Shown here: positions 1 to 64,000 of the stretch, one piece after another
How positions within the stretch are numbered: the first letter of the stretch is position 1
Layout: every line of letters begins with the position of its first letter
Source: Desulfoscipio sp. XC116
GTDB taxonomy: Bacteria; Bacillota; Desulfotomaculia; Desulfotomaculales; Desulfallaceae
Assembly (NCBI RefSeq): GCF_039851975.1
Contig: NZ_CP156660.1
Coordinates: forward strand, 1,741,035-1,805,034
Direction of reading: 5' to 3'
Length of the DNA stretch: 64,000 nucleotides
Made by a program: the position numbers and the translations under genes
The notes under the pieces: generated by a model
Databases searched by the model: none
The model's input: only the letters and a program-made list of their open reading frames with translations
What the model was told of the DNA's origin: nothing

Positions 1-30
1 TCCCAATATTACGGTTTTCCAAAGTTCCAC
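1..30 (-). CDS. 5' end of a gene running off the left edge
   Basis: On the minus strand a GTG at 30 is preceded, seven bases away, by a strong ribosome binding site (GGGGAGGTG). It opens a frame reading MELWKTVILG to the window edge. Only ten codons are visible, so no function can be given. The call rests on the binding site and spacing alone, and 275 bp of AT-rich sequence without other genes lies upstream of it. Confidence 0.3.
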   Translation of the reverse strand, partial: MELWKTVILG

Positions 31-305
31 TGCCGAACACCTCCCCAAAAGCTTAGTGTTATAATACAACAAAATTAAAAAAATGTTAATATTATATTAA
101 TTTTATGTTAAGTGGATTGTACCATGCTTCACATTGTTTATGCAATAGATATTCTAATAATTATCTGATAATTATATGGCAGTTTGGCTAGCTGATCAAG
201 ATTAAAATGCCATAGCGTCATAAATATTATGGCTATGGCTCTGAAAAAATGTGTAGCCCCAGGGTTTAATGCGTTGTATATATCTTGTTGTAAATACATG
301 AGGGT

Positions 306-776
306 TTAAATGTGCCCTGTTAGGTCTAGGTCCGGCACCTCGGTCTTAATCAAATCAGGCCGTACTTTACTGATTCGTTTAAGTGCCCTGACGACCCCCG
401 GATTCAGTGCCGGGTCGTCAAGAAAAGAGGCCAGTATGGACACATAGTCTTGGAAAAGTTCCGGCTGATGATAAATAATTTCTCCCGCGGCCTCGGGAGC
501 CACCCAAAGAGACCCGCCCGATTCATCATTTAACTCCCAAAATATACGCCGCATGATAGTTTTGGCCCGTTCGGGATTATTTTGGGCTATTCTGTCCGTA
601 AGTAGTCCTAAACCTTCTATTGCCCGCTGGCGCACATATTCGTTCAGGCTGTACAGAAATGAAAAAAGAGCGCCGGTAACTCTGCCGGTATGCTGTTCAC
701 CCAGGTTGATTAACTGATTTAGGTCCCCATATAGCAGTATTTGTTCTACGTTTTTTTTAATGGCTGAAAAATTCAT
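306..776 (-). CDS. HEAT-repeat-like protein (DVU0298-type)
   Basis: A soluble protein of about 156 residues built from amphipathic helix pairs, with runs such as VRQRAIEGLGLL and VVRALKRISKVRPDL that resemble HEAT repeats. Proteins of this shape are annotated as DVU0298-like in anaerobes and their role is unknown; this assignment is from memory and tentative. The ATG at 776 is preferred over the upstream TTG at 785 because AAGGGAG lies nine bases before it. It stands alone, divergent from the HD-GYP gene at 985. No catalytic residues are evident. Confidence 0.6.
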   Translation of the reverse strand: MNFSAIKKNVEQILLYGDLNQLINLGEQHTGRVTGALFSFLYSLNEYVRQRAIEGLGLLTDRIAQNNPERAKTIMRRIFWELNDESGGSLWVAPEAAGEIIYHQPELFQDYVSILASFLDDPALNPGVVRALKRISKVRPDLIKTEVPDLDLTGHI

Positions 777-984
777 ATAAAACAACTCCCTTCTCCCATC
801 TTATTCTACCATGCATATCCATAACGATAATCTAATATTAACCTTTTGTGCGCAAAAGCTAAAGGCATGCTCGGCCCGAATGATTGAAATCGAATCATGT
901 TTTAAGTTCACAAGGTGTTTGGGAAGGAACTTCAGAAGATAATGTCGAAAAAGTGATAATGATTTTTTCTAAGGATGGGTTTTG

Positions 985-2100
985 ATGCGAAAAGTTGCCG
1001 TATTCAGGCTCAAGCCGGGCATGAAAGTGGCCCGCGCAGTATACAATGCCAATCAGCAGGTGCTGTTGGCCGCCGGTACTGTTCTAACGTCGAATTTCAT
1101 TAAAAAATTACTGCAGCTTAATATACCGGGTGTATACATAGACGACGGCTTATTATCCGATGTGGAGCTTGACGACGTAGTTTCGGAGGATACAAGGAAC
1201 CGGGCTATTAGTTACACTAAAAAAATATTTCATGATTTTTATTATACCAGAAGTCTTAGCGGTTTAAAAAAAATGGAGCAAACCGTTAACAATATACTTG
1301 AAGATTTGATGAATAATTCCTCCCTCATGGTAAATCTTGTGGATATTCGCAGTTCGGATGAATACACTTTTGGACACTCGGTGAATACATGTATTTTATC
1401 AATAATTACCGGCATGAAAATGGGTTATACGGGAAAAGCCCTGTGCCGCTTGGCAATGGGAGCGATTATGCACGATTTGGGGAAAACACTTATACCTGCA
1501 GAAATACTTAATAAGGCTGGTAAGCTAACGGCAGAGGAATATGCAATTGTTAAGAAGCATACGGAATACGGTTATTCGATATTGACAAAAACCAGGCGCT
1601 TTAATGCTGTATCAGCGCTGATAGCGCTGCAGCATCATGAACGATACAATGGATCAGGTTATCCAAACGGTCTTACGAGTGACCAGATTCACGAATTTTC
1701 AGTTATTGTGGGTTTAGCCGATACGTACGATGCTTTAACTTCGGACAGAGTTTATCATACTGCCTATACCCCTTATGAGGCTTTTGAAATGATATCTGCT
1801 TTTGGCGATTACATGTTTGACTTTAATGTAGTTAAGTCGTTTTTGCATCATGTAGCCGCCTATCCGGTGGGTAGTTTGGTTAAGCTCAGCACCGGGGAAA
1901 TTGGTGCGGTGGTGCAAAACCGCCCCGGCTATTCATTATGTCCATTGGTAAGAATTTTATTTACATCCGAACATGAGCCATTGACTTGTCCGGCGGAGAT
2001 AGACCTGGCCTCTGTGTCTAACGTGACTATCGTAAAAGTTATTGACAATGATAATGAGTTAAATTTATTAAAATTTAAAAAAGATTCTTTGCAGCGATAA
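985..2100 (+). CDS. HD-GYP domain cyclic-di-GMP phosphodiesterase
   Basis: A 371-residue protein with a variable N-terminal half and an HD-GYP domain over about residues 125-270. The metal-binding HD pair is in HDLGK (about 163-167), and the family signature HHERYNGSGYP (about 217-227) gives the GYP motif. HD-GYP proteins hydrolyse cyclic di-GMP, so this is likely a soluble signalling phosphodiesterase. There is no membrane segment and no receiver domain. The N-terminal KPGMKVARAVYN stretch is typical of a DUF3391-like lead-in found in stand-alone HD-GYP proteins. The ATG at 985 is chosen over the TTG at 982 because AAGGATGGG precedes it. The gene is followed by a hairpin and meets the acyl-CoA ligase tail to tail. 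Confidence 0.9.
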   Translation: MRKVAVFRLKPGMKVARAVYNANQQVLLAAGTVLTSNFIKKLLQLNIPGVYIDDGLLSDVELDDVVSEDTRNRAISYTKKIFHDFYYTRSLSGLKKMEQTVNNILEDLMNNSSLMVNLVDIRSSDEYTFGHSVNTCILSIITGMKMGYTGKALCRLAMGAIMHDLGKTLIPAEILNKAGKLTAEEYAIVKKHTEYGYSILTKTRRFNAVSALIALQHHERYNGSGYPNGLTSDQIHEFSVIVGLADTYDALTSDRVYHTAYTPYEAFEMISAFGDYMFDFNVVKSFLHHVAAYPVGSLVKLSTGEIGAVVQNRPGYSLCPLVRILFTSEHEPLTCPAEIDLASVSNVTIVKVIDNDNELNLLKFKKDSLQR

Positions 2101-2102
2101 CA

Positions 2103-2134
2103 AAACCGGCGAAACAAAAGTGTTCCGCCGGTTT
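2103..2134. terminator. Bidirectional terminator hairpin
   Basis: An inverted repeat with arms around ACCGGCG and CGCCGGT lies between the convergent HD-GYP and acyl-CoA ligase genes. It is flanked by A- and T-rich sequence and probably ends transcription of the HD-GYP gene. Confidence 0.6.
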
Positions 2135-2166
2135 ACATATAATCAACTTTTTTAGTTTAATTGGCT

Positions 2167-3792
2167 TTAGGCTTTTTGTTTTTTTATCTCTTCTTCTCTC
2201 AGTTCTCGCCTGAGTACCTTGCCCACGATGGTTTTGGGCAGCTCGGAGCGGAATTCGATCAGTTTGGGTACTTTATACCTGGCCAGGTTGGCTTTACAAT
2301 ACTCCATGATCTCCTTTTCAGTGGCTTGCTCGCCTTCTTTTAGAACCACAAATGCTTTGACAGTTTCGCCACGGTAGGGGTCGGGTACGCCTGCTACCAC
2401 TGCCTCCAGTACTTTAGGATGCTCAAAGAGAACTTCTTCTATATCCCTGGGGTAAATATTATATCCTCCAGCAATAATCATATCTTTTTTGCGGTCTACA
2501 ATATAGAAATATCCTTCATCGTCCATCTTTGCGATATCACCGGTATAAATCCAGCCGTTTTTCAACGTTTTAGCGCTTTCCTCAGGCATATTCCAGTACC
2601 CTTTCATTACTTGGGGACCGCTTATGCACAGTTCACCAATTTCGCCCGGAGGGAGTTCCCGCTCGCCGGTTTCAAGATCCATTATTTTACAATCCGTGTC
2701 GGGTAAAGGTATACCAATGGAGCCAACCTTCCGTTTGCCCAACATGGGGTTGCAGTGAGTCACCGGGGAGGTTTCCGACAACCCGTAGCCTTCCACCAGT
2801 AAACCTTCGGTCAGCCTTTCAAACTGTTCGGCCACTTCCACAGGCAGGGGTGCCGAACCGCTGATGCAGCCTTTTATACTTTTGATCTCATATTGCTGAG
2901 CATTGGGATAATTGTTTACAGCAATGTACATGGTTGGCACGCCCGGGAATAAAGAGGGTTTTTCATTTTTAATTAATTCCAGGCACTCCTTAATATCGAA
3001 TCGCGCCATGACAATCATAGTCGCAGCGTTGATAATGCTTAAATTAAGGCAGGTGGTCATGCCATATGAATGGAAAAATGGCAGTGCACTAAGAACTTTT
3101 TCATTGCCATACTCTAATGTTTCAAACCATTCAGCTACTTGGATGGCGTTAGCAGTAACGTTGCGATTGGTCAGCATGGCGCCTTTGGATACGCCGGTGG
3201 TACCTCCGGTGTACTGGAAAACCGCTATATCTTCGTCCATATCCACCGGCACCTGTTCGAATTGTGGCGGATATTTTAACAGCAACTCCTCTGCTTTAAG
3301 GACGTTATCATCGGCAGCGCCGGATGGTTGGCCAAGTGCAAAAATAATAACATTTTTTAGAGGTGTGATATTGCGCACGTTTTTAATGCGTGGATAAAAA
3401 GCATCATAAGCAATAATTGTTTGGGCACCGGAATCGTTTAAAATGTGCTCTAATTCTCTTTCCACATACATAGGGTTAACTTGCACAACTATGGCACCGA
3501 GCTTCAAGGTGGCTAAAAAGCCCAGAATGTATTGAGGACAGTTGGGAGCCATTAGTGCTACCCGATCTCCTTTTTTTACGCCCAGATCTGCCAAGGCCCC
3601 TGCACATTGGTTGACCATCGCTGCCAGCATTTTATACGAAAACCTGATACCGGCAAATACAACAGCATCACGATCAGGAAAATTATTGGCTGCTTTTTCG
3701 AGATACTGAGGCATAGTAAGGTTTGGATAGTCGATGTGCGGGCGTACGTTCGAGGAGTAGCCTTTGTACCAAACTTTGTTTAAATCAACCAT
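2167..3792 (-). CDS. fadD: Long-chain fatty-acyl-CoA ligase (FadD-like)
   Basis: An AMP-forming acyl-CoA synthetase of about 541 residues, the usual length for the family. It activates a fatty acid with ATP and CoA at the membrane face for oxidation or lipid synthesis. Visible signatures are the P-loop-like QYTGGTTGVSKGA, the A5-type GYGLSETSP, the adenylate-binding YTGDIA and the C-terminal hinge DRKKDMI followed by GGYNIYP. The catalytic lysine lies in PKTIVGKVLRREL. The start is placed at the ATG at 3792 because GGAGGTG lies nine bases upstream; the frame stays open to 3837 but without a binding site. The chain-length preference cannot be read from sequence. It stands alone. Confidence 0.9.
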   Translation of the reverse strand: MVDLNKVWYKGYSSNVRPHIDYPNLTMPQYLEKAANNFPDRDAVVFAGIRFSYKMLAAMVNQCAGALADLGVKKGDRVALMAPNCPQYILGFLATLKLGAIVVQVNPMYVERELEHILNDSGAQTIIAYDAFYPRIKNVRNITPLKNVIIFALGQPSGAADDNVLKAEELLLKYPPQFEQVPVDMDEDIAVFQYTGGTTGVSKGAMLTNRNVTANAIQVAEWFETLEYGNEKVLSALPFFHSYGMTTCLNLSIINAATMIVMARFDIKECLELIKNEKPSLFPGVPTMYIAVNNYPNAQQYEIKSIKGCISGSAPLPVEVAEQFERLTEGLLVEGYGLSETSPVTHCNPMLGKRKVGSIGIPLPDTDCKIMDLETGERELPPGEIGELCISGPQVMKGYWNMPEESAKTLKNGWIYTGDIAKMDDEGYFYIVDRKKDMIIAGGYNIYPRDIEEVLFEHPKVLEAVVAGVPDPYRGETVKAFVVLKEGEQATEKEIMEYCKANLARYKVPKLIEFRSELPKTIVGKVLRRELREEEIKKQKA

Positions 3793-4041
3793 TTCATTAT
3801 ACACCTCCATTTTTTTTGCATGTGAGTGATTAGTCATTCAGTTTGAAATAATTAAAAAACTATGTACATTAGACGACAATAATGCTTTGCATACCATTTC
3901 TACAAAGAAATTGCTAATCCTTCACGTTTTTTAAAATTTTTAAAAAATAATAAATAATCAACATCCATTAACTTTTGTAAATTTTATAATAATTAACTGT
4001 CATAGTAAATATACATTAAATTATGTGTGCGGTTATGGATG

Positions 4042-4077
4042 CAACGCAATTAAATATATATATATTTAATTGCGTTG
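4042..4077. repeat. Perfect 36-bp palindrome
   Basis: Two 18-bp arms (CAACGCAATTAAATATAT and its exact complement) meet with no loop. The palindrome ends 11 bp beyond the stop of the minus-strand methyltransferase. It could be a transcription terminator without a typical T-tract, or a protein-binding site. The surrounding 3793-4088 gap is AT-rich and has no gene. Confidence 0.8.
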
Positions 4078-4088
4078 ACAGATAGAAG

Positions 4089-4778
4089 CTATTTAACGGA
4101 AACTGCACATATGAATCCCCCATCGGTACGGTTGGCTCTTATGGCGTCGGCTTCAATGGCCATGGCTGTATCCTCACAAGTGAAATCAAAATCCGGCGGG
4201 ACAAATAAGACCGCTTTTCCCTGCACTTGTTGACCCGGCATGGCCGCCAGTAGTTCGTTCAGTGTGTAAAAACGGGCCTGATTGAATGGACTGTCGGGAT
4301 CGTGGCGTGCCTTTGCATCATAGTGCCGCCACCAGACACTGTCCCGGCCAATTAAGCCCACCACCAGTCGGCCGCCTGTTCTTAATACCCTAAACGCTTC
4401 TTGCAGTGCAGCGGCAAGGTCCGGGGTAAATTCCAGTGCGGTTACTGAAAGTACCAGGTCAAAGCTGGCTTTCTGAAAAGGCAGATGTAGTGCGTCGGCT
4501 TCCGTAAAACAAATTGCCAGACCGGCAGCAAGTGCTTTGGTCCGTGCCTTTCCCAGCATGGCCGTTGAGATATCCACACCGGTGGTGGTCAGTCCCATTC
4601 GGGCCAGGTCCAGTGAGTATTGCCCTGTGCCACATCCGATATCAAGCAGCTGCATGCCTGCCTGTGGCTGCAGATAAGAGTAAAGAGCCTGTCTCTCAAT
4701 CCGGTCTACTACGCGGCCCGCAGTGGTGCAATACCAATCATCATAACTGCCGGCCATTTGGTCAAATAACTGGCTCAT
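4089..4778 (-). CDS. Class I SAM-dependent methyltransferase
   Basis: A 229-residue Rossmann-fold methyltransferase. Motif I is LLDIGCGTGQYSLDLA (about 44-59), the acidic residue binding the ribose is in GVDIST (about 68-73), and motif IV follows as FDLVLSVTALEFT. The N-terminal FDQMAGSYDDWY is typical of UbiE/BioC-like enzymes that methylate small molecules, but the substrate is not evident. The start at 4778 has AAGGAGG eleven bases upstream. It is a single gene with no pathway neighbours. Confidence 0.85.
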   Translation of the reverse strand: MSQLFDQMAGSYDDWYCTTAGRVVDRIERQALYSYLQPQAGMQLLDIGCGTGQYSLDLARMGLTTTGVDISTAMLGKARTKALAAGLAICFTEADALHLPFQKASFDLVLSVTALEFTPDLAAALQEAFRVLRTGGRLVVGLIGRDSVWWRHYDAKARHDPDSPFNQARFYTLNELLAAMPGQQVQGKAVLFVPPDFDFTCEDTAMAIEADAIRANRTDGGFICAVSVK

Positions 4779-4935
4779 GGCTTTGGTTTGCCTCCTTCTT
4801 TATGTATGTAAACTTCACTTCCTATTTGTATTAATACATGGTTTTTTAAGATCAGTTTACCACTGGCAAATTACTGGTGCAAGAGTTGGGGCTTGGTATA
4901 AGACATACAGCGGTGAGAAAAATTATGAGTTGCAA

Positions 4936-4980
4936 AAAAAGCAGGCTAAAAGTTGTATGCTTCTAACCTGCTTTAAAAAA
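4936..4980 (-). terminator. Terminator of the NADH/iron-sulfur operon
   Basis: Read on the minus strand, arms around AAAGCAGG and CCTGCTTT close a hairpin followed by a run of seven T residues. It lies about 40 bp beyond the last gene (stop at 5017) and fits a Rho-independent terminator. Confidence 0.75.
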
Positions 4981-5016
4981 ATAAGGTTTATTATGTCTTA
5001 GTTTTAGATTAGGTTA

Positions 5017-5937
5017 TCATTTGACCAATTTAGATAATATATCTTCCAGACCAAGGGCCTCTGCCCAGGACACTTCAACAAACTCGCCGTCCTTTTTAAG
5101 CTGCGGGATGTGCGGTTCGTCCAGATATTTAAGCTCCAGCCCCAGCCGTCCCTTCATGCACAGGGGGCGACCGCTGCCCGGTTCTTTGGGTACAACACCG
5201 ATGTTTTGGCCGTTTTTGCTCAGCACTTCAAAGGTGCAGCCGCTGTCACAGAAAGTGCAGGTGACCTCCCGGCGTTTCATTTCCCAGGTGCGCCCTTTGC
5301 CGGCCAATGGTTTCCAGGTAAGTGCGCCCACGGGGCATACAGTTACACAGCGCCCACAGTATACGCAGTCGGATTCGCCCAGGGGGGTATCCATAGCGGT
5401 AACAATTTTAGTGTTGAAACCACGATAGCCGAAATCAATAACGCTGCGTTCTTTAATGGCGTTGCAGGTGCGCACGCACCGGCCGCACAGTATGCATTTA
5501 TTGGCATCCCTAATAATATAGGGGTTGGTATCGTCCAGCGGGTAGTTTTTACGCTCTCCTGTAAATCCGGATTCCTTGACGCCATAGCGGAACGCATAGT
5601 CCTGCAAGCGGCAGTCGCCGTTGCGGTCACAGGTTAGGCAGTCCTGCGGGTGGTTGGCCAACAGCAGTTCCAGTATGGTTTTGCGGGCTTCTATTACTGC
5701 AGGCGATTCGGTAAGTACCTGCATGCCTTCGCCGCATTCGGTGACGCAGGAAGCCGGCAAGTTACGCATACCCGGTATTTCCACCACGCAGATGCGGCAG
5801 GCGCCAAAGCGCGGTAAGGCGGGGTCGTGGCATAGTGTAGGTATGAATATGCCGGCTTGCCGGGCCGCGTCCAACACGGTGGTGCCTTTAGGTACTTTTA
5901 TATTAATACCATTAATGGTCAGCGATACATAGGACAT
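5017..5937 (-). CDS. NuoG/FdhA N-terminal-like iron-sulfur subunit (no catalytic domain)
   Basis: About 306 residues, all electron-transfer modules. A plant-type [2Fe-2S] domain comes first (CHDPALPRFGACRICVVE with a later TECGEG), then the His-Cys3 cluster region (HPQDCLTCDRNGDCRLQD), two ferredoxin [4Fe-4S] motifs (CILCGRCVRTC and CVYCGRCVTVC), and the cluster fold that opens molybdopterin enzymes (CTFCDSGC, later GRPLCMKGR). It then stops just where a catalytic domain would start. Full NuoG, HydA or FdhA proteins are two to three times longer. It is last in the operon after NuoE- and NuoF-like genes, so it probably wires that NADH module to a partner encoded elsewhere (hydrogenase, formate dehydrogenase or Hdr). 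The start at 5937 has GGAGGG upstream; the frame opens at 5961. Confidence 0.85.
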   Translation of the reverse strand: MSYVSLTINGINIKVPKGTTVLDAARQAGIFIPTLCHDPALPRFGACRICVVEIPGMRNLPASCVTECGEGMQVLTESPAVIEARKTILELLLANHPQDCLTCDRNGDCRLQDYAFRYGVKESGFTGERKNYPLDDTNPYIIRDANKCILCGRCVRTCNAIKERSVIDFGYRGFNTKIVTAMDTPLGESDCVYCGRCVTVCPVGALTWKPLAGKGRTWEMKRREVTCTFCDSGCTFEVLSKNGQNIGVVPKEPGSGRPLCMKGRLGLELKYLDEPHIPQLKKDGEFVEVSWAEALGLEDILSKLVK

Positions 5938-6021
5938 TCTCTTTTCCCTCCTTTTGCGCAAAAGTTAATCATCATCAATTTAACCCATTAGTGGATGAAT
6001 GAACATATAGCAGTTAATTGA

Positions 6022-7974
6022 TTACGCTTTGTAAATAGCGTCGAATTTGCAGCCCAGCAAGCATGAGCCGCACTTGATGCACTTGGTTGTGTCGATAACG
6101 TGAGGCTCTTTTTTCTCGCCTGTGATGGCCCCGGCCGGGCAGTTCTTGGCGCACTTGCCGCAGCCTTTGCATTTTTCGGGGTCGATTTTAAATACCAGAA
6201 GGGCGCTGCAGGCACCGGCAGGACATCGCTTGTCCTGGATATGAGCAATGTATTCATCTTTGAAGTAGCGCAAGGTGGATAAAATGGGGTTGGGGCAAGT
6301 CTGACCAAGCCCGCATAGCGCAGTGTTTTTAACTACTCGTCCCAGGCGTTCTAAAGAATCCAGGTCCTCCATTTTCCCTTCACCGTTGCAGATGCGGGTT
6401 AAGATTTCCAGCATGCGCTTGGTGCCTTCCCGGCAGGGGGTACACTTGCCGCAGGACTCGGACTGGGTAAAGGTGAGAAAGAACCGGGCTACGTCCACCA
6501 TGCAGGTGGTTTCGTCCATGACCACCAGACCCCCCGAGCCCATCATAGCCCCGGCAGCGGTGAGAGAATCATAGTCTACCGGCAGGTCCAGGTTTTCTTC
6601 GGGAATACAGCCGCCGGACGGACCGCCAATCTGTACGGCTTTAAACTTCTTACCGTTTTGGATGCCGCCGCCGATGGTAAATATAATGTCCTTTAAGGTC
6701 ATACCCATCGGTACTTCTACCAGGCCCGTATTGTTTACTTTACCCGTCAGAGCGAAGATCTTGGTGCCCTTGCTCTTTTCGGTGCCCAGCTTGGCATAGT
6801 TTTCCCCGCCGTTGCGCAATATATGGGGCACGTTGGCGTAAGTTTCCACGTTGTTCAGGTTGGTGGGCTTGCCCCACAGACCGCTTTGGGCCGGGAAGGG
6901 CGGTCTTACTCTGGGCATGCCGCGGTTGCCCTCAATAGAGGTAAGCAGCGCGGTTTCCTCTCCGCACACAAATGCACCGGCACCGGCTTTAATTTTGATA
7001 TGGAAGTTAAAGCCGGAATTGAATATATTATCTCCCAATATGCCATATTGCTCGGCCTGGGCAATGGCAATTTTCAAACGCTCAATGGCCAGGGGATACT
7101 CGGCCCGCACGTAGATATAACCTTCATCGGCACCTACGGCGTAGCCGCAAATCATCATGCCTTCCAGTACGGCGTGGGGGTCGCCCTCCAGCACACTGCG
7201 GTCCATAAAAGCACCCGGGTCGCCCTCGTCGGCGTTGCAGACCACATATTTTTTATCTCCTGTCGCCTGGCGTACAAAGCCCCACTTCATACCGGTGGGG
7301 AAACCTGCACCGCCGCGGCCGCGCAGGCCGGACTTTTTCACGTCTTCAATGACCTCTTCGGGGGTCATGTCAAACAGGGCCTTCACAAAGCCGGCGTATC
7401 CATCGTTGGCGATGTATTCGGATACATTCTCGGGGTTGATGTGGCCGCAGTTATGCAGCACCATGCGCTGCTGCCTGGCGTAAAAGGGTACGTCATTATA
7501 GGTTTTAGCAAGTTCTCCGGTGGTGGGGTCTTTATAAAGCAGCCGCTCCACCACCTGGCCGCCCGCCAGGTTTTGCTCGACTATTTCCGGTACATCGCTC
7601 ACATCCACTCGCACATAGAAGATCTTGTCGGGCTCTACGATCATCAGCGGGCCCTGTTCGCAGAAACCGTGGCAGCCCGTGATGGTAATTTTTACTTTAT
7701 CCGTGAGGTTATGCTTTTGCAATTCTTCTTTTAATACAGCCACCAGTTTTTTTGAACCGGAAGAGGTACAGCCTGTACCGGCGCAAATGAGTATGTTTTT
7801 CTTGTCCGAACCGGCCGGCAGGTGTATGTCAGCCAGTAAATCCTGCCTTTTTTGCCGACAGGCGTCGTCGTCATGGCAAATAGGTCCTTCTTTTATGCAC
7901 TTGATGAAGTCCCGGCAGGGATTTTGTGGTTCGTGGGTGCATTTGTCACAGCATTTGTCCAATAGATTGTTCAA
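6022..7974 (-). CDS. NuoF/HydB-like NADH-binding flavin iron-sulfur subunit
   Basis: A 650-residue protein with this order: a Cys-rich N-terminus (CCDKCTHEP), a thioredoxin-like [2Fe-2S] domain (about 58-140, with CAGTGCTSSGS and GCHGFCEQGP), the NADH/FMN domain with GRGGAGFPTGMKWG (about 218-231), an SLBB region, the N3-type cluster ESCGKCTPCREGT, and a C-terminal two-cluster ferredoxin (CKGCGKCAKNC and CIKCGSCLLGC). This layout is that of HydB of electron-bifurcating hydrogenases and of NAD-dependent formate dehydrogenases. It takes electrons from or gives them to NAD(H). The TTG start at 7974 has AAGGAGG nine bases upstream. It lies 17 bp after the NuoE-like gene. Confidence 0.92.
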   Translation of the reverse strand: MNNLLDKCCDKCTHEPQNPCRDFIKCIKEGPICHDDDACRQKRQDLLADIHLPAGSDKKNILICAGTGCTSSGSKKLVAVLKEELQKHNLTDKVKITITGCHGFCEQGPLMIVEPDKIFYVRVDVSDVPEIVEQNLAGGQVVERLLYKDPTTGELAKTYNDVPFYARQQRMVLHNCGHINPENVSEYIANDGYAGFVKALFDMTPEEVIEDVKKSGLRGRGGAGFPTGMKWGFVRQATGDKKYVVCNADEGDPGAFMDRSVLEGDPHAVLEGMMICGYAVGADEGYIYVRAEYPLAIERLKIAIAQAEQYGILGDNIFNSGFNFHIKIKAGAGAFVCGEETALLTSIEGNRGMPRVRPPFPAQSGLWGKPTNLNNVETYANVPHILRNGGENYAKLGTEKSKGTKIFALTGKVNNTGLVEVPMGMTLKDIIFTIGGGIQNGKKFKAVQIGGPSGGCIPEENLDLPVDYDSLTAAGAMMGSGGLVVMDETTCMVDVARFFLTFTQSESCGKCTPCREGTKRMLEILTRICNGEGKMEDLDSLERLGRVVKNTALCGLGQTCPNPILSTLRYFKDEYIAHIQDKRCPAGACSALLVFKIDPEKCKGCGKCAKNCPAGAITGEKKEPHVIDTTKCIKCGSCLLGCKFDAIYKA

Positions 7975-7991
7975 TTTGCCAGGCCTCCTTC

Positions 7992-8477
7992 CTACTCGTA
8001 TTTTTTAACTACCGATACGGCTCTGTCCGGTGTTAAGCGGCCGTGGGTATCTTCGTTAACCATCATTACGGGGGCAAGACCACAGGCTCCCAGGCAGGCC
8101 ACTGTTTCCAGCGTATAGCGCCGGTCCCCGGTGGTTTCGTTGCGGCCTACGCCCAGGTCTGTGGATACGGCGTCAAATACTTTGCCGGCGCCCCGTACGT
8201 GGCAGGCCGTACCCTGGCACATACGGATAATATTGCGTCCCCGGGGTTTTAGGTGGAACTGGGAATAAAAAGTGACTACACCGAAGGTCTTGCTAAAGGG
8301 TACGCCAATCTCTCGGGAGATTTTTTTCATCACATCTCCGGGCAGGTAACCGAATATTTCCTGGGCTTCCTGTAATAAGGGAATTAAAGCTCCTCTAAAG
8401 TTTCGGTACTTGTCGAAAACGTCTTGCAATTGTTGGTACTGGGTCTCCTGACTTTGTTCGCATTTACAAGCTGCCAA
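7992..8477 (-). CDS. NuoE/HydC-like [2Fe-2S] thioredoxin-fold subunit
   Basis: A 161-residue protein of the 24-kDa NADH dehydrogenase subunit family. The four cluster ligands are in CQGTACHVRG and in the later CLGACGLAP, with the GVVTFYSQFH stretch ahead of them. An N-terminal helical region precedes the thioredoxin fold. It is first in the three-gene operon and forms the NADH-oxidising core with the NuoF-like subunit. The operon lacks the membrane subunits of complex I, so the complex is likely soluble. Confidence 0.92.
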   Translation of the reverse strand: MAACKCEQSQETQYQQLQDVFDKYRNFRGALIPLLQEAQEIFGYLPGDVMKKISREIGVPFSKTFGVVTFYSQFHLKPRGRNIIRMCQGTACHVRGAGKVFDAVSTDLGVGRNETTGDRRYTLETVACLGACGLAPVMMVNEDTHGRLTPDRAVSVVKKYE

Positions 8478-8636
8478 ATTATTTCCCTCCTCTCATTAAT
8501 GCAGGAGCATTACACTGGCCCGGGCGGTTGGTTTCCGGCCGGGTATTCGTTGGTAATGCTTCCAAAATATTTAGCGATACTGTACGTGCGGCACGAATAC
8601 CGCGTAAAAGGTTGATAATTGATAATTCGCTCATTT

Positions 8637-9218
8637 TTAGCATTTTAGGCGAAAATCCAACACTCTTTCCTCGGTGACCAGTATGTGTATGGGTACATCG
8701 TACTCACCGGGGTAAACATTGGGTCTGACCTGAAGTTCAAAGGCCAGTGAAACCAGCGTTATGTTTTCACCGGTACGGGGCAGAAAACGATCGTAAAAGC
8801 CTCCCCCGTAGCCAAGGCGGTCTCCCGCGGTGTCGAAGGCCACTCCGGGTATGATAACCAGATCAATTTCCTTGGGGTCCACGGGACGTACACATTCGGG
8901 TTTGGGTTCTAAAATACCCCAGGTGCCCGGGGTCAAGTCATCCGGAAAACGGACTACCTGTGACGGTATAAGATTTTTATTAGTCGCGTCGGTAATAGGT
9001 ACCACTAATCGCTTACCTTGCTGCAGAGCGTTTTTAATGATGGACACGGTCTGCACCTCGTTGCGAAAGTCAACATAGGCCATCACCGTGGCAGCCCGGC
9101 GATATTCGGGCAAAGCCAGCACTTTGGCGGCAATAGCAGAGCTTTTTGCCTCTATTTGCTGCAGAGGCATGGCGTTGCGTCCTGCAATCACATTCTTTCT
9201 TAATTCGTTTTTGGACAC
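8637..9218 (-). CDS. 5-formyltetrahydrofolate cyclo-ligase
   Basis: A 193-residue enzyme of the YgfA/MTHFS family. It converts 5-formyl-THF with ATP to 5,10-methenyl-THF, returning a stable folate to the one-carbon pool. The N-terminal LRKNVIAGRNAM, the substrate site PGVAFDTAGDRLGYGGG and the terminal FYDRFL motif are all present, and the length is normal. GGAGG lies before the ATG. In an anaerobe with a Wood-Ljungdahl-type C1 pathway it would protect the folate pool, but no C1 genes are next to it. Confidence 0.92.
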   Translation of the reverse strand: MSKNELRKNVIAGRNAMPLQQIEAKSSAIAAKVLALPEYRRAATVMAYVDFRNEVQTVSIIKNALQQGKRLVVPITDATNKNLIPSQVVRFPDDLTPGTWGILEPKPECVRPVDPKEIDLVIIPGVAFDTAGDRLGYGGGFYDRFLPRTGENITLVSLAFELQVRPNVYPGEYDVPIHILVTEERVLDFRLKC

Positions 9219-9531
9219 GGTAATTCCTCCAAAGATTCATTCTGTTATTAATTTTTCATCACTCAGGCAGTCTTTCCAAAACGTTGGTACTTAAAATAAG
9301 CATTGGTGGTGGGATAAGGATGACTGGAACTGTTGGTGATAAATATGGCTGGATAATTAATGTGTTATCCGGAACATATTTGTATACAATATTTCGCCGG
9401 ATAGACAACAAATCCTCCCCTGTTGCGGGAGGATTTTGAAAATCGTTTCATAATTTGAATAAAATAATCGATTAAGATATTTATACATGATATGACATTT
9501 GTTATTGGATTTAAAAGTTAACTTTACACCT

Positions 9532-9963
9532 TTATAACTCGTACACCCGGCTGTCTGCCAGTATGCTGATGTTGTTTTTCTGTAATACTGTGATAGCTTC
9601 ATCCAGTTGCTCTACTCTAAATACAACCAGGGCTGCGTTGGTTGCCTTTTGTAAAAAGGCGTACAGGTATTCAATATTGATGTTGACCTGTTGCAGTATA
9701 TCCAGTACGTTTGCCAGGCCGCCGGGCTCGTCTTTTACTTCCACCGCAATGACTTCAGTAGTGCTGACGGTGAAGCCGGATTCTTTAAGTACCTGGTAAG
9801 CTGCGTCGGGATTGTTAACTATCAGCCGCAGTATACCGAAATCTGTGGTGTCGGCGATGGATAGTGCCCTGATATTAATGCTGTTGTTGCCCAGTACTCT
9901 GGTCACTTGGGCCAGGCGTCCGGATTTGTTTTCCAAAAAGACGGATATCTGTTTTACCTTCAT
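9532..9963 (-). CDS. Tandem ACT-domain protein (paaK-associated)
   Basis: A 143-residue protein made of two ACT domains: about 1-68 ([22 protein letters not shown]) and 70-140 ([20 protein letters not shown]). ACT domains bind amino acids or related ligands and act as allosteric sensors. Proteins of this form are commonly encoded beside phenylacetate-CoA ligase genes, and here a remnant of such a ligase lies 27 bp upstream on the same strand. Its former partner is therefore largely gone, though the ACT gene itself is intact. Start at 9963, behind a GGGGG-rich site. Confidence 0.85.
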
Positions 9964-9990
9964 CGGATCTGCCCCCTTTTTTGGTATTTT

Positions 9991-10161
9991 TTAATTTATC
10001 TTTACACCTTTAGCGTTAGGGTAAGAGAAACGATTATGATTCACAATGTCATAATAAGGAACGCTATCGTATACCCGCTGCACGGTTTTTTGCAGACGTT
10101 TTAGCTGCAGCTTCGCAAATTCTTCGCGCGGTATAGTTTCATATTTTTGTTGCCGGTACAC
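9991..10161 (-). pseudogene. paaK: Truncated phenylacetate-CoA ligase (paaK remnant)
   Basis: A 56-codon frame starts at a GTG (10161) behind GAAAGGAG. It reads like the N-terminus of PaaK-type ligases: YETIPREEFAKLQLKRLQ, then a TVQRVYDSVPYY stretch. It diverges after about 45 residues and stops at 9991. Full-length PaaK has about 430 residues, so more than 85 percent is missing, including the AMP-binding motifs. The position directly ahead of an ACT-domain gene matches the usual paaK-ACT pair, which supports the identification. It may still be translated because its binding site and stop are intact. Confidence 0.7.
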
Positions 10162-10705
10162 TCTTTTTCTCCTTTCGCCACCTGATTATAAAAAGGATAG
10201 CACAACTTGATGTTAAAAAAAAGGATTTTCCTAAACTTACAAAATATCCACTGGAATAGTTTTGCAACCCACAGGTAAACCTCTGAATTGACAAGTTATT
10301 AACAGACTTATGCACAGTATCCACAGGGAAAACTTTAAATGCGCTTTTGTACTTAAACTATAAATCAGCAAAATATGTAAATTTATATAAATTGATAATC
10401 TGTAATAGCAAGGGTTTAGAGATTTATCAGACACAAAAGCTTTCATTTTAAACACAGATCTATCGATAGGCTGTGAATTTTTTTGTGGATAATCGGCGTT
10501 TTTGTGCTGTAAGCGCGGTTTCTGTAAGAAAGATTGACATACTTGGATTTAGATAAGTAATTGGGCACAAACTTTAGCTTTTTTAGCTTATTTGCCTAAT
10601 TATGAAAACAGCAGAATTGAAAACACCTATACAGTAGAACAGGCAGCCCAACCTGTTTTTTTAGCAAATACATATTGAGTTTCCAATAATACTATCTACA
10701 AAAAA
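10162..10705. other. Gene-free region with DnaA-box-like sites
   Basis: No convincing gene in 544 bp of AT-rich DNA. TTATTAACA, TTATGCACA (10308-10316) and GTATCCACA (10317-10325) follow one another within 30 bp. A perfect DnaA box in reverse orientation, TGTGGATAA, is at 10494-10502. A short frame on the minus strand (10237-10455) has no coding character. Confidence 0.5.
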
Positions 10706-11728
10706 TTAATACTTATCCTGGCCCAGCGGTAAATTAGGCACCGCATTTAATGTCAGGGGAGCGAAATCGCCTTGCTTATATTTATGATAAGCGGCACAGC
10801 CGATCATGGCTGCGTTGTCGGTACATAATACCGGCGGTGGGTAAACTACCCGCCTACCCTCCCGGGAGGCCCGGCAAGTCATTTCCTGCCTCAGTAGCTT
10901 GTTGGCTGCCACTCCGCCCGCCAGCATAATGGTATTCGTCTTATGCTGCTTGGCCGCCAGCAGTGTTTTATCAACCAGTACGTCCACTGCAGCCCGTCTG
11001 AAACTGGCTGCCACGTCGGCTTTGTTAACCGGCAGTCCTTTTTGATTGGATCGGTGCAGGTAATTTATCACTGCTGTTTTAAGACCGCTGAAACTAAAAT
11101 CCAGACTATTTTCAGCAAGGTAGGCCCGGGGAAGGTTTATGGCGGTGTCGTCGCCTGAGGCAGCGAGTTCGTCAATCAGCGGCCCGCCCGGGTAACCCAG
11201 ACCCAGCACTCGGGCTACTTTATCAAAGGCTTCCCCCGCGGCATCGTCCCGGGTGGCACCTAAAAGTTCATATTGGCCGAAATCGGTAATCAATACCAAA
11301 TCGGTATGCCCTCCCGACACAACCAAGCAAATAACCGGGAAAGCAGGTTCAGGATCCACCAGGAAATTAGCGCTTACGTGACCTTCCAGATGGTTAACGC
11401 CAATTAATGGAATGTCCAAGCCAAAGGCAATGGCTTTAGCGGCGGCGACGCCGACCAGCAGTGCCCCCACCAGACCGGGACCGTAGGTGACGGCGATAGC
11501 GTCCAAGCTGCCAAAATCAATACCCGCCTCGTCCAGGGCCTCACGTATAACGTGGTTAATCAGCTCCAGGTGTTTGCGGGAGGCCACCTCGGGCACAACA
11601 CCGCCGAATTTGCGATGTACGTCCACCTGGGAGGATATGATATTGGACCTGATGGTGGCGCCGTCTGCTAAAACAGCTGCGGAGGTTTCGTCGCAGGATG
11701 TTTCCACGCTTAATATAGTAATACTCAT
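10706..11728 (-). CDS. tsaD: tRNA N6-adenosine threonylcarbamoyltransferase TsaD
   Basis: A 340-residue member of the Kae1/TsaD family. It transfers the threonylcarbamoyl group to A37 of tRNAs that read ANN codons, working with TsaB, TsaC and TsaE, none of which is in this window. The ASKHA-type start SVETSCDETSAAVL, the metal-binding HLEGH (about 113-117), CLVVSGGHTDL and the C-terminal AGGVAANKLLR are all present, and the length is typical. The start at 11728 has AAAGGAG nearby. It is a single gene. Confidence 0.95.
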   Translation of the reverse strand: MSITILSVETSCDETSAAVLADGATIRSNIISSQVDVHRKFGGVVPEVASRKHLELINHVIREALDEAGIDFGSLDAIAVTYGPGLVGALLVGVAAAKAIAFGLDIPLIGVNHLEGHVSANFLVDPEPAFPVICLVVSGGHTDLVLITDFGQYELLGATRDDAAGEAFDKVARVLGLGYPGGPLIDELAASGDDTAINLPRAYLAENSLDFSFSGLKTAVINYLHRSNQKGLPVNKADVAASFRRAAVDVLVDKTLLAAKQHKTNTIMLAGGVAANKLLRQEMTCRASREGRRVVYPPPVLCTDNAAMIGCAAYHKYKQGDFAPLTLNAVPNLPLGQDKY

Positions 11729-11915
11729 CTGCTTGTATTTCTCCTTTGATGCCGCCTTATGTGCGCGGTTTTATTGTTAGTAGTTTATTTATTGAAAATG
11801 TTGTTATAGAACCATTTATGTAACGCCGGGTTAACGATGCGAACATGTCGTGCAGAAATATAACCATAAATGTATAGCTTGCATAATATAGATAAAAGTG
11901 ATTAAGGGTGGGCAT

Positions 11916-12653
11916 ATGAAATTACGCGTGCTTTCCTATAATATAAGAAACTGCCGTGGCCTAAATGATAAGGTCTCTCTAAAATCTGTCGCCTCTGTCA
12001 TTTCGGATATACGCCCCGATATAGTAGGGCTGCAGGAAGTTGATTGTTTTAACCCCCGCAGTGGTTTGGTCGATCAGTCGGCCAGACTGGCTAAAATACT
12101 GGGCATGTACCATGTCTATGGCCCCAATGTCACCTGGGGCTGTGTGGCTCGGTTTGGTAATGCCGTATTGTCCCGTTATCCCATTATATATCACAATAAT
12201 TATCCGCTGCCCAGCCGGGGTGAACAAAGGGGCTTACTCCGGGTGGGAATCAATCTCTTCGGACAACCCGTGGTTTTCTTTACTACCCACCTGGGGCTGA
12301 ATCATCAAGAACGTCTGCAGCAAGTAGATAAAATTCTGCAGATTATTAACGAGGTGACCGTGCCGCTGTTACTGGTCGGCGATTTTAATGCCAAGCCCGG
12401 TGATGAGGAATTGGGTCGTTTACGAACTGTACTGCAGGCAGGTGATTTGTCCGGTGCCGGGTTGACATTTCCGGCTGATTATCCCAAATATAAAATTGAT
12501 TATATTCTTTTTTCAGATCATTGGCTATTAAACGAAACCACGGTATATGCCAATCGGGCATCGGATCATTTGCCGTTGGTCGCCAATGTAAAGCTTGCCA
12601 TGTGGCTTAATGATAAAATTATTCAGGCAGTGGCTTGCCCATTTCATCCATGA
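11916..12653 (+). CDS. Endonuclease/exonuclease/phosphatase family protein
   Basis: A 245-residue protein of the EEP (DNase I-like) fold. Conserved metal and catalytic motifs are LSYNIRN at the N-terminus, IVGLQEVD (about 45), TTHLGL (about 125), VGDFNAKPGD (about 160) and the final ASDHLPLVA. These proteins hydrolyse phosphodiesters of nucleic acids, phosphoinositides or other phosphoesters, and the substrate is not predictable. No signal peptide is seen. The ATG at 11916 is preferred because AAGGGTGGG precedes it. Its last 35 bp overlap the 3' end of the convergent sirtuin gene. Confidence 0.88.
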   Translation: MKLRVLSYNIRNCRGLNDKVSLKSVASVISDIRPDIVGLQEVDCFNPRSGLVDQSARLAKILGMYHVYGPNVTWGCVARFGNAVLSRYPIIYHNNYPLPSRGEQRGLLRVGINLFGQPVVFFTTHLGLNHQERLQQVDKILQIINEVTVPLLLVGDFNAKPGDEELGRLRTVLQAGDLSGAGLTFPADYPKYKIDYILFSDHWLLNETTVYANRASDHLPLVANVKLAMWLNDKIIQAVACPFHP

Positions 12654-13374
12654 TATCTTTGAAAACTTGGCCGGCATTATCATGGATGACTATCGCTGCC
12701 TCTTCGTCATAAGGGGTGGGGGTACGATTAATAATGATTATTTGCCTGGCCACTTCCGGCAGACCGGCCACGGGATATACGGTTAGGCTGCTGCCTGCCA
12801 CCAGCATAAGCTGACAGCCCGAAATTACCTGAGTGGCCTGGTAGAAATCCTCATTCATCCGATCTTCAAACAATACAACATCCGGTCGTAAAACACCCTG
12901 ACATTTAGTACAGCGGGGTGGATTGGCACCGGTTTTAAAACTATCCACCAGATAGTCAAAGCTATAGGACTCCTTGCATTCCATACAGTGGCAAGTGCGC
13001 AAGTGACCGTGTACTTCCCATACCCGGGTGGATCCGGCCCGCACGTGCAGGCTGTCGATATTTTGAGTAATTGTCCCTACTAAATGTCCCATTTTTTCCA
13101 GTTCGGCCAGCGCGTAGTGGGCGGCATTAGGCCGGGCATGGTTATAAGCGGTCCAGCGGTCCAGGTTGACGCTGTAAAAACGGGCGGGGTCTTTGCGCAA
13201 CGCGGAGAGGCTGGCGGTTTTGGCCGGGTCGTGCTTTTCCCAAAGACCGGTGCCCGGGCTGCGGTAATCGGGAATGCCGCTTTCCGTACTAATTCCCGCT
13301 CCGGTAAGAGCCAGCGTTTTTTGGGATTCTCCGATTAAGCGCACTATATCTTTTATTTTTGATTTATATGACAA
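12619..13374 (-). CDS. cobB: NAD-dependent protein deacylase (sirtuin)
   Basis: About 251 residues of a class III sirtuin, which removes acyl groups from lysine using NAD and releases O-acyl-ADP-ribose. Signatures are the NAD-binding ALTGAGISTESGIPDYRS, TQNIDSLH, the catalytic His in VHGHLRT, and a zinc site of two Cys pairs (CHCMEC and CTKC). VLFED and GSSLTVYP follow as in bacterial CobB. The frame opens at 13389, but its GGAGGT lies inside the first codons, so the TTG at 13374, seven bases after it, is the likely start. It converges on and overlaps the EEP gene. Confidence 0.92.
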   Translation of the reverse strand: MSYKSKIKDIVRLIGESQKTLALTGAGISTESGIPDYRSPGTGLWEKHDPAKTASLSALRKDPARFYSVNLDRWTAYNHARPNAAHYALAELEKMGHLVGTITQNIDSLHVRAGSTRVWEVHGHLRTCHCMECKESYSFDYLVDSFKTGANPPRCTKCQGVLRPDVVLFEDRMNEDFYQATQVISGCQLMLVAGSSLTVYPVAGLPEVARQIIIINRTPTPYDEEAAIVIHDNAGQVFKDIMDEMGKPLPE

Positions 13375-13428
13375 AAGTAATACCTCCATTTTATTGGAAT
13401 ACCATAATTATCATGAAAACATTTTTTA

Positions 13429-13458
13429 TTGTCAATGTTAAACCAGGCAGGATATAGT
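13429..13458 (+). promoter_or_regulatory. Probable sigma-A promoter
   Basis: TTGTCA (13429-13434) and TATAGT (13453-13458) are separated by 18 bp, about 50 bp ahead of the gene at 13510. Confidence 0.45.
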
Positions 13459-13509
13459 ATGGTTTTTATTGAAAAATGCAATTAATATTTACAAAAGGAG
13501 GAAGGATTT

Positions 13510-13944
13510 ATGACTAGTTTTTTTAATAGCCTGCTAAATCGGGTTGGACTGGCTCAAAAGCTTGGAGAACAAACTAAAGAAACAACTGCTACTGCTGTGA
13601 AGGACGCAGATGCTTTTTTAAAGATTGTTGACGTTATTGATGATATGGTTACTCAAGGTGAAACCAGATTAAAAAAAATGGAAGATGATTATGCTGTAAT
13701 CTATATGCTTGGTGACAGAAAGATATTGCATATTACCAAAAACGCTGATCCGCCCCGCACATTTTTTTTATATTCCGGAGCCAACCGGGCAGCTCGGGGC
13801 ATGGATGTGCCCGGTTTGCGGGTGATTTCTAAAAATGAAGCCAAACAAAAAAAATACGGGTCGGTTAAGGCTGTATATACCGGAACCAACGCTGATGTGG
13901 TTAAAGATATGCTTAAAAAGATGGAAAGCGATAAGACGGCCTAA
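13510..13944 (+). CDS. Hypothetical protein, 144 residues
   Basis: No family recognised. The N-terminal 70 residues are helical and polar (KETTATAVKDADAFLKIVDVIDD), and the C-terminal part is mixed, ending in a VVKDMLKKMES helix. There is no signal peptide, membrane segment or Cys cluster. AAAGGAGGAAGG lies just ahead of the ATG, so translation should be strong. It has its own promoter and a terminator-like hairpin after it, so it is probably a single-gene unit. Confidence 0.7.
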   Translation: MTSFFNSLLNRVGLAQKLGEQTKETTATAVKDADAFLKIVDVIDDMVTQGETRLKKMEDDYAVIYMLGDRKILHITKNADPPRTFFLYSGANRAARGMDVPGLRVISKNEAKQKKYGSVKAVYTGTNADVVKDMLKKMESDKTA

Positions 13945-13956
13945 TATGGTGTACAA

Positions 13957-14008
13957 CCGGTACTGAAAAGGCGGCTGAATAAGTGCCTTCTAAGTACCGG
14001 TGTTTTAA
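13957..14008 (+). terminator. Terminator hairpin
   Basis: ACCGGTACT and AGTACCGGT form the arms of a stem about 15 bp beyond the stop of the preceding gene, followed by GTTTTAATT. The loop is long, about 27 nt, and may carry its own smaller stem. Confidence 0.6.
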
Positions 14009-14210
14009 TTAGTTAGGATGTAAAATATGATAAACACATTGACGGGATCCTGATAAATAAAGCGACGCTGTAAGGGCTGCATCGGTGATTCTGTATGTTG
14101 TGTTAAGGTACAAAAAATGCCGGGTGTGAGGTGTGGTTTTTATTGGCACAGTATTTGCTTATAATATTCAGAAGATTTAATAAATTATATGGACGAGGAG
14201 GGTCATAATC

Positions 14211-16163
14211 ATGAAAACACCGCTCTGGTCACCATCTGATGAACGCAGGCAAAAAGCCAACATGACGGTATTTATAGAATATGTCAATAAAAAATACAAT
14301 CAGGATTTTACGGACTATGCTTCTTTGTATGACTGGTCGATTGAATGTTCAGCTGATTTTTGGTCGGCCATGTGGGAATTCGGTGAGGTTAAATACTCTC
14401 GCTTATACGATGATTTGGTAGTCAACCAGCAAGACATGCTGGTCTCGCGCTGGTTTCCCGGTGCGCAGCTTAACTTTGCGGAAAATCTATTGCGTTACAG
14501 GGACGCCCGGGTGGCGCTGATCTTTAAAGGTGAAGGGCAGGAACCGGTACGTATTAGTTATGCTCAGCTGTATGATCAAGTGGCCCGCCTGGCCAGCTCG
14601 CTTAAGGAAATGGGTATTGTTTCAGGTGACCGGGTAGTCGGCTTTATGCCCAATATGGCCCAGTCCGTTATTGCCATGCTGGCGGCTGCCAGTATGGGGG
14701 CGATCTGGTCCTCGTGTTCGCCTGACTTTGGTATCAAAGGCGTGCTGGACCGGTTTGGGCAGATTGAGCCCAAGGTATTGTTTACGGCCAATGGTTATTT
14801 TTACAATGGTAAGAGCCATGATTCATTGGGTCGAGTGGCCAGTATTTTAAAAGAAATACCGTCGGTGGAAAAAGTGGTGGTGGTTCCTTACACCGAGGCG
14901 CAGCCCGATTTATCAAATTTGCCTGATGCGGTGCTGTTTGATGAGTTCCTTTCCCCCGCTGTCGGGCTTTCTATAGAATTTACCCAGCTGCCTTTTGAGC
15001 ACCCGCTATATATTATGTATTCCTCCGGTACCACGGGAGTACCCAAGTGTATTGTGCACGGTGCGGGGGGTACATTGCTGCAGCACCTGAAGGAGCTTAA
15101 GCTACATACCGGTCTTAAGCGTGAAGACACTATATTCTATTTCACCACCTGCGGCTGGATGATGTGGAATTGGCTGGTCAGTTCGCTGGCGTTGGGGGCT
15201 ACCGTGCTGCTTTATGACGGCTCACCGTTTTATCCCGGCCCCGGCGCCATGTGGCAGCTGGCTCAGGATGAAAAGATTACGGTCTTCGGTACCAGCGCTA
15301 AATACTTGGCGGCTGTGGAAAAGGAAGGGGTTAAGCCCGGGCAATCCTATGATTTAAGTGCACTCAAGGCGATACTTTCTACCGGTTCACCACTGTCGGT
15401 GGAAAGTTTCGAGTACGTTTACCGGGATATTAAGAAGGATATCTGCCTGTCCTCTATATCAGGCGGTACTGATATTATTTCCTGCTTTGCGCTGGGCAAC
15501 CCTATCGGACCGGTTTACGCGGGGGAACTGCAGTGCCGCGGCCTGGGCATGCGGGTAGAGGCTTTAGACAGCGCGGGCAAGCCGCTGATGAATCAAAAAG
15601 GAGAGCTTGCTTGCACCGCCTCCTTTCCGTCAATGCCCATTTATTTCTGGCAGGATGAAGATAATAAAAAATTTAAAAAAGCTTACTTCAGTGTGTTTCC
15701 CAATGTATGGCATCATGGCGATTATATTGAAATTACTGATACAGGCGGTGTTATTATTTACGGGCGTTCCGACGCTACTTTAAATCCCGGCGGGGTGCGT
15801 ATCGGTACGGCTGAAATTTACCGGCAGGTGGAGTCGCTGGATGAAATTAAGGATAGCCTGGTGGTGGGCCAAAATTGGGACAATGATGTGCGTGTAATTT
15901 TATTTGTCAAGCTGGCGGAAAATGTGGTTCTTACAGATAGCTTGATTAAGAAGATTAGAACAACTATCCGGGAGAACACCACGCCCAGGCATGTGCCGGC
16001 GAGAATTATAGCGGTGGATGATATACCCTATACTATCAGCGGTAAAAAGGTGGAATTAGCGGTGCGCAATATTATTCACAACGAGCCCGTGGAAAACCGG
16101 GACGCGCTGGCCGATCCCACTGTTTTGGATTTATATAAGGATTTGGCGGAATTGCAAGTGTAG
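14211..16163 (+). CDS. Acetoacetyl-CoA synthetase
   Basis: A 650-residue AMP-forming synthetase of the acetoacetate-CoA ligase branch, which is close to acetyl-CoA synthetase but has its own N-terminal MKTPLWSPSDER motif. It activates acetoacetate to acetoacetyl-CoA. Core signatures are YIMYSSGTTGVPKCIVHG (about 264-281), the FTTCGWMMWNW segment, TGSPLS, the HGDYIEI adenylation motif and the C-terminal lysine in YTISGKKVE. AGGAGGGT lies just upstream of the ATG. It is transcribed alone; a role in ketone-body or PHB-type carbon use is inferred. Confidence 0.92.
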   Translation: MKTPLWSPSDERRQKANMTVFIEYVNKKYNQDFTDYASLYDWSIECSADFWSAMWEFGEVKYSRLYDDLVVNQQDMLVSRWFPGAQLNFAENLLRYRDARVALIFKGEGQEPVRISYAQLYDQVARLASSLKEMGIVSGDRVVGFMPNMAQSVIAMLAAASMGAIWSSCSPDFGIKGVLDRFGQIEPKVLFTANGYFYNGKSHDSLGRVASILKEIPSVEKVVVVPYTEAQPDLSNLPDAVLFDEFLSPAVGLSIEFTQLPFEHPLYIMYSSGTTGVPKCIVHGAGGTLLQHLKELKLHTGLKREDTIFYFTTCGWMMWNWLVSSLALGATVLLYDGSPFYPGPGAMWQLAQDEKITVFGTSAKYLAAVEKEGVKPGQSYDLSALKAILSTGSPLSVESFEYVYRDIKKDICLSSISGGTDIISCFALGNPIGPVYAGELQCRGLGMRVEALDSAGKPLMNQKGELACTASFPSMPIYFWQDEDNKKFKKAYFSVFPNVWHHGDYIEITDTGGVIIYGRSDATLNPGGVRIGTAEIYRQVESLDEIKDSLVVGQNWDNDVRVILFVKLAENVVLTDSLIKKIRTTIRENTTPRHVPARIIAVDDIPYTISGKKVELAVRNIIHNEPVENRDALADPTVLDLYKDLAELQV

Positions 16164-16271
16164 TTGCGTATGAAAAAAGTACTTATAGATAAAAGTGCAA
16201 AAACTAAAATTTAAAGCGTTCTGCTTTGATTATTTATATTAGATGAATCTTATAATTTAAGAATAAAAAAG

Positions 16272-16302
16272 TGCACCCCGGTGTCAATCCGCCGGGGTGC
16301 TA
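16272..16302. terminator. Terminator hairpin
   Basis: GCACCCCGG and CCGGGGTGC form a nine-base-pair stem preceded by AAAAAA. It lies between the convergent acetoacetyl-CoA synthetase and the 82-residue gene and reads as a terminator in the minus direction. Confidence 0.7.
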
Positions 16303-16321
16303 ACAATAGCTATGTCCGTAA

Positions 16322-16570
16322 CTATTTGACGTTTTCGTTTTTCAACATGAATTCCAATAGTTCAACAAAACGTTGGTTCAATATTTCCTGCACGGTTTTG
16401 CCGGATTCGGCAGCTTGCTTTTCAATAAACTGTACCTGGTGCATTAAATGTTCGTAGATAATGGTTTCTACCACTACCTCCTGTGGCTGGCCGGTTTTAC
16501 GACTTAATTCATTAATCATGGCCTGGGTCTGATCAGTAAATTCCAGGGCTAATTCCCTATCTTGCTTCAT
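16322..16570 (-). CDS. Hypothetical 82-residue helical protein
   Basis: A short, charged, all-helical protein with no recognised family. The MIN and VVVETIIYEHLMHQVQFIEKQ stretches could dimerise. AGAGAGGTGG precedes the ATG. It lies 50 bp downstream of the zinc-ribbon gene on the same strand, so the two may form an operon. Confidence 0.65.
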   Translation of the reverse strand: MKQDRELALEFTDQTQAMINELSRKTGQPQEVVVETIIYEHLMHQVQFIEKQAAESGKTVQEILNQRFVELLEFMLKNENVK

Positions 16571-16620
16571 TTGTAACCACCTCTCTTTCGGGGGGTTGGC
16601 TTTTATAAAATATCGGCTTA

Positions 16621-17028
16621 TTAATCCACTATTCGTTTGCCGCAGTAACTACAATACTTGCCACCGGCCGGCAGCTCTATGCCGCAATCCGTGCAAATAG
16701 GTGCTTCCGGCTGCAGGCGACCAATCTGTTCCTCCAGCTCCTTCATTTCCTTTTCCAGTTCACGTGTGGCATCAAGTAACCTTGCCAATTCATCCGCTGC
16801 GTTGTCTTGACCCGATTGTTGCTGATAATACAATGCACCAATTCCGGCCAAGTTATTTTCCATTTCTCTTTCCAGCTTCCTTATTTCGTGCTTCGTCTTG
16901 GTTATTTCAATAAGCTCTGAGGACTTTTTGGTAATATCCTTGGCTTTCTCGCCGGCTAGACCGCTAAAATCCTTGGCCCGGTCGCCGAGCTGTTTGGCAC
17001 CCTCAGCCATTTTTTGGATAAAGCCCAT
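16621..17028 (-). CDS. Coiled-coil zinc-ribbon protein
   Basis: A 135-residue protein. Residues about 30-105 form a long coiled coil with heptads (RKLEREMENNLAGIG, then ELEKEMKELEEQIGRL). The C-terminus is a zinc ribbon with two Cys pairs, CTDCGIEL and CSYCGKRI. Proteins of this build usually act as scaffolds or partners, and the function is unknown. GGAGGTG precedes the ATG at 17028. The 82-residue gene follows. Confidence 0.75.
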   Translation of the reverse strand: MGFIQKMAEGAKQLGDRAKDFSGLAGEKAKDITKKSSELIEITKTKHEIRKLEREMENNLAGIGALYYQQQSGQDNAADELARLLDATRELEKEMKELEEQIGRLQPEAPICTDCGIELPAGGKYCSYCGKRIVD

Positions 17029-17220
17029 ACAATCACCTCCGCATTATTTTATATTCTGCCGTGCTAACATACTATCCTTTTCTTTCTTATCAAACGGTTG
17101 GTAATATTTTTATGAATAATGGTTTAATATAGATACCGCCGGTCATGCCGATCGATAAGGCCGGCTTTAGTTGAGCTAACGCTTAAAGTAGTGTTGCGGT
17201 GCAGATGCAGCCTCCTAAGA

Positions 17221-17243
17221 AAAAAGAGCGGCGGTGCCGCTCA
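17221..17243 (-). terminator. Terminator hairpin
   Basis: On the minus strand, GAGCGGC and GCCGCTC form a tight stem followed by TTTTTT, directly after the stop of the 45-residue frame at 17241. Its presence supports that frame being transcribed. Confidence 0.65.
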
Positions 17244-17378
17244 CTTTGTGGGTTTATCCTTGGGATTGCAAATATTTGGGTTAGGTTCTACATAAACCTC
17301 CGCCGGCTTAATCCGGTAGGGTTTATAAAACTCACCGGATTCGGCAGCCCCGGTCTTTTTATTGTCGGCTCCTGCCAC
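17241..17378 (-). CDS. Small hypothetical protein, 45 residues
   Basis: A GTG-started frame that encodes a polar, proline-rich peptide (KPYRIKPAEVYVEPNP). A GGGGGG box lies about ten bases upstream and a good terminator follows immediately. No family is recognised. Evidence is its placement between a binding site and a terminator, with no competing frame on either strand. Confidence 0.45.
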   Translation of the reverse strand: MAGADNKKTGAAESGEFYKPYRIKPAEVYVEPNPNICNPKDKPTK

Positions 17379-17412
17379 TTTGCTATATCCCCCCCTTGTA
17401 AGGCAACATGAT

Positions 17413-17610
17413 TTATTTGCTGCGGGTCAGGTGGAAATGATTATGCTGGATCTTGATGGAATGCACAGCCCCGCAATCCGGACATTGCTTGGATTCTCCA
17501 TCCTTATAACGAATCTCGCCGATATGTTTTTCACAGCAAGTTATTTCAATGCTGATGATTTGACAGTTGTCACGAAAGTTTATTCGGTAATCCATCCTTT
17601 TATTGTTCAT
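17413..17610 (-). CDS. Small Cys-rich zinc-finger-like protein
   Basis: A 65-residue protein with four cysteines arranged as CC and CPDC, which could bind one zinc ion, and a basic C-terminus rich in His (IQHNHFHLTRSK). GAGGTGAT lies just ahead of the ATG. No known family; possibly co-transcribed with the 45-residue frame 35 bp downstream. Confidence 0.6.
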   Translation of the reverse strand: MNNKRMDYRINFRDNCQIISIEITCCEKHIGEIRYKDGESKQCPDCGAVHSIKIQHNHFHLTRSK

Positions 17611-17711
17611 TTTATCATCACCTCAATTTACCTTATTTTACCTCATGTAGAGAAATTTAAACCTTAAACCGATTGTTAAATAATTCCTGTGGCAAAAACA
17701 AATAAAATATC

Positions 17712-18650
17712 TCAGCCGGCATGACGATTGGCCGCCATACCAACTGAAGCAAGTGCGTCATACACAGTATCAATAATGTGTACACAGCCGTTACCCTTAC
17801 CTAATAGAGCGGCTACTTGCTTTTTACTGAGACTGGTTGTGGTATGACCGGGTAATTGCTGCAGAAATACGGCGGCTTCTTTACAAATTTTATCCGGCGC
17901 ACGCAGTAATGTGCCACCGGCACCGGTAATTACCATATTTTTTTCGATATCCAATTCAATGCTTAATTCGTGAAAAGAATCGCTAAATGTGGCAATAACG
18001 TGATAACTGAAATCTGGTGTTGCGTAAACTGAATATGATTTAAATCGGTTGAATAGGTTGCCGGAACGCATGTAACAAGCATAATCATCCCAGCTTTGAC
18101 TGACTTTGTCAAGGTTGCTGTAATAGCGGCAGGAATTGGCATAAAACTTTTCCCAATACTTACTGTAATCGGAAGCCGAAGCAAAACCTCGTTCCTTAAA
18201 TAAAAATGTTTCAGCTTGGATAATGCCGCGTATTGTTTCGGAAAACAGGGCGCGGAGAAAAGGCCCCAGACCAGCCAGCGCTTCTTTAATTGCCGGACCG
18301 CAGTTAAAGTAGGCCTCAATGCCACGCATGCCGGGGACATTTGTAATAGCTACAGGCGGGGAGTGGTTTTCCCAAGCGGCATCCATGATTTTAAAGCTAA
18401 TTGGGTCCACCTGCAACCGTGTGCTAATCTCGCAGTCGGTACCGCAATACACTGTTTGAGCGTTAATATATCCGGTTTTTTGTTGCCGGAACGCATCCAA
18501 CTCCGCAGCTTGAGCGCTATTTAAGTGTGCGTGCTCTCGCTGGTGCTCTGTGATTACTGCGGCATCTGTATTAACTTTAGCTTCATTACCTGGGGGAGGT
18601 GAATCAAAGCGTACAGTGGTAAGCCAGTGGCGTTGGATAACATTAATCAT
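17712..18650 (-). CDS. DUF2889-like hypothetical protein
   Basis: About 312 residues. The C-terminal part, with a conserved Cys in the CKEAA stretch and then GNGCVHIIDTVYDAL, resembles the end of DUF2889 proteins, where a GC-H motif closes the domain; the match is by eye and tentative. No signal peptide or membrane segment. The start is set at the ATG at 18650 because AAAGGAG lies seven bases upstream, although the frame opens at 18671. Function unknown. It is a single gene. Confidence 0.65.
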   Translation of the reverse strand: MINVIQRHWLTTVRFDSPPPGNEAKVNTDAAVITEHQREHAHLNSAQAAELDAFRQQKTGYINAQTVYCGTDCEISTRLQVDPISFKIMDAAWENHSPPVAITNVPGMRGIEAYFNCGPAIKEALAGLGPFLRALFSETIRGIIQAETFLFKERGFASASDYSKYWEKFYANSCRYYSNLDKVSQSWDDYACYMRSGNLFNRFKSYSVYATPDFSYHVIATFSDSFHELSIELDIEKNMVITGAGGTLLRAPDKICKEAAVFLQQLPGHTTTSLSKKQVAALLGKGNGCVHIIDTVYDALASVGMAANRHAG

Positions 18651-19019
18651 GGCTTCACTCCTTTGACTCATTATACCGGAAAATGAACGTTTTGTTAGTC
18701 CCTGATTTAAAAAAGTTAATGTAATTATAATTTTTTATTAACCTAACTAAGACTAATACTATGTTAAAAAAAGCACCTCGCATTCGCGAAGTGCCTGGTA
18801 ATCTAATTAATGTGAATTTTTTGCTGGTTCTGCCGAGCTTTTCCCGGGTGTGGCTTTACAAATGTCATTGCAAGTGTGGCAAAGCATTTCAATGGCAAAA
18901 TAATCTCTCGATATGGAATTGACAGCACCTCGTTTCTATAATGTATAATCAAAATTGAAACAGACTGTGTCGGATTATTGATCTGGTTACTTGCAGTAGT
19001 TTAATTGAGCTAAAGTTGC
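18651..19019. other. Intergenic region with a terminator and a possible micro-ORF
   Basis: A hairpin at 18771-18797 (GCACCTCGC and GCGAAGTGC arms) followed on the minus strand by a T-run implies a transcript entering from the right. The only frame in place is a 26-codon ORF at 18807-18887 on the minus strand, with CHTC and a further Cys, but no clear ribosome binding site. Otherwise I see nothing here. Confidence 0.4.
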
Positions 19020-19316
19020 CTACCGGTCTGTGGTGCCTTCTTTAAGGATTGCTATGGCCTTGGCAGTAAGAACAATAGGAAAACTGCGAATATGTTGGGG
19101 ACGTAGGAATGTAGCCGGTAAAAAGGCATTAGTGGAGATAAGGTTCTTATCCATCAGTATTTTGGCTAATTCTATAGCTTGTTGTTCTGAAAGTGAAAAC
19201 TGGTTCATAATTTTATCCATTGCATTTTCCAAAAAAAACGTACATTTTTGGGCATTGTAAAGCTCGCGCAGTATCTTTTCCAGACGCAGGTTTTCCATGT
19301 TTATTATATCGGTCAT
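19020..19316 (-). CDS. Hypothetical protein, about 98 residues
   Basis: A soluble helical protein with no recognised family (LRLEKILRELYNAQKCTFFLENAMDKI). The frame is open from 19499, but that would overlap the GerW-like gene and has no binding site. The ATG at 19316, behind AAAGGA, gives a compact product. A regulatory winged-helix role is possible from its length and helix pattern but not shown. Confidence 0.55.
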   Translation of the reverse strand: MTDIINMENLRLEKILRELYNAQKCTFFLENAMDKIMNQFSLSEQQAIELAKILMDKNLISTNAFLPATFLRPQHIRSFPIVLTAKAIAILKEGTTDR

Positions 19317-19458
19317 TATAATTCTCATTCCTTTCTTGGGACATAAGAGGTCACTGAGAAAATTTCTTTCGGAGCTGAACCTTCTAATGGCAATACATGC
19401 ATCACCTTGTTTTATGATTAAATGTAGTACCCTAGCTTTAATCGCGGGTCTGCTGCAG

Positions 19459-19815
19459 TCATTGGCTGGTCCGCCGGTTGCCCTGCTCCTCAGTATCACG
19501 TTTTATTTGTGCAGCGGATAATATTTCAGGTATCAGTGATGCCAGGTTCTCCAGTGGACTCACGGTCTGACCGGGGCGCAAGGAAAAAACATTGATGATA
19601 TCTTCTTTTACGGCCACTATCGCCACCGGGTCCAGGCGAATGCCCCCGCCTCCCGCGCCCTGTTGTGAAGTGGTGCCACCGTAGGCGGTGGACACCGATA
19701 TAATTGGCAACAGCGTGGTATCCTGTACTACCATAGGCTTACCCAGCACCATATCTTTGCATGAGGTTTGCTCCATCCCGGACAAAATGCCTGTCAATTT
19801 TCCACTATGCAGCAT
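19459..19815 (-). CDS. GerW/YtfJ-like sporulation protein
   Basis: A 118-residue member of the YtfJ family. The core GKPMVVQDTTLLPIISVSTAYGG with a following Gly-rich turn (QQGAGGGG) and VAIVAVKEDII matches the family fold. In Bacillus the protein (GerW) is made in the forespore and affects germination. Here the usual N-terminal extension is shorter. It supports a spore-forming host. The next gene on the strand follows about 140 bp later. Confidence 0.8.
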   Translation of the reverse strand: MLHSGKLTGILSGMEQTSCKDMVLGKPMVVQDTTLLPIISVSTAYGGTTSQQGAGGGGIRLDPVAIVAVKEDIINVFSLRPGQTVSPLENLASLIPEILSAAQIKRDTEEQGNRRTSQ

Positions 19816-20008
19816 AATTGTAATACCTGATCCAAAAAAAACTAACTGATTTTTCGCGTAAATATATTCAGCTAGATTTCTTGACCAGGCTTTCGCTCCT
19901 TTCGTGCCAACGTAAAAGATATAAGGTATAATCCATATCTGCTCATAATTTTATAAATTAAGGCCCCAAATTGATCGTATAAGGCTAGTATACCAGCATT
20001 TTGGCAAA

Positions 20009-21913
20009 TTACAAACTTCTGCCTGTCTTTTTCACCGGTACCAGTAGCTTTTTATCTTTTACGGATAACACGCCACTTGGAGACAGACGCAGCTCGGGCA
20101 AGTGAGTGGCGGATAGGAATAATAGCGTATATAGTAAGTCGTAATGGACGTGTCCCCGTTCAGCCAGCAGTTTGTAGAGTGTACTACAGCGGTCAATTAA
20201 TTTATCTACGGGTGATGGACTCATAATGCCGCCCAACGGCAGAGGCAACTCATAGATGATGCTGCCTTTTTCCGTTACTACCAGACCGCCGCCCATATCA
20301 TACATGCGCTCAATGGCTTGCAGCATGCAGACCGGGTCATTGCCCAGGGTCAGTATGTCACCGGTGATGGTATTGGAGCAGGCCAGTCCATCCAGGCTAT
20401 CAGCGAAGTTGCTCAGTAGACCATTGGTTACCCAATTTCCCTCTCGGTTTAAAAGGGCGGCATAAACAATATTCCGGTGCTCCGATATGTCTAAATAACC
20501 GTTTTCTACAGGTAGTTCTATGTCGCGTCGCCGGGTTATTACCGGGTTGATCAGGTGCATTACGGGAAAAATAGCTGTTGATGCAATAAGTTGCATATCC
20601 TTTTCGTGTGTCGGATGCTTTTCTTTTTGTGTCCTTTCTCTTACCTCAAGTGCAGTCTCATTTATTATACACTCTTTATGTGGGACTTCACTTACCACGG
20701 GGATCAGATCGTGCGGGGTTAACTTGGCAGCGGAGCCTGCTACAGGTTTTATGTGGTAGTGCCGCCAATTGGGCTGTGGAAGCTCCACTAGTAACCGGTT
20801 GTTGTCGGCCATCCACCGGCCTTCGGCCAGCACCTTAACGGGTGTGGGGTTGGTGAGGTCAGACAAGAACAATATATCAGCCAGGCGACCCGGAGCAATA
20901 CCACCCAATTCATCGTCCATATCGTAGTAAACAGCCGGATTCAGTGTAGCCGCGCGGTAGGCATCCACCGGAGGCAGTCCGGCTTGCATGGCTAAACGCA
21001 AAATAGCATCGGTAAAGCCATGCCGCATGGTGGGCGGTGTTACGCCATCGGTAGTGATCATAATCCGGGATAGGTTAACACCCGAAGCCAGTAATTCTTG
21101 GATTAACCGGGGCAGGTCGGGGCGCAGCGAACTATGTCGCAGTGTAGCGTACATGCCTAGTCGCAGTCGGCGCAGCGCCTCTTCCCCGGTGATACTCTCG
21201 TGGTCCGCTGTTATACCTCCGGCAGCCAGCGCATTCAGAGTCTTAACGGATGCCCCGGGCGCGTGTCCTTCCACCCTTTTGCCCAGCCGGCCCGCCGTGA
21301 GGATATTGTCCAGCATTTGCTCTTGTCCCGCTATCAGCGACGGCCAGTCGGTCAACTCACCCACCTGCCGGGCCAGTGGCGTATTCAGCAACCGCTCAAC
21401 AGTCTGCGGGTCAAAACGTTCCATCCTGCGCCGGGAATAGGTCTGAGGGTCCAGGCGCACGCTCCACAATAATTTTACGGGCAGTGTGGCGAATTCCTGC
21501 CACAGCTCGGCCAGCTTGGTGTCGTTCATGTTCATAAAGAAAAATAAGTTATCACACACCAGCGTGGTGGTACCCAGGGTCATCACCTTTTCTGCAAGGG
21601 TAATCGGGTTATATGTTTGAAAGGGATGGGCATGCGGTTCGATATAACCCGGGCAAAGGTACTGTCCCTTAGCGCTGTGAACTTCTGTGCCTTCACCAAT
21701 CATGCTGTCGGAGCTGCCTACGTAGGCAATATGCCTGCCTTTCACTGCCACATTGGCGGTCAGCAATTCTCCGGTGTATACATTTATTACTGTGCCGTCT
21801 TTTATAAAAAGGTCCGCCGGGGTGCTGCCCCGGGCGGTGGCAATTAAATCATATAACTTGGACCTGCTTAGCGGGCGCAGCTTATGACTGCTTTTTTTCA
21901 GGCTGTTTTGCAT
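20009..21913 (-). CDS. ade: Adenine deaminase
   Basis: A 634-residue amidohydrolase that converts adenine to hypoxanthine and ammonia in purine salvage. The N-terminal part contains the metal-binding GYIEPHAHPF, and EGHAPG and DHES further on supply His ligands of the second metal; TTDGV carries a conserved Asp. The C-terminal domain (from about residue 430) has the typical NREGNWVTNG and GGGLVV motifs. Adenine deaminases are usually about 570-600 residues, and a polar linker near 410-440 makes this one longer. No purine riboswitch is visible upstream. No strong ribosome binding site is seen at the ATG. Confidence 0.92.
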   Translation of the reverse strand: MQNSLKKSSHKLRPLSRSKLYDLIATARGSTPADLFIKDGTVINVYTGELLTANVAVKGRHIAYVGSSDSMIGEGTEVHSAKGQYLCPGYIEPHAHPFQTYNPITLAEKVMTLGTTTLVCDNLFFFMNMNDTKLAELWQEFATLPVKLLWSVRLDPQTYSRRRMERFDPQTVERLLNTPLARQVGELTDWPSLIAGQEQMLDNILTAGRLGKRVEGHAPGASVKTLNALAAGGITADHESITGEEALRRLRLGMYATLRHSSLRPDLPRLIQELLASGVNLSRIMITTDGVTPPTMRHGFTDAILRLAMQAGLPPVDAYRAATLNPAVYYDMDDELGGIAPGRLADILFLSDLTNPTPVKVLAEGRWMADNNRLLVELPQPNWRHYHIKPVAGSAAKLTPHDLIPVVSEVPHKECIINETALEVRERTQKEKHPTHEKDMQLIASTAIFPVMHLINPVITRRRDIELPVENGYLDISEHRNIVYAALLNREGNWVTNGLLSNFADSLDGLACSNTITGDILTLGNDPVCMLQAIERMYDMGGGLVVTEKGSIIYELPLPLGGIMSPSPVDKLIDRCSTLYKLLAERGHVHYDLLYTLLFLSATHLPELRLSPSGVLSVKDKKLLVPVKKTGRSL

Positions 21914-22250
21914 AAATAAAACCCAGCAAAGTAAATATTCCCGACGATCGTAGGAAAAATATGCTGGTTTACCTCCTTTTCTATTGCAAGATTGAAATCG
22001 GCTATTTAAAAACCGGATTTCATTCCACTGATCGGATGCTGCTCTGCTTTATTAAATTTGATGGAAAATCCCTCGGCTTTAATTAGTTTCTTTTGCAGGA
22101 TCTGCTAAACAATTATAACACTCCTTCGCTGTTATTTGCCAGAATATTAAGCAAACGATTAAAAGTAAGCCGGTTTTTAATGTATTAAATCTACCCAAAT
22201 TGTCAATTAATAATGTACAATAGAAAATAGATTTTAATGGAGGACAGAAC
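21914..22250. other. Intergenic region, no gene seen
   Basis: It separates the divergent adenine deaminase and the gene at 22251. A minus-strand frame (22079-22282) overlaps the start of that gene and has no ribosome binding site. I find no riboswitch-like fold and no clear promoter. Confidence 0.4.
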
Positions 22251-22643
22251 ATGCAGACAGCCAATATATTGGAATTTCCCACTACCGATGATCAGCATGT
22301 CATGAGGGCCGCCGTAGACACTTTTTTATTTACTCAAACCGGTAAGACCAGGGAGATAATGCTGAAGACTATACGGGCCATACTGGACCGTTACCATATC
22401 ACCAAATTTAGCTTTGCTGATTATTATGTATACGCTGCCAAGGAGTCCAGATGGTCATTAATTAAAGCTAAAAATGTTATTAATGGAGATAAATGTCCCG
22501 GCTGTGGCGATTGTATATATACATACAAAAGCAGTGTGCGTATTTTAAGCATCGAGGAAAATTTGCGTTATCACTATGTAACCTACGGCTGTCGCTGCGG
22601 GCAGGTGTTTGGTAAATGGGAACCTGCTGCGGGCGAAGAGTAA
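22251..22643 (+). CDS. Hypothetical protein with Cys motifs
   Basis: A 130-residue protein. The N-terminal half is helical and the C-terminal half carries CPGCGDC (about 83-89) and CRCG (about 118-121), a likely zinc-binding pair. GGAGGACAG precedes the ATG. No family recognised and no signal peptide. Confidence 0.7.
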   Translation: MQTANILEFPTTDDQHVMRAAVDTFLFTQTGKTREIMLKTIRAILDRYHITKFSFADYYVYAAKESRWSLIKAKNVINGDKCPGCGDCIYTYKSSVRILSIEENLRYHYVTYGCRCGQVFGKWEPAAGEE

Positions 22644-22796
22644 TAACGAAAGCAGTTAGATATAATAATATTTAGTATATAGACATCCATGCCGCTAACG
22701 CGGCACCAGCAGAAGGATGAAAATTACCTGCTGCTATTTTCAGGATAAGTGAATAGGACAATCATATTCCGGCATCGAAAGGAGCGGTGTTCTCTA

Positions 22797-23045
22797 TTGT
22801 CCGAAGTAAGGGTTATCCGGTCAAATAATGGTGCGGGGCGGGATGATAAAACAGTGTATATAGATAATACACCGAATATAGGGGATATTTCCGGAGAGGT
22901 GTTTTTAACAAATATTGAACAGGCGATAGATGAATGCCGTGGATTGTTAAACCAGGGCTACCGCCTTACATCCTTTTGGACAGATCAGGACAAAGGTGTT
23001 GAGTTTGTTTTAAGGCCGAATCCCAACAAGATCAAAAAATTATAA
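22797..23045 (+). CDS. Hypothetical protein, about 82 residues
   Basis: A small soluble protein (SNNGAGRDDKTVYIDNT, then LTSFWTDQDKGVEFVL). No known family. The frame is open from the GTG at 22749, but the AAAGGAG at about 22779 points to the TTG at 22797, with a spacing of about 12. Start uncertain. Followed closely by the YgaP-like gene. Confidence 0.5.
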   Translation: MSEVRVIRSNNGAGRDDKTVYIDNTPNIGDISGEVFLTNIEQAIDECRGLLNQGYRLTSFWTDQDKGVEFVLRPNPNKIKKL

Positions 23046-23071
23046 AAATATGGCTGTAAAGGATTGATATT

Positions 23072-23242
23072 ATGCATTTGGATTGGCAGCGCAACTTGAG
23101 CAATACCGATAGAATTATTAGGAGTATAATTGGACTTTTCTTGGTTGGGCTTGTTTTAACAAAGGTGCTGACCGGAGTCTGGGCGGTTTTAGCGGTAATA
23201 TTCGCCTTATCTCAATTTATCGAAGCGTTTTTTGCTTACTGA
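23072..23242 (+). CDS. YgaP-like small membrane protein (DUF2892)
   Basis: A 56-residue protein with the DUF2892 pattern: RNLSNTDRIIRSIIGL, then a first membrane helix (FLVGLVLTKVL), and a second (WAVLAVIFALSQFI). Family members are short inner-membrane proteins, sometimes fused to rhodanese domains. AAAGGAT precedes the ATG. It lies 26 bp after the preceding gene and the two may be co-transcribed. Confidence 0.65.
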   Translation: MHLDWQRNLSNTDRIIRSIIGLFLVGLVLTKVLTGVWAVLAVIFALSQFIEAFFAY

Positions 23243-23518
23243 TTTGTCTATGACCTTTTGGGTTGGTCAACCCTTAAAAGACAAACCGGTGTTTAATGCT
23301 GTCGGATGTGTTTGTAACCGTATACTGTCAGGACCGTATAGATACGAACAGTCGGTGATTCCCTATAATGCGAATTACCGGCTATTTATATGGGCCAATA
23401 GTGCGATTATGGATATGGATGAACGCATTAAGGTTCTTTAACTTAATTGACTGTAATAGTTCTTTTGTTGTTTAATGTAATAAGGATATAAGCAATTAAT
23501 TGGCGGGAGGAGTTATTT

Positions 23519-25024
23519 ATGTTATATACAAGCACCAGAGGAGAATACGGGCCGCTGCCCGCCGCAGAGGCTATTAAACTGGGTATTGCTCCCGACAGTG
23601 GGTTATTTGTGCCTACTGAGCGGGTAATGATGTCTATGAAAGATATTCAGGATATGGTTGGCATGTCCTATCAGCAGCGGGCTGATAAAATACTTGGACC
23701 TTATTTGACTGACTTTGCCTCGAACGAAATTCGCTGCTCAATAGACCATGCCTACAATGCGAACAGCTTCGATCACCCCGAGGTGGCTCCGCTGGCTGAA
23801 TTGGACACAAGGCTGAGTGTGCTGGAACTTTGGCATGGGCCAACCTGTGCATTTAAGGATATGGCTTTGCAAATACTGCCCCACTTACTGGTAACATCTA
23901 TGCAAAAAACAGGGGAGAGTGCGGGTATTCTCATACTGGTGGCTACTTCGGGCGATACCGGCAAGGCCGCGCTGGAAGGCTTTAAAGATGTGCCCCGCAC
24001 CGCTATCATGGTATTTTACCCGGAAAAAGGGGTCAGTGAAGTACAAAAAATGCAAATGGTTACTCAGGAGGGCGGAAATGTAGGCGTTTATGCCGTTCGG
24101 GGCAATTTTGACGATACCCAGAGCGGTGTTAAGGCTATATTTGGCGACGTAGCTATGCAGCAGGCCGTTGCAGAGTGCGGCTATAAGTTTTCCTCAGCTA
24201 ATTCTATCAACTGGGGACGTTTGGCGCCCCAGATAGTATATTATTTCTCGGCTTACGCGGATCTTGTAAGACGGGGACATGTGCAGTTTGGCGAGGCCGT
24301 TAACTTCGTGGTGCCCACGGGCAATTTCGGCAATATACTGGCAGGGTTTTACGCCAGGCAGATGGGCTTGCCCGTGCATCGGTTGGTATGCGCCGCTAAC
24401 GAAAATAATGTGCTCACTGATTTCATTGCCAGCGGCATTTATGATCGCAATCGCGATTTTAAACGAACCATCTCCCCCTCCATGGACATACTTATCTCCA
24501 GTAATCTGGAGCGCTTGCTTTATGAGCTTACCGGTCATGACGCGTCCAAGGTGCGGCAGTGGATGGCCGATCTTGCGGCTAAAGGTCGTTATACGGTGGA
24601 TGACAGCACGCGGGAGCAGATACAGGCACTGTTCTGGTCGGACTACGCCGACGATGCCGCTACTATGTCATCCATCAAAGAAACCCATCGCCGGTACGGT
24701 TATGTGGTGGATACTCACACGGCGGTGGGACTGCATGTGTATGACCTTTACCGCCATAGTACCGGTGATGACCGGCCCACCGTGGTGTTGTCCACGGCCA
24801 GCCCATTTAAATTTAACGCCAGCGTGGCTAAGGCGCTGCTGGGCGAGGAACGTACAGCGGGCCGGGACGAGTTTGCACTGCTGCAGATGCTGTCTGATTT
24901 CAGCGGTCTGCCCGTACCTTCGGGCCTTAGCGGACTTGCCGAGCGCCGGATAAGACATCTTACCGTGGCAGACCGTGAACAGATGCCCGGGGCGGTACTG
25001 GAATTTGTAAAACAAAGGCGGTAA
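23519..25024 (+). CDS. thrC: Threonine synthase
   Basis: A 501-residue PLP enzyme that converts O-phosphohomoserine to threonine. The Schiff-base lysine is in GPTCAFKDMALQ (about residue 114), followed by the phosphate-binding ATSGDTGKAALEG. The N-terminal TSTRGEYGPLPAAEAI and the length put it in the longer class of bacterial and fungal threonine synthases. GGGAGGAG precedes the ATG. No other threonine-pathway gene is adjacent, and no T-box leader is evident in the 275 bp upstream. Confidence 0.93.
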   Translation: MLYTSTRGEYGPLPAAEAIKLGIAPDSGLFVPTERVMMSMKDIQDMVGMSYQQRADKILGPYLTDFASNEIRCSIDHAYNANSFDHPEVAPLAELDTRLSVLELWHGPTCAFKDMALQILPHLLVTSMQKTGESAGILILVATSGDTGKAALEGFKDVPRTAIMVFYPEKGVSEVQKMQMVTQEGGNVGVYAVRGNFDDTQSGVKAIFGDVAMQQAVAECGYKFSSANSINWGRLAPQIVYYFSAYADLVRRGHVQFGEAVNFVVPTGNFGNILAGFYARQMGLPVHRLVCAANENNVLTDFIASGIYDRNRDFKRTISPSMDILISSNLERLLYELTGHDASKVRQWMADLAAKGRYTVDDSTREQIQALFWSDYADDAATMSSIKETHRRYGYVVDTHTAVGLHVYDLYRHSTGDDRPTVVLSTASPFKFNASVAKALLGEERTAGRDEFALLQMLSDFSGLPVPSGLSGLAERRIRHLTVADREQMPGAVLEFVKQRR

Positions 25025-25154
25025 TAACGGACCAGCTGATGTTTGGTATTGGTCTTACGAGATAAAAATGACCGGTATATATAGTGTTAGCCGCTGTCCA
25101 TGAGACTTCGGGCAGCGACTGTAAGTCTTACTATTAATGCAGGGCGGGATAAAA

Positions 25155-25322
25155 ATGAGTAAAACTTTTTTCCCAATGATACTGACTGTGTTTGCGTCGG
25201 TGACTGTGTATTACCTTTTAGCCACCGAGGCAGGCCTTTCGGAGAATTTAAGTATGACCGGCGGCGTTGCCGTGGGGGTGCTGGGCGCCGTGGCCGCCAG
25301 AAAAATTATAAAGGGCAAATAA
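25155..25322 (+). CDS. Small membrane protein
   Basis: A 55-residue protein with two hydrophobic segments (MILTVFASVTVYYLLA and VAVGVLGAVAARKI) and a basic C-terminus. GGGCGGG lies eight bases before the chosen ATG, and the frame opens at 25137. Function unknown. Confidence 0.55.
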   Translation: MSKTFFPMILTVFASVTVYYLLATEAGLSENLSMTGGVAVGVLGAVAARKIIKGK

Positions 25323-25416
25323 GAGGCGGTGGTTGGAGTTGCCGGTACTGCTCTTTCACATACCATTTACCTTCAATTTGGGTTAACATTTCATGTGCGT
25401 CGTTGATTGGCAGGAA

Positions 25417-25439
25417 GGCCCAACCCTGGGCCTTTTTTG
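25417..25439. terminator. Terminator hairpin
   Basis: AAGGCCCA and TGGGCCTT form a stem followed by TTTTTGT. It ends the plus-strand transcript of the small membrane protein; on the opposite strand it also sits downstream of the 36-residue gene. Confidence 0.7.
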
Positions 25440-25449
25440 TATCGCACAG

Positions 25450-25560
25450 TCAAGCCCATTCTTTCATTAAGAGCGGCTGGTTAAAATGGTTGGTCACCCA
25501 AATTTCGCCTGTTTCAGGCTTGTATAATACCCCTTTGATATCTGATCTGTTTTCATGCAT
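25450..25560 (-). CDS. Small hypothetical protein, 36 residues
   Basis: A minus-strand ATG frame with AAAGGAAG upstream. The product (NRSDIKGVLYKPETGEIWV, ending LMKEWA) is hydrophilic with no known family. It ends just before a terminator hairpin. Evidence is its binding site and stop in a gap with no competing frame. Confidence 0.45.
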   Translation of the reverse strand: MHENRSDIKGVLYKPETGEIWVTNHFNQPLLMKEWA

Positions 25561-25766
25561 TTGTTGGTCACTTCCTTTCTAGCCTCGACTAGCCTAATTG
25601 TATAATTATCTGTTGTTCAAGTAAATACAATTTCGGCTGCATATGGGAAAATATATGGCAGATATGTAAGATATAGGGCGTTATCGGGGATTAAGATTGG
25701 AAAACCATTCTTATGAGTGAGCCCTAAATAAATATAGATGGTCAAGATTGTAAAGGAGGTAAGAAA

Positions 25767-26318
25767 ATGCAGTTTATGCTTAACAAAACCCGGGTGGAAA
25801 TTATACGCGGTGATATTACCGGGCAGGATACCGAGGCTGTCGTAAATGCGGCTAATTCCAGCCTGCTGGGAGGTGGCGGTGTGGATGGCGCCATTCATCG
25901 TGCCGGTGGTCCGCAGATACTTGAGGAATGTAAGATAATCAGAGCCCGTCAGGGTGGCTGTCCTACAGGCCAGGCGATAATCACCGGCGGGGGTAATTTA
26001 TCCGCACGCTATGTTATTCACACCGTAGGACCGGTGTGGCATGGAGGCAACTACAATGAGGCGGCTCTGCTGAGGGATGCCTATAACAATTGCCTGCAGT
26101 TGGCGCGGGAAATAGGAATTAAAAGCATTGCTTTCCCTTCCATCAGCACGGGGGCCTACCGCTACCCTATTGACCAAGCGGCGGCTATCGCAGCAGCTGT
26201 GGTGCGTGAATTTGCGCGTGAATATGTTCCGCCTGAGCTAATCCGCTTTGTGTTGTTCAGTGAACGGGATATGACTGCTTATATGGCCGCCTGGGATAAT
26301 GAATCTAAGCGTGGTTGA
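25767..26318 (+). CDS. Macrodomain O-acetyl-ADP-ribose deacetylase
   Basis: A 183-residue macrodomain protein of the MacroD/YmdB type. The ligand loops are present: VVNAANSSLLGGGGVDGAIH (about 30-49), ARYVIHTVGPVW, and SISTGAYRYP near residue 130. These enzymes remove ADP-ribose from proteins or cleave O-acetyl-ADP-ribose, the product of sirtuins, one of which is encoded at 12619. AAAGGAGG precedes the ATG. The C-terminal ten residues are charged and variable. Single gene. Confidence 0.92.
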   Translation: MQFMLNKTRVEIIRGDITGQDTEAVVNAANSSLLGGGGVDGAIHRAGGPQILEECKIIRARQGGCPTGQAIITGGGNLSARYVIHTVGPVWHGGNYNEAALLRDAYNNCLQLAREIGIKSIAFPSISTGAYRYPIDQAAAIAAAVVREFAREYVPPELIRFVLFSERDMTAYMAAWDNESKRG

Positions 26319-26365
26319 TATTGTCTTTTGTTTTAGATAGGAGAAGCTGCTTGGAGCGGGTAAAA

Positions 26366-26400
26366 AAGGACAGCGGCAAAGTTGGCTGTCCTTTTTTTTG
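26366..26400. terminator. Bidirectional terminator
   Basis: AAAAGGACAGC and GCTGTCCTTTT arms with T/A runs on both sides, placed between the convergent macrodomain and CotF genes. Confidence 0.8.
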
Positions 26401-26409
26401 GGTTCGGTT

Positions 26410-26967
26410 TTAGCTAAGCTGTGGTATTTGCGCCATACCAAATGTATTAATCATAGTGTTGGTGGTCATTGGTTTCATGGTCGGTACCTGGTACATGCCT
26501 TTTTGATTCATGTAATTCCACACCTCAAAGGACTGTTCACTGCAGTTTATAGCACCCTGCTGGAGCATTCTTCTTAAAGTGGGGTCGGCAAATTCCAATG
26601 ACGCCATCATTTTGAGGTTGGCGGATGCTTTATGGCAACCCAGCATACCGCTGGCTACATCCCTATCGTCCATTTCGTCAGGTGAAATATTGGGTGCATT
26701 AGGTGAGGGGTTTTTTAATCCATACGCCGGAGAAGTATTTTTAACCCTGCGGTAGGGAACTGCTTCACTTCTTTTCTGCTGCTGCACGGTCTGCACCATA
26801 TTGTTATATTCCTGGGTCATAAAACCTATTTGATTGTCTAATACTGTACGCAGCTGCGGATCTTGCACATGGGGACGGTAAAGATGAAATTGGTTGATAC
26901 CGTCAATAGTATCTGTTAAAACTTCATGCAATTGCATAATCTCGTGTGCTCCCAGTTCTGCGGCCAT
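26410..26967 (-). CDS. CotF-like spore coat protein
   Basis: A 185-residue protein of the CotF/Coat_F family. The N-terminal helices (EIMQLHEVLTDTIDGIN and FMTQEYNNMVQTV) and the C-terminal domain (DRDVASGMLGCHKASANL, ending EVWNYMNQKGMYQVP) match the ferritin-like arrangement of coat proteins. It points to spore formation. GGAGGG precedes the ATG at 26967. Confidence 0.85.
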   Translation of the reverse strand: MAAELGAHEIMQLHEVLTDTIDGINQFHLYRPHVQDPQLRTVLDNQIGFMTQEYNNMVQTVQQQKRSEAVPYRRVKNTSPAYGLKNPSPNAPNISPDEMDDRDVASGMLGCHKASANLKMMASLEFADPTLRRMLQQGAINCSEQSFEVWNYMNQKGMYQVPTMKPMTTNTMINTFGMAQIPQLS

Positions 26968-27050
26968 TATAACCCTCCTTATTATTAGATTGTATTTATA
27001 TTTGCCCGGTAGACTTGCTGAAATGCTATGAAAATAACGGTAAATAAATA

Positions 27051-27085
27051 GAAAAAATCCCCCCGTAGTGGGAGGAATTTTAATA
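27051..27085 (-). terminator. Terminator of the hdrCBA operon
   Basis: On the minus strand ATTCCTCCC and GGGGGGATTTTTT form a stem followed by T residues, about 30 bp beyond the hdrA stop. Confidence 0.65.
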
Positions 27086-27115
27086 TATCAAATAAAATCA
27101 TTGCCGATCGCGAAT

Positions 27116-30100
27116 TTACGGCTGGGGTTGGTTAAATATGCCCCGTACTTGAGCAGTTAGCTGTTTATGGCTGTAGCTTTGCAGAGTAATAGCCTTGTTG
27201 GGGCACTCGCCGGCGCAGGTACCACAGCCCTGACAAACGACCGCCTCTATTTCAGCCACATGATTTTCATTAATGCGCGGTGCCTTGAAGGGGCATAGCC
27301 TCACGCAGGTCAGACAAGCTGCGCAAAGGTCCGGGTTAACCACCGCTACCACGCTGCTGGATTCCAGCTTGTCGTGGCTTAAAATACTGGTGGCCCGGCC
27401 TGCGGCCGCTTTGGCCTGGGCAATGCTTTCATCAATGGACTTGGGACCATGAGCCAGTCCGCACATATAAATACCGTCGGCGGAAAAGTCTACCGGGCGC
27501 AGCTTCATGTGGGCTTCCTGGAAGAAATTATCCGGATTCAGGGACACTTTAAACAGCTGCGATATGTGCATATTGGACTCGGACGGTACGATAGGCGCGG
27601 CCAGAGTGAGTATATCGGTTTCAATATCATATGTTTCGCCCATAATATGATCGGTAGCGGTCACTCGCAGCTTGTTCTGGCCGTCTACGCTTACCAGCTC
27701 TACTTTAGGCTTATTATCCACATCGTAGCGGAAGAAGATTACACCCTTGGCCCGGGCCTCCCGATAATAGTCCTCATAGAAGCTGTAGGTACGGATATCC
27801 CGGTACAGTACAATAATGGAAGCATCGGGGTTTATTTCTTTTATTTTTAAAGCCAGTTTCATTGTCTTGGTACAGCAAATGCGGCTGCAGTAAGGCCGAT
27901 TTTCCTCCCGGGAACCCACGCACTGGATCATTACGAAATTCTCGGCTGATTTGATCCGGGGGTCGTTATTAGCGATGGCCTCGTCCAGCTCAAGCTGGGT
28001 CATGACCCGGTTATCTTCGCCGTAAAGATATTCGGTGGGCTTGGACTCATCACCACCGGTGGCAATGATGGAAACACCATGCTCCAACACCTGCCCGGTG
28101 GTCAGCTTGGTTTTAAAATTGCCGGTATAACCGGATACCTCTTCTATATCAGTGTTTGTATATAAATTAATGCTCGGGTTGTTTTCTACATTGTTAATTA
28201 ACTGCTGCACAAAGGAAGGTATGTTTTCGCCGTTAAACCCTTCATGAATACGCAGTGCCATACCGCCCAGCCGGTCGCTTTTTTCCAGTAGATGCACACT
28301 ATAGCCCTGGTCCACCAAGCTTAGTGCTGAAGTCATACCGGACACGCCGCCGCCGATTATCAGTGCGGTGTTTGTTACGCCAACCGTCACATTTTTAGCT
28401 GCACACAGTGTGGCTGCCTTGGCCACGGCCGCACTTACCAAATCTTTGGCTTTAATGGTAGCTATTTCAGGCTGCTTCTGGTGTACCCAGGAACATTGGT
28501 CACGGATATTGGCCATTTCAAACAAAGCGGCGTTTAATCCCGCTTCCTTCATGGTCTCCTGGAACAGTGGCTTGTGGGTGCGGACACTACAGGAGGCTAC
28601 TACAATGCGGTTAAGCTTGTGTTCCGCGATTAGATCCTTCATGGCCGCCTGGCTGTCCTGGGCACAGGCATACAGAGTATTGGTGGCGTAAACCACGTAA
28701 GGCAGTTTTTTCACATGCTCTACCACAGCGGGTACATCCACTACACTGGCGATGTTAATTCCGCAGTGACAGATAAACACTCCGATACGCGGTTCTTCCT
28801 CGCTGACATCTCTTTCCGCGGGGAATTCCATTTCGGTTACTTCGGTATTGCGCACCGAGGACAATAAAGCCGCAGTGTCTCCGGCGGCTGCGCTGGCCTG
28901 CATTACAGTCTCGGGTATATCTCTTGGACCGCTGAATACACCGGCTACGTAAATCCCTTCACGGGAAGTTTGCACGCCGGACAGTTCCTTGAGCTGGCAG
29001 AAATTGTAGTCGTTTAGTTCAATACCCAATATCCCGGCCAGACCCACGGCATCCTGTGAGGGTTTAAGGCCCACGGACAGTACCAGCATTTCAAAATCTT
29101 CTTCTTGCATACCTTCCGGAGTGCGATAGCGTACCCGTAATTCCTTGGTTTTGGGCAGTTCCTTCACCGATGAAATCATGCTCTTGATGTAATGCACATT
29201 ATATTGGTCCTGGGCCCGGTTGTAATACTTCTCGTAGTCTTTACCGAAGGCTCGAATGTCCATATTGAAAATGGTGCAATCAAGACCAGGCACGTGTTCT
29301 TTGGCAATAACGGCCTCTTTGGTGGCGTACATACAGCACACTGAAGAGCAATAGCCGTTGCACAAAGATACATCCCTGGAACCTACACACTGAATAAAGG
29401 CAATTTTCTTGGGGGTGTTGCCGCCGGCTGTTTGCACGTGACCTTCGTATGGGCCCGAGGCGCTCAGCATGCGTTCAAACTGCAGACTGGTGAGCACATT
29501 TTCATACACACCAAAGCCGTATTCACCCCGCAACTGGGCGTTAAATAAATCATAGCCCGGGCACATTATTATCGCGCCAACATTTAAGGAAACTATTTCT
29601 TCCTGCATGTTATGATCAATGGCATTGGACTGACAGACCTTGATACACTTACCGCAGGCTTTGGGGTTTTTCATTTTCAAACATTTAGTGGCGTCAATCA
29701 TGTAGGCGTTGGGATACGCCTGGGGATAAAGCTTGTAGATGGCTTTGCGGTTACCCAGATTTTGGTTGAAGTCATCGGATACTTTTACCGGACAAGCCTC
29801 GGCGCAAGAGCCGCATCCCACACATTTGTCGAGGTCCACGTAGCGGGGCCGCTTTTTAACTTGTACAGTGAAGTCGCCGGCTTCTCCGGAAAGACCAATT
29901 ACATCAGAACAGGTCAATACATCTATATTGCGGTGGCGGCCGCATTCCACCAGCTTGGGCGATAGGATACACATGGAGCAGTCATTGGTGGGGAAGGTTT
30001 TGTCCAGCATAGGCATACGTCCGCCGATAGCCGGTGATTTTTCCACGATATATACCTTGTACCCCACCTCCGCCAGGTCCAGGGCGGACTGCATACCGCT

Positions 30101-30175
30101 GATGCCCGCGCCGACAATCAGCACGGAGCCAACTTTTTTGCCGCTATTTTTGCGATCGGAATTGTTATTATTCAC
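27116..30175 (-). CDS. hdrA: HdrA-like protein with two flavin modules
   Basis: A 1019-residue soluble flavin iron-sulfur protein. Residues 1-450 are an HdrA/QmoA-type module: FAD motif VLIVGAGISGMQSALDLAE, the Cys motif of the TFPTNDCSMCI segment, a [4Fe-4S] site CVGCGSCAEAC, and CGKCIKVC. A segment beginning VFICHCGINIASVVDV (about 465) is the usual HdrA N-terminus and includes SCSVRTHKPLF. A second FAD module (ALIIGGGVSGMTSALSL, about 605) follows, then two ferredoxin motifs, CAACLTCVRLC and CQGCGTCAGEC. Standard HdrA has about 650 residues, so this is a fused or duplicated form. HdrA proteins bifurcate electrons among NAD(P)H or hydrogenase modules, ferredoxin and the HdrBC site. It is last in hdrCBA, 27 bp after hdrB. 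Confidence 0.9.
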   Translation of the reverse strand: MNNNNSDRKNSGKKVGSVLIVGAGISGMQSALDLAEVGYKVYIVEKSPAIGGRMPMLDKTFPTNDCSMCILSPKLVECGRHRNIDVLTCSDVIGLSGEAGDFTVQVKKRPRYVDLDKCVGCGSCAEACPVKVSDDFNQNLGNRKAIYKLYPQAYPNAYMIDATKCLKMKNPKACGKCIKVCQSNAIDHNMQEEIVSLNVGAIIMCPGYDLFNAQLRGEYGFGVYENVLTSLQFERMLSASGPYEGHVQTAGGNTPKKIAFIQCVGSRDVSLCNGYCSSVCCMYATKEAVIAKEHVPGLDCTIFNMDIRAFGKDYEKYYNRAQDQYNVHYIKSMISSVKELPKTKELRVRYRTPEGMQEEDFEMLVLSVGLKPSQDAVGLAGILGIELNDYNFCQLKELSGVQTSREGIYVAGVFSGPRDIPETVMQASAAAGDTAALLSSVRNTEVTEMEFPAERDVSEEEPRIGVFICHCGINIASVVDVPAVVEHVKKLPYVVYATNTLYACAQDSQAAMKDLIAEHKLNRIVVASCSVRTHKPLFQETMKEAGLNAALFEMANIRDQCSWVHQKQPEIATIKAKDLVSAAVAKAATLCAAKNVTVGVTNTALIIGGGVSGMTSALSLVDQGYSVHLLEKSDRLGGMALRIHEGFNGENIPSFVQQLINNVENNPSINLYTNTDIEEVSGYTGNFKTKLTTGQVLEHGVSIIATGGDESKPTEYLYGEDNRVMTQLELDEAIANNDPRIKSAENFVMIQCVGSREENRPYCSRICCTKTMKLALKIKEINPDASIIVLYRDIRTYSFYEDYYREARAKGVIFFRYDVDNKPKVELVSVDGQNKLRVTATDHIMGETYDIETDILTLAAPIVPSESNMHISQLFKVSLNPDNFFQEAHMKLRPVDFSADGIYMCGLAHGPKSIDESIAQAKAAAGRATSILSHDKLESSSVVAVVNPDLCAACLTCVRLCPFKAPRINENHVAEIEAVVCQGCGTCAGECPNKAITLQSYSHKQLTAQVRGIFNQPQP

Positions 30176-30202
30176 AATCAGTCCAGACCTCCATCACAAA
30201 AT

Positions 30203-31057
30203 TTAGTCCGCCAGAGACAATGACTGTAACAGCGGGTTGGGGTTAATTAAATGCAAGTTGAGCCATTTTTTAGTTTCTTTCAGTCCCAGTGCCAGGCCAA
30301 TCAGTTCGGTAAAATAAAAGGCCGGCAGGTCGGTGCCTCTTTCTTTGCGCCGCATCTCCAAATTAGATTGGCATAGCGGGCACGAGGTAACGATAGCCAT
30401 TGCCTCCACCTCTTTGGCCGCCTCAATTAAACGGTTAACCATACCTTGTACAACCTTGGTGGAAGTCAAGCCCAGGTTAGCACCGCAGCAATCTGTTTTG
30501 TATGACCAGGGAATAGGCTCGGCACCCAATGCCTTCACTATCCTGTCCATTGACATGGGGTTTTCAGGATTGTCAAAATTGGTTACTTTAGGGGGCCTGA
30601 CCAAAAGACAGCCATAGAAACAAACTACCTTAAGTCCTGTTAAAGGCTTTTGTACCCTTTTGGCGATGGCATCCGTACCTATCTGGTTGGTTATGGCCTC
30701 CAGCAATGAAACGACGTTAATATTTCCGTTATATTTAAAATCTACTATACTTTCAATTTCTTTACGCATATCATCATCATTGCGTAAGACATAGTCAGCC
30801 TTTTTTACCCGGCTGTAGCAAGCCGAGCAAGGAATAGCCAGATCCAGTCCCGTTTCCTGGGCCAGTGCCACGTTACGTGACGGCAGGGCTACAGATAACA
30901 GGTGGTTGGTACTGTGAGCAGACGTTGCTCCACAGCAGACCCAGTCATTGAGCTCTACCAAATCCATACCCAGTGCCTGACAGGCGATCCGGGCGGACAT
31001 ATCGTATTCTTTAGCGGTGGACCCTAAAGAACATCCGGGAAAATAGGAAAGTTTCAA
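30203..31057 (-). CDS. hdrB: HdrB-like subunit
   Basis: A 284-residue protein with two CCG domains. The first has FPGCS, NDWVCCGA and a later CSACYS. The second has CFYGCLL, TDCCGANLG and CPLCQ. In methanogen HdrB these cysteines bind two noncubane [4Fe-4S] clusters that reduce disulfides. In sulfate reducers and acetogens the physiological acceptor is unresolved, so the substrate is not assigned here. It lies 56 bp after hdrC. Confidence 0.92.
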   Translation of the reverse strand: MKLSYFPGCSLGSTAKEYDMSARIACQALGMDLVELNDWVCCGATSAHSTNHLLSVALPSRNVALAQETGLDLAIPCSACYSRVKKADYVLRNDDDMRKEIESIVDFKYNGNINVVSLLEAITNQIGTDAIAKRVQKPLTGLKVVCFYGCLLVRPPKVTNFDNPENPMSMDRIVKALGAEPIPWSYKTDCCGANLGLTSTKVVQGMVNRLIEAAKEVEAMAIVTSCPLCQSNLEMRRKERGTDLPAFYFTELIGLALGLKETKKWLNLHLINPNPLLQSLSLAD

Positions 31058-31113
31058 TTTATGTAACTCCTTTCCTTTAATAGCTGTTTATATAGATTGC
31101 CGATATTTATAAA

Positions 31114-31653
31114 TTAGTGAGCTGTTTTGCTGAATATGTCCTTAATTCTGCCCCTGGCTTTGATACGGTGTGGCAATATCGGCATCTTACCCTTTCTAAA
31201 CATTTCCATTCCAACACCCATATCAGAGAATAAATCGCCGCTTTTTATCTTGTAAATGACCATCATACTCGTTTCATGTACCCGGCCATGAGAACGCACT
31301 GAGTTTAAAAATACATTATGGAACAAATTGATGTTCTTTTCTTTAACTATACCGGCCGCAATGGCCATTTCTTTCAGGGCATCCATTACCTCGGCAACAT
31401 TAATGTCATTGGGGCACCGAGCCCCACAGGTTTCACAACTAGAGCAAATCCAGATGCTGGAGCAGTTTAATACGCGTTCTTTTTGGCCCAGCTGTACTAA
31501 ACGGATAATTTCATTGGGGTAATAATCTGCGAATCCCGTAGCAATACAGCCCGAAGCACACTTTTGGCATTGGTAGCACAGTTCAATGGGCTGTCCGCTT
31601 TTTTCCCTGACTTCATTAAAGAATTGTCTTTTTTCTGCGTCAATGAAACTCAT
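31114..31653 (-). CDS. hdrC: HdrC-like iron-sulfur subunit
   Basis: A 179-residue protein with two [4Fe-4S] motifs, CYQCQKCASGC (about 22-32) and CSSCETCGARC (about 70-80), and no membrane segment. It passes electrons between HdrA and HdrB. GGAGGGGGG sits ahead of the ATG at 31653. It is first in the operon. Confidence 0.92.
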   Translation of the reverse strand: MSFIDAEKRQFFNEVREKSGQPIELCYQCQKCASGCIATGFADYYPNEIIRLVQLGQKERVLNCSSIWICSSCETCGARCPNDINVAEVMDALKEMAIAAGIVKEKNINLFHNVFLNSVRSHGRVHETSMMVIYKIKSGDLFSDMGVGMEMFRKGKMPILPHRIKARGRIKDIFSKTAH

Positions 31654-32461
31654 TTAAATCCCCCCTCCTAAATAGATTAATATTTAACTTTTTTAAAAAT
31701 GCTCGTAATGCACAGTAATTCATAACAAAAGAACAATTTTAATATATTTAACTAATTAATTTAAAAAATCAAGAAATTAATCTGAGCCATTAGGATTAGG
31801 TTAATGAATTTTAACTTGGCGGGTTTGCATACATTCTTATGTTATACTTAGACAAAAATTTCACTATCTATAAATAAACGAAATAATGTTTTGAGCATAA
31901 ATAAATTATATGTTAATTCATCTTAAAAGAAAAGAATTATCTTATAATTTTATTCATATTCTTAAGTCTGGAAACAGAAAACTAATAGTTTAATAAAAAT
32001 ATGGAAATATATTGTATAAATATACGCATATTGGTTGTCAGAAACCCCGGCGAAAAAATACCCCACCATGGGGGTAACAAAAAAATATATAAAACATAGA
32101 AAAGGAGCATATGTTTATAATACTATATTATTGAAAAACCGAATTCTGTCAACTAGGTGACAAACAATAAATGCCAGATCGTGACAGCGGATGTAAAAAG
32201 ATATTGTTTAAGTCCGGGAAGATGCATTTATTAGTATCTTATTGCGGCATGCAGCATATTATAAAAAATGGTTTTATAATTCAATAAATGTCCAGTAGGG
32301 GATTCCGGGATGAGTATATTAATTCTGTTAGCGCTGGCATCATTTTTTAGACATAACGTCAGGCGCGGTATAAAGCATATTATTTATTCTGTTTCCAGTC
32401 AACATAACCAATAAATTGGAATTTGGCTGCTTCGCATTATGTCGTATAATACGGTGTTACT
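31654..32461. other. Long AT-rich intergenic region
   Basis: It holds the upstream sequence of hdrCBA. A G/C stem is at about 32058-32080 (CCCCACCATGGGGG). A 34-codon frame on the plus strand (32310-32414), with a hydrophobic start SILILLALASFF and a weak GGGG site, is possible but unproven. No other gene seen. Confidence 0.4.
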
Positions 32462-32851
32462 CTATCTGGTCTCGGCACTTGTCTCGCTCAATGCCTTCGT
32501 TAACAATGGCAAAGCTATATAGAGTGCTTTGAGATTATTACTAAGCATCGTATGCTGCCAAGTGCCTTGCGCTAATTTTGCTCGTGCTTTATCAGATTTG
32601 CTAATCAGAGAAGTGATTGGTGCAAGCGCATTTTTCAAATCTTCTTCGGTATAACAATCCACAGCGTCACTCTCTGCTAATCCTTTTGATATCAGTGATG
32701 AAGCTATATGAAGGGCTTTAAGCCTGTTCTTTTTTAACGTATACTGAGAAGTACCTTGCGCAAATTTCTCTTTTGCTTTCTCAGCCCTGCTAATCATTGA
32801 AGTTATGGCTCGGAGCGCTTCCTCCATATCTTTTTCTGTAAAGTCATCCAT
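32462..32851 (-). CDS. Protein of two tandem repeats
   Basis: A 129-residue protein built of two aligned copies of about 57 residues. In the first copy, DFTEKDMEEALRAITSMISR pairs with YTEEDLKNALAPITSLISK in the second. Later, FAQGTSQYTLKKNRLKALHIA pairs with LAQGTWQHTMLSNNLKALYIA. Each copy looks like three helices. No family recognised. The start at 32851 has GGAGG eight bases upstream, lying in the end of the recombinase remnant. It may be cargo of a decayed mobile element. Confidence 0.65.
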   Translation of the reverse strand: MDDFTEKDMEEALRAITSMISRAEKAKEKFAQGTSQYTLKKNRLKALHIASSLISKGLAESDAVDCYTEEDLKNALAPITSLISKSDKARAKLAQGTWQHTMLSNNLKALYIALPLLTKALSETSAETR

Positions 32852-32867
32852 AAACTCAACCTCCACA

Positions 32868-33112
32868 AATGCCGGTGCTGTCCTCGGCTATGCTTTCGGC
32901 AGCCGATACCATTTTTACACCGGTTTTTCCCAAAGTAGCTTTATTGTATGCGCTGTCGTGGCGGTTTCGGACGAAGCGGTCTAACTTCCACACAAGCACC
33001 ATATCAAACAAGTGTCCTTCACTATCTGTCCTTCACCATCCGCTGAAATTCGGGGCGGTTATCAGTCTTGGCTGATAGGGCAGCATATTCAAAAATTCTC
33101 TCCTGTCAAGGC
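32868..33112 (-). pseudogene. Serine recombinase remnant, frameshifted
   Basis: On the minus strand one frame reads IFEYAALSAKTDNRPEFQRM and then hits a stop after VKDR. Shifted by one, the sequence continues SEGHLFDMVLVWKLDRFVRNR and KTGVKMVSAAESIAEDSTG. Together these are the middle of the resolvase catalytic domain, including the LDRF-R motif, of large serine recombinases. The catalytic serine end and the whole C-terminal part are missing, and a short insertion breaks the frame, so the gene is dead. Confidence 0.8.
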
Positions 33113-33189
33113 CTGATTTATTCATTTCAACTTAGCTGTTAGACCAGACAATTTCATCGGGATGGTCTGCATAGCGTAGCCATATATAT

Positions 33190-33370
33190 CAACGCTGTCA
33201 CTCGTGCCGTCGTTGCCCGGTTGCATAACTGAAGGGGATACTATCCAGGAAGTCCCGGAGAATGCCCACGAAGCTATCAAGGGATACTTAGAAGCGTTAA
33301 AGCTCCAGGTCGCCCGCTGCCTGAAAAGGATATTCAGTTATTTTACGGGGAAGTTGAGGTTTCATTGTGA
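33190..33370 (+). pseudogene. HicB-type antitoxin remnant, frameshifted
   Basis: The sequence encodes VPSLPGCITEGDT-like text (PSLPGCITEGDTIQEVPENA), then HEAIKGYLEALKLQ. After a frame change it continues GRPLPEKDIQLFYGEVEVSL and stops at 33370. This matches the partial RNase H-like fold of HicB antitoxins. The N-terminal strand and the usual upstream hicA toxin gene are missing. The frame change implies loss of function. Confidence 0.7.
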
Positions 33371-33408
33371 TGATGACACCGCGCTTTCCTCGGATATGTG
33401 ACTAAAAC

Positions 33409-33438
33409 TAAAAGCCCTCCGAAATCCCGGAGGGCTTG
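33409..33438 (-). terminator. Terminator of tRNA-Leu
   Basis: AAGCCCTCCG and CGGAGGGCTT form a ten-base-pair stem on the minus strand followed by TTAGTTTTAG, just beyond the tRNA-Leu 3' end. Confidence 0.8.
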
Positions 33439-33447
33439 ATTTATCAA

Positions 33448-33531
33448 TGGTGCGGGCGAGAGGATTTGAACCTCCACGAGTTGCCCCACTGGATCCTAAG
33501 TCCAGCGCGTCTGCCGTTCCGCCACGCCCGC
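33448..33531 (-). tRNA. tRNA-Leu(TAG)
   Basis: A cloverleaf with acceptor stem GCGGGCG/CGCCCGC, anticodon loop CTTAGGA giving TAG, a long variable arm as expected for leucine tRNA, the TTCAAAT T-loop and an encoded CCA end. It reads CUN codons. Confidence 0.95.
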
Positions 33532-34268
33532 AATATAAAGTTTATCTGACCGCAAATATTAATATATCATTTTTAATTTATATTATCAAGGACTAGAAAC
33601 TAATTTTAAACCCATTTATTAGCATACTCTCTAAATGATGTTCAATTTAATGGTTCTAGAATTCGTTGCTGATATTCTAGTTAGTGGCCTGATTTCTAAA
33701 TAAATCTGATTTCTAAAAAAAACCTGGATATTCAATTATTAATAAGTATGTCGCCTCATCATAATAAATTACGATTGTAGTGTGTCAGACTAACAGTGCA
33801 GGTTTATAGTATGCATATTTGCATCGGGTATGTAATCCTGCATAGATGATTTAATAGTAAACAAGCAACAAGTAATTATCAAGGCAAGGTATAGTATATT
33901 GCATTAGGTTATGTAATATTGCATGAGGTAGCTAAGTCAATATAGGCATTTGAAGAATTTCTTGTTTGAACGAAGTTTATCCAATGATACATAAAGCAGC
34001 CTATGCGTTTTTGCATAGATATCGGCGTAACATTATTTAAAAAGTATTGTTATCCTCTCTGTGAACCTTCAATATTGCGCATTAGGCAGGCGTTTTGCTG
34101 GGTTCTGCCTGCCTTTTATGGGGTAGATGCTTCAGATAAGAGGCTTGTTATTGTTTTTTGTTATTCTTAATAATATTTTTGGTAATCCAAATGACAGTTT
34201 GTTATTTGGCATGTGTTTTGCATATAAAATATGATAATAAATGAAAATTAATCATGGAAGGTGAGACC
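33532..34268. other. Gene-free region with direct repeats
   Basis: No gene in about 740 bp. Two related units, TTGCAT-N3-GTATGTAAT-N2-TGCAT at 33819-33843 and TTGCAT-N3-TTATGTAAT-N2-TGCAT at 33899-33924, lie 80 bp apart, with further TGCAT words nearby. They could be binding sites. Confidence 0.45.
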
Positions 34269-34454
34269 ATGAAAACTAATATTGTGAAAACCCCTTGCAA
34301 AACTTGCAAAAACTGTGGTGGGACGAATTGTTTCCTTTGCGTGGCGTTACAAAGAACAGCATGTGCAATGGAAATGGAGCTATATAACCACAGTGTGCAA
34401 AATTTGTTTACTGAAATAACTTTACCCTGCAAATATTATGTGCGAAAAATATAA
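34269..34454 (+). CDS. Small Cys-rich protein
   Basis: A 61-residue protein with seven cysteines, mostly in CKTCKNCGGTNCFLC near the N-terminus, suitable for metal binding. GGAAGGTGAG precedes the ATG at 34269. No known family, but its type is common in clostridia. Confidence 0.6.
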   Translation: MKTNIVKTPCKTCKNCGGTNCFLCVALQRTACAMEMELYNHSVQNLFTEITLPCKYYVRKI

Positions 34455-34618
34455 GCTCTTTCAATAGTTATATAGTCATTATTTGAAAGGGTGTTTAGAT
34501 TAGTACATCTTTTTATATGATACTCTTTAGAAAGTTAGGGATTATTACAAATACATGATTCCTCAACACCCATTAAACTATATTTTGGAAATTACTTGAT
34601 ACAGTTTGGTACGATTGT

Positions 34619-34657
34619 AATAAGTACACAGGCTACTATTGTAACCTGTGTACTTTT
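34619..34657. terminator. Bidirectional terminator
   Basis: AAGTACACAGG and CCTGTGTACTT form an 11-bp stem with a 12-nt loop and T-rich flank between two convergent genes. Confidence 0.8.
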
Positions 34658-34671
34658 CTATAATGTTAATG

Positions 34672-34920
34672 TCAGGACATTTTGGTGATATTGTCGGCAT
34701 TTATTTTTGCGGAGCTTTTGGGGACAAAAGTTTTGCAGCAAGTAGACATGCAGGAATCCGCTGCCGCAGGGGTTAGTTGTTTGGCCATGGTGGCGTCAAT
34801 ACTATCCAGCTGTTCTGATGCAAAAGCATCGGGGGTTACTAGAATTTCATTAGCCAGGCACTTGTTGCCTTCCTTCCAATAGTGGCAATTATTAATGATG
34901 CAGTGGACGTGTTGATTCAT
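34672..34920 (-). CDS. DUF1540 protein
   Basis: An 82-residue protein with the DUF1540 arrangement: C-I-I-N-N-CHYW then C-A-N near the start, and a second group CMSTCCKTFVP near the end. Family members are small, putative metal-binding proteins of Gram-positive anaerobes of unknown role. Start at 34920 behind GGAGGAG. Confidence 0.75.
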   Translation of the reverse strand: MNQHVHCIINNCHYWKEGNKCLANEILVTPDAFASEQLDSIDATMAKQLTPAAADSCMSTCCKTFVPKSSAKINADNITKMS

Positions 34921-35054
34921 TTCTGTAATCACTCCTCCTTATGTTAATGTGTTTAGTTTCCTTATTTATTATCTCCCAAAGTAGTTTGTTTATTTGCTAT
35001 GTTTAATAAAGATTTTGTTATGTAGATAAATGCCATTATTGATTTTTAGCTAAA

Positions 35055-35624
35055 TTAATACCAGTAGTCCGGGTATTTGCGTTCGGTTGATATATTATTT
35101 ACTAGCAATGCAATAAGAACCAGGCACAAGGCACCTAGCCCAACTGGAGAAAAAATAAAACCGAAGTCCTGGGCGGTGTAAACAGCAATAAAGGCTGTGG
35201 CTCCGCCTGGCGGGTGTAATGTACGGGTTAAGGTCATGGCTACAATGGCCGACGTTACACCCAAGGCTATGGCCCACCAAGCATCACCGCATACTTGATA
35301 CACCGTAACCCCCATTAAAGCTGATATAAGGTGACCTCCGACAACGTTTCTGGGTTGAGCCATTGGTACATGACAGGCAGCGTAAAGCAATACTGCCGAA
35401 GCGCCAAAAGAGGGCAACAAAAGCGGTAAATGGTAATGGTCCGATAAAATCGCCACCAGTCCGATACCGGCAAAACTACCCAGTGCCGTAACAAATAGGC
35501 CGGATATGGAGAACATCGGCAGTGACGTGCATCGGCCGCCTTTCATCTTACATAGGTAAGTAACCAGTGTTTTTATTACCATATTATGCCAACCCGGTAC
35601 TGTTTGCTCCAGGGTATTCTTCAT
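35055..35624 (-). CDS. HPP family membrane protein
   Basis: About 189 residues with four or five membrane helices. The family signature is LHPPGGATAFIAV, preceded by LLPSFGASAVLLYA and AQPRNVVGGHL. HPP proteins are integral membrane proteins, some of which transport nitrite. The start at 35624 is chosen because AGGAGGTG precedes it; the frame opens at 35738 without a site. Role here unknown. Confidence 0.85.
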   Translation of the reverse strand: MKNTLEQTVPGWHNMVIKTLVTYLCKMKGGRCTSLPMFSISGLFVTALGSFAGIGLVAILSDHYHLPLLLPSFGASAVLLYAACHVPMAQPRNVVGGHLISALMGVTVYQVCGDAWWAIALGVTSAIVAMTLTRTLHPPGGATAFIAVYTAQDFGFIFSPVGLGALCLVLIALLVNNISTERKYPDYWY

Positions 35625-35814
35625 TTTTTTTGACACCTCCTGGGCAAATATTACCGGAATTTTATCCAAGAATGCAGTAATCAACGTCACTTGTCTAATG
35701 TGATTTGCATCACATGTGAGTCCGAACCGATAATGCATTTACAATCATGGTGAAGAATTTTTGCTTGACAGAATAAGAATCCAGTTATCCTGGTGAATTG
35801 GAAATGCCAAGCAT

Positions 35815-36933
35815 CTAACGTACTAAGTCGACATGCTGCACAGTACCCGCGCTGCCGTCCTCTTTTATAAATATACCCGTTCTTTGCACTTGGCCCTGCA
35901 GCCCATTAGCACTGTCTTTTAAAGTAAAGGGTGTGCTGATATTGCCGAGATAAATGGCTCCGATGCCCTTTTCACCTAGTGCAAATAATACATCGTTACC
36001 GTTGTCATCCTTTGTCCAAATGCGCAGACGTTCATAAATAGGGTCGTTTTCATCAATCCACTGATTTCCGTCGGAATCATAGCGGGCTAAATCTGCAAAG
36101 CCGTCGCCGCTTTGAGGACCGAAAAGCTCTCCGCCGTTATTAATTATCCCATCGCCATTTTCATCAAGGGCGAGAAAGCCGCTGCCCGGACAGAGGAAGG
36201 AAATCTGATCTGTTTGCCCGTCATTGTCCAGGTCAAAGCTAATTTTATTATTGGTTAGCGAAGGTGCTGTGCCGTCAAAATTAATCACCAGTGGGTCTAC
36301 GGCTGCGGCGTTGCCGGCTATTATGCTTATATCCCGCTGTGAGGCGAAGGTTCTCCGCATGTTAATTTGCAAGGAAAAGCTTATTTCTTTACCGTCAGCC
36401 GTTTTTATTGTACCGGTGGATTGAAAGGTGGTTTGCTCTTGCTCAAAGTGGGCTTCGTGATAATTATATTCTAATCCCCAGCCCACTGACTGCCTTGCTG
36501 TGACGGTAGTCAACCCTGGTAGATTGTAATTTGCAGCTGTATTGGCAGACGGTAACCTGATTATTTCCGGTGTAACAAATTTAATCTTCTTACCTGTTAG
36601 CGCCTGCAGGATACTTTGCATAATACGTATTCTCTGCTTATCTTCTTCGCTTAATTCATAAACAATGTTTTCACCGCTAGACCGCTGTATATTGCTCTTA
36701 CTTTCCAACTGCTCTTTCAGCATCTGTCTTTCCTGCAACAGTCTTGCTTTAGCTTCGTCTGAAATTTCCAAAACATCCGTTTCGATTTCAAGAAGCTGTC
36801 CGGAAAGTGCAATTTGTCCCCCGCTGTTCGGTTTTTGATTGCCTATCCATATTCTTAGCGACTCTTCCTGAACATGTCTTTCATTATAAGTATGTTGACT
36901 GGACATGGATATGGCAGCGCTTTGTATTTTCAC
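35815..36933 (-). CDS. Protein with EF-hand-like calcium-binding repeats
   Basis: About 372 residues. Residues after about 235 carry three Asp-rich loops: DLDNDGQTD, DENGDGIINNGGELFG and DSDGNQWIDENDPIYERLRIW, which resemble calcium-binding EF-hand or dockerin-like loops. The N-terminal half is polar with a coiled-coil stretch around residues 85-110. No signal peptide or membrane segment is seen. Related proteins are surface or secreted proteins of unknown role. The GTG at 36933 follows GGAGGA at six bases. Single gene. Confidence 0.7.
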   Translation of the reverse strand: MKIQSAAISMSSQHTYNERHVQEESLRIWIGNQKPNSGGQIALSGQLLEIETDVLEISDEAKARLLQERQMLKEQLESKSNIQRSSGENIVYELSEEDKQRIRIMQSILQALTGKKIKFVTPEIIRLPSANTAANYNLPGLTTVTARQSVGWGLEYNYHEAHFEQEQTTFQSTGTIKTADGKEISFSLQINMRRTFASQRDISIIAGNAAAVDPLVINFDGTAPSLTNNKISFDLDNDGQTDQISFLCPGSGFLALDENGDGIINNGGELFGPQSGDGFADLARYDSDGNQWIDENDPIYERLRIWTKDDNGNDVLFALGEKGIGAIYLGNISTPFTLKDSANGLQGQVQRTGIFIKEDGSAGTVQHVDLVR

Positions 36934-37118
36934 AATCAGTCCTCCTATAATAAAGTTTGCTCCGGATATATACAACTCTGGTTATTACATAATTAACCAT
37001 ATTATCGGCTGAATAGCAAAAACCTTAAATAAAAAAGCGGATGTGTTGTCAGTTGGCCGGATTTAAGCCGCATGTAAAAATCAGTGCCGACGGAGCCTTT
37101 GTTAGCTTAATCAAACCA

Positions 37119-37523
37119 TTATTCATGCATTACATTTTTTTTAATGTAAATTATTAAAAATTTGATCAAGAACCTGCAGACTAGATAAATAGCCAGTAGA
37201 ACTCCAAAACCCCATAAACCGGCCGCAATATCTTGCAGTTCCATGTCGCCGCGACCCGTCAGCTTCTGTTGGACCTCCAGGCTTAAAACCAGAATAGATA
37301 TAACGGTAAATGTAAAGATAAAGGATATCCAAGAAATATTATATTTAGCCAGCCATTTAAAAAGGGTGTCAGTGAGTATAAAAAAAAATACTCCTAGCAA
37401 GCCGATCACCCAAAAATGCAAGTCCTTATCCGTTAAAGGAAGTCCTAGATGTTTGCAAAATGCCCAAATGATATCATGCATGTCGTTGATAATATTAGCA
37501 ATTTGAGTAAAAAGCTCAATCAT
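37119..37523 (-). CDS. Small integral membrane protein
   Basis: A 134-residue protein with three hydrophobic segments (about 36-57, 68-85 and 105-128) and a basic C-terminus. No family recognised. GGTGAT precedes the ATG. The tRNA promoter lies upstream on the opposite strand. Confidence 0.65.
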   Translation of the reverse strand: MIELFTQIANIINDMHDIIWAFCKHLGLPLTDKDLHFWVIGLLGVFFFILTDTLFKWLAKYNISWISFIFTFTVISILVLSLEVQQKLTGRGDMELQDIAAGLWGFGVLLAIYLVCRFLIKFLIIYIKKNVMHE

Positions 37524-37610
37524 TTTTAATCACCAACTTTATTTACTAAGTTAAATTATGTATAACAATTATTTTGTTTCAGGCACTCATCTAAATATCC
37601 AAAAAACTTT

Positions 37611-37639
37611 TTGACTTCATAAACATTTTTCTGTATAAT
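37611..37639 (+). promoter_or_regulatory. Promoter of the tRNA-Gly/tRNA-Arg unit
   Basis: TTGACT (37611-37616) and a perfect TATAAT (37634-37639) are separated by 17 bp, about 47 bp ahead of tRNA-Gly. This is close to an ideal sigma-A promoter. Confidence 0.8.
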
Positions 37640-37685
37640 AATATTGTTCGCTTCAGATGAAGCGTAAATATAATAATAATACTGG

Positions 37686-37759
37686 GCGGGTGTAGCTCAA
37701 TGGTAGAGCCCTGGCCTTCCAAGCCAGTCGTGTGGGTTCGATTCCCATCACCCGCTCCA
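37686..37759 (+). tRNA. tRNA-Gly(TCC)
   Basis: Acceptor arms GCGGGTG and CACCCGC, D-arm AGCTCAATGGTAGAGC, anticodon loop CTTCCAA (TCC), T-loop TTCGATT and an encoded CCA. It lies seven bases ahead of tRNA-Arg and the two are likely co-transcribed. Confidence 0.97.
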
Positions 37760-37766
37760 ATTTTAT

Positions 37767-37843
<77 letters not shown>

Positions 37844-37845
37844 GA

Positions 37846-37888
37846 TAAAGCTAGTGTTTGCAAGGGTTTGCGGGCATTAGCTTTTTGT
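37846..37888 (+). terminator. Terminator behind tRNA-Arg (element-borne)
   Basis: AAAGCTAGTG and CATTAGCTTT form the stem, followed by TTTGTATTT. The apical part, GCAAGGGTTTGCGG, is shared with the terminator beyond attR. Confidence 0.75.
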
Positions 37889-37901
37889 ATTTCAGCAGAA
37901 C

Positions 37902-37960
37902 TGTTAGCATAATGGGGACAATTTGGGGACAAACAAGCCACAATTACGCCTAACAGAACC
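37902..37960. repeat. Left arm-type repeats
   Basis: TGTTAGCATAATGGGGACAA with a second TGGGGACAA, then AATTACGCCTAACA. Near-copies of both units occur at 56667-56710 and 56787-56807, inside the right end. They are probable integrase or excisionase arm sites. The remaining stretch to 38139 has no gene. Confidence 0.65.
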
Positions 37961-38139
37961 TCGCAGGGTAACTTTGCATGGGCTAATTATGGGGCACGGC
38001 CGAGGTATCTTGGACGGCGCCCGGGAGGTTTCTTTTTATATTTTAATTATTGCGGGCAGGAACTGTTAACCATAGCCAGTAACTGGGTTAACAATTGCCT
38101 GCATAAAGAGGCGTCTGCGACCTCACCCCGTCGTTCGCA

Positions 38140-39378
38140 TTATTTGCTTTGTGCTTTTGTTTTCTCGTTACCTTTCATGCGCTGAAAAACTTGCTCTAGT
38201 CTATCAGCTGCATCCCGGTCGGCACTTTTCAGATAATGCCCGTAGATGTCCATTGTTGTCCCGATTTTGGCATGTCTTAGTCTACCCGACACCGTTTTTA
38301 CTGGAGCGCCCGCGTTGATTAATAGAGTGGCGCTGGTATGTCTTAGACCGTGGAAATTGAGGTGCGGCAAGCCGTGTCTTTTGAGAAACTTCGGAAACCA
38401 GCTGCCAACCGTGTAGGGATGCATTGGGCGTCCGTCCCAGGTGGTAAAAAGCCTGTCTGACCCCTGCCACAGATCACCCGCCTTTAATCGCTCTTGTGCT
38501 TGGTGGGCCTTGTACTGTTTTAGCATAGCCATAACCGAAGGGGATACCGCTAATATATCCTCGGACATTTCAGTCTTGGGCTTCTTGGTGAACGTACCTT
38601 CGCCGGGTAAGTATTGGCTGGCCTGTTTGATTCTGACAGTGCCAATCGTAAAATCAACGTCATCCCATTCAAAACCCATTAATTCACCCTCGCGCACTCC
38701 GGTATCCAACGCAAGCACTACAGCCACCCGGTACTTTAGCGGTTCGTTCTCCAAGGCCGCGAGCATTGCCGTAACCTCTTGCTCATCATAGCATCTAGCC
38801 TGGTATTTCGGTACCCTTGGAGGCTTAACCCTGGCGGCTGGGTTTGTTGCTATAACCTGCCATTGAATGGCAGACTGCAAAATGGAGGATATTACCCGGT
38901 GGTGATGCCGGATATTGTTAGGGGACAGTCCCCCGGGTTTGCCGTCCTTCCGCACGCCGTCCTCCTGCAAGTTGGCGTAGAACTCCAGCAGATGGTTGGG
39001 CCTGATTTCCTCAAGCCGTAAATGTCCCATAGCCTCCAGGATCCTTGTTAGTTTTTCCTTGTAGCCATGCACAGTTTTTGGCTCAAGGTTCGGTTCGGCA
39101 TAGTCCCGAAGCCAGCGCTCTACAAAGTCACTAAAGGTTAGTTTCGCCGGGCAAATAAAAGCGCCCTTTTCGATTGCGTCAACAAATAAAGCAAGCTGTT
39201 TCTCCACTTCTCCGCGAATTTTGCAGCGGCTTATCTTTGCGCAACCCTTGCAGCTTGTCTTTTCGCAAGTCTGCTCAACGGTGATGGTTTTGGTTTTCTT
39301 GACCCGCCCGGTCGGCCCCTTGTCCGAATAAATTAGGCGCCATGAGCGCAGCCCGCGTTTTTCAAGACTACCTGCCAT
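38140..39378 (-). CDS. int: Tyrosine-type phage integrase
   Basis: A 412-residue site-specific recombinase. The N-terminal region contains a Cys cluster (CEKTSCKGCAKISRC, about 38-52) that may bind zinc. A SAM-like core-binding domain lies over about 82-175. The catalytic domain carries Arg229 (TGVREGEL), the HGLRH box with His343 and Arg346, His369 and the nucleophile Tyr379 in MDIYGHYL. It would recombine attP with the tRNA-Arg attB, and it lies about 300 bp from attL, pointing toward it. Only three bases separate it from the stop of the next minus gene, so the two share an operon. Confidence 0.95.
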   Translation of the reverse strand: MAGSLEKRGLRSWRLIYSDKGPTGRVKKTKTITVEQTCEKTSCKGCAKISRCKIRGEVEKQLALFVDAIEKGAFICPAKLTFSDFVERWLRDYAEPNLEPKTVHGYKEKLTRILEAMGHLRLEEIRPNHLLEFYANLQEDGVRKDGKPGGLSPNNIRHHHRVISSILQSAIQWQVIATNPAARVKPPRVPKYQARCYDEQEVTAMLAALENEPLKYRVAVVLALDTGVREGELMGFEWDDVDFTIGTVRIKQASQYLPGEGTFTKKPKTEMSEDILAVSPSVMAMLKQYKAHQAQERLKAGDLWQGSDRLFTTWDGRPMHPYTVGSWFPKFLKRHGLPHLNFHGLRHTSATLLINAGAPVKTVSGRLRHAKIGTTMDIYGHYLKSADRDAADRLEQVFQRMKGNEKTKAQSK

Positions 39379-39381
39379 GGA

Positions 39382-40371
39382 TTATACCTCCCTTAGATAT
39401 CTCTTAAAATAAGCTTCAAGCTTATTTGCGAGTTCGTCCCTACTCATATCCGCTCCATAAATCCTGTCCGCGTAATTCTTGAGTTTGTCATAATTCTCCG
39501 AGGACATTTTTCCTCGCGCCCTTCGCATTCTGAATCTTGCGAGGGCCTCATCCTTGGTCGTCTCCCCCCTTTGGCGTCGATTTTGCTGATATCTAACCCT
39601 GTCAAACGTCCTTGACTTCATGCTCCCCCACAGGCTAAACAGTGCGGCACTCATAACATCCGGCGGGGTTACCGTAAGTTTGCCGGTGAGCGGTTCTATC
39701 TGCGAAAAATTGCGCAAAACACTTAAATAGCGCCTAATATTTGTCCTAACAACCTTTTTGATGTAATCTGGCAGCTTTGAGCTTTCCCTGGGTATTGGAG
39801 CTGGCAGTTTGAGAAAGTAAAGGCCCGCGTCGTGGACAGCATGAGAATGTTCCGTCATCAACATAGGACTGCCATTATGCAAGTAAAGCCGATAATATTG
39901 GGGCGGCCCATTGAATATAGCAAGAAATTCTTCAACTTCAGGCTGTGCAACTTCAAGTGATAGCAATCTTCGAACCTTCAATTCGTCACGCCTGGCAGCA
40001 CTTTCCCATAGGTCGCTAACAAGCTTGAAAAAATCTAAAGCGTTCATGATTTGGCTAACTGGAGCCGGGTTATCTTTTATCAAAGGCCCGTACTCATTCC
40101 AGAAATTTACAAGACCATCTTTTTTTAACCCATAAACCACTGCGTGAATATTGTTTGCCAGTCTTTTCCCGCGATTTGTTTTTTCCCAAAATAAATATGG
40201 CGCTAAGTACTTCTCCCTCGGTTCGTAACCTTTTTCGACGGCGCGGCGGCGATGTTCCCAAAATTCAACCGCCCGCTTGTCTTTTGTTGGAATCTCCCAC
40301 GGCAGCCTGTTGTCAATCCGAGCCTCGCATTGACAGGGCGCTTTTAAAACAATCTCTGCTTCGATTTTCAT
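39382..40371 (-). CDS. Hypothetical protein upstream of the integrase
   Basis: A 329-residue soluble protein with a very basic C-terminal third (RVRYQQNRRQRGETT and RFRMRRARGKM). No HTH or enzyme motif is recognised. It occupies the position in which temperate elements often keep a repressor or maintenance gene and is transcribed with int. GGAG lies before the ATG at 40371, which is about 35 bp from the nearer palindromic operator. Confidence 0.7.
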   Translation of the reverse strand: MKIEAEIVLKAPCQCEARIDNRLPWEIPTKDKRAVEFWEHRRRAVEKGYEPREKYLAPYLFWEKTNRGKRLANNIHAVVYGLKKDGLVNFWNEYGPLIKDNPAPVSQIMNALDFFKLVSDLWESAARRDELKVRRLLSLEVAQPEVEEFLAIFNGPPQYYRLYLHNGSPMLMTEHSHAVHDAGLYFLKLPAPIPRESSKLPDYIKKVVRTNIRRYLSVLRNFSQIEPLTGKLTVTPPDVMSAALFSLWGSMKSRTFDRVRYQQNRRQRGETTKDEALARFRMRRARGKMSSENYDKLKNYADRIYGADMSRDELANKLEAYFKRYLREV

Positions 40372-40383
40372 GAATACGCTCCG

Positions 40384-40470
40384 TTCGTTCAGTTCGTTGA
40401 CTATATGATATCATAAATTCAAGAAAAGGTCAATGTTCGTTTTGTTCGTTAACAATATGATATCATGGAT
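40384..40470. promoter_or_regulatory. Divergent control region with two palindromic operators
   Basis: The perfect palindrome ATGATATCAT occurs at 40405-40414 and 40457-40466. Each copy sits in the same longer unit (GTTCGTT-N-AC-N-ATATGATATCAT, then NNATTCA). The two units are direct repeats 52 bp apart, between the minus int operon and the plus regulator gene. This is the layout expected of operators for the small XRE protein. Confidence 0.7.
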
Positions 40471-40497
40471 TCAGAAAAAAATTTAGGAGGTGGGAAG

Positions 40498-40695
40498 ATG
40501 AATAGGGTTCGTGAAATTCGAAAGCAGAAGGGGCTTTCGCAGTTCGGGTTAGCGATGGCTGCGGAGATTCATCCGAGCGTTATCAGCCGCATCGAGTGCG
40601 AAGTATGGCCGCCGTATCCCAAGTGGAGACGGAAGCTGGCGGCAGCGTTGGGGGTGTCGGAAAACGAGCTTTTCTCGGAGGTGCCGAAGCAATGA
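40498..40695 (+). CDS. XRE-family Cro/CI-like regulator
   Basis: A 65-residue HTH protein that is essentially a bare DNA-binding domain: REIRKQKGLSQFGLAMAAEIHPSVISRIE over about 4-33. AGGAGGTGGG precedes the ATG at 40498, while the frame is open from 40465. It probably binds the palindromes just upstream and sets the balance between the int operon and the rightward operon. Its stop overlaps the next start (ATGA). Confidence 0.88.
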   Translation: MNRVREIRKQKGLSQFGLAMAAEIHPSVISRIECEVWPPYPKWRRKLAAALGVSENELFSEVPKQ

Positions 40696-40949
40696 TACAA
40701 TTAGGAATTTCTAGCACTGCACTCCGTGAGACCATGGGCGCAGGCGAGGCAGCAGCATTGCTGGGCGTGAGCCGGTGGTTAATATATGAAATGGTAAAAA
40801 GGCAGCAAATCCCCTGCGTACGGGCCGGTAAGCGGGTCTTGTTTCGCCGGGTGGCACTGGACGCATGGATGGACGCACAGGAACGGGGTAGCGTCGATGC
40901 GGAACCGGAAGCGCCCATGGAGCGGGGTGTCATCCGCCGGCTGAAATAG
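40692..40949 (+). CDS. xis: Excisionase-family HTH protein
   Basis: An 85-residue protein with the winged HTH_17 fold: MGAGEAAALLGVSRWLIYEMVKRQQIPCVRAGKRVLFRR. Such proteins are excisionases or regulators. It starts with the ATGA overlap at 40692, although the frame is open further upstream. It is a candidate excision factor for this element, though it is encoded away from int. Confidence 0.82.
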   Translation: MIQLGISSTALRETMGAGEAAALLGVSRWLIYEMVKRQQIPCVRAGKRVLFRRVALDAWMDAQERGSVDAEPEAPMERGVIRRLK

Positions 40950-40962
40950 GGGTGATTGTGAT

Positions 40963-41763
40963 ATGGCGCGTCCAGCCAAAGAAGGAATGGATTATTTCTC
41001 GCACGATACAGATGCCGTGAATGATCCGAAAATTGAGGTATTGCGGGCCTTATACGGTAATGACGGCTACGCGTTTTTCTTCATTCTTTTGGAACAAATT
41101 TACAAAAGCAGCGATTTCGAGGTAAACGTTTCTGACGCAGAAATGCAGCAGATATTCGCCAGAAAAGTATCAGTAACTCCGCAGAAATTTTCAGAAATGA
41201 TTCAGACTGCTGTAAAGTGGGGTTGCTTTGACAGGGAAGCATACGAAAAAAGAGGGGTTCTAACCAGCAACGGCATAAAAAAACGGGCTTCCGTGGTACT
41301 AAGAAAGCGAAAAAAGATGCGAGAAGAATATCGGGAAGCCAGGGATATCAAGCCTTCCGATGATGACAGAGTTTCTGACAGAGTTTCTGACGCAGAAACG
41401 CAGCAGAAAAAAGGCAGAAACACAGCAAAAACCCCTAAAGAAAAGGAAAGTAAAGGAAAGGATAAAGATATATATATTTCCGTGATAAATTTTCTAAACC
41501 AAAAAGCCGGGACCAATTACAAAGCGGCAACTAAAACAACGCAGCAGCTTATTGACGCAAGACTGAGCGAAGGATTCACAGAGACTGATTTCATCACAGT
41601 CATAGATAAAAAGACGTCCGAGTGGAAGGGCACAGATATGGCAAAGTATTTGCGGCCTGAAACACTTTTCGGGACAAAGTGCGAGTCATATCTCAATCAG
41701 TCAACCAGCGGGAAAAGCGCTGGCGACAATAACCATCCGGAAGGATTCGAGGTGATCAGATGA
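40963..41763 (+). CDS. Phage replication protein (DUF4373/Lin1244-like)
   Basis: A 266-residue protein. The N-terminal domain, with GMDYFSHDTDAVNDPKIEVL then YGNDGYAFFFILLEQIYKS, matches the Lin1244/Lin1753 type of replication initiators. A Lys/Glu-rich linker with repeated VSDRVSDAE text follows. The C-terminal domain, VINFLNQKAGTNYKAATKTT through KYLRPETLFGTKCESYLNQ, is the conserved phage replisome C-terminus. It probably loads the primase-helicase encoded next, whose ATG overlaps its stop. GGGGTGAT precedes the start. Confidence 0.85.
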   Translation: MARPAKEGMDYFSHDTDAVNDPKIEVLRALYGNDGYAFFFILLEQIYKSSDFEVNVSDAEMQQIFARKVSVTPQKFSEMIQTAVKWGCFDREAYEKRGVLTSNGIKKRASVVLRKRKKMREEYREARDIKPSDDDRVSDRVSDAETQQKKGRNTAKTPKEKESKGKDKDIYISVINFLNQKAGTNYKAATKTTQQLIDARLSEGFTETDFITVIDKKTSEWKGTDMAKYLRPETLFGTKCESYLNQSTSGKSAGDNNHPEGFEVIR

Positions 41764-43502
41764 ACCCCATGGAGTTTGCGCAAAAACACCTGCAACCGTA
41801 CAAAATCAACGGCGATGAGATAATCCCGGCACTTTGTCCTTTTTGCCACGGCGGGCAAAGTCAAGACAAACATACTTTCGCCCTAAATGCGGAAACCGGC
41901 GTGTACAACTGCAAACGCGGGAGCTGTGGTGCCACTGGCACATTCAGGCGATTGCTTCGAGAATTCGGAGAGGACACCCAAACCGATACTTTTCATCGGC
42001 GCTCAAGTAAGCAGTATAAAGCCCCGACCACGCAGGTGTCCGCGGCAGGTGACAAAGTGGCGTCGTACCTGAAAAAACGGGGCTTCTCCCCTGCTGTTTG
42101 GGAACGGCGCGGGGTCGGCGAATGCAAAGGCGCCGTTGCCATGCCGTACTACGAAAACGGCAATCTGGTGCTGGTGAAATTCAGGCCGGCGCATAAGCCT
42201 GGGCCGAATGAAAAAAAGGGCTGGCGTGAACCAGGCGGCAAGGCCGTTTTTTGGGGCATGGATCTTTGCACACCGGACAAGCCTCTGGTGATCTGCGAGG
42301 GAGAAATGGATGCCCTCGCCTTGGATGAGGCCATCGAAAATGTTGTGTCCGTCCCAAGCGGCGCAGAGGATTTGACCTGTGTAGGTAGCTGCTGGACATG
42401 GCTGGATAAATTCAAGCGGATAATCATCTGGGCCGACAATGACGTCCCGGGCCGGAAGCTGGAACGCAATCTAATTCAACGCCTGGGTGCTTGGCGGTGC
42501 AGCGTGGTTCGGCACTCATGTAAGGATGCGAACGAGGTGCTTCTGCTCCACGGCAAACAGGCGGTGGCCGATGCCGTGGCCGGAGCGGTTGGGGTACCTA
42601 TGGAGGGCCTTATAGCGCTGGCGGACGTGCCAATGCTGGACTACCGAGACGTGGCACGGGCACGGTCAGGTATCCGTGGCATAGACCAAACAATCGGTGG
42701 GTTTATGATGGGCGAGCTGTCCGTTTGGACTGGTATAAACGGTTCTGGCAAAAGCACATTACTAGGTCAGTTGCTCCTGGATGCTGTTGATCAGGGATTT
42801 GCAGTATGCGTCTACTCAGGTGAGCTTCCCGCCCGAATGTTCCGGTACTGGATCGATCTGCAGGCTGCAGGGCCGCAATTCCTGGAAATGCGGCATGATT
42901 TAGTCAGAGAACAGGACGTACCCCATGTCGCACCGGACGTTGCGAAAAAAATCCGTGCCTGGTACCGGGACAAGTTCTATCTGTTCGACAGTTTCGGAGC
43001 GGCGAAGGATAGCAAAATTCTTGAAGTGTTCGAATATGCTGCCCGGAGGCACGGTTGCAAAATTTTCATGGTTGATAACCTAATGACCACTGTTTTTACC
43101 GGGAATGATCGGGATTTCTACCGGCAGCAAAGCAACTTCATCGGCCAGCTGAAAGACTTTGCCCACCGGCTCGATGTACATGTGTACGTGGTGGCCCACC
43201 CACGAAAAACGCAAGGCCGACTAACCAAAATGGATATTTCCGGAAGCGGCGATATTTCAAATAGAGCTGATAATGTGTTTTCGGTACACCGTTGCGACAA
43301 GCAAGAAGCTGCGGAACTCGGTTGTGACACCATGATAGACATTTTTAAAAATCGGTTTTCTGGTCGGCAAGATGTGTCGGTACAGCTGCTTTTCGATAGT
43401 ACCTGCAAACGGTTTTGTATGGCCGGAGAGTGCGGGAAAATCGGCAAAAAATACGGCTGGCTAGAGACCAAAGAAGGGGACTATAGCCTTGAAGATTTCT
43501 GA
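41760..43502 (+). CDS. TOPRIM primase-helicase
   Basis: A 580-residue protein organised like phage T7 gp4. A zinc ribbon lies at 26-56 (CPFCH and CKRGSC). A TOPRIM primase core follows, with the Glu in VICEGEMDA (about 180) and the Asp pair in WADNDVPG (about 225-228). A RecA-like helicase has its Walker A in GINGSGKST (about 325-333) and Walker B in FMVDNL. It would prime and unwind at the element's origin, so the element can replicate on its own. The ORF is full-length without damage. It overlaps its neighbours on both sides, so the operon is compact. Confidence 0.92.
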   Translation: MNPMEFAQKHLQPYKINGDEIIPALCPFCHGGQSQDKHTFALNAETGVYNCKRGSCGATGTFRRLLREFGEDTQTDTFHRRSSKQYKAPTTQVSAAGDKVASYLKKRGFSPAVWERRGVGECKGAVAMPYYENGNLVLVKFRPAHKPGPNEKKGWREPGGKAVFWGMDLCTPDKPLVICEGEMDALALDEAIENVVSVPSGAEDLTCVGSCWTWLDKFKRIIIWADNDVPGRKLERNLIQRLGAWRCSVVRHSCKDANEVLLLHGKQAVADAVAGAVGVPMEGLIALADVPMLDYRDVARARSGIRGIDQTIGGFMMGELSVWTGINGSGKSTLLGQLLLDAVDQGFAVCVYSGELPARMFRYWIDLQAAGPQFLEMRHDLVREQDVPHVAPDVAKKIRAWYRDKFYLFDSFGAAKDSKILEVFEYAARRHGCKIFMVDNLMTTVFTGNDRDFYRQQSNFIGQLKDFAHRLDVHVYVVAHPRKTQGRLTKMDISGSGDISNRADNVFSVHRCDKQEAAELGCDTMIDIFKNRFSGRQDVSVQLLFDSTCKRFCMAGECGKIGKKYGWLETKEGDYSLEDF

Positions 43503-43908
43503 CATAATAGCACAACTGGATAATCTTGGAATAAAAGTCTACATAGGCCGGCAAGGAGAGGCGCGTTTGAAAGTGCCCGAACTGGTGCCCGATGGCGCTC
43601 GCTCCCTGTTGACTGAACTAAGGCAGCGCAAAACTGAAGCTGTTGAGTATCTACGCTGGGATGAAACCCAAGCCATGGCGCTACTAGCTCAAAGCCTGGG
43701 GCGTATCAACCATCGCTACATTGCCGGCGCCCTCCCCTGGGCGGCGGAGCATAGCCCAGAACTGTACCAAGTCTTAAAGCCCGCTGAGCGCCGTTTTAAC
43801 GATGCCTACCGGGCAAGGAGCATATCTGACTGTCGGCAAGCGGTGATGGAGTACGAAACGGCGTTTAATGCGCTGATTGCTGAATTTCAAAGGAGTGATG
43901 CTGGTTGA
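43489..43908 (+). CDS. Protein with TubC-like N-terminal domain
   Basis: A 139-residue protein. Residues 1-52 (KISDIIAQLDNLGIKVYIG then GARSLLTELRQRKTEAVEYL) look like the TubC N-terminal docking domain found in polyketide and peptide synthetases, which is also seen in phage proteins of unknown role. The rest is helical. It starts 14 bp inside the primase-helicase gene and hands over to the next frame at its stop. Confidence 0.65.
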   Translation: MKISDIIAQLDNLGIKVYIGRQGEARLKVPELVPDGARSLLTELRQRKTEAVEYLRWDETQAMALLAQSLGRINHRYIAGALPWAAEHSPELYQVLKPAERRFNDAYRARSISDCRQAVMEYETAFNALIAEFQRSDAG

Positions 43909-44042
43909 AACGTGTTAACCAAAAACGATACAGAGCCGCCCTGAAAGAAGGCTGGTTCCGGTGCATCCGGACGAAAAACGGCTTTTGGGTCACAAGTGAA
44001 CGCATGGCGGAACACAGAGCCGCCGCGAGGGGGTGGAAATGA
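43905..44042 (+). CDS. Small basic phage protein, 45 residues
   Basis: A TTG-started frame overlapping the previous stop (TTGA), with AAGGAG about nine bases upstream. It encodes a basic, Trp-containing peptide (RVNQKRYRAALKEGWFRC). It fits the unbroken chain of overlapping genes in this operon. Function unknown. Confidence 0.6.
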   Translation: MKRVNQKRYRAALKEGWFRCIRTKNGFWVTSERMAEHRAAARGWK

Positions 44043-44248
44043 TGGCTAAACACCATGATGCGGGTAAACGGTTTGAAGTTTGGATGCATGGTAGCTTGTT
44101 GGTTTTATCAACAGAGGATTTATGGGAACTGCTGAAGCACTCCCCGGGAATATGGAAGCGGGCTATCCAGCGGGGCAAAGGCGTCAGGCGCAGCATGGCA
44201 ATGGAAAAACGGCAAAACGCCCCCAGTAGAAAGGAAGGTGTTGTGTAA
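44039..44248 (+). CDS. Small phage protein, 69 residues
   Basis: Starts with an ATGA overlap at 44039 (a second ATG at 44042 is equally possible) behind AGGGGG. The product is basic (WKRAIQRGKGVRRSMAMEKR) with an early aliphatic strand. No family recognised. Its stop overlaps the next ATG (TAATG). Confidence 0.6.
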   Translation: MMAKHHDAGKRFEVWMHGSLLVLSTEDLWELLKHSPGIWKRAIQRGKGVRRSMAMEKRQNAPSRKEGVV

Positions 44249-44361
44249 TGAAAATTACCGAGGACGCCGGGGCCATAATCCGAGGTCGAGAACCACCTAA
44301 CTATTGTCTACGGCTGGAATCAGTGGAATTAAAGCAAAAATTTATCAAAGGAGTGAATTAA
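44248..44361 (+). CDS. Small phage protein, 37 residues
   Basis: An ATG frame overlapping the previous stop, with AAGGAAGG upstream. The peptide (KITEDAGAIIRGREPPNYC) matches no family known to me. Translational coupling to both neighbours supports it. Confidence 0.5.
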   Translation: MKITEDAGAIIRGREPPNYCLRLESVELKQKFIKGVN

Positions 44362-44363
44362 AA

Positions 44364-45026
44364 ATGATTGAAGGTTACATTGCAACAACTGATATGTTCA
44401 GCCCGAAGGTAAGGAGGCTGAAGGACGTTATCGAACACGTGCTGGCTGCGGCCACGCTAGACTACATTGACGCCGGAAAAAACCAGGAGCAAGAAGAGAA
44501 GCGTTTCCGCAAGGCTCCCACTCCCAAGTATGACGCCCGGCAAATCGTCAGCAATGCCCGGACCGCCATTGGTGAGTACACAGGCAGACCTCTTGCAGTT
44601 GATGAACCTCTGCCCGCTGAGGCTGAATACTACCTGAAAAAGTATCTGGGCAGGATTGCCCGGACGAACGCCGATTTGCAAAGTCAAATTATAGAAATAT
44701 GGCCGGACCTGGGGCCGGGGCGGGAATTGACGGCGAAGGAAAAGGCCGCGCTCCTGGACCTGCAGGAGCAAGCCGAAGAGTTAATCCATTCCTTGGAAGA
44801 GACGGCCAGTGATGCCCTAGGCGTCCTGCACGTCTTGACACAAAAAGAATATGCCATCGTCCGCGGAACTGCCGGCGCGAAGCACCGTTTCATCCGCAAC
44901 CAGGCGGAGGAATTCGCGGCATTTTTGGAAAACCGTGTCCGTACAACATGGGGCAAACTGACCGGCAAGATAAGCTCAAGCGATTGCAACACATTTAAAT
45001 ATGGCAAACGGCGGTGGGCGAAGTGA
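44364..45026 (+). CDS. Hypothetical phage protein, 220 residues
   Basis: Mostly helical and acidic, with a likely coiled coil around residues 130-165 (ELTAKEKAALLDLQEQAEEL). The C-terminus is basic (RTTWGKLTGKISS). No family recognised. The ATG at 44364 follows AAAGGAG; an alternative upstream frame from 44304 lacks a site and would overlap the previous gene. Its place between replication and packaging-type genes suggests a regulator or a replication partner, but this is not shown. Confidence 0.7.
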   Translation: MIEGYIATTDMFSPKVRRLKDVIEHVLAAATLDYIDAGKNQEQEEKRFRKAPTPKYDARQIVSNARTAIGEYTGRPLAVDEPLPAEAEYYLKKYLGRIARTNADLQSQIIEIWPDLGPGRELTAKEKAALLDLQEQAEELIHSLEETASDALGVLHVLTQKEYAIVRGTAGAKHRFIRNQAEEFAAFLENRVRTTWGKLTGKISSSDCNTFKYGKRRWAK

Positions 45027-45208
45027 AGCCCCGTCCTTTACCAAAGCCCTTGCCGGTATGCAAGCGGTGCGGCTGTGAAACGCCCGAATTAAACAAGGCC
45101 GGCCTTTGTCAAACTTGCGAAGAATACGCTTACCGCATGGAATTATGTGACCGGGCAATGCGGCGGGGTCAAGCCCCGCCCGAATTCCCGAAGCCTATGA
45201 AAGGATGA
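45023..45208 (+). CDS. Small zinc-ribbon phage protein
   Basis: About 61 residues with two Cys pairs, CKRCGCE and CQTCEE, able to bind one zinc. The GTG at 45023 overlaps the previous stop (GTGA); a GTG at 45014 is an alternative. Function unknown. Confidence 0.6.
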   Translation: MKPRPLPKPLPVCKRCGCETPELNKAGLCQTCEEYAYRMELCDRAMRRGQAPPEFPKPMKG

Positions 45209-45215
45209 CGAAAAA

Positions 45216-45701
45216 ATGAATAAAAAACCCCAAAAAACCGATTGGCTAGAAACGGAGGTGCTAGAGCCGGTACCCCGTGCATGGGAAGATAAACCGGCAC
45301 TGCGCGGGAACCAGAAAGATTACCCGCCGGAGGTGCGAGAACAAGCCGTACAGCTCGCCATTGAGCTAAAATCATCTGCAAAGGCTGCCAAACGATTAGG
45401 CATTGATCCCTCAACGGTGCGAAGTTGGGTGTCCCAAGAACTTGCAACGGGTGAAAGCGTTGACCCTGCTTGGAGCACAGGCGCCATCAAAGAAATCGAG
45501 CACAAAATAGATAAAATTTTGGCCCGGGTAGAGCCTGACAAAATAGATAAAGCTGGGCTCAGGGACCTAATTGTCGCTGCTGGAATCCTATTGGACAAGC
45601 GAGCGGCTATGCTTCCCAAGGCTAAAAATGAGGTACCCTGCCGGCTGCGCATCGTCTGGCGCGGCGGGCAAGGCGCCGCGGAAATTGAAAGTAAGGAGTG
45701 A
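45216..45701 (+). CDS. HTH protein, possible small terminase subunit
   Basis: A 161-residue protein. The middle (YPPEVREQAVQLAIELKSSA, then KRLGIDPSTVRSWV) is an HTH of the type found in phage small terminase subunits and in transposase-like regulators. A helical segment follows (IEHKIDKILARVE). The position ahead of tail genes would suit a small terminase, but the large subunit, portal and capsid genes that normally follow are absent. AAAGGATG precedes the ATG. Confidence 0.65.
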   Translation: MNKKPQKTDWLETEVLEPVPRAWEDKPALRGNQKDYPPEVREQAVQLAIELKSSAKAAKRLGIDPSTVRSWVSQELATGESVDPAWSTGAIKEIEHKIDKILARVEPDKIDKAGLRDLIVAAGILLDKRAAMLPKAKNEVPCRLRIVWRGGQGAAEIESKE

Positions 45702-45707
45702 GATTTT

Positions 45708-47501
45708 GTGACAATTGCATTAGCAGTGTCAACGCCAGAAGGTATTATTTTAGCATCTGAATCAAGAGCGATCATCGCGTCTAATAAATGGTTTAAGGAT
45801 TATACAAATAAAATCTACAGCGATGATTTTACAGTTTTAGAGGGTGATCATCCAAAAATTCACAAGGTTGGTCATTATACTCTAATATATTCAGGCATTA
45901 GCAATTTGAATGGGTGGACCTCAGATCAGGAGATAGCAAAGCTGCATCGCATGGCAACGGTCGGAACCGACTTTAAGATACTGGCAGATGGTTTCTATGC
46001 AAAATTGCGGAAGACACTAAAGGGATACGGATTTGGATTCCTGCTTTGCGGGTACGACCGTGGCGGTAATCAGCTATGGGCCGAGGGAACATCAGACAGT
46101 CCACTGGAGGTCAATGGTGGGCCCGGAACACAACCCATGTACTGCCTACGCGCTTTTGGCACTGTGGAAGCTATCGCAAAGCTATTTAAAGACGAGGTAA
46201 TCCATTATGAAAATATGTCGCTTCAAGATGCGTTCTCCTTCACGATGCTAAGCATGTCAGTAGGTTGCAAGTGCCTGGAGTGGTTCGACAGCTTACCTGC
46301 CGTATCTGGTGGCAATATCTACCTTGCGACGGTAACTCCTTGGGGGATAGCGGGCTACAAATTTCCACCGTACGATCCGTCAAAACCAGCACCCGCAATG
46401 CCGTGGCAAATACCAAACAATGCAACGCAGCCAGTCAGAAGCCATGGCATTGGTGGGTATATCTATTCCTCTTTATTTCGGTCAGGGACGCAGGATGCAA
46501 CCGACTACACGGAAATAGCCCAGGGGGACTCGCCGGTAAGGGTAGTCAAGGGCGGCAAGGTGGCGGCTGAACTATGGACGAGTACACGATTTGGCCTTGC
46601 CGGTGGTTCCGGTGGAGCTATTGTGCTTCGTAATGTTACAGTCGACGATATGCGGGGTTATATTACCGCATATCATGGACAGTTTGGGGATGGCCTGCTA
46701 GTCAATGCGGAGAACGATAACACCACCGAAAGGGACTTAATCCTAAAGGGGGATGCCGTAAGAGTTAAAGCGCGGGAGGTGTCTATAGATAACCCCCTGG
46801 GTCAGGTTGCAATGGGCGTCGTTGGTAATTTTAGAGTCTACGGTTCCTATGGAGGCGACATTGAACCTGCAACTAATGGAGACGGCGATATTGGCAACAG
46901 TTCAAAACGCTGGTACCAGGTGCGGGCCATTAACATCCAGTCCGGTGACCTGTGCTTTTCAGAAACCAGTTGCCCTATATGCGGCGAAAAATTCAAAAAT
47001 GGGGACGTTATAGTTCTTTTATGTAAAACCGTCCATGAGGACTTCGGAACCATGACCATTCCCATGCACGACAGATGCAAGGACACCCCGGCCATGGTGA
47101 CCGTGGAAGTGCCTGAAACCGAAACCCGGTACAGGTTTAACCCTGAAATCGGGGATATTGAGCCCTACCAGGTGTCAAAGTTCGTTGATCGGGAAAAAGA
47201 AACTCCCCAAGTTAAAGAAGGTTTCATGCTGGACGAATTAACCGGTCAATTCACAAGAAAAGCCCTTGTCGTGCCCCTTGCCAAAGAGGGGTATGTGGGA
47301 AAGCGCACCGAAACCGGCGTGGTGAAATTTTACAATGAGTCAACCGGCAAAGAGGTCCCGTTAAGAAGCATCATGGAACCGGTAGAGGTATTCCCGGAGC
47401 GGTTAGCCACGAGGCAAGAGGCTGTAGGAATGATTATGGTTAAGCGGCGGCGACCGGTAATGAGATGTATTACTATAAACACTGGACAGGCGGGGCTTTA
47501 A
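45708..47501 (+). CDS. Proteasome-like Ntn-hydrolase domain fused to a tail-fibre-like protein
   Basis: A 597-residue protein. Residues 2-220 resemble a proteasome beta-type or HslV-type fold. Thr2 would be N-terminal after Met removal, EGIILASESRA places Glu18 where Asp17 of proteasomes lies, and HPKIHKVGHYTLIYSG offers Lys50 as the Lys33 equivalent. Asp194 and the VSGG motif (Ser200) resemble the conserved Asp and Ser-Gly-Gly near the active site. About 300-415 looks like a phage fibre (GDIGNSSKRWYQVRAINIQS). A Cys/His group follows (CPICGEKF at 422, then CKTVHEDF and MHDRC). It might be a virion-borne hydrolase at the tail tip; activity is inferred. GTG start behind AAGGAG. The tape measure follows after 37 bp. 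Confidence 0.75.
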   Translation: MTIALAVSTPEGIILASESRAIIASNKWFKDYTNKIYSDDFTVLEGDHPKIHKVGHYTLIYSGISNLNGWTSDQEIAKLHRMATVGTDFKILADGFYAKLRKTLKGYGFGFLLCGYDRGGNQLWAEGTSDSPLEVNGGPGTQPMYCLRAFGTVEAIAKLFKDEVIHYENMSLQDAFSFTMLSMSVGCKCLEWFDSLPAVSGGNIYLATVTPWGIAGYKFPPYDPSKPAPAMPWQIPNNATQPVRSHGIGGYIYSSLFRSGTQDATDYTEIAQGDSPVRVVKGGKVAAELWTSTRFGLAGGSGGAIVLRNVTVDDMRGYITAYHGQFGDGLLVNAENDNTTERDLILKGDAVRVKAREVSIDNPLGQVAMGVVGNFRVYGSYGGDIEPATNGDGDIGNSSKRWYQVRAINIQSGDLCFSETSCPICGEKFKNGDVIVLLCKTVHEDFGTMTIPMHDRCKDTPAMVTVEVPETETRYRFNPEIGDIEPYQVSKFVDREKETPQVKEGFMLDELTGQFTRKALVVPLAKEGYVGKRTETGVVKFYNESTGKEVPLRSIMEPVEVFPERLATRQEAVGMIMVKRRRPVMRCITINTGQAGL

Positions 47502-47538
47502 CGCCTCTCCCCTGTTCTCTAAAAAAAGGAGTGATTAT

Positions 47539-50500
47539 ATGTCTGATGACGCTATTGTCTCTATTATATCAAGGCTGGGTGTAGATTATAGCCAAGCCAT
47601 TATGTCAACAAGACAACTAGCCAGCGAGACGGCAATGCTTGATAAGCAGCTAAAAATGATGAAAGTTACTGCCGCAAGCGTAGGGCGTGCGTCTGGTGCT
47701 GGTTTGGCGACTCAGCTTATGGGCGACAAGGTAATTTATGATCAATACGGCAGATCGCTGTCGGTTGTTAGCCTTAATGCCGCTGAAATGGCAAGGTCGA
47801 CAGAAACAGCTACACAGGCTGCCAAAAAGCACAAACAAACTGTCAGGGATTTAAACAACGAATATAGCGTGCTTGGGTCGCAAATGGAAAGAAGAATGTC
47901 ATGGTTCATCGCAGGATCGCTAGCATTCGGCAGCATAGCCGCCGCAGGTGCCGCGATAAGAACGATTACCGACGTCGAGATGGGTATGACGCAAATAGCC
48001 CGTATCACCGAGGACGCCACGTTCAACTTTAAGGGTATGCGCGACGAACTGCTTAAGCTTGGTCAGGAATACGGTAATACGTGGGCTACGGTGCAAGACG
48101 TATCGTTACGCTGGGCACAGGCTGGGTATGGCGTCAAGGATACGATGGAGCTTACCAGAGCTTCGCTGTTGGCTTTTAACACCGCTGAACTGGACGCAAG
48201 CTATGCGACACAAGGTCTTATCGCCATTATGGCGCAGTGGGGCATGACGGCCGAGCAGCTATTGCCAACAATTGACAAGATAAATAAAGTAGCGGATGAC
48301 TACGCCGTTACTTCACAAGATTTAGTGGACGGGCTTAACCGTTCCTCCGGTGCCGCCCACGTGCTTGGGATGAGCCTTGAGGAAACAATAGCTATCCTTA
48401 CCGTAATGCGCGAGGCCACAGGCCGTACCGGCCGTGAAGTGGGTAACGCGCTAAACAGTATTTTGAGTTTTATGCAACGCGACGTTGCCCTAAACGCTTT
48501 CGCCCGCGAGGGCATTGCCGTATGGGCCGACGAAGCACAAACGCAGTTCCGCAATTTTATTGATATTTTTGATGAAGTAGCGCAAAGATGGCCCAACATG
48601 AACGCCGCTTCGCAGGACATGTTCGTCCAAGCCGCTAATCAAGCTGGTTTGTATTCGGAGGAATTGGCTGGGGCGGTTGGCGTTCAAAAAGAATTCAACG
48701 ACCTGCAACAGCGTGACTTATCATCGGCCATGGCCGGTATCTACCGCCGTAATTACCTGTTGGCATTGCTGCAAAACTGGAGCAAGGTCCAGGATGTCTT
48801 GAATTCGCAACTGGACGCTGAAGGTTACTCCATGCGCGAGAACGAGCGCACAATGCAGACTCTTGCTAAGCAGTATGAAGCGTTAAAGAATGCGGCGCAA
48901 CAACTGGCCGTGGCTATTGGCGACGCTGGTTTGCTCAATGAACTTAAAAAAGTTGTCGATGGCACGAAGAATGCTATTGATGCCTTTAATAGCATCGACC
49001 ATGCCACGCGAAGCTTGATTATCAACTTTATCGAAGTTACCGCTACCTTAAAACTATTATCGGTAGCATTTAAAATGGTTGGCATATCAGGGTTGGCAAG
49101 CATAATGAGCGGCGCCGCTACCCCTATAAATAGAGCTGCCGGTGCGGCAAGGGGATTTGCCAGTGCGCTGGTAATGGCGCAAACAGCAGCTATCGGTACC
49201 GGCAGAAGTTTGGCTGCCTTATTTGGCGGGCCTGTAGGATTGGCTTTTACCGCCGCGACTACCGGTATTGTTCTTCTAAACAACCACATGAAACAGCAGG
49301 AGGCGCAGGCACAGCAGAACGCTGAAGCCGCGCAATCACTGACTCAGGAATACAACAATCTAAACGACCAACTGGCGACCACCAAGAAGGACGCGGACGA
49401 GTACAACACCCTTCAGGGTGAACTTCAGACCACAATGAACTCTATCGCCGACATAATGCCACAGGTAGTTGAACAGTGGGACAGCCAAGGTAACGCGATT
49501 AAAATTAATAATAATCTCTTGAGAGAGAATATTAAATTAGCACAGGAAGCGACCAGGGCCAATGCGATAAAAGACCTTGGGGACGCCGAGAAAAAAGTAG
49601 AAAAACTGAAAGAGGAACAAGCATCCCTTAATAAGCAGATCGCTGAAATCACGACACCGCAACCGGGACCGATAACAAGGGAATGGAGCCTCTACGGATA
49701 TGACTTGGAGCGATTTCCCGAAGAGGATTCCATGAGGGCGAAGCTTCGTCAAATCAGCAACGTAGATCTGCCAGCGGCTGAGGCCATTGTAAATAAAACT
49801 AAAACCATTCTTGGCTTAATACAAGATAGTGGTGATGGTGGAGGCGACGGAAACAAAGATAAAAACAATAAGGGTTATATTGGCGGCATTGGTGCTCCCG
49901 ACAAAAAGAAAGCTGCTGACGCCATCAAAGAGCAGATCCAATCCCTCACCGACGCCATAGCCATCCTTGACCTTGCCAACCAGCGGTACGAGGCTTCCCT
50001 TGCCCGCACCACCAACATGCTCAGTGTTAACGCCGCCGAGTATGATTACCTCACCGGCAAAATAGAGACTGGCACAGCTACATCTGCCGACTATGCCCGA
50101 GCACAGGAGCTTGTGGCTGTCAAAACGGCATTACTGGAGCAGGAGCAAAACCAGCTCATGGCTGCCAGCGATAAGTACCGTGCTGACATGGACGCACTAA
50201 CCCCTGTATTGTCCGAAGCTACCCGTCAGTATGAGGCGTTCAAAAAAGCCGGTGACGCCGAGCACATGGAACAGGCGGGGCAGGTCGTATCGCAACTGCA
50301 AAGCAAAATACAAAGCTTATCCAGCGCGGTTGCCCAAAACAGCGCCAAATGGTGGGAGAACCAGCGGGCGGTGGAGGAAGCGGCCCAGGCGCTTAGCACC
50401 GACTACCTAAACCGTCTTAATGATTGGATTAACCACTATGAATCTATCGGTCGCCTAACGAATGAACAGGCTCTTACTTATCTCGGAACCATAGACAAAA

Positions 50501-51978
50501 CAAAGCTAACTTTGCAAGACATGTGGCGATACGAGGAAGATATTTACAATCGCCGCCGACAAGCCTTGCAGGATGAAATGGACGAAATACAGGACGCATA
50601 TAACGACCGGTTAAAGATGATTGAGAATGAGATAGAGGCCGAGGAAGAAGCCACGGAAAGAAAGGTGGAAAGCAAGGAGAAGCGCATTGACGCCATTGAG
50701 GAGGAAACCAATGCGCAGATTGCGGCTATTCAGGCACTAATTGACGCTCTTGACATAGAAGGTGAACAATCAGACCGCGAGGAAGCCGAACGCCAGCACA
50801 ACCAAAAACTTGCCGACCTACAGGATGATTACAAATACCATGAGCTTCGTACCGGCGTTGAGCATCAACAGTCCATGGCCGATATCCAACGGCAGATGGC
50901 CGAGGAAGAACATGATTGGGAACTGCAAAAACAAGAGTGGGCGCGGCAAGACCAGCGGGACGTCTACCAAGACCAGATAGACGCCTTGCGTGAACAGGCT
51001 AAAACAAGGCAGGACGCCATCAGGGAAGAAATAAACGAAATCAAAAAGGCTTCCGACACCAAGAAGAAAGAACTGCAGGACTATTACGAGGAAGTCCAAG
51101 ACCTGATGAACGATAAATCATTGGACATGCTGGCTTCGCTGTCTACGTACGGGGATGAATACGTCGATAAAGTAGTAGAAATCATGCAAAGGATCAAGGA
51201 AGCCATAAAGAATAACGATATCTCCTTGCTGCCGGGGTTGACTGATGATTTAGAGGACGCCATAGGAGACGCTGAGGACTCCAGCAACAACCGCCCCCCG
51301 GCAGGAAGCGGCGATGGTGAAACGCAGGCTCCCGAGGAACAAAAGAAAGCCGTGGCCACGTTTACATCGGGTGAGTACGTCAATAAGAACGGCACCACCT
51401 ATGCCCAGGCGCGGGCCATAGCTAACGAGCTTGGCAAATCGGTGGATTGGGATAACGTAAAGAAAATCGCAACCATCGGCGGCAAATCATTCTCCGCTGA
51501 CTATATCGACGACGGCAAGGCATATCTCAATCTACGCAAGGTAGGCCAGGCTTTTGGCTACAATGTGTCCTTTGACAGCAAGTCAAAGGTGGTAAGCTAT
51601 TTCCCCAAAGCACACACCGGGGCCTATGTGACCGCCGGCGGTGTTGCCGAGTTGCTGAAAGGCGAGCGGGTGTTACCGCCGCAGCTAACTGTTAGCTTCG
51701 ACCGGCTGGCTGGTGTGCTGGCGAGTATCCCCAACATACCCGATAGAATAAGCCTTATGCAGCGGGGGGCTATGCTGACCAGCGGGGATATGGAACGCAT
51801 TGCCGGGAACATGACCGACAGAATAGTCCGCACCTTGGAACGCCGGGCGGGCGTTGAGATTGGTACATTATTCAATGTGGAGAGTGCTGAATTCGCTGAT
51901 CGCACTGGCATGGAACAAACAGGCAGAGAGATAGCACGCGCAGTAAACGCATTGCGCACAACAAGGGGCGGTGGTTGA
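47539..51978 (+). CDS. Phage tail tape measure protein with a copper-amine-oxidase-N-like domain
   Basis: A 1479-residue intact protein. Residues about 120-320 are the TP901-type tape measure core (LAFGSIAAAGAAIRTI, later TSQDLVDGLNRSSGAAHVLGM). Hydrophobic segments occur at about 480-600. A long charged coiled coil covers about 1010-1195. Residues about 1273-1355 (YVNKNGTTYAQARAIANELG, later YLNLRKVGQAFGYNVSF) resemble the copper amine oxidase N-terminal domain, a cell-envelope-associated module. The end has a VAELLKGERVLPPQ motif common in tape measures. Tape measures set tail length, roughly 1.5 angstrom per residue, so about 220 nm here. No tail tube or chaperone genes precede it. AAAGGAG lies before the ATG. 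Confidence 0.93.
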   Translation: MSDDAIVSIISRLGVDYSQAIMSTRQLASETAMLDKQLKMMKVTAASVGRASGAGLATQLMGDKVIYDQYGRSLSVVSLNAAEMARSTETATQAAKKHKQTVRDLNNEYSVLGSQMERRMSWFIAGSLAFGSIAAAGAAIRTITDVEMGMTQIARITEDATFNFKGMRDELLKLGQEYGNTWATVQDVSLRWAQAGYGVKDTMELTRASLLAFNTAELDASYATQGLIAIMAQWGMTAEQLLPTIDKINKVADDYAVTSQDLVDGLNRSSGAAHVLGMSLEETIAILTVMREATGRTGREVGNALNSILSFMQRDVALNAFAREGIAVWADEAQTQFRNFIDIFDEVAQRWPNMNAASQDMFVQAANQAGLYSEELAGAVGVQKEFNDLQQRDLSSAMAGIYRRNYLLALLQNWSKVQDVLNSQLDAEGYSMRENERTMQTLAKQYEALKNAAQQLAVAIGDAGLLNELKKVVDGTKNAIDAFNSIDHATRSLIINFIEVTATLKLLSVAFKMVGISGLASIMSGAATPINRAAGAARGFASALVMAQTAAIGTGRSLAALFGGPVGLAFTAATTGIVLLNNHMKQQEAQAQQNAEAAQSLTQEYNNLNDQLATTKKDADEYNTLQGELQTTMNSIADIMPQVVEQWDSQGNAIKINNNLLRENIKLAQEATRANAIKDLGDAEKKVEKLKEEQASLNKQIAEITTPQPGPITREWSLYGYDLERFPEEDSMRAKLRQISNVDLPAAEAIVNKTKTILGLIQDSGDGGGDGNKDKNNKGYIGGIGAPDKKKAADAIKEQIQSLTDAIAILDLANQRYEASLARTTNMLSVNAAEYDYLTGKIETGTATSADYARAQELVAVKTALLEQEQNQLMAASDKYRADMDALTPVLSEATRQYEAFKKAGDAEHMEQAGQVVSQLQSKIQSLSSAVAQNSAKWWENQRAVEEAAQALSTDYLNRLNDWINHYESIGRLTNEQALTYLGTIDKTKLTLQDMWRYEEDIYNRRRQALQDEMDEIQDAYNDRLKMIENEIEAEEEATERKVESKEKRIDAIEEETNAQIAAIQALIDALDIEGEQSDREEAERQHNQKLADLQDDYKYHELRTGVEHQQSMADIQRQMAEEEHDWELQKQEWARQDQRDVYQDQIDALREQAKTRQDAIREEINEIKKASDTKKKELQDYYEEVQDLMNDKSLDMLASLSTYGDEYVDKVVEIMQRIKEAIKNNDISLLPGLTDDLEDAIGDAEDSSNNRPPAGSGDGETQAPEEQKKAVATFTSGEYVNKNGTTYAQARAIANELGKSVDWDNVKKIATIGGKSFSADYIDDGKAYLNLRKVGQAFGYNVSFDSKSKVVSYFPKAHTGAYVTAGGVAELLKGERVLPPQLTVSFDRLAGVLASIPNIPDRISLMQRGAMLTSGDMERIAGNMTDRIVRTLERRAGVEIGTLFNVESAEFADRTGMEQTGREIARAVNALRTTRGGG

Positions 51979-52015
51979 TGCCCCTCCCTTAGAAAAAGCC
52001 CGAGAACGTAATTAG

Positions 52016-52055
52016 TTTAGTGTAGTGCGGCCTTGCCCGGCTGCATTACACTAAA
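52016..52055. terminator. Long hairpin behind the tape measure gene
   Basis: TTTAGTGTAGTGCGGCC and GGCTGCATTACACTAAA pair over 17 bp, with some G-T pairs and a six-base loop, followed by TATTTTA. A probable terminator of the rightward operon. Confidence 0.75.
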
Positions 52056-52066
52056 TATTTTACATT

Positions 52067-52093
52067 CCCCGGCCTCAAGACCGGGTTATTTTT
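52067..52093 (+). terminator. Second terminator
   Basis: CCCGG and CCGGG around an eight-base loop, followed by TTATTTTT. It lies 12 bp after the first hairpin. Confidence 0.65.
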
Positions 52094-52095
52094 AT

Positions 52096-52311
52096 GCGGT
52101 AGGGTGGTTTCAAACCGCCTCTAGGTAAGGTAGAATGTTAGTTCTATCTTACCCAAGCTATTAATGTTATTAAAGGCTGGCAAATATGCGGTCTCGTTAT
52201 ACGCCTCACCCGGGAACCTGGGTGTTTGCACTTGTCCAAGACATGTGTTTTTGGTGCGGGATAAAGTAGCGTCCCGCTCATGCCTACTCCGCAAAAGATG
52301 CGCGTATAACG
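52096..52311. other. Hairpin-rich segment, possible structured RNA
   Basis: No ORF of note. A 12-bp stem GGTAAGGTAGAA/TTCTATCTTACC spans 52124-52153. CGTTATACGC (52195-52204) and GCGTATAACG (52302-52311) are perfect inverted repeats closing a 117-nt segment. Inside it are CACCCGG/CTGGGTG (52207-52224) and GCGGGA/TCCCGC (52256-52277). This multi-branched pattern suggests a folded RNA or a DNA element. Its strand is unknown. Confidence 0.5.
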
Positions 52312-52358
52312 GTTGTGCATGGTTATTGTTATGTGCGGCATTGTTATTTTACCTTTCA

Positions 52359-53219
52359 TCACTCCAGTACTTCTACCCCAAACTTATTCCCACTTCCTAC
52401 TTGCTCGCCGAGAAAATCATCGTAAAAAATGACTATTCCTTCATTGTCGCCTTTCCATTGATTAAAAACATCCAAGTGGAGCTTGATCATGTATTTTTGC
52501 TCCGTCTCTGTGAATTCATGCCACTCCGGCGACACCCATACGCCTAAAAATTCAGCCTCCGAGTGCGTATAAGCCTTGCCGTCATTTCCTTCAACGCTAG
52601 CACCTACAATCACCGGTGCCCCGTTTTTAACAACGAGTTGCTCGAAATCGCGCGGGGAGTCTAATTTTGGTGCTCCCGATGTGGTGACTTTTGGCGGTGC
52701 GGCTTTGATGATAGTATCATATTTTTCCTTGTATTTCGGCAGAAGTTCCATAGCCGGCTTATAATCTGCTACGGAGGTTGACAAAAGCATTGAATCGTAT
52801 GCCTCTTTATAGTTACCTTCGGCATACAGTGTTTTTGCCTCATTAAATAACTGTTCAGCATATTTCATTTTGGCGTCGGCCAAAATCGGTTGCGCTTCAT
52901 TATAACTTGGATCGGTTTCGATTACCTGTTTAAGGTGTTCAACCGCAAATTTAAGACTTCCTTCGGCTAAGGCGGTTTTGCCGTTTTTAAAATGCTCCTG
53001 CGATTTAAGTATTGCTTGGGCCTTAACATATTTTTCAGTATCTTCCATAGCAAGAGAATCTATGCCTTTTGCCTTATTGTACCATTCAATTGTTCCTGTG
53101 AAATCATTTTTACTGAATGCGGATTGGGCATTATTGACATACCCCTGATATTCCTCCGCCCTACCGCATCCAGACAAAGCCACGGTCAAAGCAATTAAAA
53201 GTATCGCTAATATTCGCAC
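52359..53219 (-). CDS. Lipoprotein with TPR-like helices
   Basis: About 286 residues. The signal peptide ILAILLIALTVALSGC ends in a lipobox, so it is anchored on the outer face of the membrane. Residues about 20-165 are TPR-like (AFSKNDFTGTIEWYNKAKGI, ALAEGSLKFAVEHLKQVIE, LYAEGNYKEAYDSML). The C-terminal part (EFLGVWVSPEWHEFTETEQK) is a small domain of unknown type. The GTG at 53219 follows GGAG. It lies within the element on the opposite strand from the phage operon, like a cargo gene. Confidence 0.8.
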   Translation of the reverse strand: MRILAILLIALTVALSGCGRAEEYQGYVNNAQSAFSKNDFTGTIEWYNKAKGIDSLAMEDTEKYVKAQAILKSQEHFKNGKTALAEGSLKFAVEHLKQVIETDPSYNEAQPILADAKMKYAEQLFNEAKTLYAEGNYKEAYDSMLLSTSVADYKPAMELLPKYKEKYDTIIKAAPPKVTTSGAPKLDSPRDFEQLVVKNGAPVIVGASVEGNDGKAYTHSEAEFLGVWVSPEWHEFTETEQKYMIKLHLDVFNQWKGDNEGIVIFYDDFLGEQVGSGNKFGVEVLE

Positions 53220-53262
53220 AATTATCACTCCATCTTTTGCGTAATAGAAGTATTTCTTACCA

Positions 53263-53586
53263 TTACCACCCTATCAAGTTATTTACTTCCGCAGCTTGAC
53301 CATTGCCCAACAGTATAAGCACCGGTCCCGCGATAATCAACAAATACGCAACATACCTGTAAATTGACGGTTGGGGATCTGATATAACCGTTTCCCTCAC
53401 CGGATAAAAATTGCCGCCACATTCGCACCGATCCACCATGGCGCCGCCTTTGTGTACGCGGTTGCAAGATTCACATTTATATTGCGTGACAACATCCATG
53501 GCCGGAAATGCCCGGGTCGCATAAAGCAGTAAAAACCCCACCCCCATTAATATAATACCTACACCCCAGATAAGAATTTGCAGCAT
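53263..53586 (-). CDS. Small membrane protein with a zinc ribbon
   Basis: A 107-residue protein with two membrane helices (about 3-22 and 77-97) around a zinc ribbon (CESCNRVH and CECGGNF). It lies 43 bp upstream of the lipoprotein gene on the same strand and likely forms an operon with it. AAAGGATG precedes the ATG at 53586. Function unknown. Confidence 0.7.
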   Translation of the reverse strand: MLQILIWGVGIILMGVGFLLLYATRAFPAMDVVTQYKCESCNRVHKGGAMVDRCECGGNFYPVRETVISDPQPSIYRYVAYLLIIAGPVLILLGNGQAAEVNNLIGW

Positions 53587-53901
53587 TATAAAACACATCC
53601 TTTACTCTTAGTTTTTGTATAACGCTGGTTAGAACACTCTGTCCCCCATTCCCCCCCATTCTTTTTTCAAATCTTCTGTAAAATTTAATTTCACACTTAT
53701 TGACAATCATTAAATAGAAAAGCCGCCGGCTTGGCACCGGTGGCTCTTATGATTAGTCAAATAAGACATTTACATTTCTACTCAACAATTTTCAACAAAA
53801 CTAATTGTTTTCCTGCTAATTTTGTAAAAAAGGTAATACCGGGCTTCATTACTGGCCTGGTGCCGGAGTAAAAAAATAACCGGTTTTCCGCTCGGAAACA
53901 A
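53587..53901. other. Intergenic region, one hairpin
   Basis: A stem GCCGCCGG/CCGGTGGC at about 53721-53743 reads as a terminator on the minus strand, followed by TTTTCT. No gene to its right on that strand is evident. Otherwise I see nothing here. Confidence 0.4.
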
Positions 53902-53931
53902 TTGACAATGTTACGTTAAGTTATATATAAT
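53902..53931 (+). promoter_or_regulatory. Consensus sigma-A promoter
   Basis: A perfect TTGACA (53902-53907) and a perfect TATAAT (53926-53931) with 18 bp between, followed by the HTH gene at 53969. It should be strong unless repressed. Confidence 0.85.
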
Positions 53932-53968
53932 GCAATTATAGTTATATTATTGGAGGTGGAATTTATAG

Positions 53969-54136
53969 TTGGCAGATTGGATTACCGAAGAAGAATTATG
54001 TGAGTGGTTAAAGATCAAGCGAATGACCGCTTACAGGTGGAGAAAGGCGGGGATGCCCCATATAGGCAGTCGAAAAAGCATCCGGTACAACAAAGAAGAA
54101 GTTGAGCAATGGTTAAAAGAAAAGGCGGTAAAGTAA
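53969..54136 (+). CDS. Small excisionase/MerR-like HTH protein
   Basis: A 55-residue winged HTH protein (ITEEELCEWLKIKRMTAYRW, later IGSRKSIRYNKEEVEQWL) of the HTH_17 family of excisionases and phage regulators. TTG start with GGAGGTGG upstream and an in-frame stop immediately before it. It is the second such protein in the element and is expressed from a perfect promoter. Confidence 0.82.
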   Translation: MADWITEEELCEWLKIKRMTAYRWRKAGMPHIGSRKSIRYNKEEVEQWLKEKAVK

Positions 54137-54328
54137 AAGACCCCGGCCTGCCTGGACAGCTTGAACCGGAGTCTTATCGCACTAATCCATCCGAAAATGG
54201 TTAGCCTCTGCTTTAGTGTAACAGTGACGGCCCTCCTTCGGCAAGGGACATTGTGAGGGGGTCAAATACCTGGATTGTGACTGGAACTGGAACGAGAGCT
54301 TTGACAAAAAAATTAAGGTGGTATTAGG

Positions 54329-54439
54329 ATGCCTAAAACTTTGCAAGGAAGTATCAGTGTTCAGGATGCGCTAGAAGCAACCCAGCGCTTGGCGAAAATT
54401 TATGATAGCCGCTTGATGATATCGGGATGGCTATCATAA
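54329..54439 (+). CDS. Small hypothetical protein, 36 residues
   Basis: An ATG frame (PKTLQGSISVQDALEATQRL) with weak AAGGTGG upstream. No family. Between 54137 and 54328 no gene is seen. A second frame (54427-54531) overlaps it and is less likely. Confidence 0.35.
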   Translation: MPKTLQGSISVQDALEATQRLAKIYDSRLMISGWLS

Positions 54440-54560
54440 ATAACCCGGAATTTCGCTTTACTTTCGACGGGTGCTGCCGTTTGTGCAGTAAACTGATAAG
54501 TGGTTGCTTATTGCTAACGTGTTGGGGATAGAATTAAAAGACATCAAAGGGGGATAAGAG

Positions 54561-54677
54561 ATGATAAAAATAGCTGAGGGAGAATATTTAATTTATATGA
54601 ATAACGAATTTTATTTTGTGATAGACCTTGAAGCAAGTGAAATAGAGGAAGAAAAAAGACACGGCCTCGGTAACTAA
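54561..54677 (+). CDS. Small acidic protein, 38 residues
   Basis: An ATG frame with GGGGGATAAG upstream. The acidic product (IKIAEGEYLIYMNNEFYFVI) has two predicted strands and a helix. No family known to me. Supported only by its binding site and its hairpin. Confidence 0.4.
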   Translation: MIKIAEGEYLIYMNNEFYFVIDLEASEIEEEKRHGLGN

Positions 54678-54694
54678 CACGTAACTAACAAATG

Positions 54695-54728
54695 AGCGCA
54701 AGGCCCTTATTTTGCAGGGCCTTGCGCT
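54695..54728. terminator. Strong hairpin
   Basis: A perfect inverted repeat GCGCAAGGCCC/GGGCCTTGCGC with a ten-base loop. It lacks a T-tract on the plus strand, so it may be a terminator of another kind or a DNA or RNA structure. Confidence 0.6.
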
Positions 54729-54900
54729 TGGAGTTGAGTTAAAAGACATAATGAAGTTATGAGTAGGTTTTTTAAAGTATAAGCGTGGGATGAGGTAAAA
54801 ATAAATGAATCTGAACAATGTTGTAATCTCATCTCTATTGGAATATGTTACCATATCAATGAATATCATGGAAACAACTTTATTAAAGGGAGGTGACAAA

Positions 54901-55137
54901 ATGACTAAAAAGCCTATCGTTAGCAAAAGACTCAAGGGATTGATGGCGGAGCATGAAATTACCATTCGTAAACTTTCCCAAAAAATTGGAATATCAGAAA
55001 ACTCTCTTACTTTGAAAATTAATGGACGGCGCGATTGGTGGTACTGGGAAATGATAGCCATCATGAAACATTTTGGGTTTTCAGAAGTAAAAGACGTTTT
55101 TCCCGAACTATATGATCATATTCTTAAAGCCTGCTAA
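54901..55137 (+). CDS. XRE-like HTH protein, copy 1
   Basis: A 78-residue HTH protein (SKRLKGLMAEHEITIRKLSQ, then KIGISENSLTLKINGRRDWW). GGGAGGTGAC precedes the ATG at 54901. It is related to the next gene: both share the pattern LKG then GI-N-KING then the C-terminal PxY. Probably a DNA-binding regulator of the element. Confidence 0.78.
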   Translation: MTKKPIVSKRLKGLMAEHEITIRKLSQKIGISENSLTLKINGRRDWWYWEMIAIMKHFGFSEVKDVFPELYDHILKAC

Positions 55138-55164
55138 AACAATTTGAATTATGGGGGGGCAAGA

Positions 55165-55419
55165 ATGTCTAAGAAGATGAGGAAATTCACCCAGCTTAAC
55201 GCGTTAAAGGGGCGAATCAGAGAGGTGGGTACAACTTACTATGAGGTTGCAGGTGAGCTTGGTATTGCTGTGAATACATTTTCTAATAAAATAAATGGTT
55301 TCTCTGTTTTTAGCTTGTTAGAGGTGATTAGAATAGCAACTATTCTTGATATTGATCCTGGGGATATTGCTCATTATTTTATGCCTATTTATGATGTTAA
55401 TTGTAAAATAGCCATATAA
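55165..55419 (+). CDS. XRE-like HTH protein, copy 2
   Basis: An 84-residue paralogue of the preceding gene (NALKGRIREVGTTYYEVAGE, then LGIAVNTFSNKINGFSVFSL). GGGGGGGCAAG precedes the ATG at 55165. A strong terminator follows, so the pair forms one unit. An XRE fold is inferred; the domain is very small. Confidence 0.75.
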   Translation: MSKKMRKFTQLNALKGRIREVGTTYYEVAGELGIAVNTFSNKINGFSVFSLLEVIRIATILDIDPGDIAHYFMPIYDVNCKIAI

Positions 55420-55440
55420 AGACTCCATAATTAGACTGTG

Positions 55441-55470
55441 AGGACTCCCTAAATTTAGGGAGTCCTCTTT
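55441..55470 (+). terminator. Terminator of the HTH pair
   Basis: AGGACTCCCTAAA and TTTAGGGAGTCCT form an uninterrupted stem followed by CTTT. Confidence 0.85.
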
Positions 55471-55489
55471 CCGTCACTGCTTTCAAATT

Positions 55490-55720
55490 TTGAAAGGCAA
55501 CGATTTATTTACTGATAGTTTTATAATTGCGAATGAGTCCGGATATGATCATTCGGCAATTCAAAGAAAGGTTAAAGATTACGAAGATGATTTTAAAAAA
55601 TTAGGTAAAATTAGGTTTACAGTTTCCAGAACCGAAAACCAGAATGGGCATGACTCAGGACTTCCACACCCCCGGGTTACTAATAGTAAGGGTCTTCGCA
55701 TAATGAACACCCTTCAGTGA
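55490..55720 (+). pseudogene. Truncated Rha-like phage regulator
   Basis: A 76-codon TTG frame. The text NDLFTDSFIIANESGYDHSA then IQRKVKDYEDDFKKLGK looks like the N-terminal domain of Rha-type regulators, which are normally over 150 residues. The product stops after about 76. No clear ribosome binding site is seen, and a terminator lies just upstream. Most likely a remnant. Confidence 0.45.
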
Positions 55721-55765
55721 TGTCCGCATAATGGACATCACAAAGCTCGGTTCTCAAAACCGACC

Positions 55766-55788
55766 TTTCCCGATTTTAAATCGGGAAA
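55766..55788. repeat. Inverted repeat
   Basis: TTTCCCGATTT and AAATCGGGAAA form a near-perfect palindrome after a smaller hairpin, CGGTTCTCAAAACCG. A possible terminator or operator. Confidence 0.6.
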
Positions 55789-55954
55789 CTAACACTGTGG
55801 CAAGCTTGGTCTGGTACAAGTACGGTACAAGCACCGGAGTGCTCTGGTACTAATCGTGCTGATTCCCTTAACCTGATTCCTGATTCCTTTAACTCAGATC
55901 ATCATCTTACCAACGTCATTTGAGCGCCAAATTTGGCCTTTTTTTAGGGGGTAA

Positions 55955-56221
55955 ATGACGTTTGGGTTAACACTGCCTAAAGCCTTGCGGCACAAGGGAT
56001 TGACGGCTATTTTTGCGGCATATTCATGTAAAGATACAGGGGTGTCACGCCCATGTCACGCGATGTCACGCCCATGTCACGCGATGTCACGCCCATGTCA
56101 CAATGTCACACCGATGTCACGCGATGTCACGCCCTATACACAGATACAGATAATACACAGATATATAAAAATAATATGTGTGTTTTTTGACTTGTCCGTG
56201 ACAAGGGGTAATCTGGAATGA
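55955..56221 (+). other. Tandem 21-bp repeat, possible remnant of a replication gene or iterons
   Basis: GATGTCACGCCCATGTCACGC-like units recur between about 56039 and 56135, all built on ATGTCACGC. An 88-codon frame across it reads SRPCHAMSRPCHAMSRPCH, then a PYTQIQ stretch. Similar repeats occur in the linker of phage DUF4373-type replication proteins, so this may be the broken centre of a second such gene. Alternatively the repeats are iterons of a replication origin. No intact gene is supported. Confidence 0.45.
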
Positions 56222-56611
56222 CCACCTTCAGACACCGGGCGAATGGCTTACCCGGGGTTACTATGCGTAAGGCGGGGGCAAAGCAGCCTTTTTGGTGCAA
56301 AAAATTCTTCGGGGGAAGTCTCCAGAAAATAACGACCACCCCCCCCAGGGGGTAGTCCCACTCCTATACAACGATGCACATACCCCTGAGAAGCCGCAGG
56401 ATGCCCCACAATGGACACGAAACATGGTTCTGGTATAATTTTCCTTAGTTAAATAGTTGAATGCGCCTACGGTCCTTTTTTGTGGCTTTTAAGGCAGGTG
56501 TACCGTTTTTACCTTTTCAGTGCTATTTGGGAGGGGCACATATGTTAACGAGTACGCTCAAAGATAGCTTTCTTAGCCGCACCCGCAATCGTAAGCATAA
56601 TAAATTACCAT
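56222..56611. other. Gene-free stretch of the right end
   Basis: I see no supported gene. Small frames here lack ribosome binding sites. A C/G-run (CCCCCCCAGGGGG) is at about 56340-56352. Confidence 0.4.
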
Positions 56612-56807
56612 GCTGGGGACTTGGGGACAATGAGCGTCTAAAAGCCTTGTGTCCGTAGGCGAAATGTGTTAGCGTAATGGGGACAAACTGGGGACAAGTT
56701 GGGGACAAACACCCCATTTCAAGGCCAAACATTACCAAACTACTCCAAAGACAGAACCAAGAAAACCAGGCAGGACAAGCATTTCCTAATTACGCTTAAC
56801 AATACCT
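56612..56807. repeat. Right arm-type repeats
   Basis: TGGGGACTTGGGGACAA (56612 onward), TGTTAGCGTAATGGGGACAA with two further TGGGGACAA copies (56667-56710), and TAATTACGCTTAACA (about 56788). They mirror the units at 37902-37960 next to attL. Integrase arm sites are the likely meaning. Confidence 0.65.
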
Positions 56808-56819
56808 AATGCAATATAT

Positions 56820-56868
56820 CGGACTTCTAATCCGTAGGCCGCGGGTTCGAATCCCTCCCGGGAGGCCA
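56820..56868 (+). repeat. attR: 49-bp direct repeat of tRNA-Arg
   Basis: Identical to 37795-37843. The 5' half of the tRNA is absent here, so this copy is not a functional tRNA. It marks the right end of the element and carries the original chromosomal 3' end. Confidence 0.93.
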
Positions 56869-56914
56869 AAAGGAGCCAGTATTCGCAAGGGTTTGCGGTT
56901 ACTGGCTCCTTTTG
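56869..56914 (+). terminator. Original tRNA-Arg terminator
   Basis: AAAAGGAGCCAGTA and TACTGGCTCCTTTT form a 14-bp stem followed by GT. The apical sequence GCAAGGGTTTGCGG is shared with the element-borne terminator at 37846. Confidence 0.8.
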
Positions 56915-56961
56915 TCATGCATGGCGGTTACCAGCAGTACTGAATCTGACATTTGTTCCGT

Positions 56962-57435
56962 TTATAGGGAGATAAGTTTACCTTTTATAACGTCCGTTCC
57001 AATGCTAAGTATTCCACAACCTGCTTTTATACCCGCCGGGGGGCGCGAAGTGCTGCCCGGGTTGAATAGCAACACGTTACCTTCCCATGTGTTAACCGGT
57101 ACATGAGTATGACCAAACACTACCACCTTTGCTTCCATTTCTCGGGCCCGGTAATATAATGACTGAAGGCTGTTCTTGACCCGGTAGAGATGGCCGTGAG
57201 TGATATATATTTTGCGGCTGCATAGTGTAATGGTCAGCTCTTCTTTTACCTGGCCCGGTATATCACAGTTGCCCGGTACTGCGTAAACGGGCACTTTGAT
57301 AACGGGGCTAATGCGCAATGCATCGCTATATAAATCACCGGCGTGAATTAAAGCGTCTATCTCTCCCATTTCATATATTGCCTTCACGGCTGAACTTATT
57401 GAACCGTGCGTATCGCTAATAACACCAATGCGCAT
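56962..57435 (-). CDS. YfcE/MJ0936-type phosphodiesterase
   Basis: A 157-residue calcineurin-like phosphoesterase. Metal ligands are in IGVISDTHG, IHAGDLYS, PGNCD, ITHGH and FGHTHVP, the complete set for the family. These enzymes hydrolyse phosphodiesters in vitro and the natural substrate is usually unknown. The start at 57435 has GGGAAGGTG upstream; the frame is open from 57507. It follows rph and rdgB on the same strand, an arrangement common in Firmicutes. Confidence 0.92.
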   Translation of the reverse strand: MRIGVISDTHGSISSAVKAIYEMGEIDALIHAGDLYSDALRISPVIKVPVYAVPGNCDIPGQVKEELTITLCSRKIYITHGHLYRVKNSLQSLYYRAREMEAKVVVFGHTHVPVNTWEGNVLLFNPGSTSRPPAGIKAGCGILSIGTDVIKGKLISL

Positions 57436-57678
57436 AACCGTAACACCTTCCCGGTTGGTAAATATCCAGGCATATCTGGAAAGTTTATCAAATTCTAAGA
57501 CTCCCACTTCTATAAGCGGAAGTCCCTATTTCTACTTCAGGTGGGGTAGAATCCCTATCTGAAACCCCGATGTTCAGCTTTAGCTGAACGAGCTCGCTAA
57601 TATTTTTGTCGACCATACCTTAGTAAGTTTTTAAATAACCACGAAAAACCGGGGTAAGCAGCCTGGTTAGTTTATGTA

Positions 57679-58338
57679 CTACTCACCTTTAGCCGATTCT
57701 GTCAAAATTGTTTTGATCTCTTGTAGTGCCCTTCCCCGGTGGCTGATGGCGTTTTTAACAGCGCTGTCCAGCTCGGCAAATGTTTTATCGAACTCAGGCA
57801 TTAAAAACAATGGGTCATAACCAAATCCGTTTTCTCCTCTTGGCTTGTCAATAATGATACCCTCGCAGGTCCCCTGAGTGGTGGCTGCTTTCCCGTCGGG
57901 GGTGGCTATGGCCACCACACAGCAAAAACGTGCCGTACGCTTTTGTCGCGGCACGCCGTTGAGTAATCGTAAAAGTTTGTCGTTATTGGCAGTGTCATCA
58001 TGGCCTGGACCTGCAAATCTAGCGGAATGCACTCCGGGTGCCCCATCCAGATAATCCACCATCAGCCCGGAGTCATCGGCCAGTGCAATTTTGTTCGCGG
58101 CAGCGGCCACTTCCCGGGCTTTTTTAATTGCATTGTCCTCAAATGTCCGGCCATCTTCCACTACATCAGGAGCATTAGGGTAGCTTGACATAGAGATCAC
58201 TTTAAAACCTGTTTCCGCCAGCAATTGCTGCAGCTCGCGTACCTTGCCTTCATTACGTGTCGCTAAAATAATGGGGTCAGACTTAAACTTGCTTAAACTA
58301 TATATAATATCCCGATAAGCAGATATATTGTTGCTCAT
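57679..58338 (-). CDS. rdgB: XTP/dITP diphosphatase (RdgB/HAM1)
   Basis: A 219-residue house-cleaning enzyme that converts XTP and dITP to monophosphates. Signatures are ILATRNEGKVRELQQLL (about 24-40), LADDSGLMVDYLDGAPGV, SARFAG and GFGYDPLF. An extra N-terminal stretch of about 22 residues precedes the usual start; a later start is possible. Placed between rph and the phosphodiesterase gene. Confidence 0.94.
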   Translation of the reverse strand: MSNNISAYRDIIYSLSKFKSDPIILATRNEGKVRELQQLLAETGFKVISMSSYPNAPDVVEDGRTFEDNAIKKAREVAAAANKIALADDSGLMVDYLDGAPGVHSARFAGPGHDDTANNDKLLRLLNGVPRQKRTARFCCVVAIATPDGKAATTQGTCEGIIIDKPRGENGFGYDPLFLMPEFDKTFAELDSAVKNAISHRGRALQEIKTILTESAKGE

Positions 58339-58396
58339 TGTTTTATCACCCTTTATATCTCTTTTATTGCAATAACACCTATTAGATTTTTATCCT

Positions 58397-59149
58397 TTAT
58401 TCGGCATTGCTAATAATACTATCAGCCACTGTGCCGAGAATGCTTTTTTGGTATTCCACTAATTGCCTGATACCCATGTCGGCCAAGTCCAGCAGTTGAT
58501 TGGTTTCATCCCTGCTAAATGAAGCCTCTTCCCCGGTGCCTTGGATTTCTACGAATCGGCCGCTGCCAGTCATTACAATATTCATATCTACTTCGGCTGC
58601 GGAGTCCTCGGTATAACAAAGGTCCAGCACCAGTTCGCCGTTGACCCGTCCCACACTGGTAGCCGCGACAAAATCCCGCAGCGGCAACTTTTCCAGCTTG
58701 CCCTTCTGCACCAGATAATACAGGGCATCTGCCAGTGCGACAAAAGCACCGGTGATGGAAGCCGTACGAGTGCCTCCATCCGCCTGAATTACATCGCAGT
58801 CAAGGGTTATCGTATACTCTCCCAGTGACTCAAGGTCGGTAATTGATCGCAACGCCCGGCCGATAAGCCGCTGTATTTCCAGACTGCGTCCGTTTTGTCT
58901 GCCCCGTGTGGCATCCCGTATCATGCGCTGCCCCGTGCTTCTCGGGAGCATACCGTATTCGGCGGTCAGCCATCCTCCTTTGCCCTCCAGCTTGCGCCAG
59001 GTGGGCAGGCGTTCTTCTATTGTGGCAGTGCAAATTACTTTGGTGTCCCCTACCTCGATTAAAACCGACCCTTCCGCATGCTTATTCACATTCCGGGTAA
59101 TTCTTACCGGACGCATAACATTATTTTTCCTGCCGTCAACTCTGTCCAT
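58397..59149 (-). CDS. rph: Ribonuclease PH
   Basis: A 250-residue phosphorolytic exonuclease that trims tRNA 3' ends. The N-terminal [34 protein letters not shown], the RxGR-type [18 protein letters not shown] and the catalytic [16 protein letters not shown] are all present. GGAGGGAAA precedes the ATG. First of the rph-rdgB-phosphodiesterase group. Confidence 0.95.
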
Positions 59150-59491
59150 TTTTTCCCTCCTGTATGTATTATGAGGTGATGATTAGTTTGGCTGCACCGT
59201 AAATATCTCAGCTGGTGGCAGGCCTTTCATATTGTTCCCGTAACATATGGTTATAATAATATTTGTACGCTATGCGGTTTGGTAAAACCTGCAACCCACC
59301 ATATTGTATCACCTTTTTAGCAAAAAAACGCACCAAAAACACACTAAACACACCGGTTTTTCAGGATGTTTTATACTGCAGGCTTTTATTCATAGCAATT
59401 GCCTTGCCCTTACACTTGCTGACAAATTAAGCCGGTGTCCCCAATTCATAGAGGACATCGGCTTGTCTTTCAGTATCAGTAATTAAATCCA
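59150..59491. other. Intergenic region, no gene seen
   Basis: Separates rph from the amidase gene on the same strand. Weak A/C-rich repeats (ACACACTAAACACACC) at about 59337. A plus-strand frame (59304-59486) lacks a binding site. A GCCGGTGTCC/GGACATCGGC stem at about 59431-59463 could be the amidase terminator. Confidence 0.4.
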
Positions 59492-61543
59492 TTAATTGTC
59501 GGGTGCAAAATAATTATTCAGGGCCAGGGCCAGCGCTTCAGCTACTTTTGCACGCTCTGTTTCCTGGCGCAGCATTTGTTCCTCCTCCGGGTTAGAAACA
59601 AAGGCTATCTCTGCCAGTGCCGCAGGCACGGGGGAAGTACGCAATACTACAAAGTTTGACTGCAGCACACCCAAGCTGCGCCTGCCCAGTGTCCGGAGCA
59701 ACTCCGATTGGATGGCCCCGGCTAAACGTCGGTTATCCGCTTGGTCCACCCCCGGGGGAAACTCCCCGGTATCCCGGCGGTAATAAGTGCTGGTGCCATC
59801 TATATCCCGATTTACATTGGCATTGATATGGATGCTTAAAAATACCTCGGCACCTTCTTGCTTGGCAATAGCCGTGCGTTCGTATAAATCGACAAACCTG
59901 TCGTCGTTTCTGGTCATCACTACCCGAGCGCCGTTTTCCGTGAGCAATTGTGCCAGCTTAAGGGAAATATCCAGGGTCACATCCTTTTCCTGCAGTCCGG
60001 TAGGTCCGATGGCACCCGGATCACTGCCGCCGTGTCCGGGGTCAATGCAAATGACGCGCCCTTGCAAAAATTCGCCCAGTTCGGGAACATAAATATCCAA
60101 ATCCAGCTGGTGTCGGTCGCTGGATAGCTTGTCCACGCTAACTACCGCTTTTCGGAGGTCAAAAACCACCCGCACTGCCGGTGGGTCGGTGCTGAATAAG
60201 CCGATGCGCATTTTTTCTATTGCCTCGGTATTTACCGCTGTGTTATCAGGTAAATCACCAATATTTGTGTTCTTAAGGTCAATGACCAGCCGCTGAGGAT
60301 TGGTAAGCAAAAACATGTCATAGTTTAGTTCTCCGGCGGCTTTAATGGAAACCAGGGTATGGTTGTTTTCCTGGCGGACTTCAATTTTTTCCAGGTTAAT
60401 AGGCATTCCCGGGTTATTCGAATCGATCTGATCGGTGTCCTCTGTTTCCACGGGCGGGTCCCCCGGAGCCGGGGAGGCCTCGGCTGGTTCCACATCAACC
60501 AGCCAACCGGCTACCCAACCAATTACGCCTCCTTCAAGGCTAACCTTATACCAGTCACCGGCCTGCTCCAGCACCCCTAACCGCTGACCCCGGCTTACCT
60601 GGCCAATTATGTTGTGCTGCGTGCCCGGTCCGCCCCGTACATTGACATTATCATTAATCACGAGCTGTAAGTTGCTGTTGTCGTTGCTGTCGGAGCCGTC
60701 ATTATCACCGGTATCGCTGTTTACATTGCTGTTATTTTGTGCGGAGGCAGCGGGCTGGGCCGATGCAACTTCGCTGACGGTAGCCAGCCAGGCGGCTATC
60801 CAGCCGGTTTTGCCCCCGGGCAAGCTTATTTTTAGCCATTGGCCGTTAACTTCGGTGATATTATATTTAGCACCTTTATTAACCTTAGCAATTGTGTCGT
60901 ACGAGGTGCCGGGGCCCGAGCGCACATTGATAGCTGCGGCAGTGATAGTGGCTTGCTTTACTTTAACCGCACCGTTCCGGCTGTCCGGCTGAGTGTTGCT
61001 CCCGCTAACGTTTTGGCTGCTCGCCGGTGCTTGCTGATCAGTGGACTTCTGTGTTTGCACCAGCCATTCGGCAACCCAGCCGGTGCTGCCGCCGGGCATT
61101 TGGATCTTTACCCAATCACCGGAAAGCGCCAGTACAGGTAGTTTGGTGTTCGTACCAATCTGCCCTGTCACCGCATAATTTGTCCCGGGACCGCTGCGCA
61201 CATTTATAGTACCCGACTTGGCCACGGCGTAACCGGCGGGGGCATCAGCCACCGTTTTAGCCTGCACCAGCCATTCGGCAACCCAGCCTTCCGCATTCCC
61301 TACTTTAATTTTATACCAGTCGCCGCGCTTATCAAGGGCGGTAAATTGTTCTCCTTTATGTACACTGGCTACAATAGCGGTGTTGGTATCCGGTCCACCC
61401 CGCACATTAACGGTGTCCCCTCCTACGGTCAACTGCGTAGCGGCGGGAACTGCCGAGGGTAAGAGCAGCAGTCCTGCTGTAAACAGGCAGGATATAATCA
61501 AACCCTTCTTAATTTTATGTTTCCAGTTCCAATATTTTTTCAT
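59492..61543 (-). CDS. N-acetylmuramoyl-L-alanine amidase with four SH3 domains
   Basis: About 683 residues. A signal peptide (IKKGLIISCLFTAGLLLLPS) is followed by four bacterial SH3 domains, each containing a VNVRGGP- or INVRSGP-type motif and ending in GWVAEWL or a close variant. An AMIN domain and an Amidase_3 catalytic domain follow. The zinc ligands are in CIDPGHGGSDPG, RNDDRFVDLYERT and HINAN, with the catalytic Glu in ALAEIAFVSN. It cleaves the amide between MurNAc and the peptide in cell-wall growth or spore-cell lysis. Start at 61543 behind GAGGAAAC. Four SH3 domains in a row is a rather large wall-binding array. Confidence 0.94.
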   Translation of the reverse strand: MKKYWNWKHKIKKGLIISCLFTAGLLLLPSAVPAATQLTVGGDTVNVRGGPDTNTAIVASVHKGEQFTALDKRGDWYKIKVGNAEGWVAEWLVQAKTVADAPAGYAVAKSGTINVRSGPGTNYAVTGQIGTNTKLPVLALSGDWVKIQMPGGSTGWVAEWLVQTQKSTDQQAPASSQNVSGSNTQPDSRNGAVKVKQATITAAAINVRSGPGTSYDTIAKVNKGAKYNITEVNGQWLKISLPGGKTGWIAAWLATVSEVASAQPAASAQNNSNVNSDTGDNDGSDSNDNSNLQLVINDNVNVRGGPGTQHNIIGQVSRGQRLGVLEQAGDWYKVSLEGGVIGWVAGWLVDVEPAEASPAPGDPPVETEDTDQIDSNNPGMPINLEKIEVRQENNHTLVSIKAAGELNYDMFLLTNPQRLVIDLKNTNIGDLPDNTAVNTEAIEKMRIGLFSTDPPAVRVVFDLRKAVVSVDKLSSDRHQLDLDIYVPELGEFLQGRVICIDPGHGGSDPGAIGPTGLQEKDVTLDISLKLAQLLTENGARVVMTRNDDRFVDLYERTAIAKQEGAEVFLSIHINANVNRDIDGTSTYYRRDTGEFPPGVDQADNRRLAGAIQSELLRTLGRRSLGVLQSNFVVLRTSPVPAALAEIAFVSNPEEEQMLRQETERAKVAEALALALNNYFAPDN

Positions 61544-61874
61544 AACATGTTTCCTCATTTCCCAATGAATTACCTGCATACCTATTATTCAACAAAAAAC
61601 TTCAAAGACCTGTTTAGTATGTTGCTTGTAAAAAATGTCAGTAGAATTCCTGACCGCAGCGAATACGGCTATAGCATACCTGACAATCAAATGGGCCAAT
61701 TTGAAGAACAGGTCTTTTGGATACCTATAGAAAGTTAGGTAAACATTGCGGGCATAAATACCATAAAGACGTTGGGACCAAGCAATAGGTTCCCTATCCG
61801 GTAAAAAATAATGGATAGTTTGTCTTTTACGGCTGCATAATAAAAAATAATCAATAACAATGGGGGAATATGTT

Positions 61875-62987
61875 ATGGATAAATTAAAAGTGGGGATTAT
61901 CGGTACCGGTCTGGCTTTTGCGCGGCTGCATTATCCCGCTTACCAGGAACTGGCCGATAAATATGAAATCGTGGCTCTTTGCGATTCCGAGCCTGATAAA
62001 ACCCGCCCCTGGGCTGAGCGGTTGGGCTTGGGCGGAAATAATGTCTACACTGATTACCGTCCTATGCTCTGGCGGGGCGACATTAACGTGTTTGACATTA
62101 TGGTACCTATTGAACATAATTTTCGTGTTACTGAGGACGTGGCACGGGCAATAGCACACCAGCCAGGTCGGGCCATTATTTGCGAGAAACCGCTGGCTGC
62201 CGGTTACGAACAGGCCCGGACCCACGCCGAGCTGCCCCGCCGCTATGGTGTGCCGATTATGATTGCGGAAAATTACCGGTATAGTGAGGAAATCAATATT
62301 ATAAGGGATCTGGTCGGGCAGAAGAGAATAGGCGATACCGTTTATTTTATACACAACCGGGTGACTTGTTTTCCTGAGAATATGCAGAAAAATAAATTTG
62401 CCCGTGAGGAATGGCGTCAGCATCCGGTGTTCGCGGGAGGCGTGATCATGGATACCGGGGTACACGATGTTGCCGCCCTGCGTCATATATTCGGCGCCAT
62501 TGATAAGCTGCAGTCTTTCGGGGTTCCTCAGTCTGATGACTTTGCTCCCTATGCCGTGATCAACGTGAATATGCGCTTTAAAAACGGTGTAACCGGCCAG
62601 TTCAGCTTTTACTGTGCAGGCAAGGAAATGCAGCGCCCGCTTACCGGACTGCGCATATTTGGCACTGCCGGAATGATTTATCTTGAGGAAAGAGATTGCG
62701 GTACTATAAATTTAGCGTATAATGACGGCCGGGCGGAACAAATCCAATACCGCCCGCAGCGTGGCTATTATAATGAGCTGTTAAACCTTTATAATGCAAT
62801 GACGGGTCGGGAAACTATCTCTGTTACCCCGGAAATGGAGTACGGAGACGCCAAGACAATTTTAGATATGCTGCGCTCAGTTAAAGAAGGCAGCACTATT
62901 GCGGTAGACAGTGAAGCAAACTACATCCCCGCCTACCGCTCGGTCCATCAGCCACAGTTTGAGTTTCATCAATTAAACTGGCATTAG
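61875..62987 (+). CDS. Gfo/Idh/MocA-family oxidoreductase
   Basis: A 370-residue NAD(P)-dependent oxidoreductase. The Rossmann start is VGIIGTGLAFARLHYPAY and the family EKP motif is in IICEKPLAAGYEQA. The conserved GGVIMDTGVHDVAALRHIFG supplies the catalytic His and Asp. The substrate is probably a sugar or cyclitol but cannot be fixed. The ATG at 61875 is preferred since GGGGGA lies upstream. Single gene. Confidence 0.9.
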   Translation: MDKLKVGIIGTGLAFARLHYPAYQELADKYEIVALCDSEPDKTRPWAERLGLGGNNVYTDYRPMLWRGDINVFDIMVPIEHNFRVTEDVARAIAHQPGRAIICEKPLAAGYEQARTHAELPRRYGVPIMIAENYRYSEEINIIRDLVGQKRIGDTVYFIHNRVTCFPENMQKNKFAREEWRQHPVFAGGVIMDTGVHDVAALRHIFGAIDKLQSFGVPQSDDFAPYAVINVNMRFKNGVTGQFSFYCAGKEMQRPLTGLRIFGTAGMIYLEERDCGTINLAYNDGRAEQIQYRPQRGYYNELLNLYNAMTGRETISVTPEMEYGDAKTILDMLRSVKEGSTIAVDSEANYIPAYRSVHQPQFEFHQLNWH

Positions 62988-63009
62988 GGACTTTAAGCAA
63001 ACTATTACA

Positions 63010-63702
63010 CTAATTTGCCTGCGATTTAGCACCGGCCTTAATTAGTTCACCGTCGCGGGTCAGCGGCACACTTACATCCAGGTGTCCGGCAATGGATTCA
63101 ACAACCCGTCCGGCTACCAGTATTTGTACTTGCTCGACGCTGCTGAACTGGGTTAATGTATTCACTATTGAATAAACCGTAACGTTTTCCGCTCCTGACC
63201 CGCCACTATGGTTGGAAACGAGCTCCTGATTGAAATTTACGGTACACAGGCCATCTTGGATGTTAATATCCAGCAAACGGGTGCCTTCGGGGATAGTGGC
63301 TGACAACGCCCGGTTACTTGGGCCAAGGCATAATTCCCGCATGGTCTGACGGGCAATGCCGGCAGTCTTGTTTATAGACCGCCGCTCCGCTTGTAAATAA
63401 CCGTCTGCATCAGCAAAATAAAGTACTATTGTGTCAGTTGCCGCCCGCGTTGTATTTGGTGCAGCCATTGTTGCGGGCCCGGCTTTATTCGTCGTAACAT
63501 TGTGATTGTCGGACTGTTCCGCTTTATTACCGACAACCGTTGTCTGACTGCCGTCATCATCCTTTGGTTGCGTTAGCTTTGCAGTATCATCTTGACTTGC
63601 ATGATTATTGTATAAATTTGCCGCGTTGCCGGCGCATCCGGAGGAATACATGACCAGCATTATCAGTCCCATGTAGACAAAAAACTTGATGACCGCTTTC
63701 AT
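63010..63702 (-). CDS. GerMN-domain lipoprotein
   Basis: A 230-residue protein. A signal peptide with lipobox YSSGC is followed by a polar linker to about residue 90. A GerMN domain follows (TIVLYFADADGYLQAERRSI, then NKTAGIARQTMRELCLGPSN, and later LDINIQDGLCTVNFNQEL). GerM of Bacillus acts in the engulfment complex of sporulation. Only one GerMN domain is present, unlike GerM, which has two. Membrane-anchored. Confidence 0.88.
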   Translation of the reverse strand: MKAVIKFFVYMGLIMLVMYSSGCAGNAANLYNNHASQDDTAKLTQPKDDDGSQTTVVGNKAEQSDNHNVTTNKAGPATMAAPNTTRAATDTIVLYFADADGYLQAERRSINKTAGIARQTMRELCLGPSNRALSATIPEGTRLLDINIQDGLCTVNFNQELVSNHSGGSGAENVTVYSIVNTLTQFSSVEQVQILVAGRVVESIAGHLDVSVPLTRDGELIKAGAKSQAN

Positions 63703-63926
63703 ATAAATAGCCTTCTTTCGTGTAAAGTTTGTCCATTTATACTTATGGGTCCGGTTACCGGTTTATGACAAAAAATAAAGGAATATGCACGGCACGGCAG
63801 GGAGAAATTAAAACACAGTTTGTTATTATTGCGCCGGCAAGTAAAGCTTGAATCAATTGATGACGTAGCAGCAGAGGATATGTCTGTATTAAGAATTCAA
63901 GTTTAAGTCTGACCATGGAGGGGAAA

Positions 63927-64000
63927 ATGGCCAAGAAATTCAAGACTATCTGTGCCGCCATGTTTTTTATAATACGCGTATTCACTGCAATAATAGTAAT
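63927..64000 (+). CDS. 5' end of a gene running off the right edge
   Basis: An ATG at 63927 follows GGAGGGG. The 24 visible codons (AKKFKTICAAMFFIIRVFTA and on) look like a basic start and a hydrophobic segment, as in a signal peptide. Function cannot be given. Confidence 0.5.
   Translation, partial: MAKKFKTICAAMFFIIRVFTAIIV

Follow-up and report, generated by a model that had tools for sequence, protein, structure and literature searches.

The protein encoded at 45708-47501 on the forward strand of the window (the whole stretch of 64,000 nucleotides of Desulfoscipio sp. XC116 that was analysed) carries at its front a domain that belongs to the proteasome-like Ntn-hydrolase family, and the rear half of the same protein is related to phage tail proteins. 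The domain covers residues 1-224 (45708-46379) and is recognised by profile matches to the PDB, Foldseek, PF00227 and conservation. The gene has a GTG start, encodes 597 aa and begins 6 nt behind the end of an HTH gene, with a Shine-Dalgarno-like AGGAG at 45694-45698 (+), 9 nt upstream of the GTG. Behind the Ntn domain lie a tail-fibre-like module in residues 249-381 (46452-46850, +), which matches the C-terminal parts of tail proteins elsewhere, and a C-terminal module in residues 384-597 (46857-47498, +), which shows 33-50% identity to the C-terminal parts of other proteins and of element fibres. The family and fold, the catalytic residues, the start site, the relation of the rear half to tail proteins, the ends of the carrier element and the company of genes were all obtained by computation.

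The sequence-only reading had proposed a proteasome-type fold for the first 220 residues, and this proposal was borne out by family profiles and by structure comparison. A profile of 17 aligned family sequences (A4) gave 165 distinct matches to PDB sequences at E<=1, with a best E of 3.8e-7, and every one of the best 60 of these 165 was a proteasome subunit. Narrower profiles were weaker than A4 and pointed the same way: the profile of T-type, element-only sequences (A7) gave proteasome entries in 42 of 46 rows at E<=10 (best E 0.0069), the other four being FtsA, exopolyphosphatase, a phosphatase-like receptor and THR6, while the profile of S-type, element-only sequences (A5) gave them in 32 of 33 rows at E<=10 (best E 0.0072), and A7 and A5 matched each other at a profile-profile probability of 98.3%. 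PF00227 matched 9 of the 17 family members at E<=1, with a best E of 1.5e-5; the window protein itself scored 14.1 bits (E 0.038), below the gathering cut-off of 22.4, and a search of the host genome with PF00227 returned one match, the HslV of the organism at another place, and did not recover the Ntn-fibre gene. The whole 597-aa protein gave no Ntn match in Pfam, PHROGs or NCBIfam, and phmmer with the whole protein against the PDB matched residues 416-486 to gelsolin (E 1.5) and residues 4-173 to proteasome alpha5 (E 1.9), with no further row.

An AF2 model built from 3 sequences is of low confidence (pLDDT 51, pTM 0.53), with pLDDT under 50 in residues 1-47 and 142-242. Foldseek of this model against the PDB gave 266 rows at E<=0.001 (best E 2.8e-6, prob 1.00), and the best 50 of these 266 comprised 49 proteasome entries and 1 Anbu. 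VIA-align reached Z up to 9.6, with 9f9p_H at Z 9.3 over 167 aligned residues and an rmsd of 4.3, against a best Z of 7 to 8 that, according to the tool's own note, is common for models lacking a clear match in Foldseek; identity to proteasome-type structures was 9-20% among the VIA rows listed. A structure search of BFVD gave one row at E<=0.001, a nameless record. The fold search, named beforehand as the point at which the proposal could fail, thus returned proteasome-like structures in its best 50 rows. The profile-profile match to HslV that the same reading had looked for failed, as hhalign of A7 against the HslV of the same order gave no match (probability 0.7%, E 0.087), and an HslV-type protease was rejected on this ground. 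A plain tail fibre with chance motifs was likewise rejected, on profiles, fold and conservation.

An HMMER alignment to the beta chain 9f9p_H, on whose printed form the proteasome residue numbers were counted by hand, places T2, E18, R20, K50 and G63 of the window protein on T1, D17, R19, K33 and G47. The codons lie on the forward strand at 45711-45713 (Thr2), 45759-45761 (Glu18), 45765-45767 (Arg20), 45855-45857 (Lys50) and 45894-45896 (Gly63), and that of Ser200 at 46305-46307. The family alignment (A4, n=17) comprises 6 element-borne T-type sequences, 4 element-borne S-type sequences and 7 others labelled chromosomal by their neighbours; it leaves out near copies and repeats (L021, L022, L024 and later ones), the truncated L042 and L032, which is the second piece of the L029 gene, and L014 is counted from its GTG start, one codon inside the aligned row. 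Two residues named in the sequence-only reading, a Thr directly behind Met and Lys50 ahead of IHKVGHYTLIYSG, are present in the window protein and are conserved among the homologues: the start codon is followed immediately by T or S (position 1) in 17/17 members and K33 is found in 17/17. R19 is kept in 14/17 and G47 in 16/17. The Glu-Ser-Arg (18-20) read in the place of the conserved Asp is present as well, but Glu is specific to the 6 T-type members; position 17 is D or E in 17/17, with Asp in the other 11. The start codon preceding T/S has a Shine-Dalgarno-like match of 4-5 nt on its 5' side in all 17 members, a raw count in which L029 enters with a near AGGAG seen by eye, a far one having been set aside.

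In the six element-borne T-type sequences, that is, the window protein and five relatives that share 27-58% identity with it, the invariant residues include M1, T2, I3, E18, R20, K50, S62, G63, S200 and G202. The Asp with a Ser200-Gly-Gly motif is also present, but this Asp lies 6 residues upstream of the Ser rather than 3 as in the proteasome, where we take the corresponding pair to be D166/S169, and Ser200 did not hold up as a conserved site residue: position 200 is Ser in the 6 T-type members, Cys in 7 and Val in 4 of the other 11. Glu18 accompanies Ser200 in 6/6 T-type members, and the 11 members with Asp have Cys (7) or Val (4); this co-occurrence suggests that the two are coupled changes of a putative active site. 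In a maximum-likelihood tree of the 17 sequences, the T-type and S-type members form supported groups (98/98 and 100/100), and the grouping of the 7 non-element sequences on the same tree is weak (56/21).

Relatives are few. With the whole protein as query, 13 of 100 genomes of the same genus, family or order matched, the own genome included, many of them by the rear part only; a query restricted to residues 1-224 matched 6 of 113 genomes. An 8-row profile matched 9 of 113 genomes of the class and 8 of 398 in a sample of the phylum, the own genome being in each count. Two relatives lie on contigs of MAGs of Pelotomaculum, presumably a Firmicute. Among the 4 genomes searched in the order of G196, only G196 itself matched. 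A tblastn search with five queries (the window, L025 and L045 Ntn-fibre proteins, L026 and L027) found nothing in 50,697 phage records, tblastn with the window protein found nothing in 72,556 plasmid records, and the IMG/VR scans gave no relative.

The description of the rear half as a tail fibre with a Cys/His group holds, since tail-related modules and a CxxC...HxxC group are found there; a Prok-RING match to this group is weak (E 0.014, under the family cut-off in the Pfam scan). Stretches within residues 248-594 are 27-50% identical to proteins encoded in other genomes. When seven long ORFs that match the rear half were compared with PHROGs, five (L006, L007, L009, L012 and L013) fell into tail families and L005 and L008 gave no match, and in a Pfam scan of L006, L007, L012 and L013 all four carried Prophage_tail PF06605 in the front part. 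The matches that carry PF06605 correspond to the module at residues 249-381 in L007, L012 and L013 and to the C-terminal module in L006. The same modules therefore stand behind a Tal-type domain in those proteins and behind an Ntn domain here. The Ntn domain is fused to the fibre in four loci (the window, L043, L045 and L003) and is a separate gene directly 5' of the fibre gene in L044/L049, L048, L050 and L053, and the two genes overlap by 4 nt in L044 and by 14 nt in L050. No window-type fibre was found in L046 and L051, and in L051 the gene after the Ntn gene encodes a different protein without a Pfam match. At 6271-7299 (-) of L043 there is a Cu_amine_oxidN1 protein (PF07833, E 5.5e-37), and this protein or its homologs adjoin the fibre end in five elements other than that of the window (L043, L044/L049, L048, L050 and, weakly, L051).

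The gene is carried by an element of 19,074 bp from att to att (about 19.1 kb), bounded by a 49-nt exact repeat, one copy of which (37795-37843, +) forms the 3' end of a tRNA-Arg(TCT) gene at 37767-37843 and the other of which lies at 56820-56868 (+). The order of genes begins with a tyrosine integrase (38140-39378, -; PF00589 E 2.3e-24, PHROG integrase E 8e-73) and a 329-aa protein without a family match beside it (39382-40371, -), followed on the forward strand by an excisionase-like HTH protein (40596-40949; phrog_66 E 2.4e-10), a replication initiator (40963-41763; Lin1244_N / Phg_2220_C), a primase-helicase (41760-43502; phrog_239 E 3e-92), small ORFs, the HTH protein of the A9 family (45216-45701), the Ntn-fibre gene and a tape measure of 1479 aa (47539-51978; PHROG 4211 E 3e-78, TIGR01760, PF10145, PF07833). 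Short and regulatory-looking ORFs lie 3' of the tape measure. A Cu_amine_oxidN1 domain occupies residues 1281-1313 inside the tape measure; a homolog (357 aa) of the 329-aa protein lies near the L048 integrase (E 7e-32); and four imperfect ATGTCACGC-type repeat copies about 20 nt apart are found at 56042-56134, near one end of the element.

Head genes were sought with PHROGs on 15 ORFs of the element and with one single-family profile, that of the PF04860 portal. None of these 15 ORFs was recognised as encoding a head protein, and the tape measure was their only strong structural match. Weak small-terminase PHROG matches fell on HTH proteins, with E 0.036 for the conserved HTH protein; a 55-aa ORF at 53969 matched a small terminase at E 6.5e-4 and an excisionase at E 2e-8. 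A complete prophage was rejected, as no head gene was recognised among the scanned ORFs and the element is compact. The PF04860 portal was absent from the 4.26-Mb host genome, so that no resident helper was recognised by this search. Judged by its genes, the carrier looks like a satellite-like element integrated at tRNA-Arg, with no recognisable full prophage; the sequence-only reading of a phage tail protein is thus upheld for the tail-related rear, but not for the carrier, in which no full phage is recognisable.

A second complete element was found in G068 (L045), where 18.6 kb lie between 59-nt exact repeats at a tRNA-Leu gene and the order is replication genes, HTH, small genes, tape measure, Ntn-fibre and integrase; when 10 of its ORFs were compared with PHROGs, the tape measure was again the only structural match. 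The integrases of L048, L049 and L051 lie <200 bp from tRNA genes, and five kinds of tRNA gene are found near the integrases across the Ntn elements. Under the settings used, an att repeat was detected in none of L051, L048 and L049, the last two of which end at a contig end. The A9 HTH family has members at 10 loci, which amount to 9 elements since L044/L049 are near-identical copies in two genomes. Its pairing with the Ntn gene in the window recurs in eight more elements, that is, in 9/9 of those with room upstream. Two cut contigs that lack the HTH gene, L003 and L053, stand outside this count. The family was found in 0/6 stretches (3.1 to 20 kb) around other Ntn genes (L095-L100; L039 was not extended). 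A homolog of the tape measure is present in 5 of 11 element loci (the window, L045, L046, L052 and L003) and was not found in L043, L044/L049, L048, L050, L051 and L053, some of which are cut contigs; the tape measure and the Ntn protein are therefore not obligate partners. What stays constant is thus the pairing of HTH and Ntn (9/9); a fibre usually goes with it, and the tape measure is optional.

The HTH protein is perhaps a small terminase, to judge from weak matches. Against the PDB the A9 family matched the phage protein 2ao9 (E 0.0013); against PHROGs, the small-terminase PHROG 141 was matched by 3/9 members (best E 0.011, weak) and the transposase PHROG 151 by 5/9 (best E 1.5e-4). The model of the HTH protein is of low confidence and its Foldseek search gave no row at E<=0.001. 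At 1282-1824 in L044 and 4069-4566 in L048, a second small protein that looks by eye like a small terminase is encoded 5' of the conserved HTH gene. The PF04860 portal occurs in 5/9 Ntn-bearing genomes, always on contigs other than that of the Ntn gene; several of those contigs are short, and G196:C19 measures 421 kb.

In 2021, Fuchs, Alva and Lupas described 22 new proteasome homologs, among them FC4, a Firmicute homolog of group II with C-terminal domains that resemble phage tail proteins (PMC8665760). The homolog table of that paper marks FC4 in Firmicutes only and not in phages; in its available text the authors report no genomic neighbourhood that would hint at what the new homologs do, and no FC4 structure is shown because they doubted the model (PMC8665760). 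The paper is cited by PMC13022661. The sequence-only reading had known of no described phage system of this kind, which goes too far in that FC4 is already in print, though without context or function in the available text (PMC8665760). Beyond FC4, the literature searched, which held few subscription papers and no preprints, gave to judge by the listed entries no account of proteasome-like domains in tails or satellites, and no Ntn domain in a tail was seen among the PDB rows listed.

The explanation that we favour, and to which we give an even chance, is that an FC4-like Ntn hydrolase with a tail-tip fibre serves as tip hydrolase or maturase of a chimeric tail built with helper parts. Met-Thr and Met-Ser are standard substrates of methionine aminopeptidase. 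We infer processing by this enzyme, catalysis, assembly into a virion and dependence on a helper as a chain of steps, in which the host methionine aminopeptidase would remove the initiator Met and thereby expose Thr1 without a propeptide; Thr1 would then act as nucleophile and Lys33 as base, with Glu17 in the place of Asp17 and Gly47 in the oxyanion hole. During growth of a helper phage, the element would supply its own tape measure and the Ntn-fibre to a chimeric tail, and the rest of that tail would come from parts of the helper, by analogy with the PLE satellites that have a tape measure of their own. The Ntn domain would replace a Tal-type domain ahead of the same fibre modules, and at the tip it would work as a hydrolase or as a maturase of tail parts. 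As the element has tail genes without recognised head genes, the Ntn-fibre may equip borrowed virus tails with an enzyme. The T-type members carry Glu17, with which activity is putative, and this counts against the explanation; the low pLDDT, the mismatch to HslV, the sub-cut-off PF00227 score and the non-universal occurrence of Ser200, the tape measure and the fibre also count against it, as do the weakness of the small-terminase reading, the lack of a PF04860 portal in the host genome and the failure to see an Ntn domain in a tail among the PDB rows and papers listed. A further-reaching version of the same idea, which we regard as unlikely, is that a class of Bacillota phage satellites assembles chimeric tails with a ring of proteasome-like subunits, bearing an exposed Thr/Ser Ntn hydrolase, as the hub at the tip; as part of it, a six-fold or three-fold tail end would attack the host envelope or ripen tail parts, and the satellite fibre, together in some elements with the tape measure, would set host range and tail length.

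The protein might instead act inside the cell, as an Ntn protease or maturase that cuts tail proteins of the helper or the satellite, for instance the tape measure or the fibre, and the fused fibre would then be a substrate or targeting part and not a means of display on the virion. The separate Ntn gene of several elements, unfused to the fibre, and the retained proteasome-like residues of the active site are consistent with such a role, and satellites have been reported, in the available text of two papers, to interfere with tail assembly (PMC11364771, PMC12987554). A location in the tail is favoured by the four loci in which the Ntn domain is fused to the fibre and by the kinship of the rear modules with tail-tip proteins, and we hold an intracellular protease to be rather unlikely, though worth keeping in view. 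The fold could also be catalytically dead and purely structural, serving as an adaptor, perhaps ring-shaped, through which the fibre is attached to the tail where a Tal-type domain would otherwise stand. Such a use of the fold has a precedent in the catalytically inactive alpha subunits of the proteasome (PMC8665760, available text), and the Glu that replaces Asp at position 17 in all 6 T-type members would suit it. A dead domain need not keep T/S1, Lys33, their exact spacing to D/E17 and a start codon directly before T/S, so that the conservation of the first two in 17/17 members, with the spacing and start, counts against a dead adaptor, which we consider quite improbable.

A remaining account, to which we attach little credence, sees in the carrier an ordinary prophage in decay that has lost its head genes and retains the integrase, replication genes and two tail genes. 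Ordinary prophages have related tape measures and tail modules, and the lack of a PF04860 portal in the host genome agrees with such a loss. Against decay, a similar company of genes recurs in nine elements whose integrases lie near five kinds of tRNA gene, and there are intact long ORFs and two complete att pairs, 18.6 and 19.0 kb apart. Among the loci seen, no element combined the same integrase, HTH and Ntn genes with a full set of head and tail genes.

The finding that an FC4-like domain lies on satellite-like elements joins two threads, the FC4 proteasome homologs and the satellites that carry tape measures. It adds elements that carry a tape measure and no recognised head genes, a pattern of the kind described in 2026 for PLEs (PMC12987554, available text). 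The proteasome homologs of 2021 had no known role, and the satellite-like elements, the HTH protein and the company of the fibre give them one that can be tested. Should the domain be active, the tail would contain a hydrolase that uses an N-terminal threonine.

Among known systems, PICI/SaPI elements are small, have an integrase beside a tRNA gene and carry replication genes and a small terminase. The window element resembles them in size, integrase beside a tRNA gene, replication genes and a possible small terminase, and differs from them in its tape measure and Ntn-fibre and in that no capsid-redirecting gene was recognised. It has been reported that PLE satellites encode a tape measure, TAC and baseplate hub and build chimeric tails, and that putative tmp genes also occur in PLE-like elements and some cf-PICIs (PMC12987554, available text). 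Like these satellites, the window element is small and has its own tape measure and a protein of the tip or baseplate side; the PLE satellites rely on a phage for the remaining tail parts (PMC12987554, available text), and the window element would do so too. In PLE11, TAC and BhuB stand beside TMP and the tails are the contractile ones of ICP1 (PMC12987554, available text), whereas in the window element the Ntn-fibre stands in the place of the tip protein and no TAC was recognised. Proteasome beta subunits, Anbu and HslV share with the window protein the fold and the T1, K33 and G47 pattern by alignment, and are set apart from it by low identity, by its fusion to a tail protein, by its lack of a propeptide and, for HslV, by the missing profile match. 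The phage-carried homologs PPH and AAH, which belong to group I and of which PPH has about 140 residues (PMC8665760, available text), are likewise proteasome-like; the window protein differs from them in that the family is fused to or placed beside a tail fibre, and by description its closest fit is group II and not group I. FC4 comes nearest, being, like the window protein, a Firmicute protein of group II with a proteasome-like front and a phage-tail-like C-terminus, a likeness drawn by description alone (PMC8665760, available text). The window protein departs from FC4 as published there in that Glu17 replaces Asp17 and in that it is carried by a satellite-like element.
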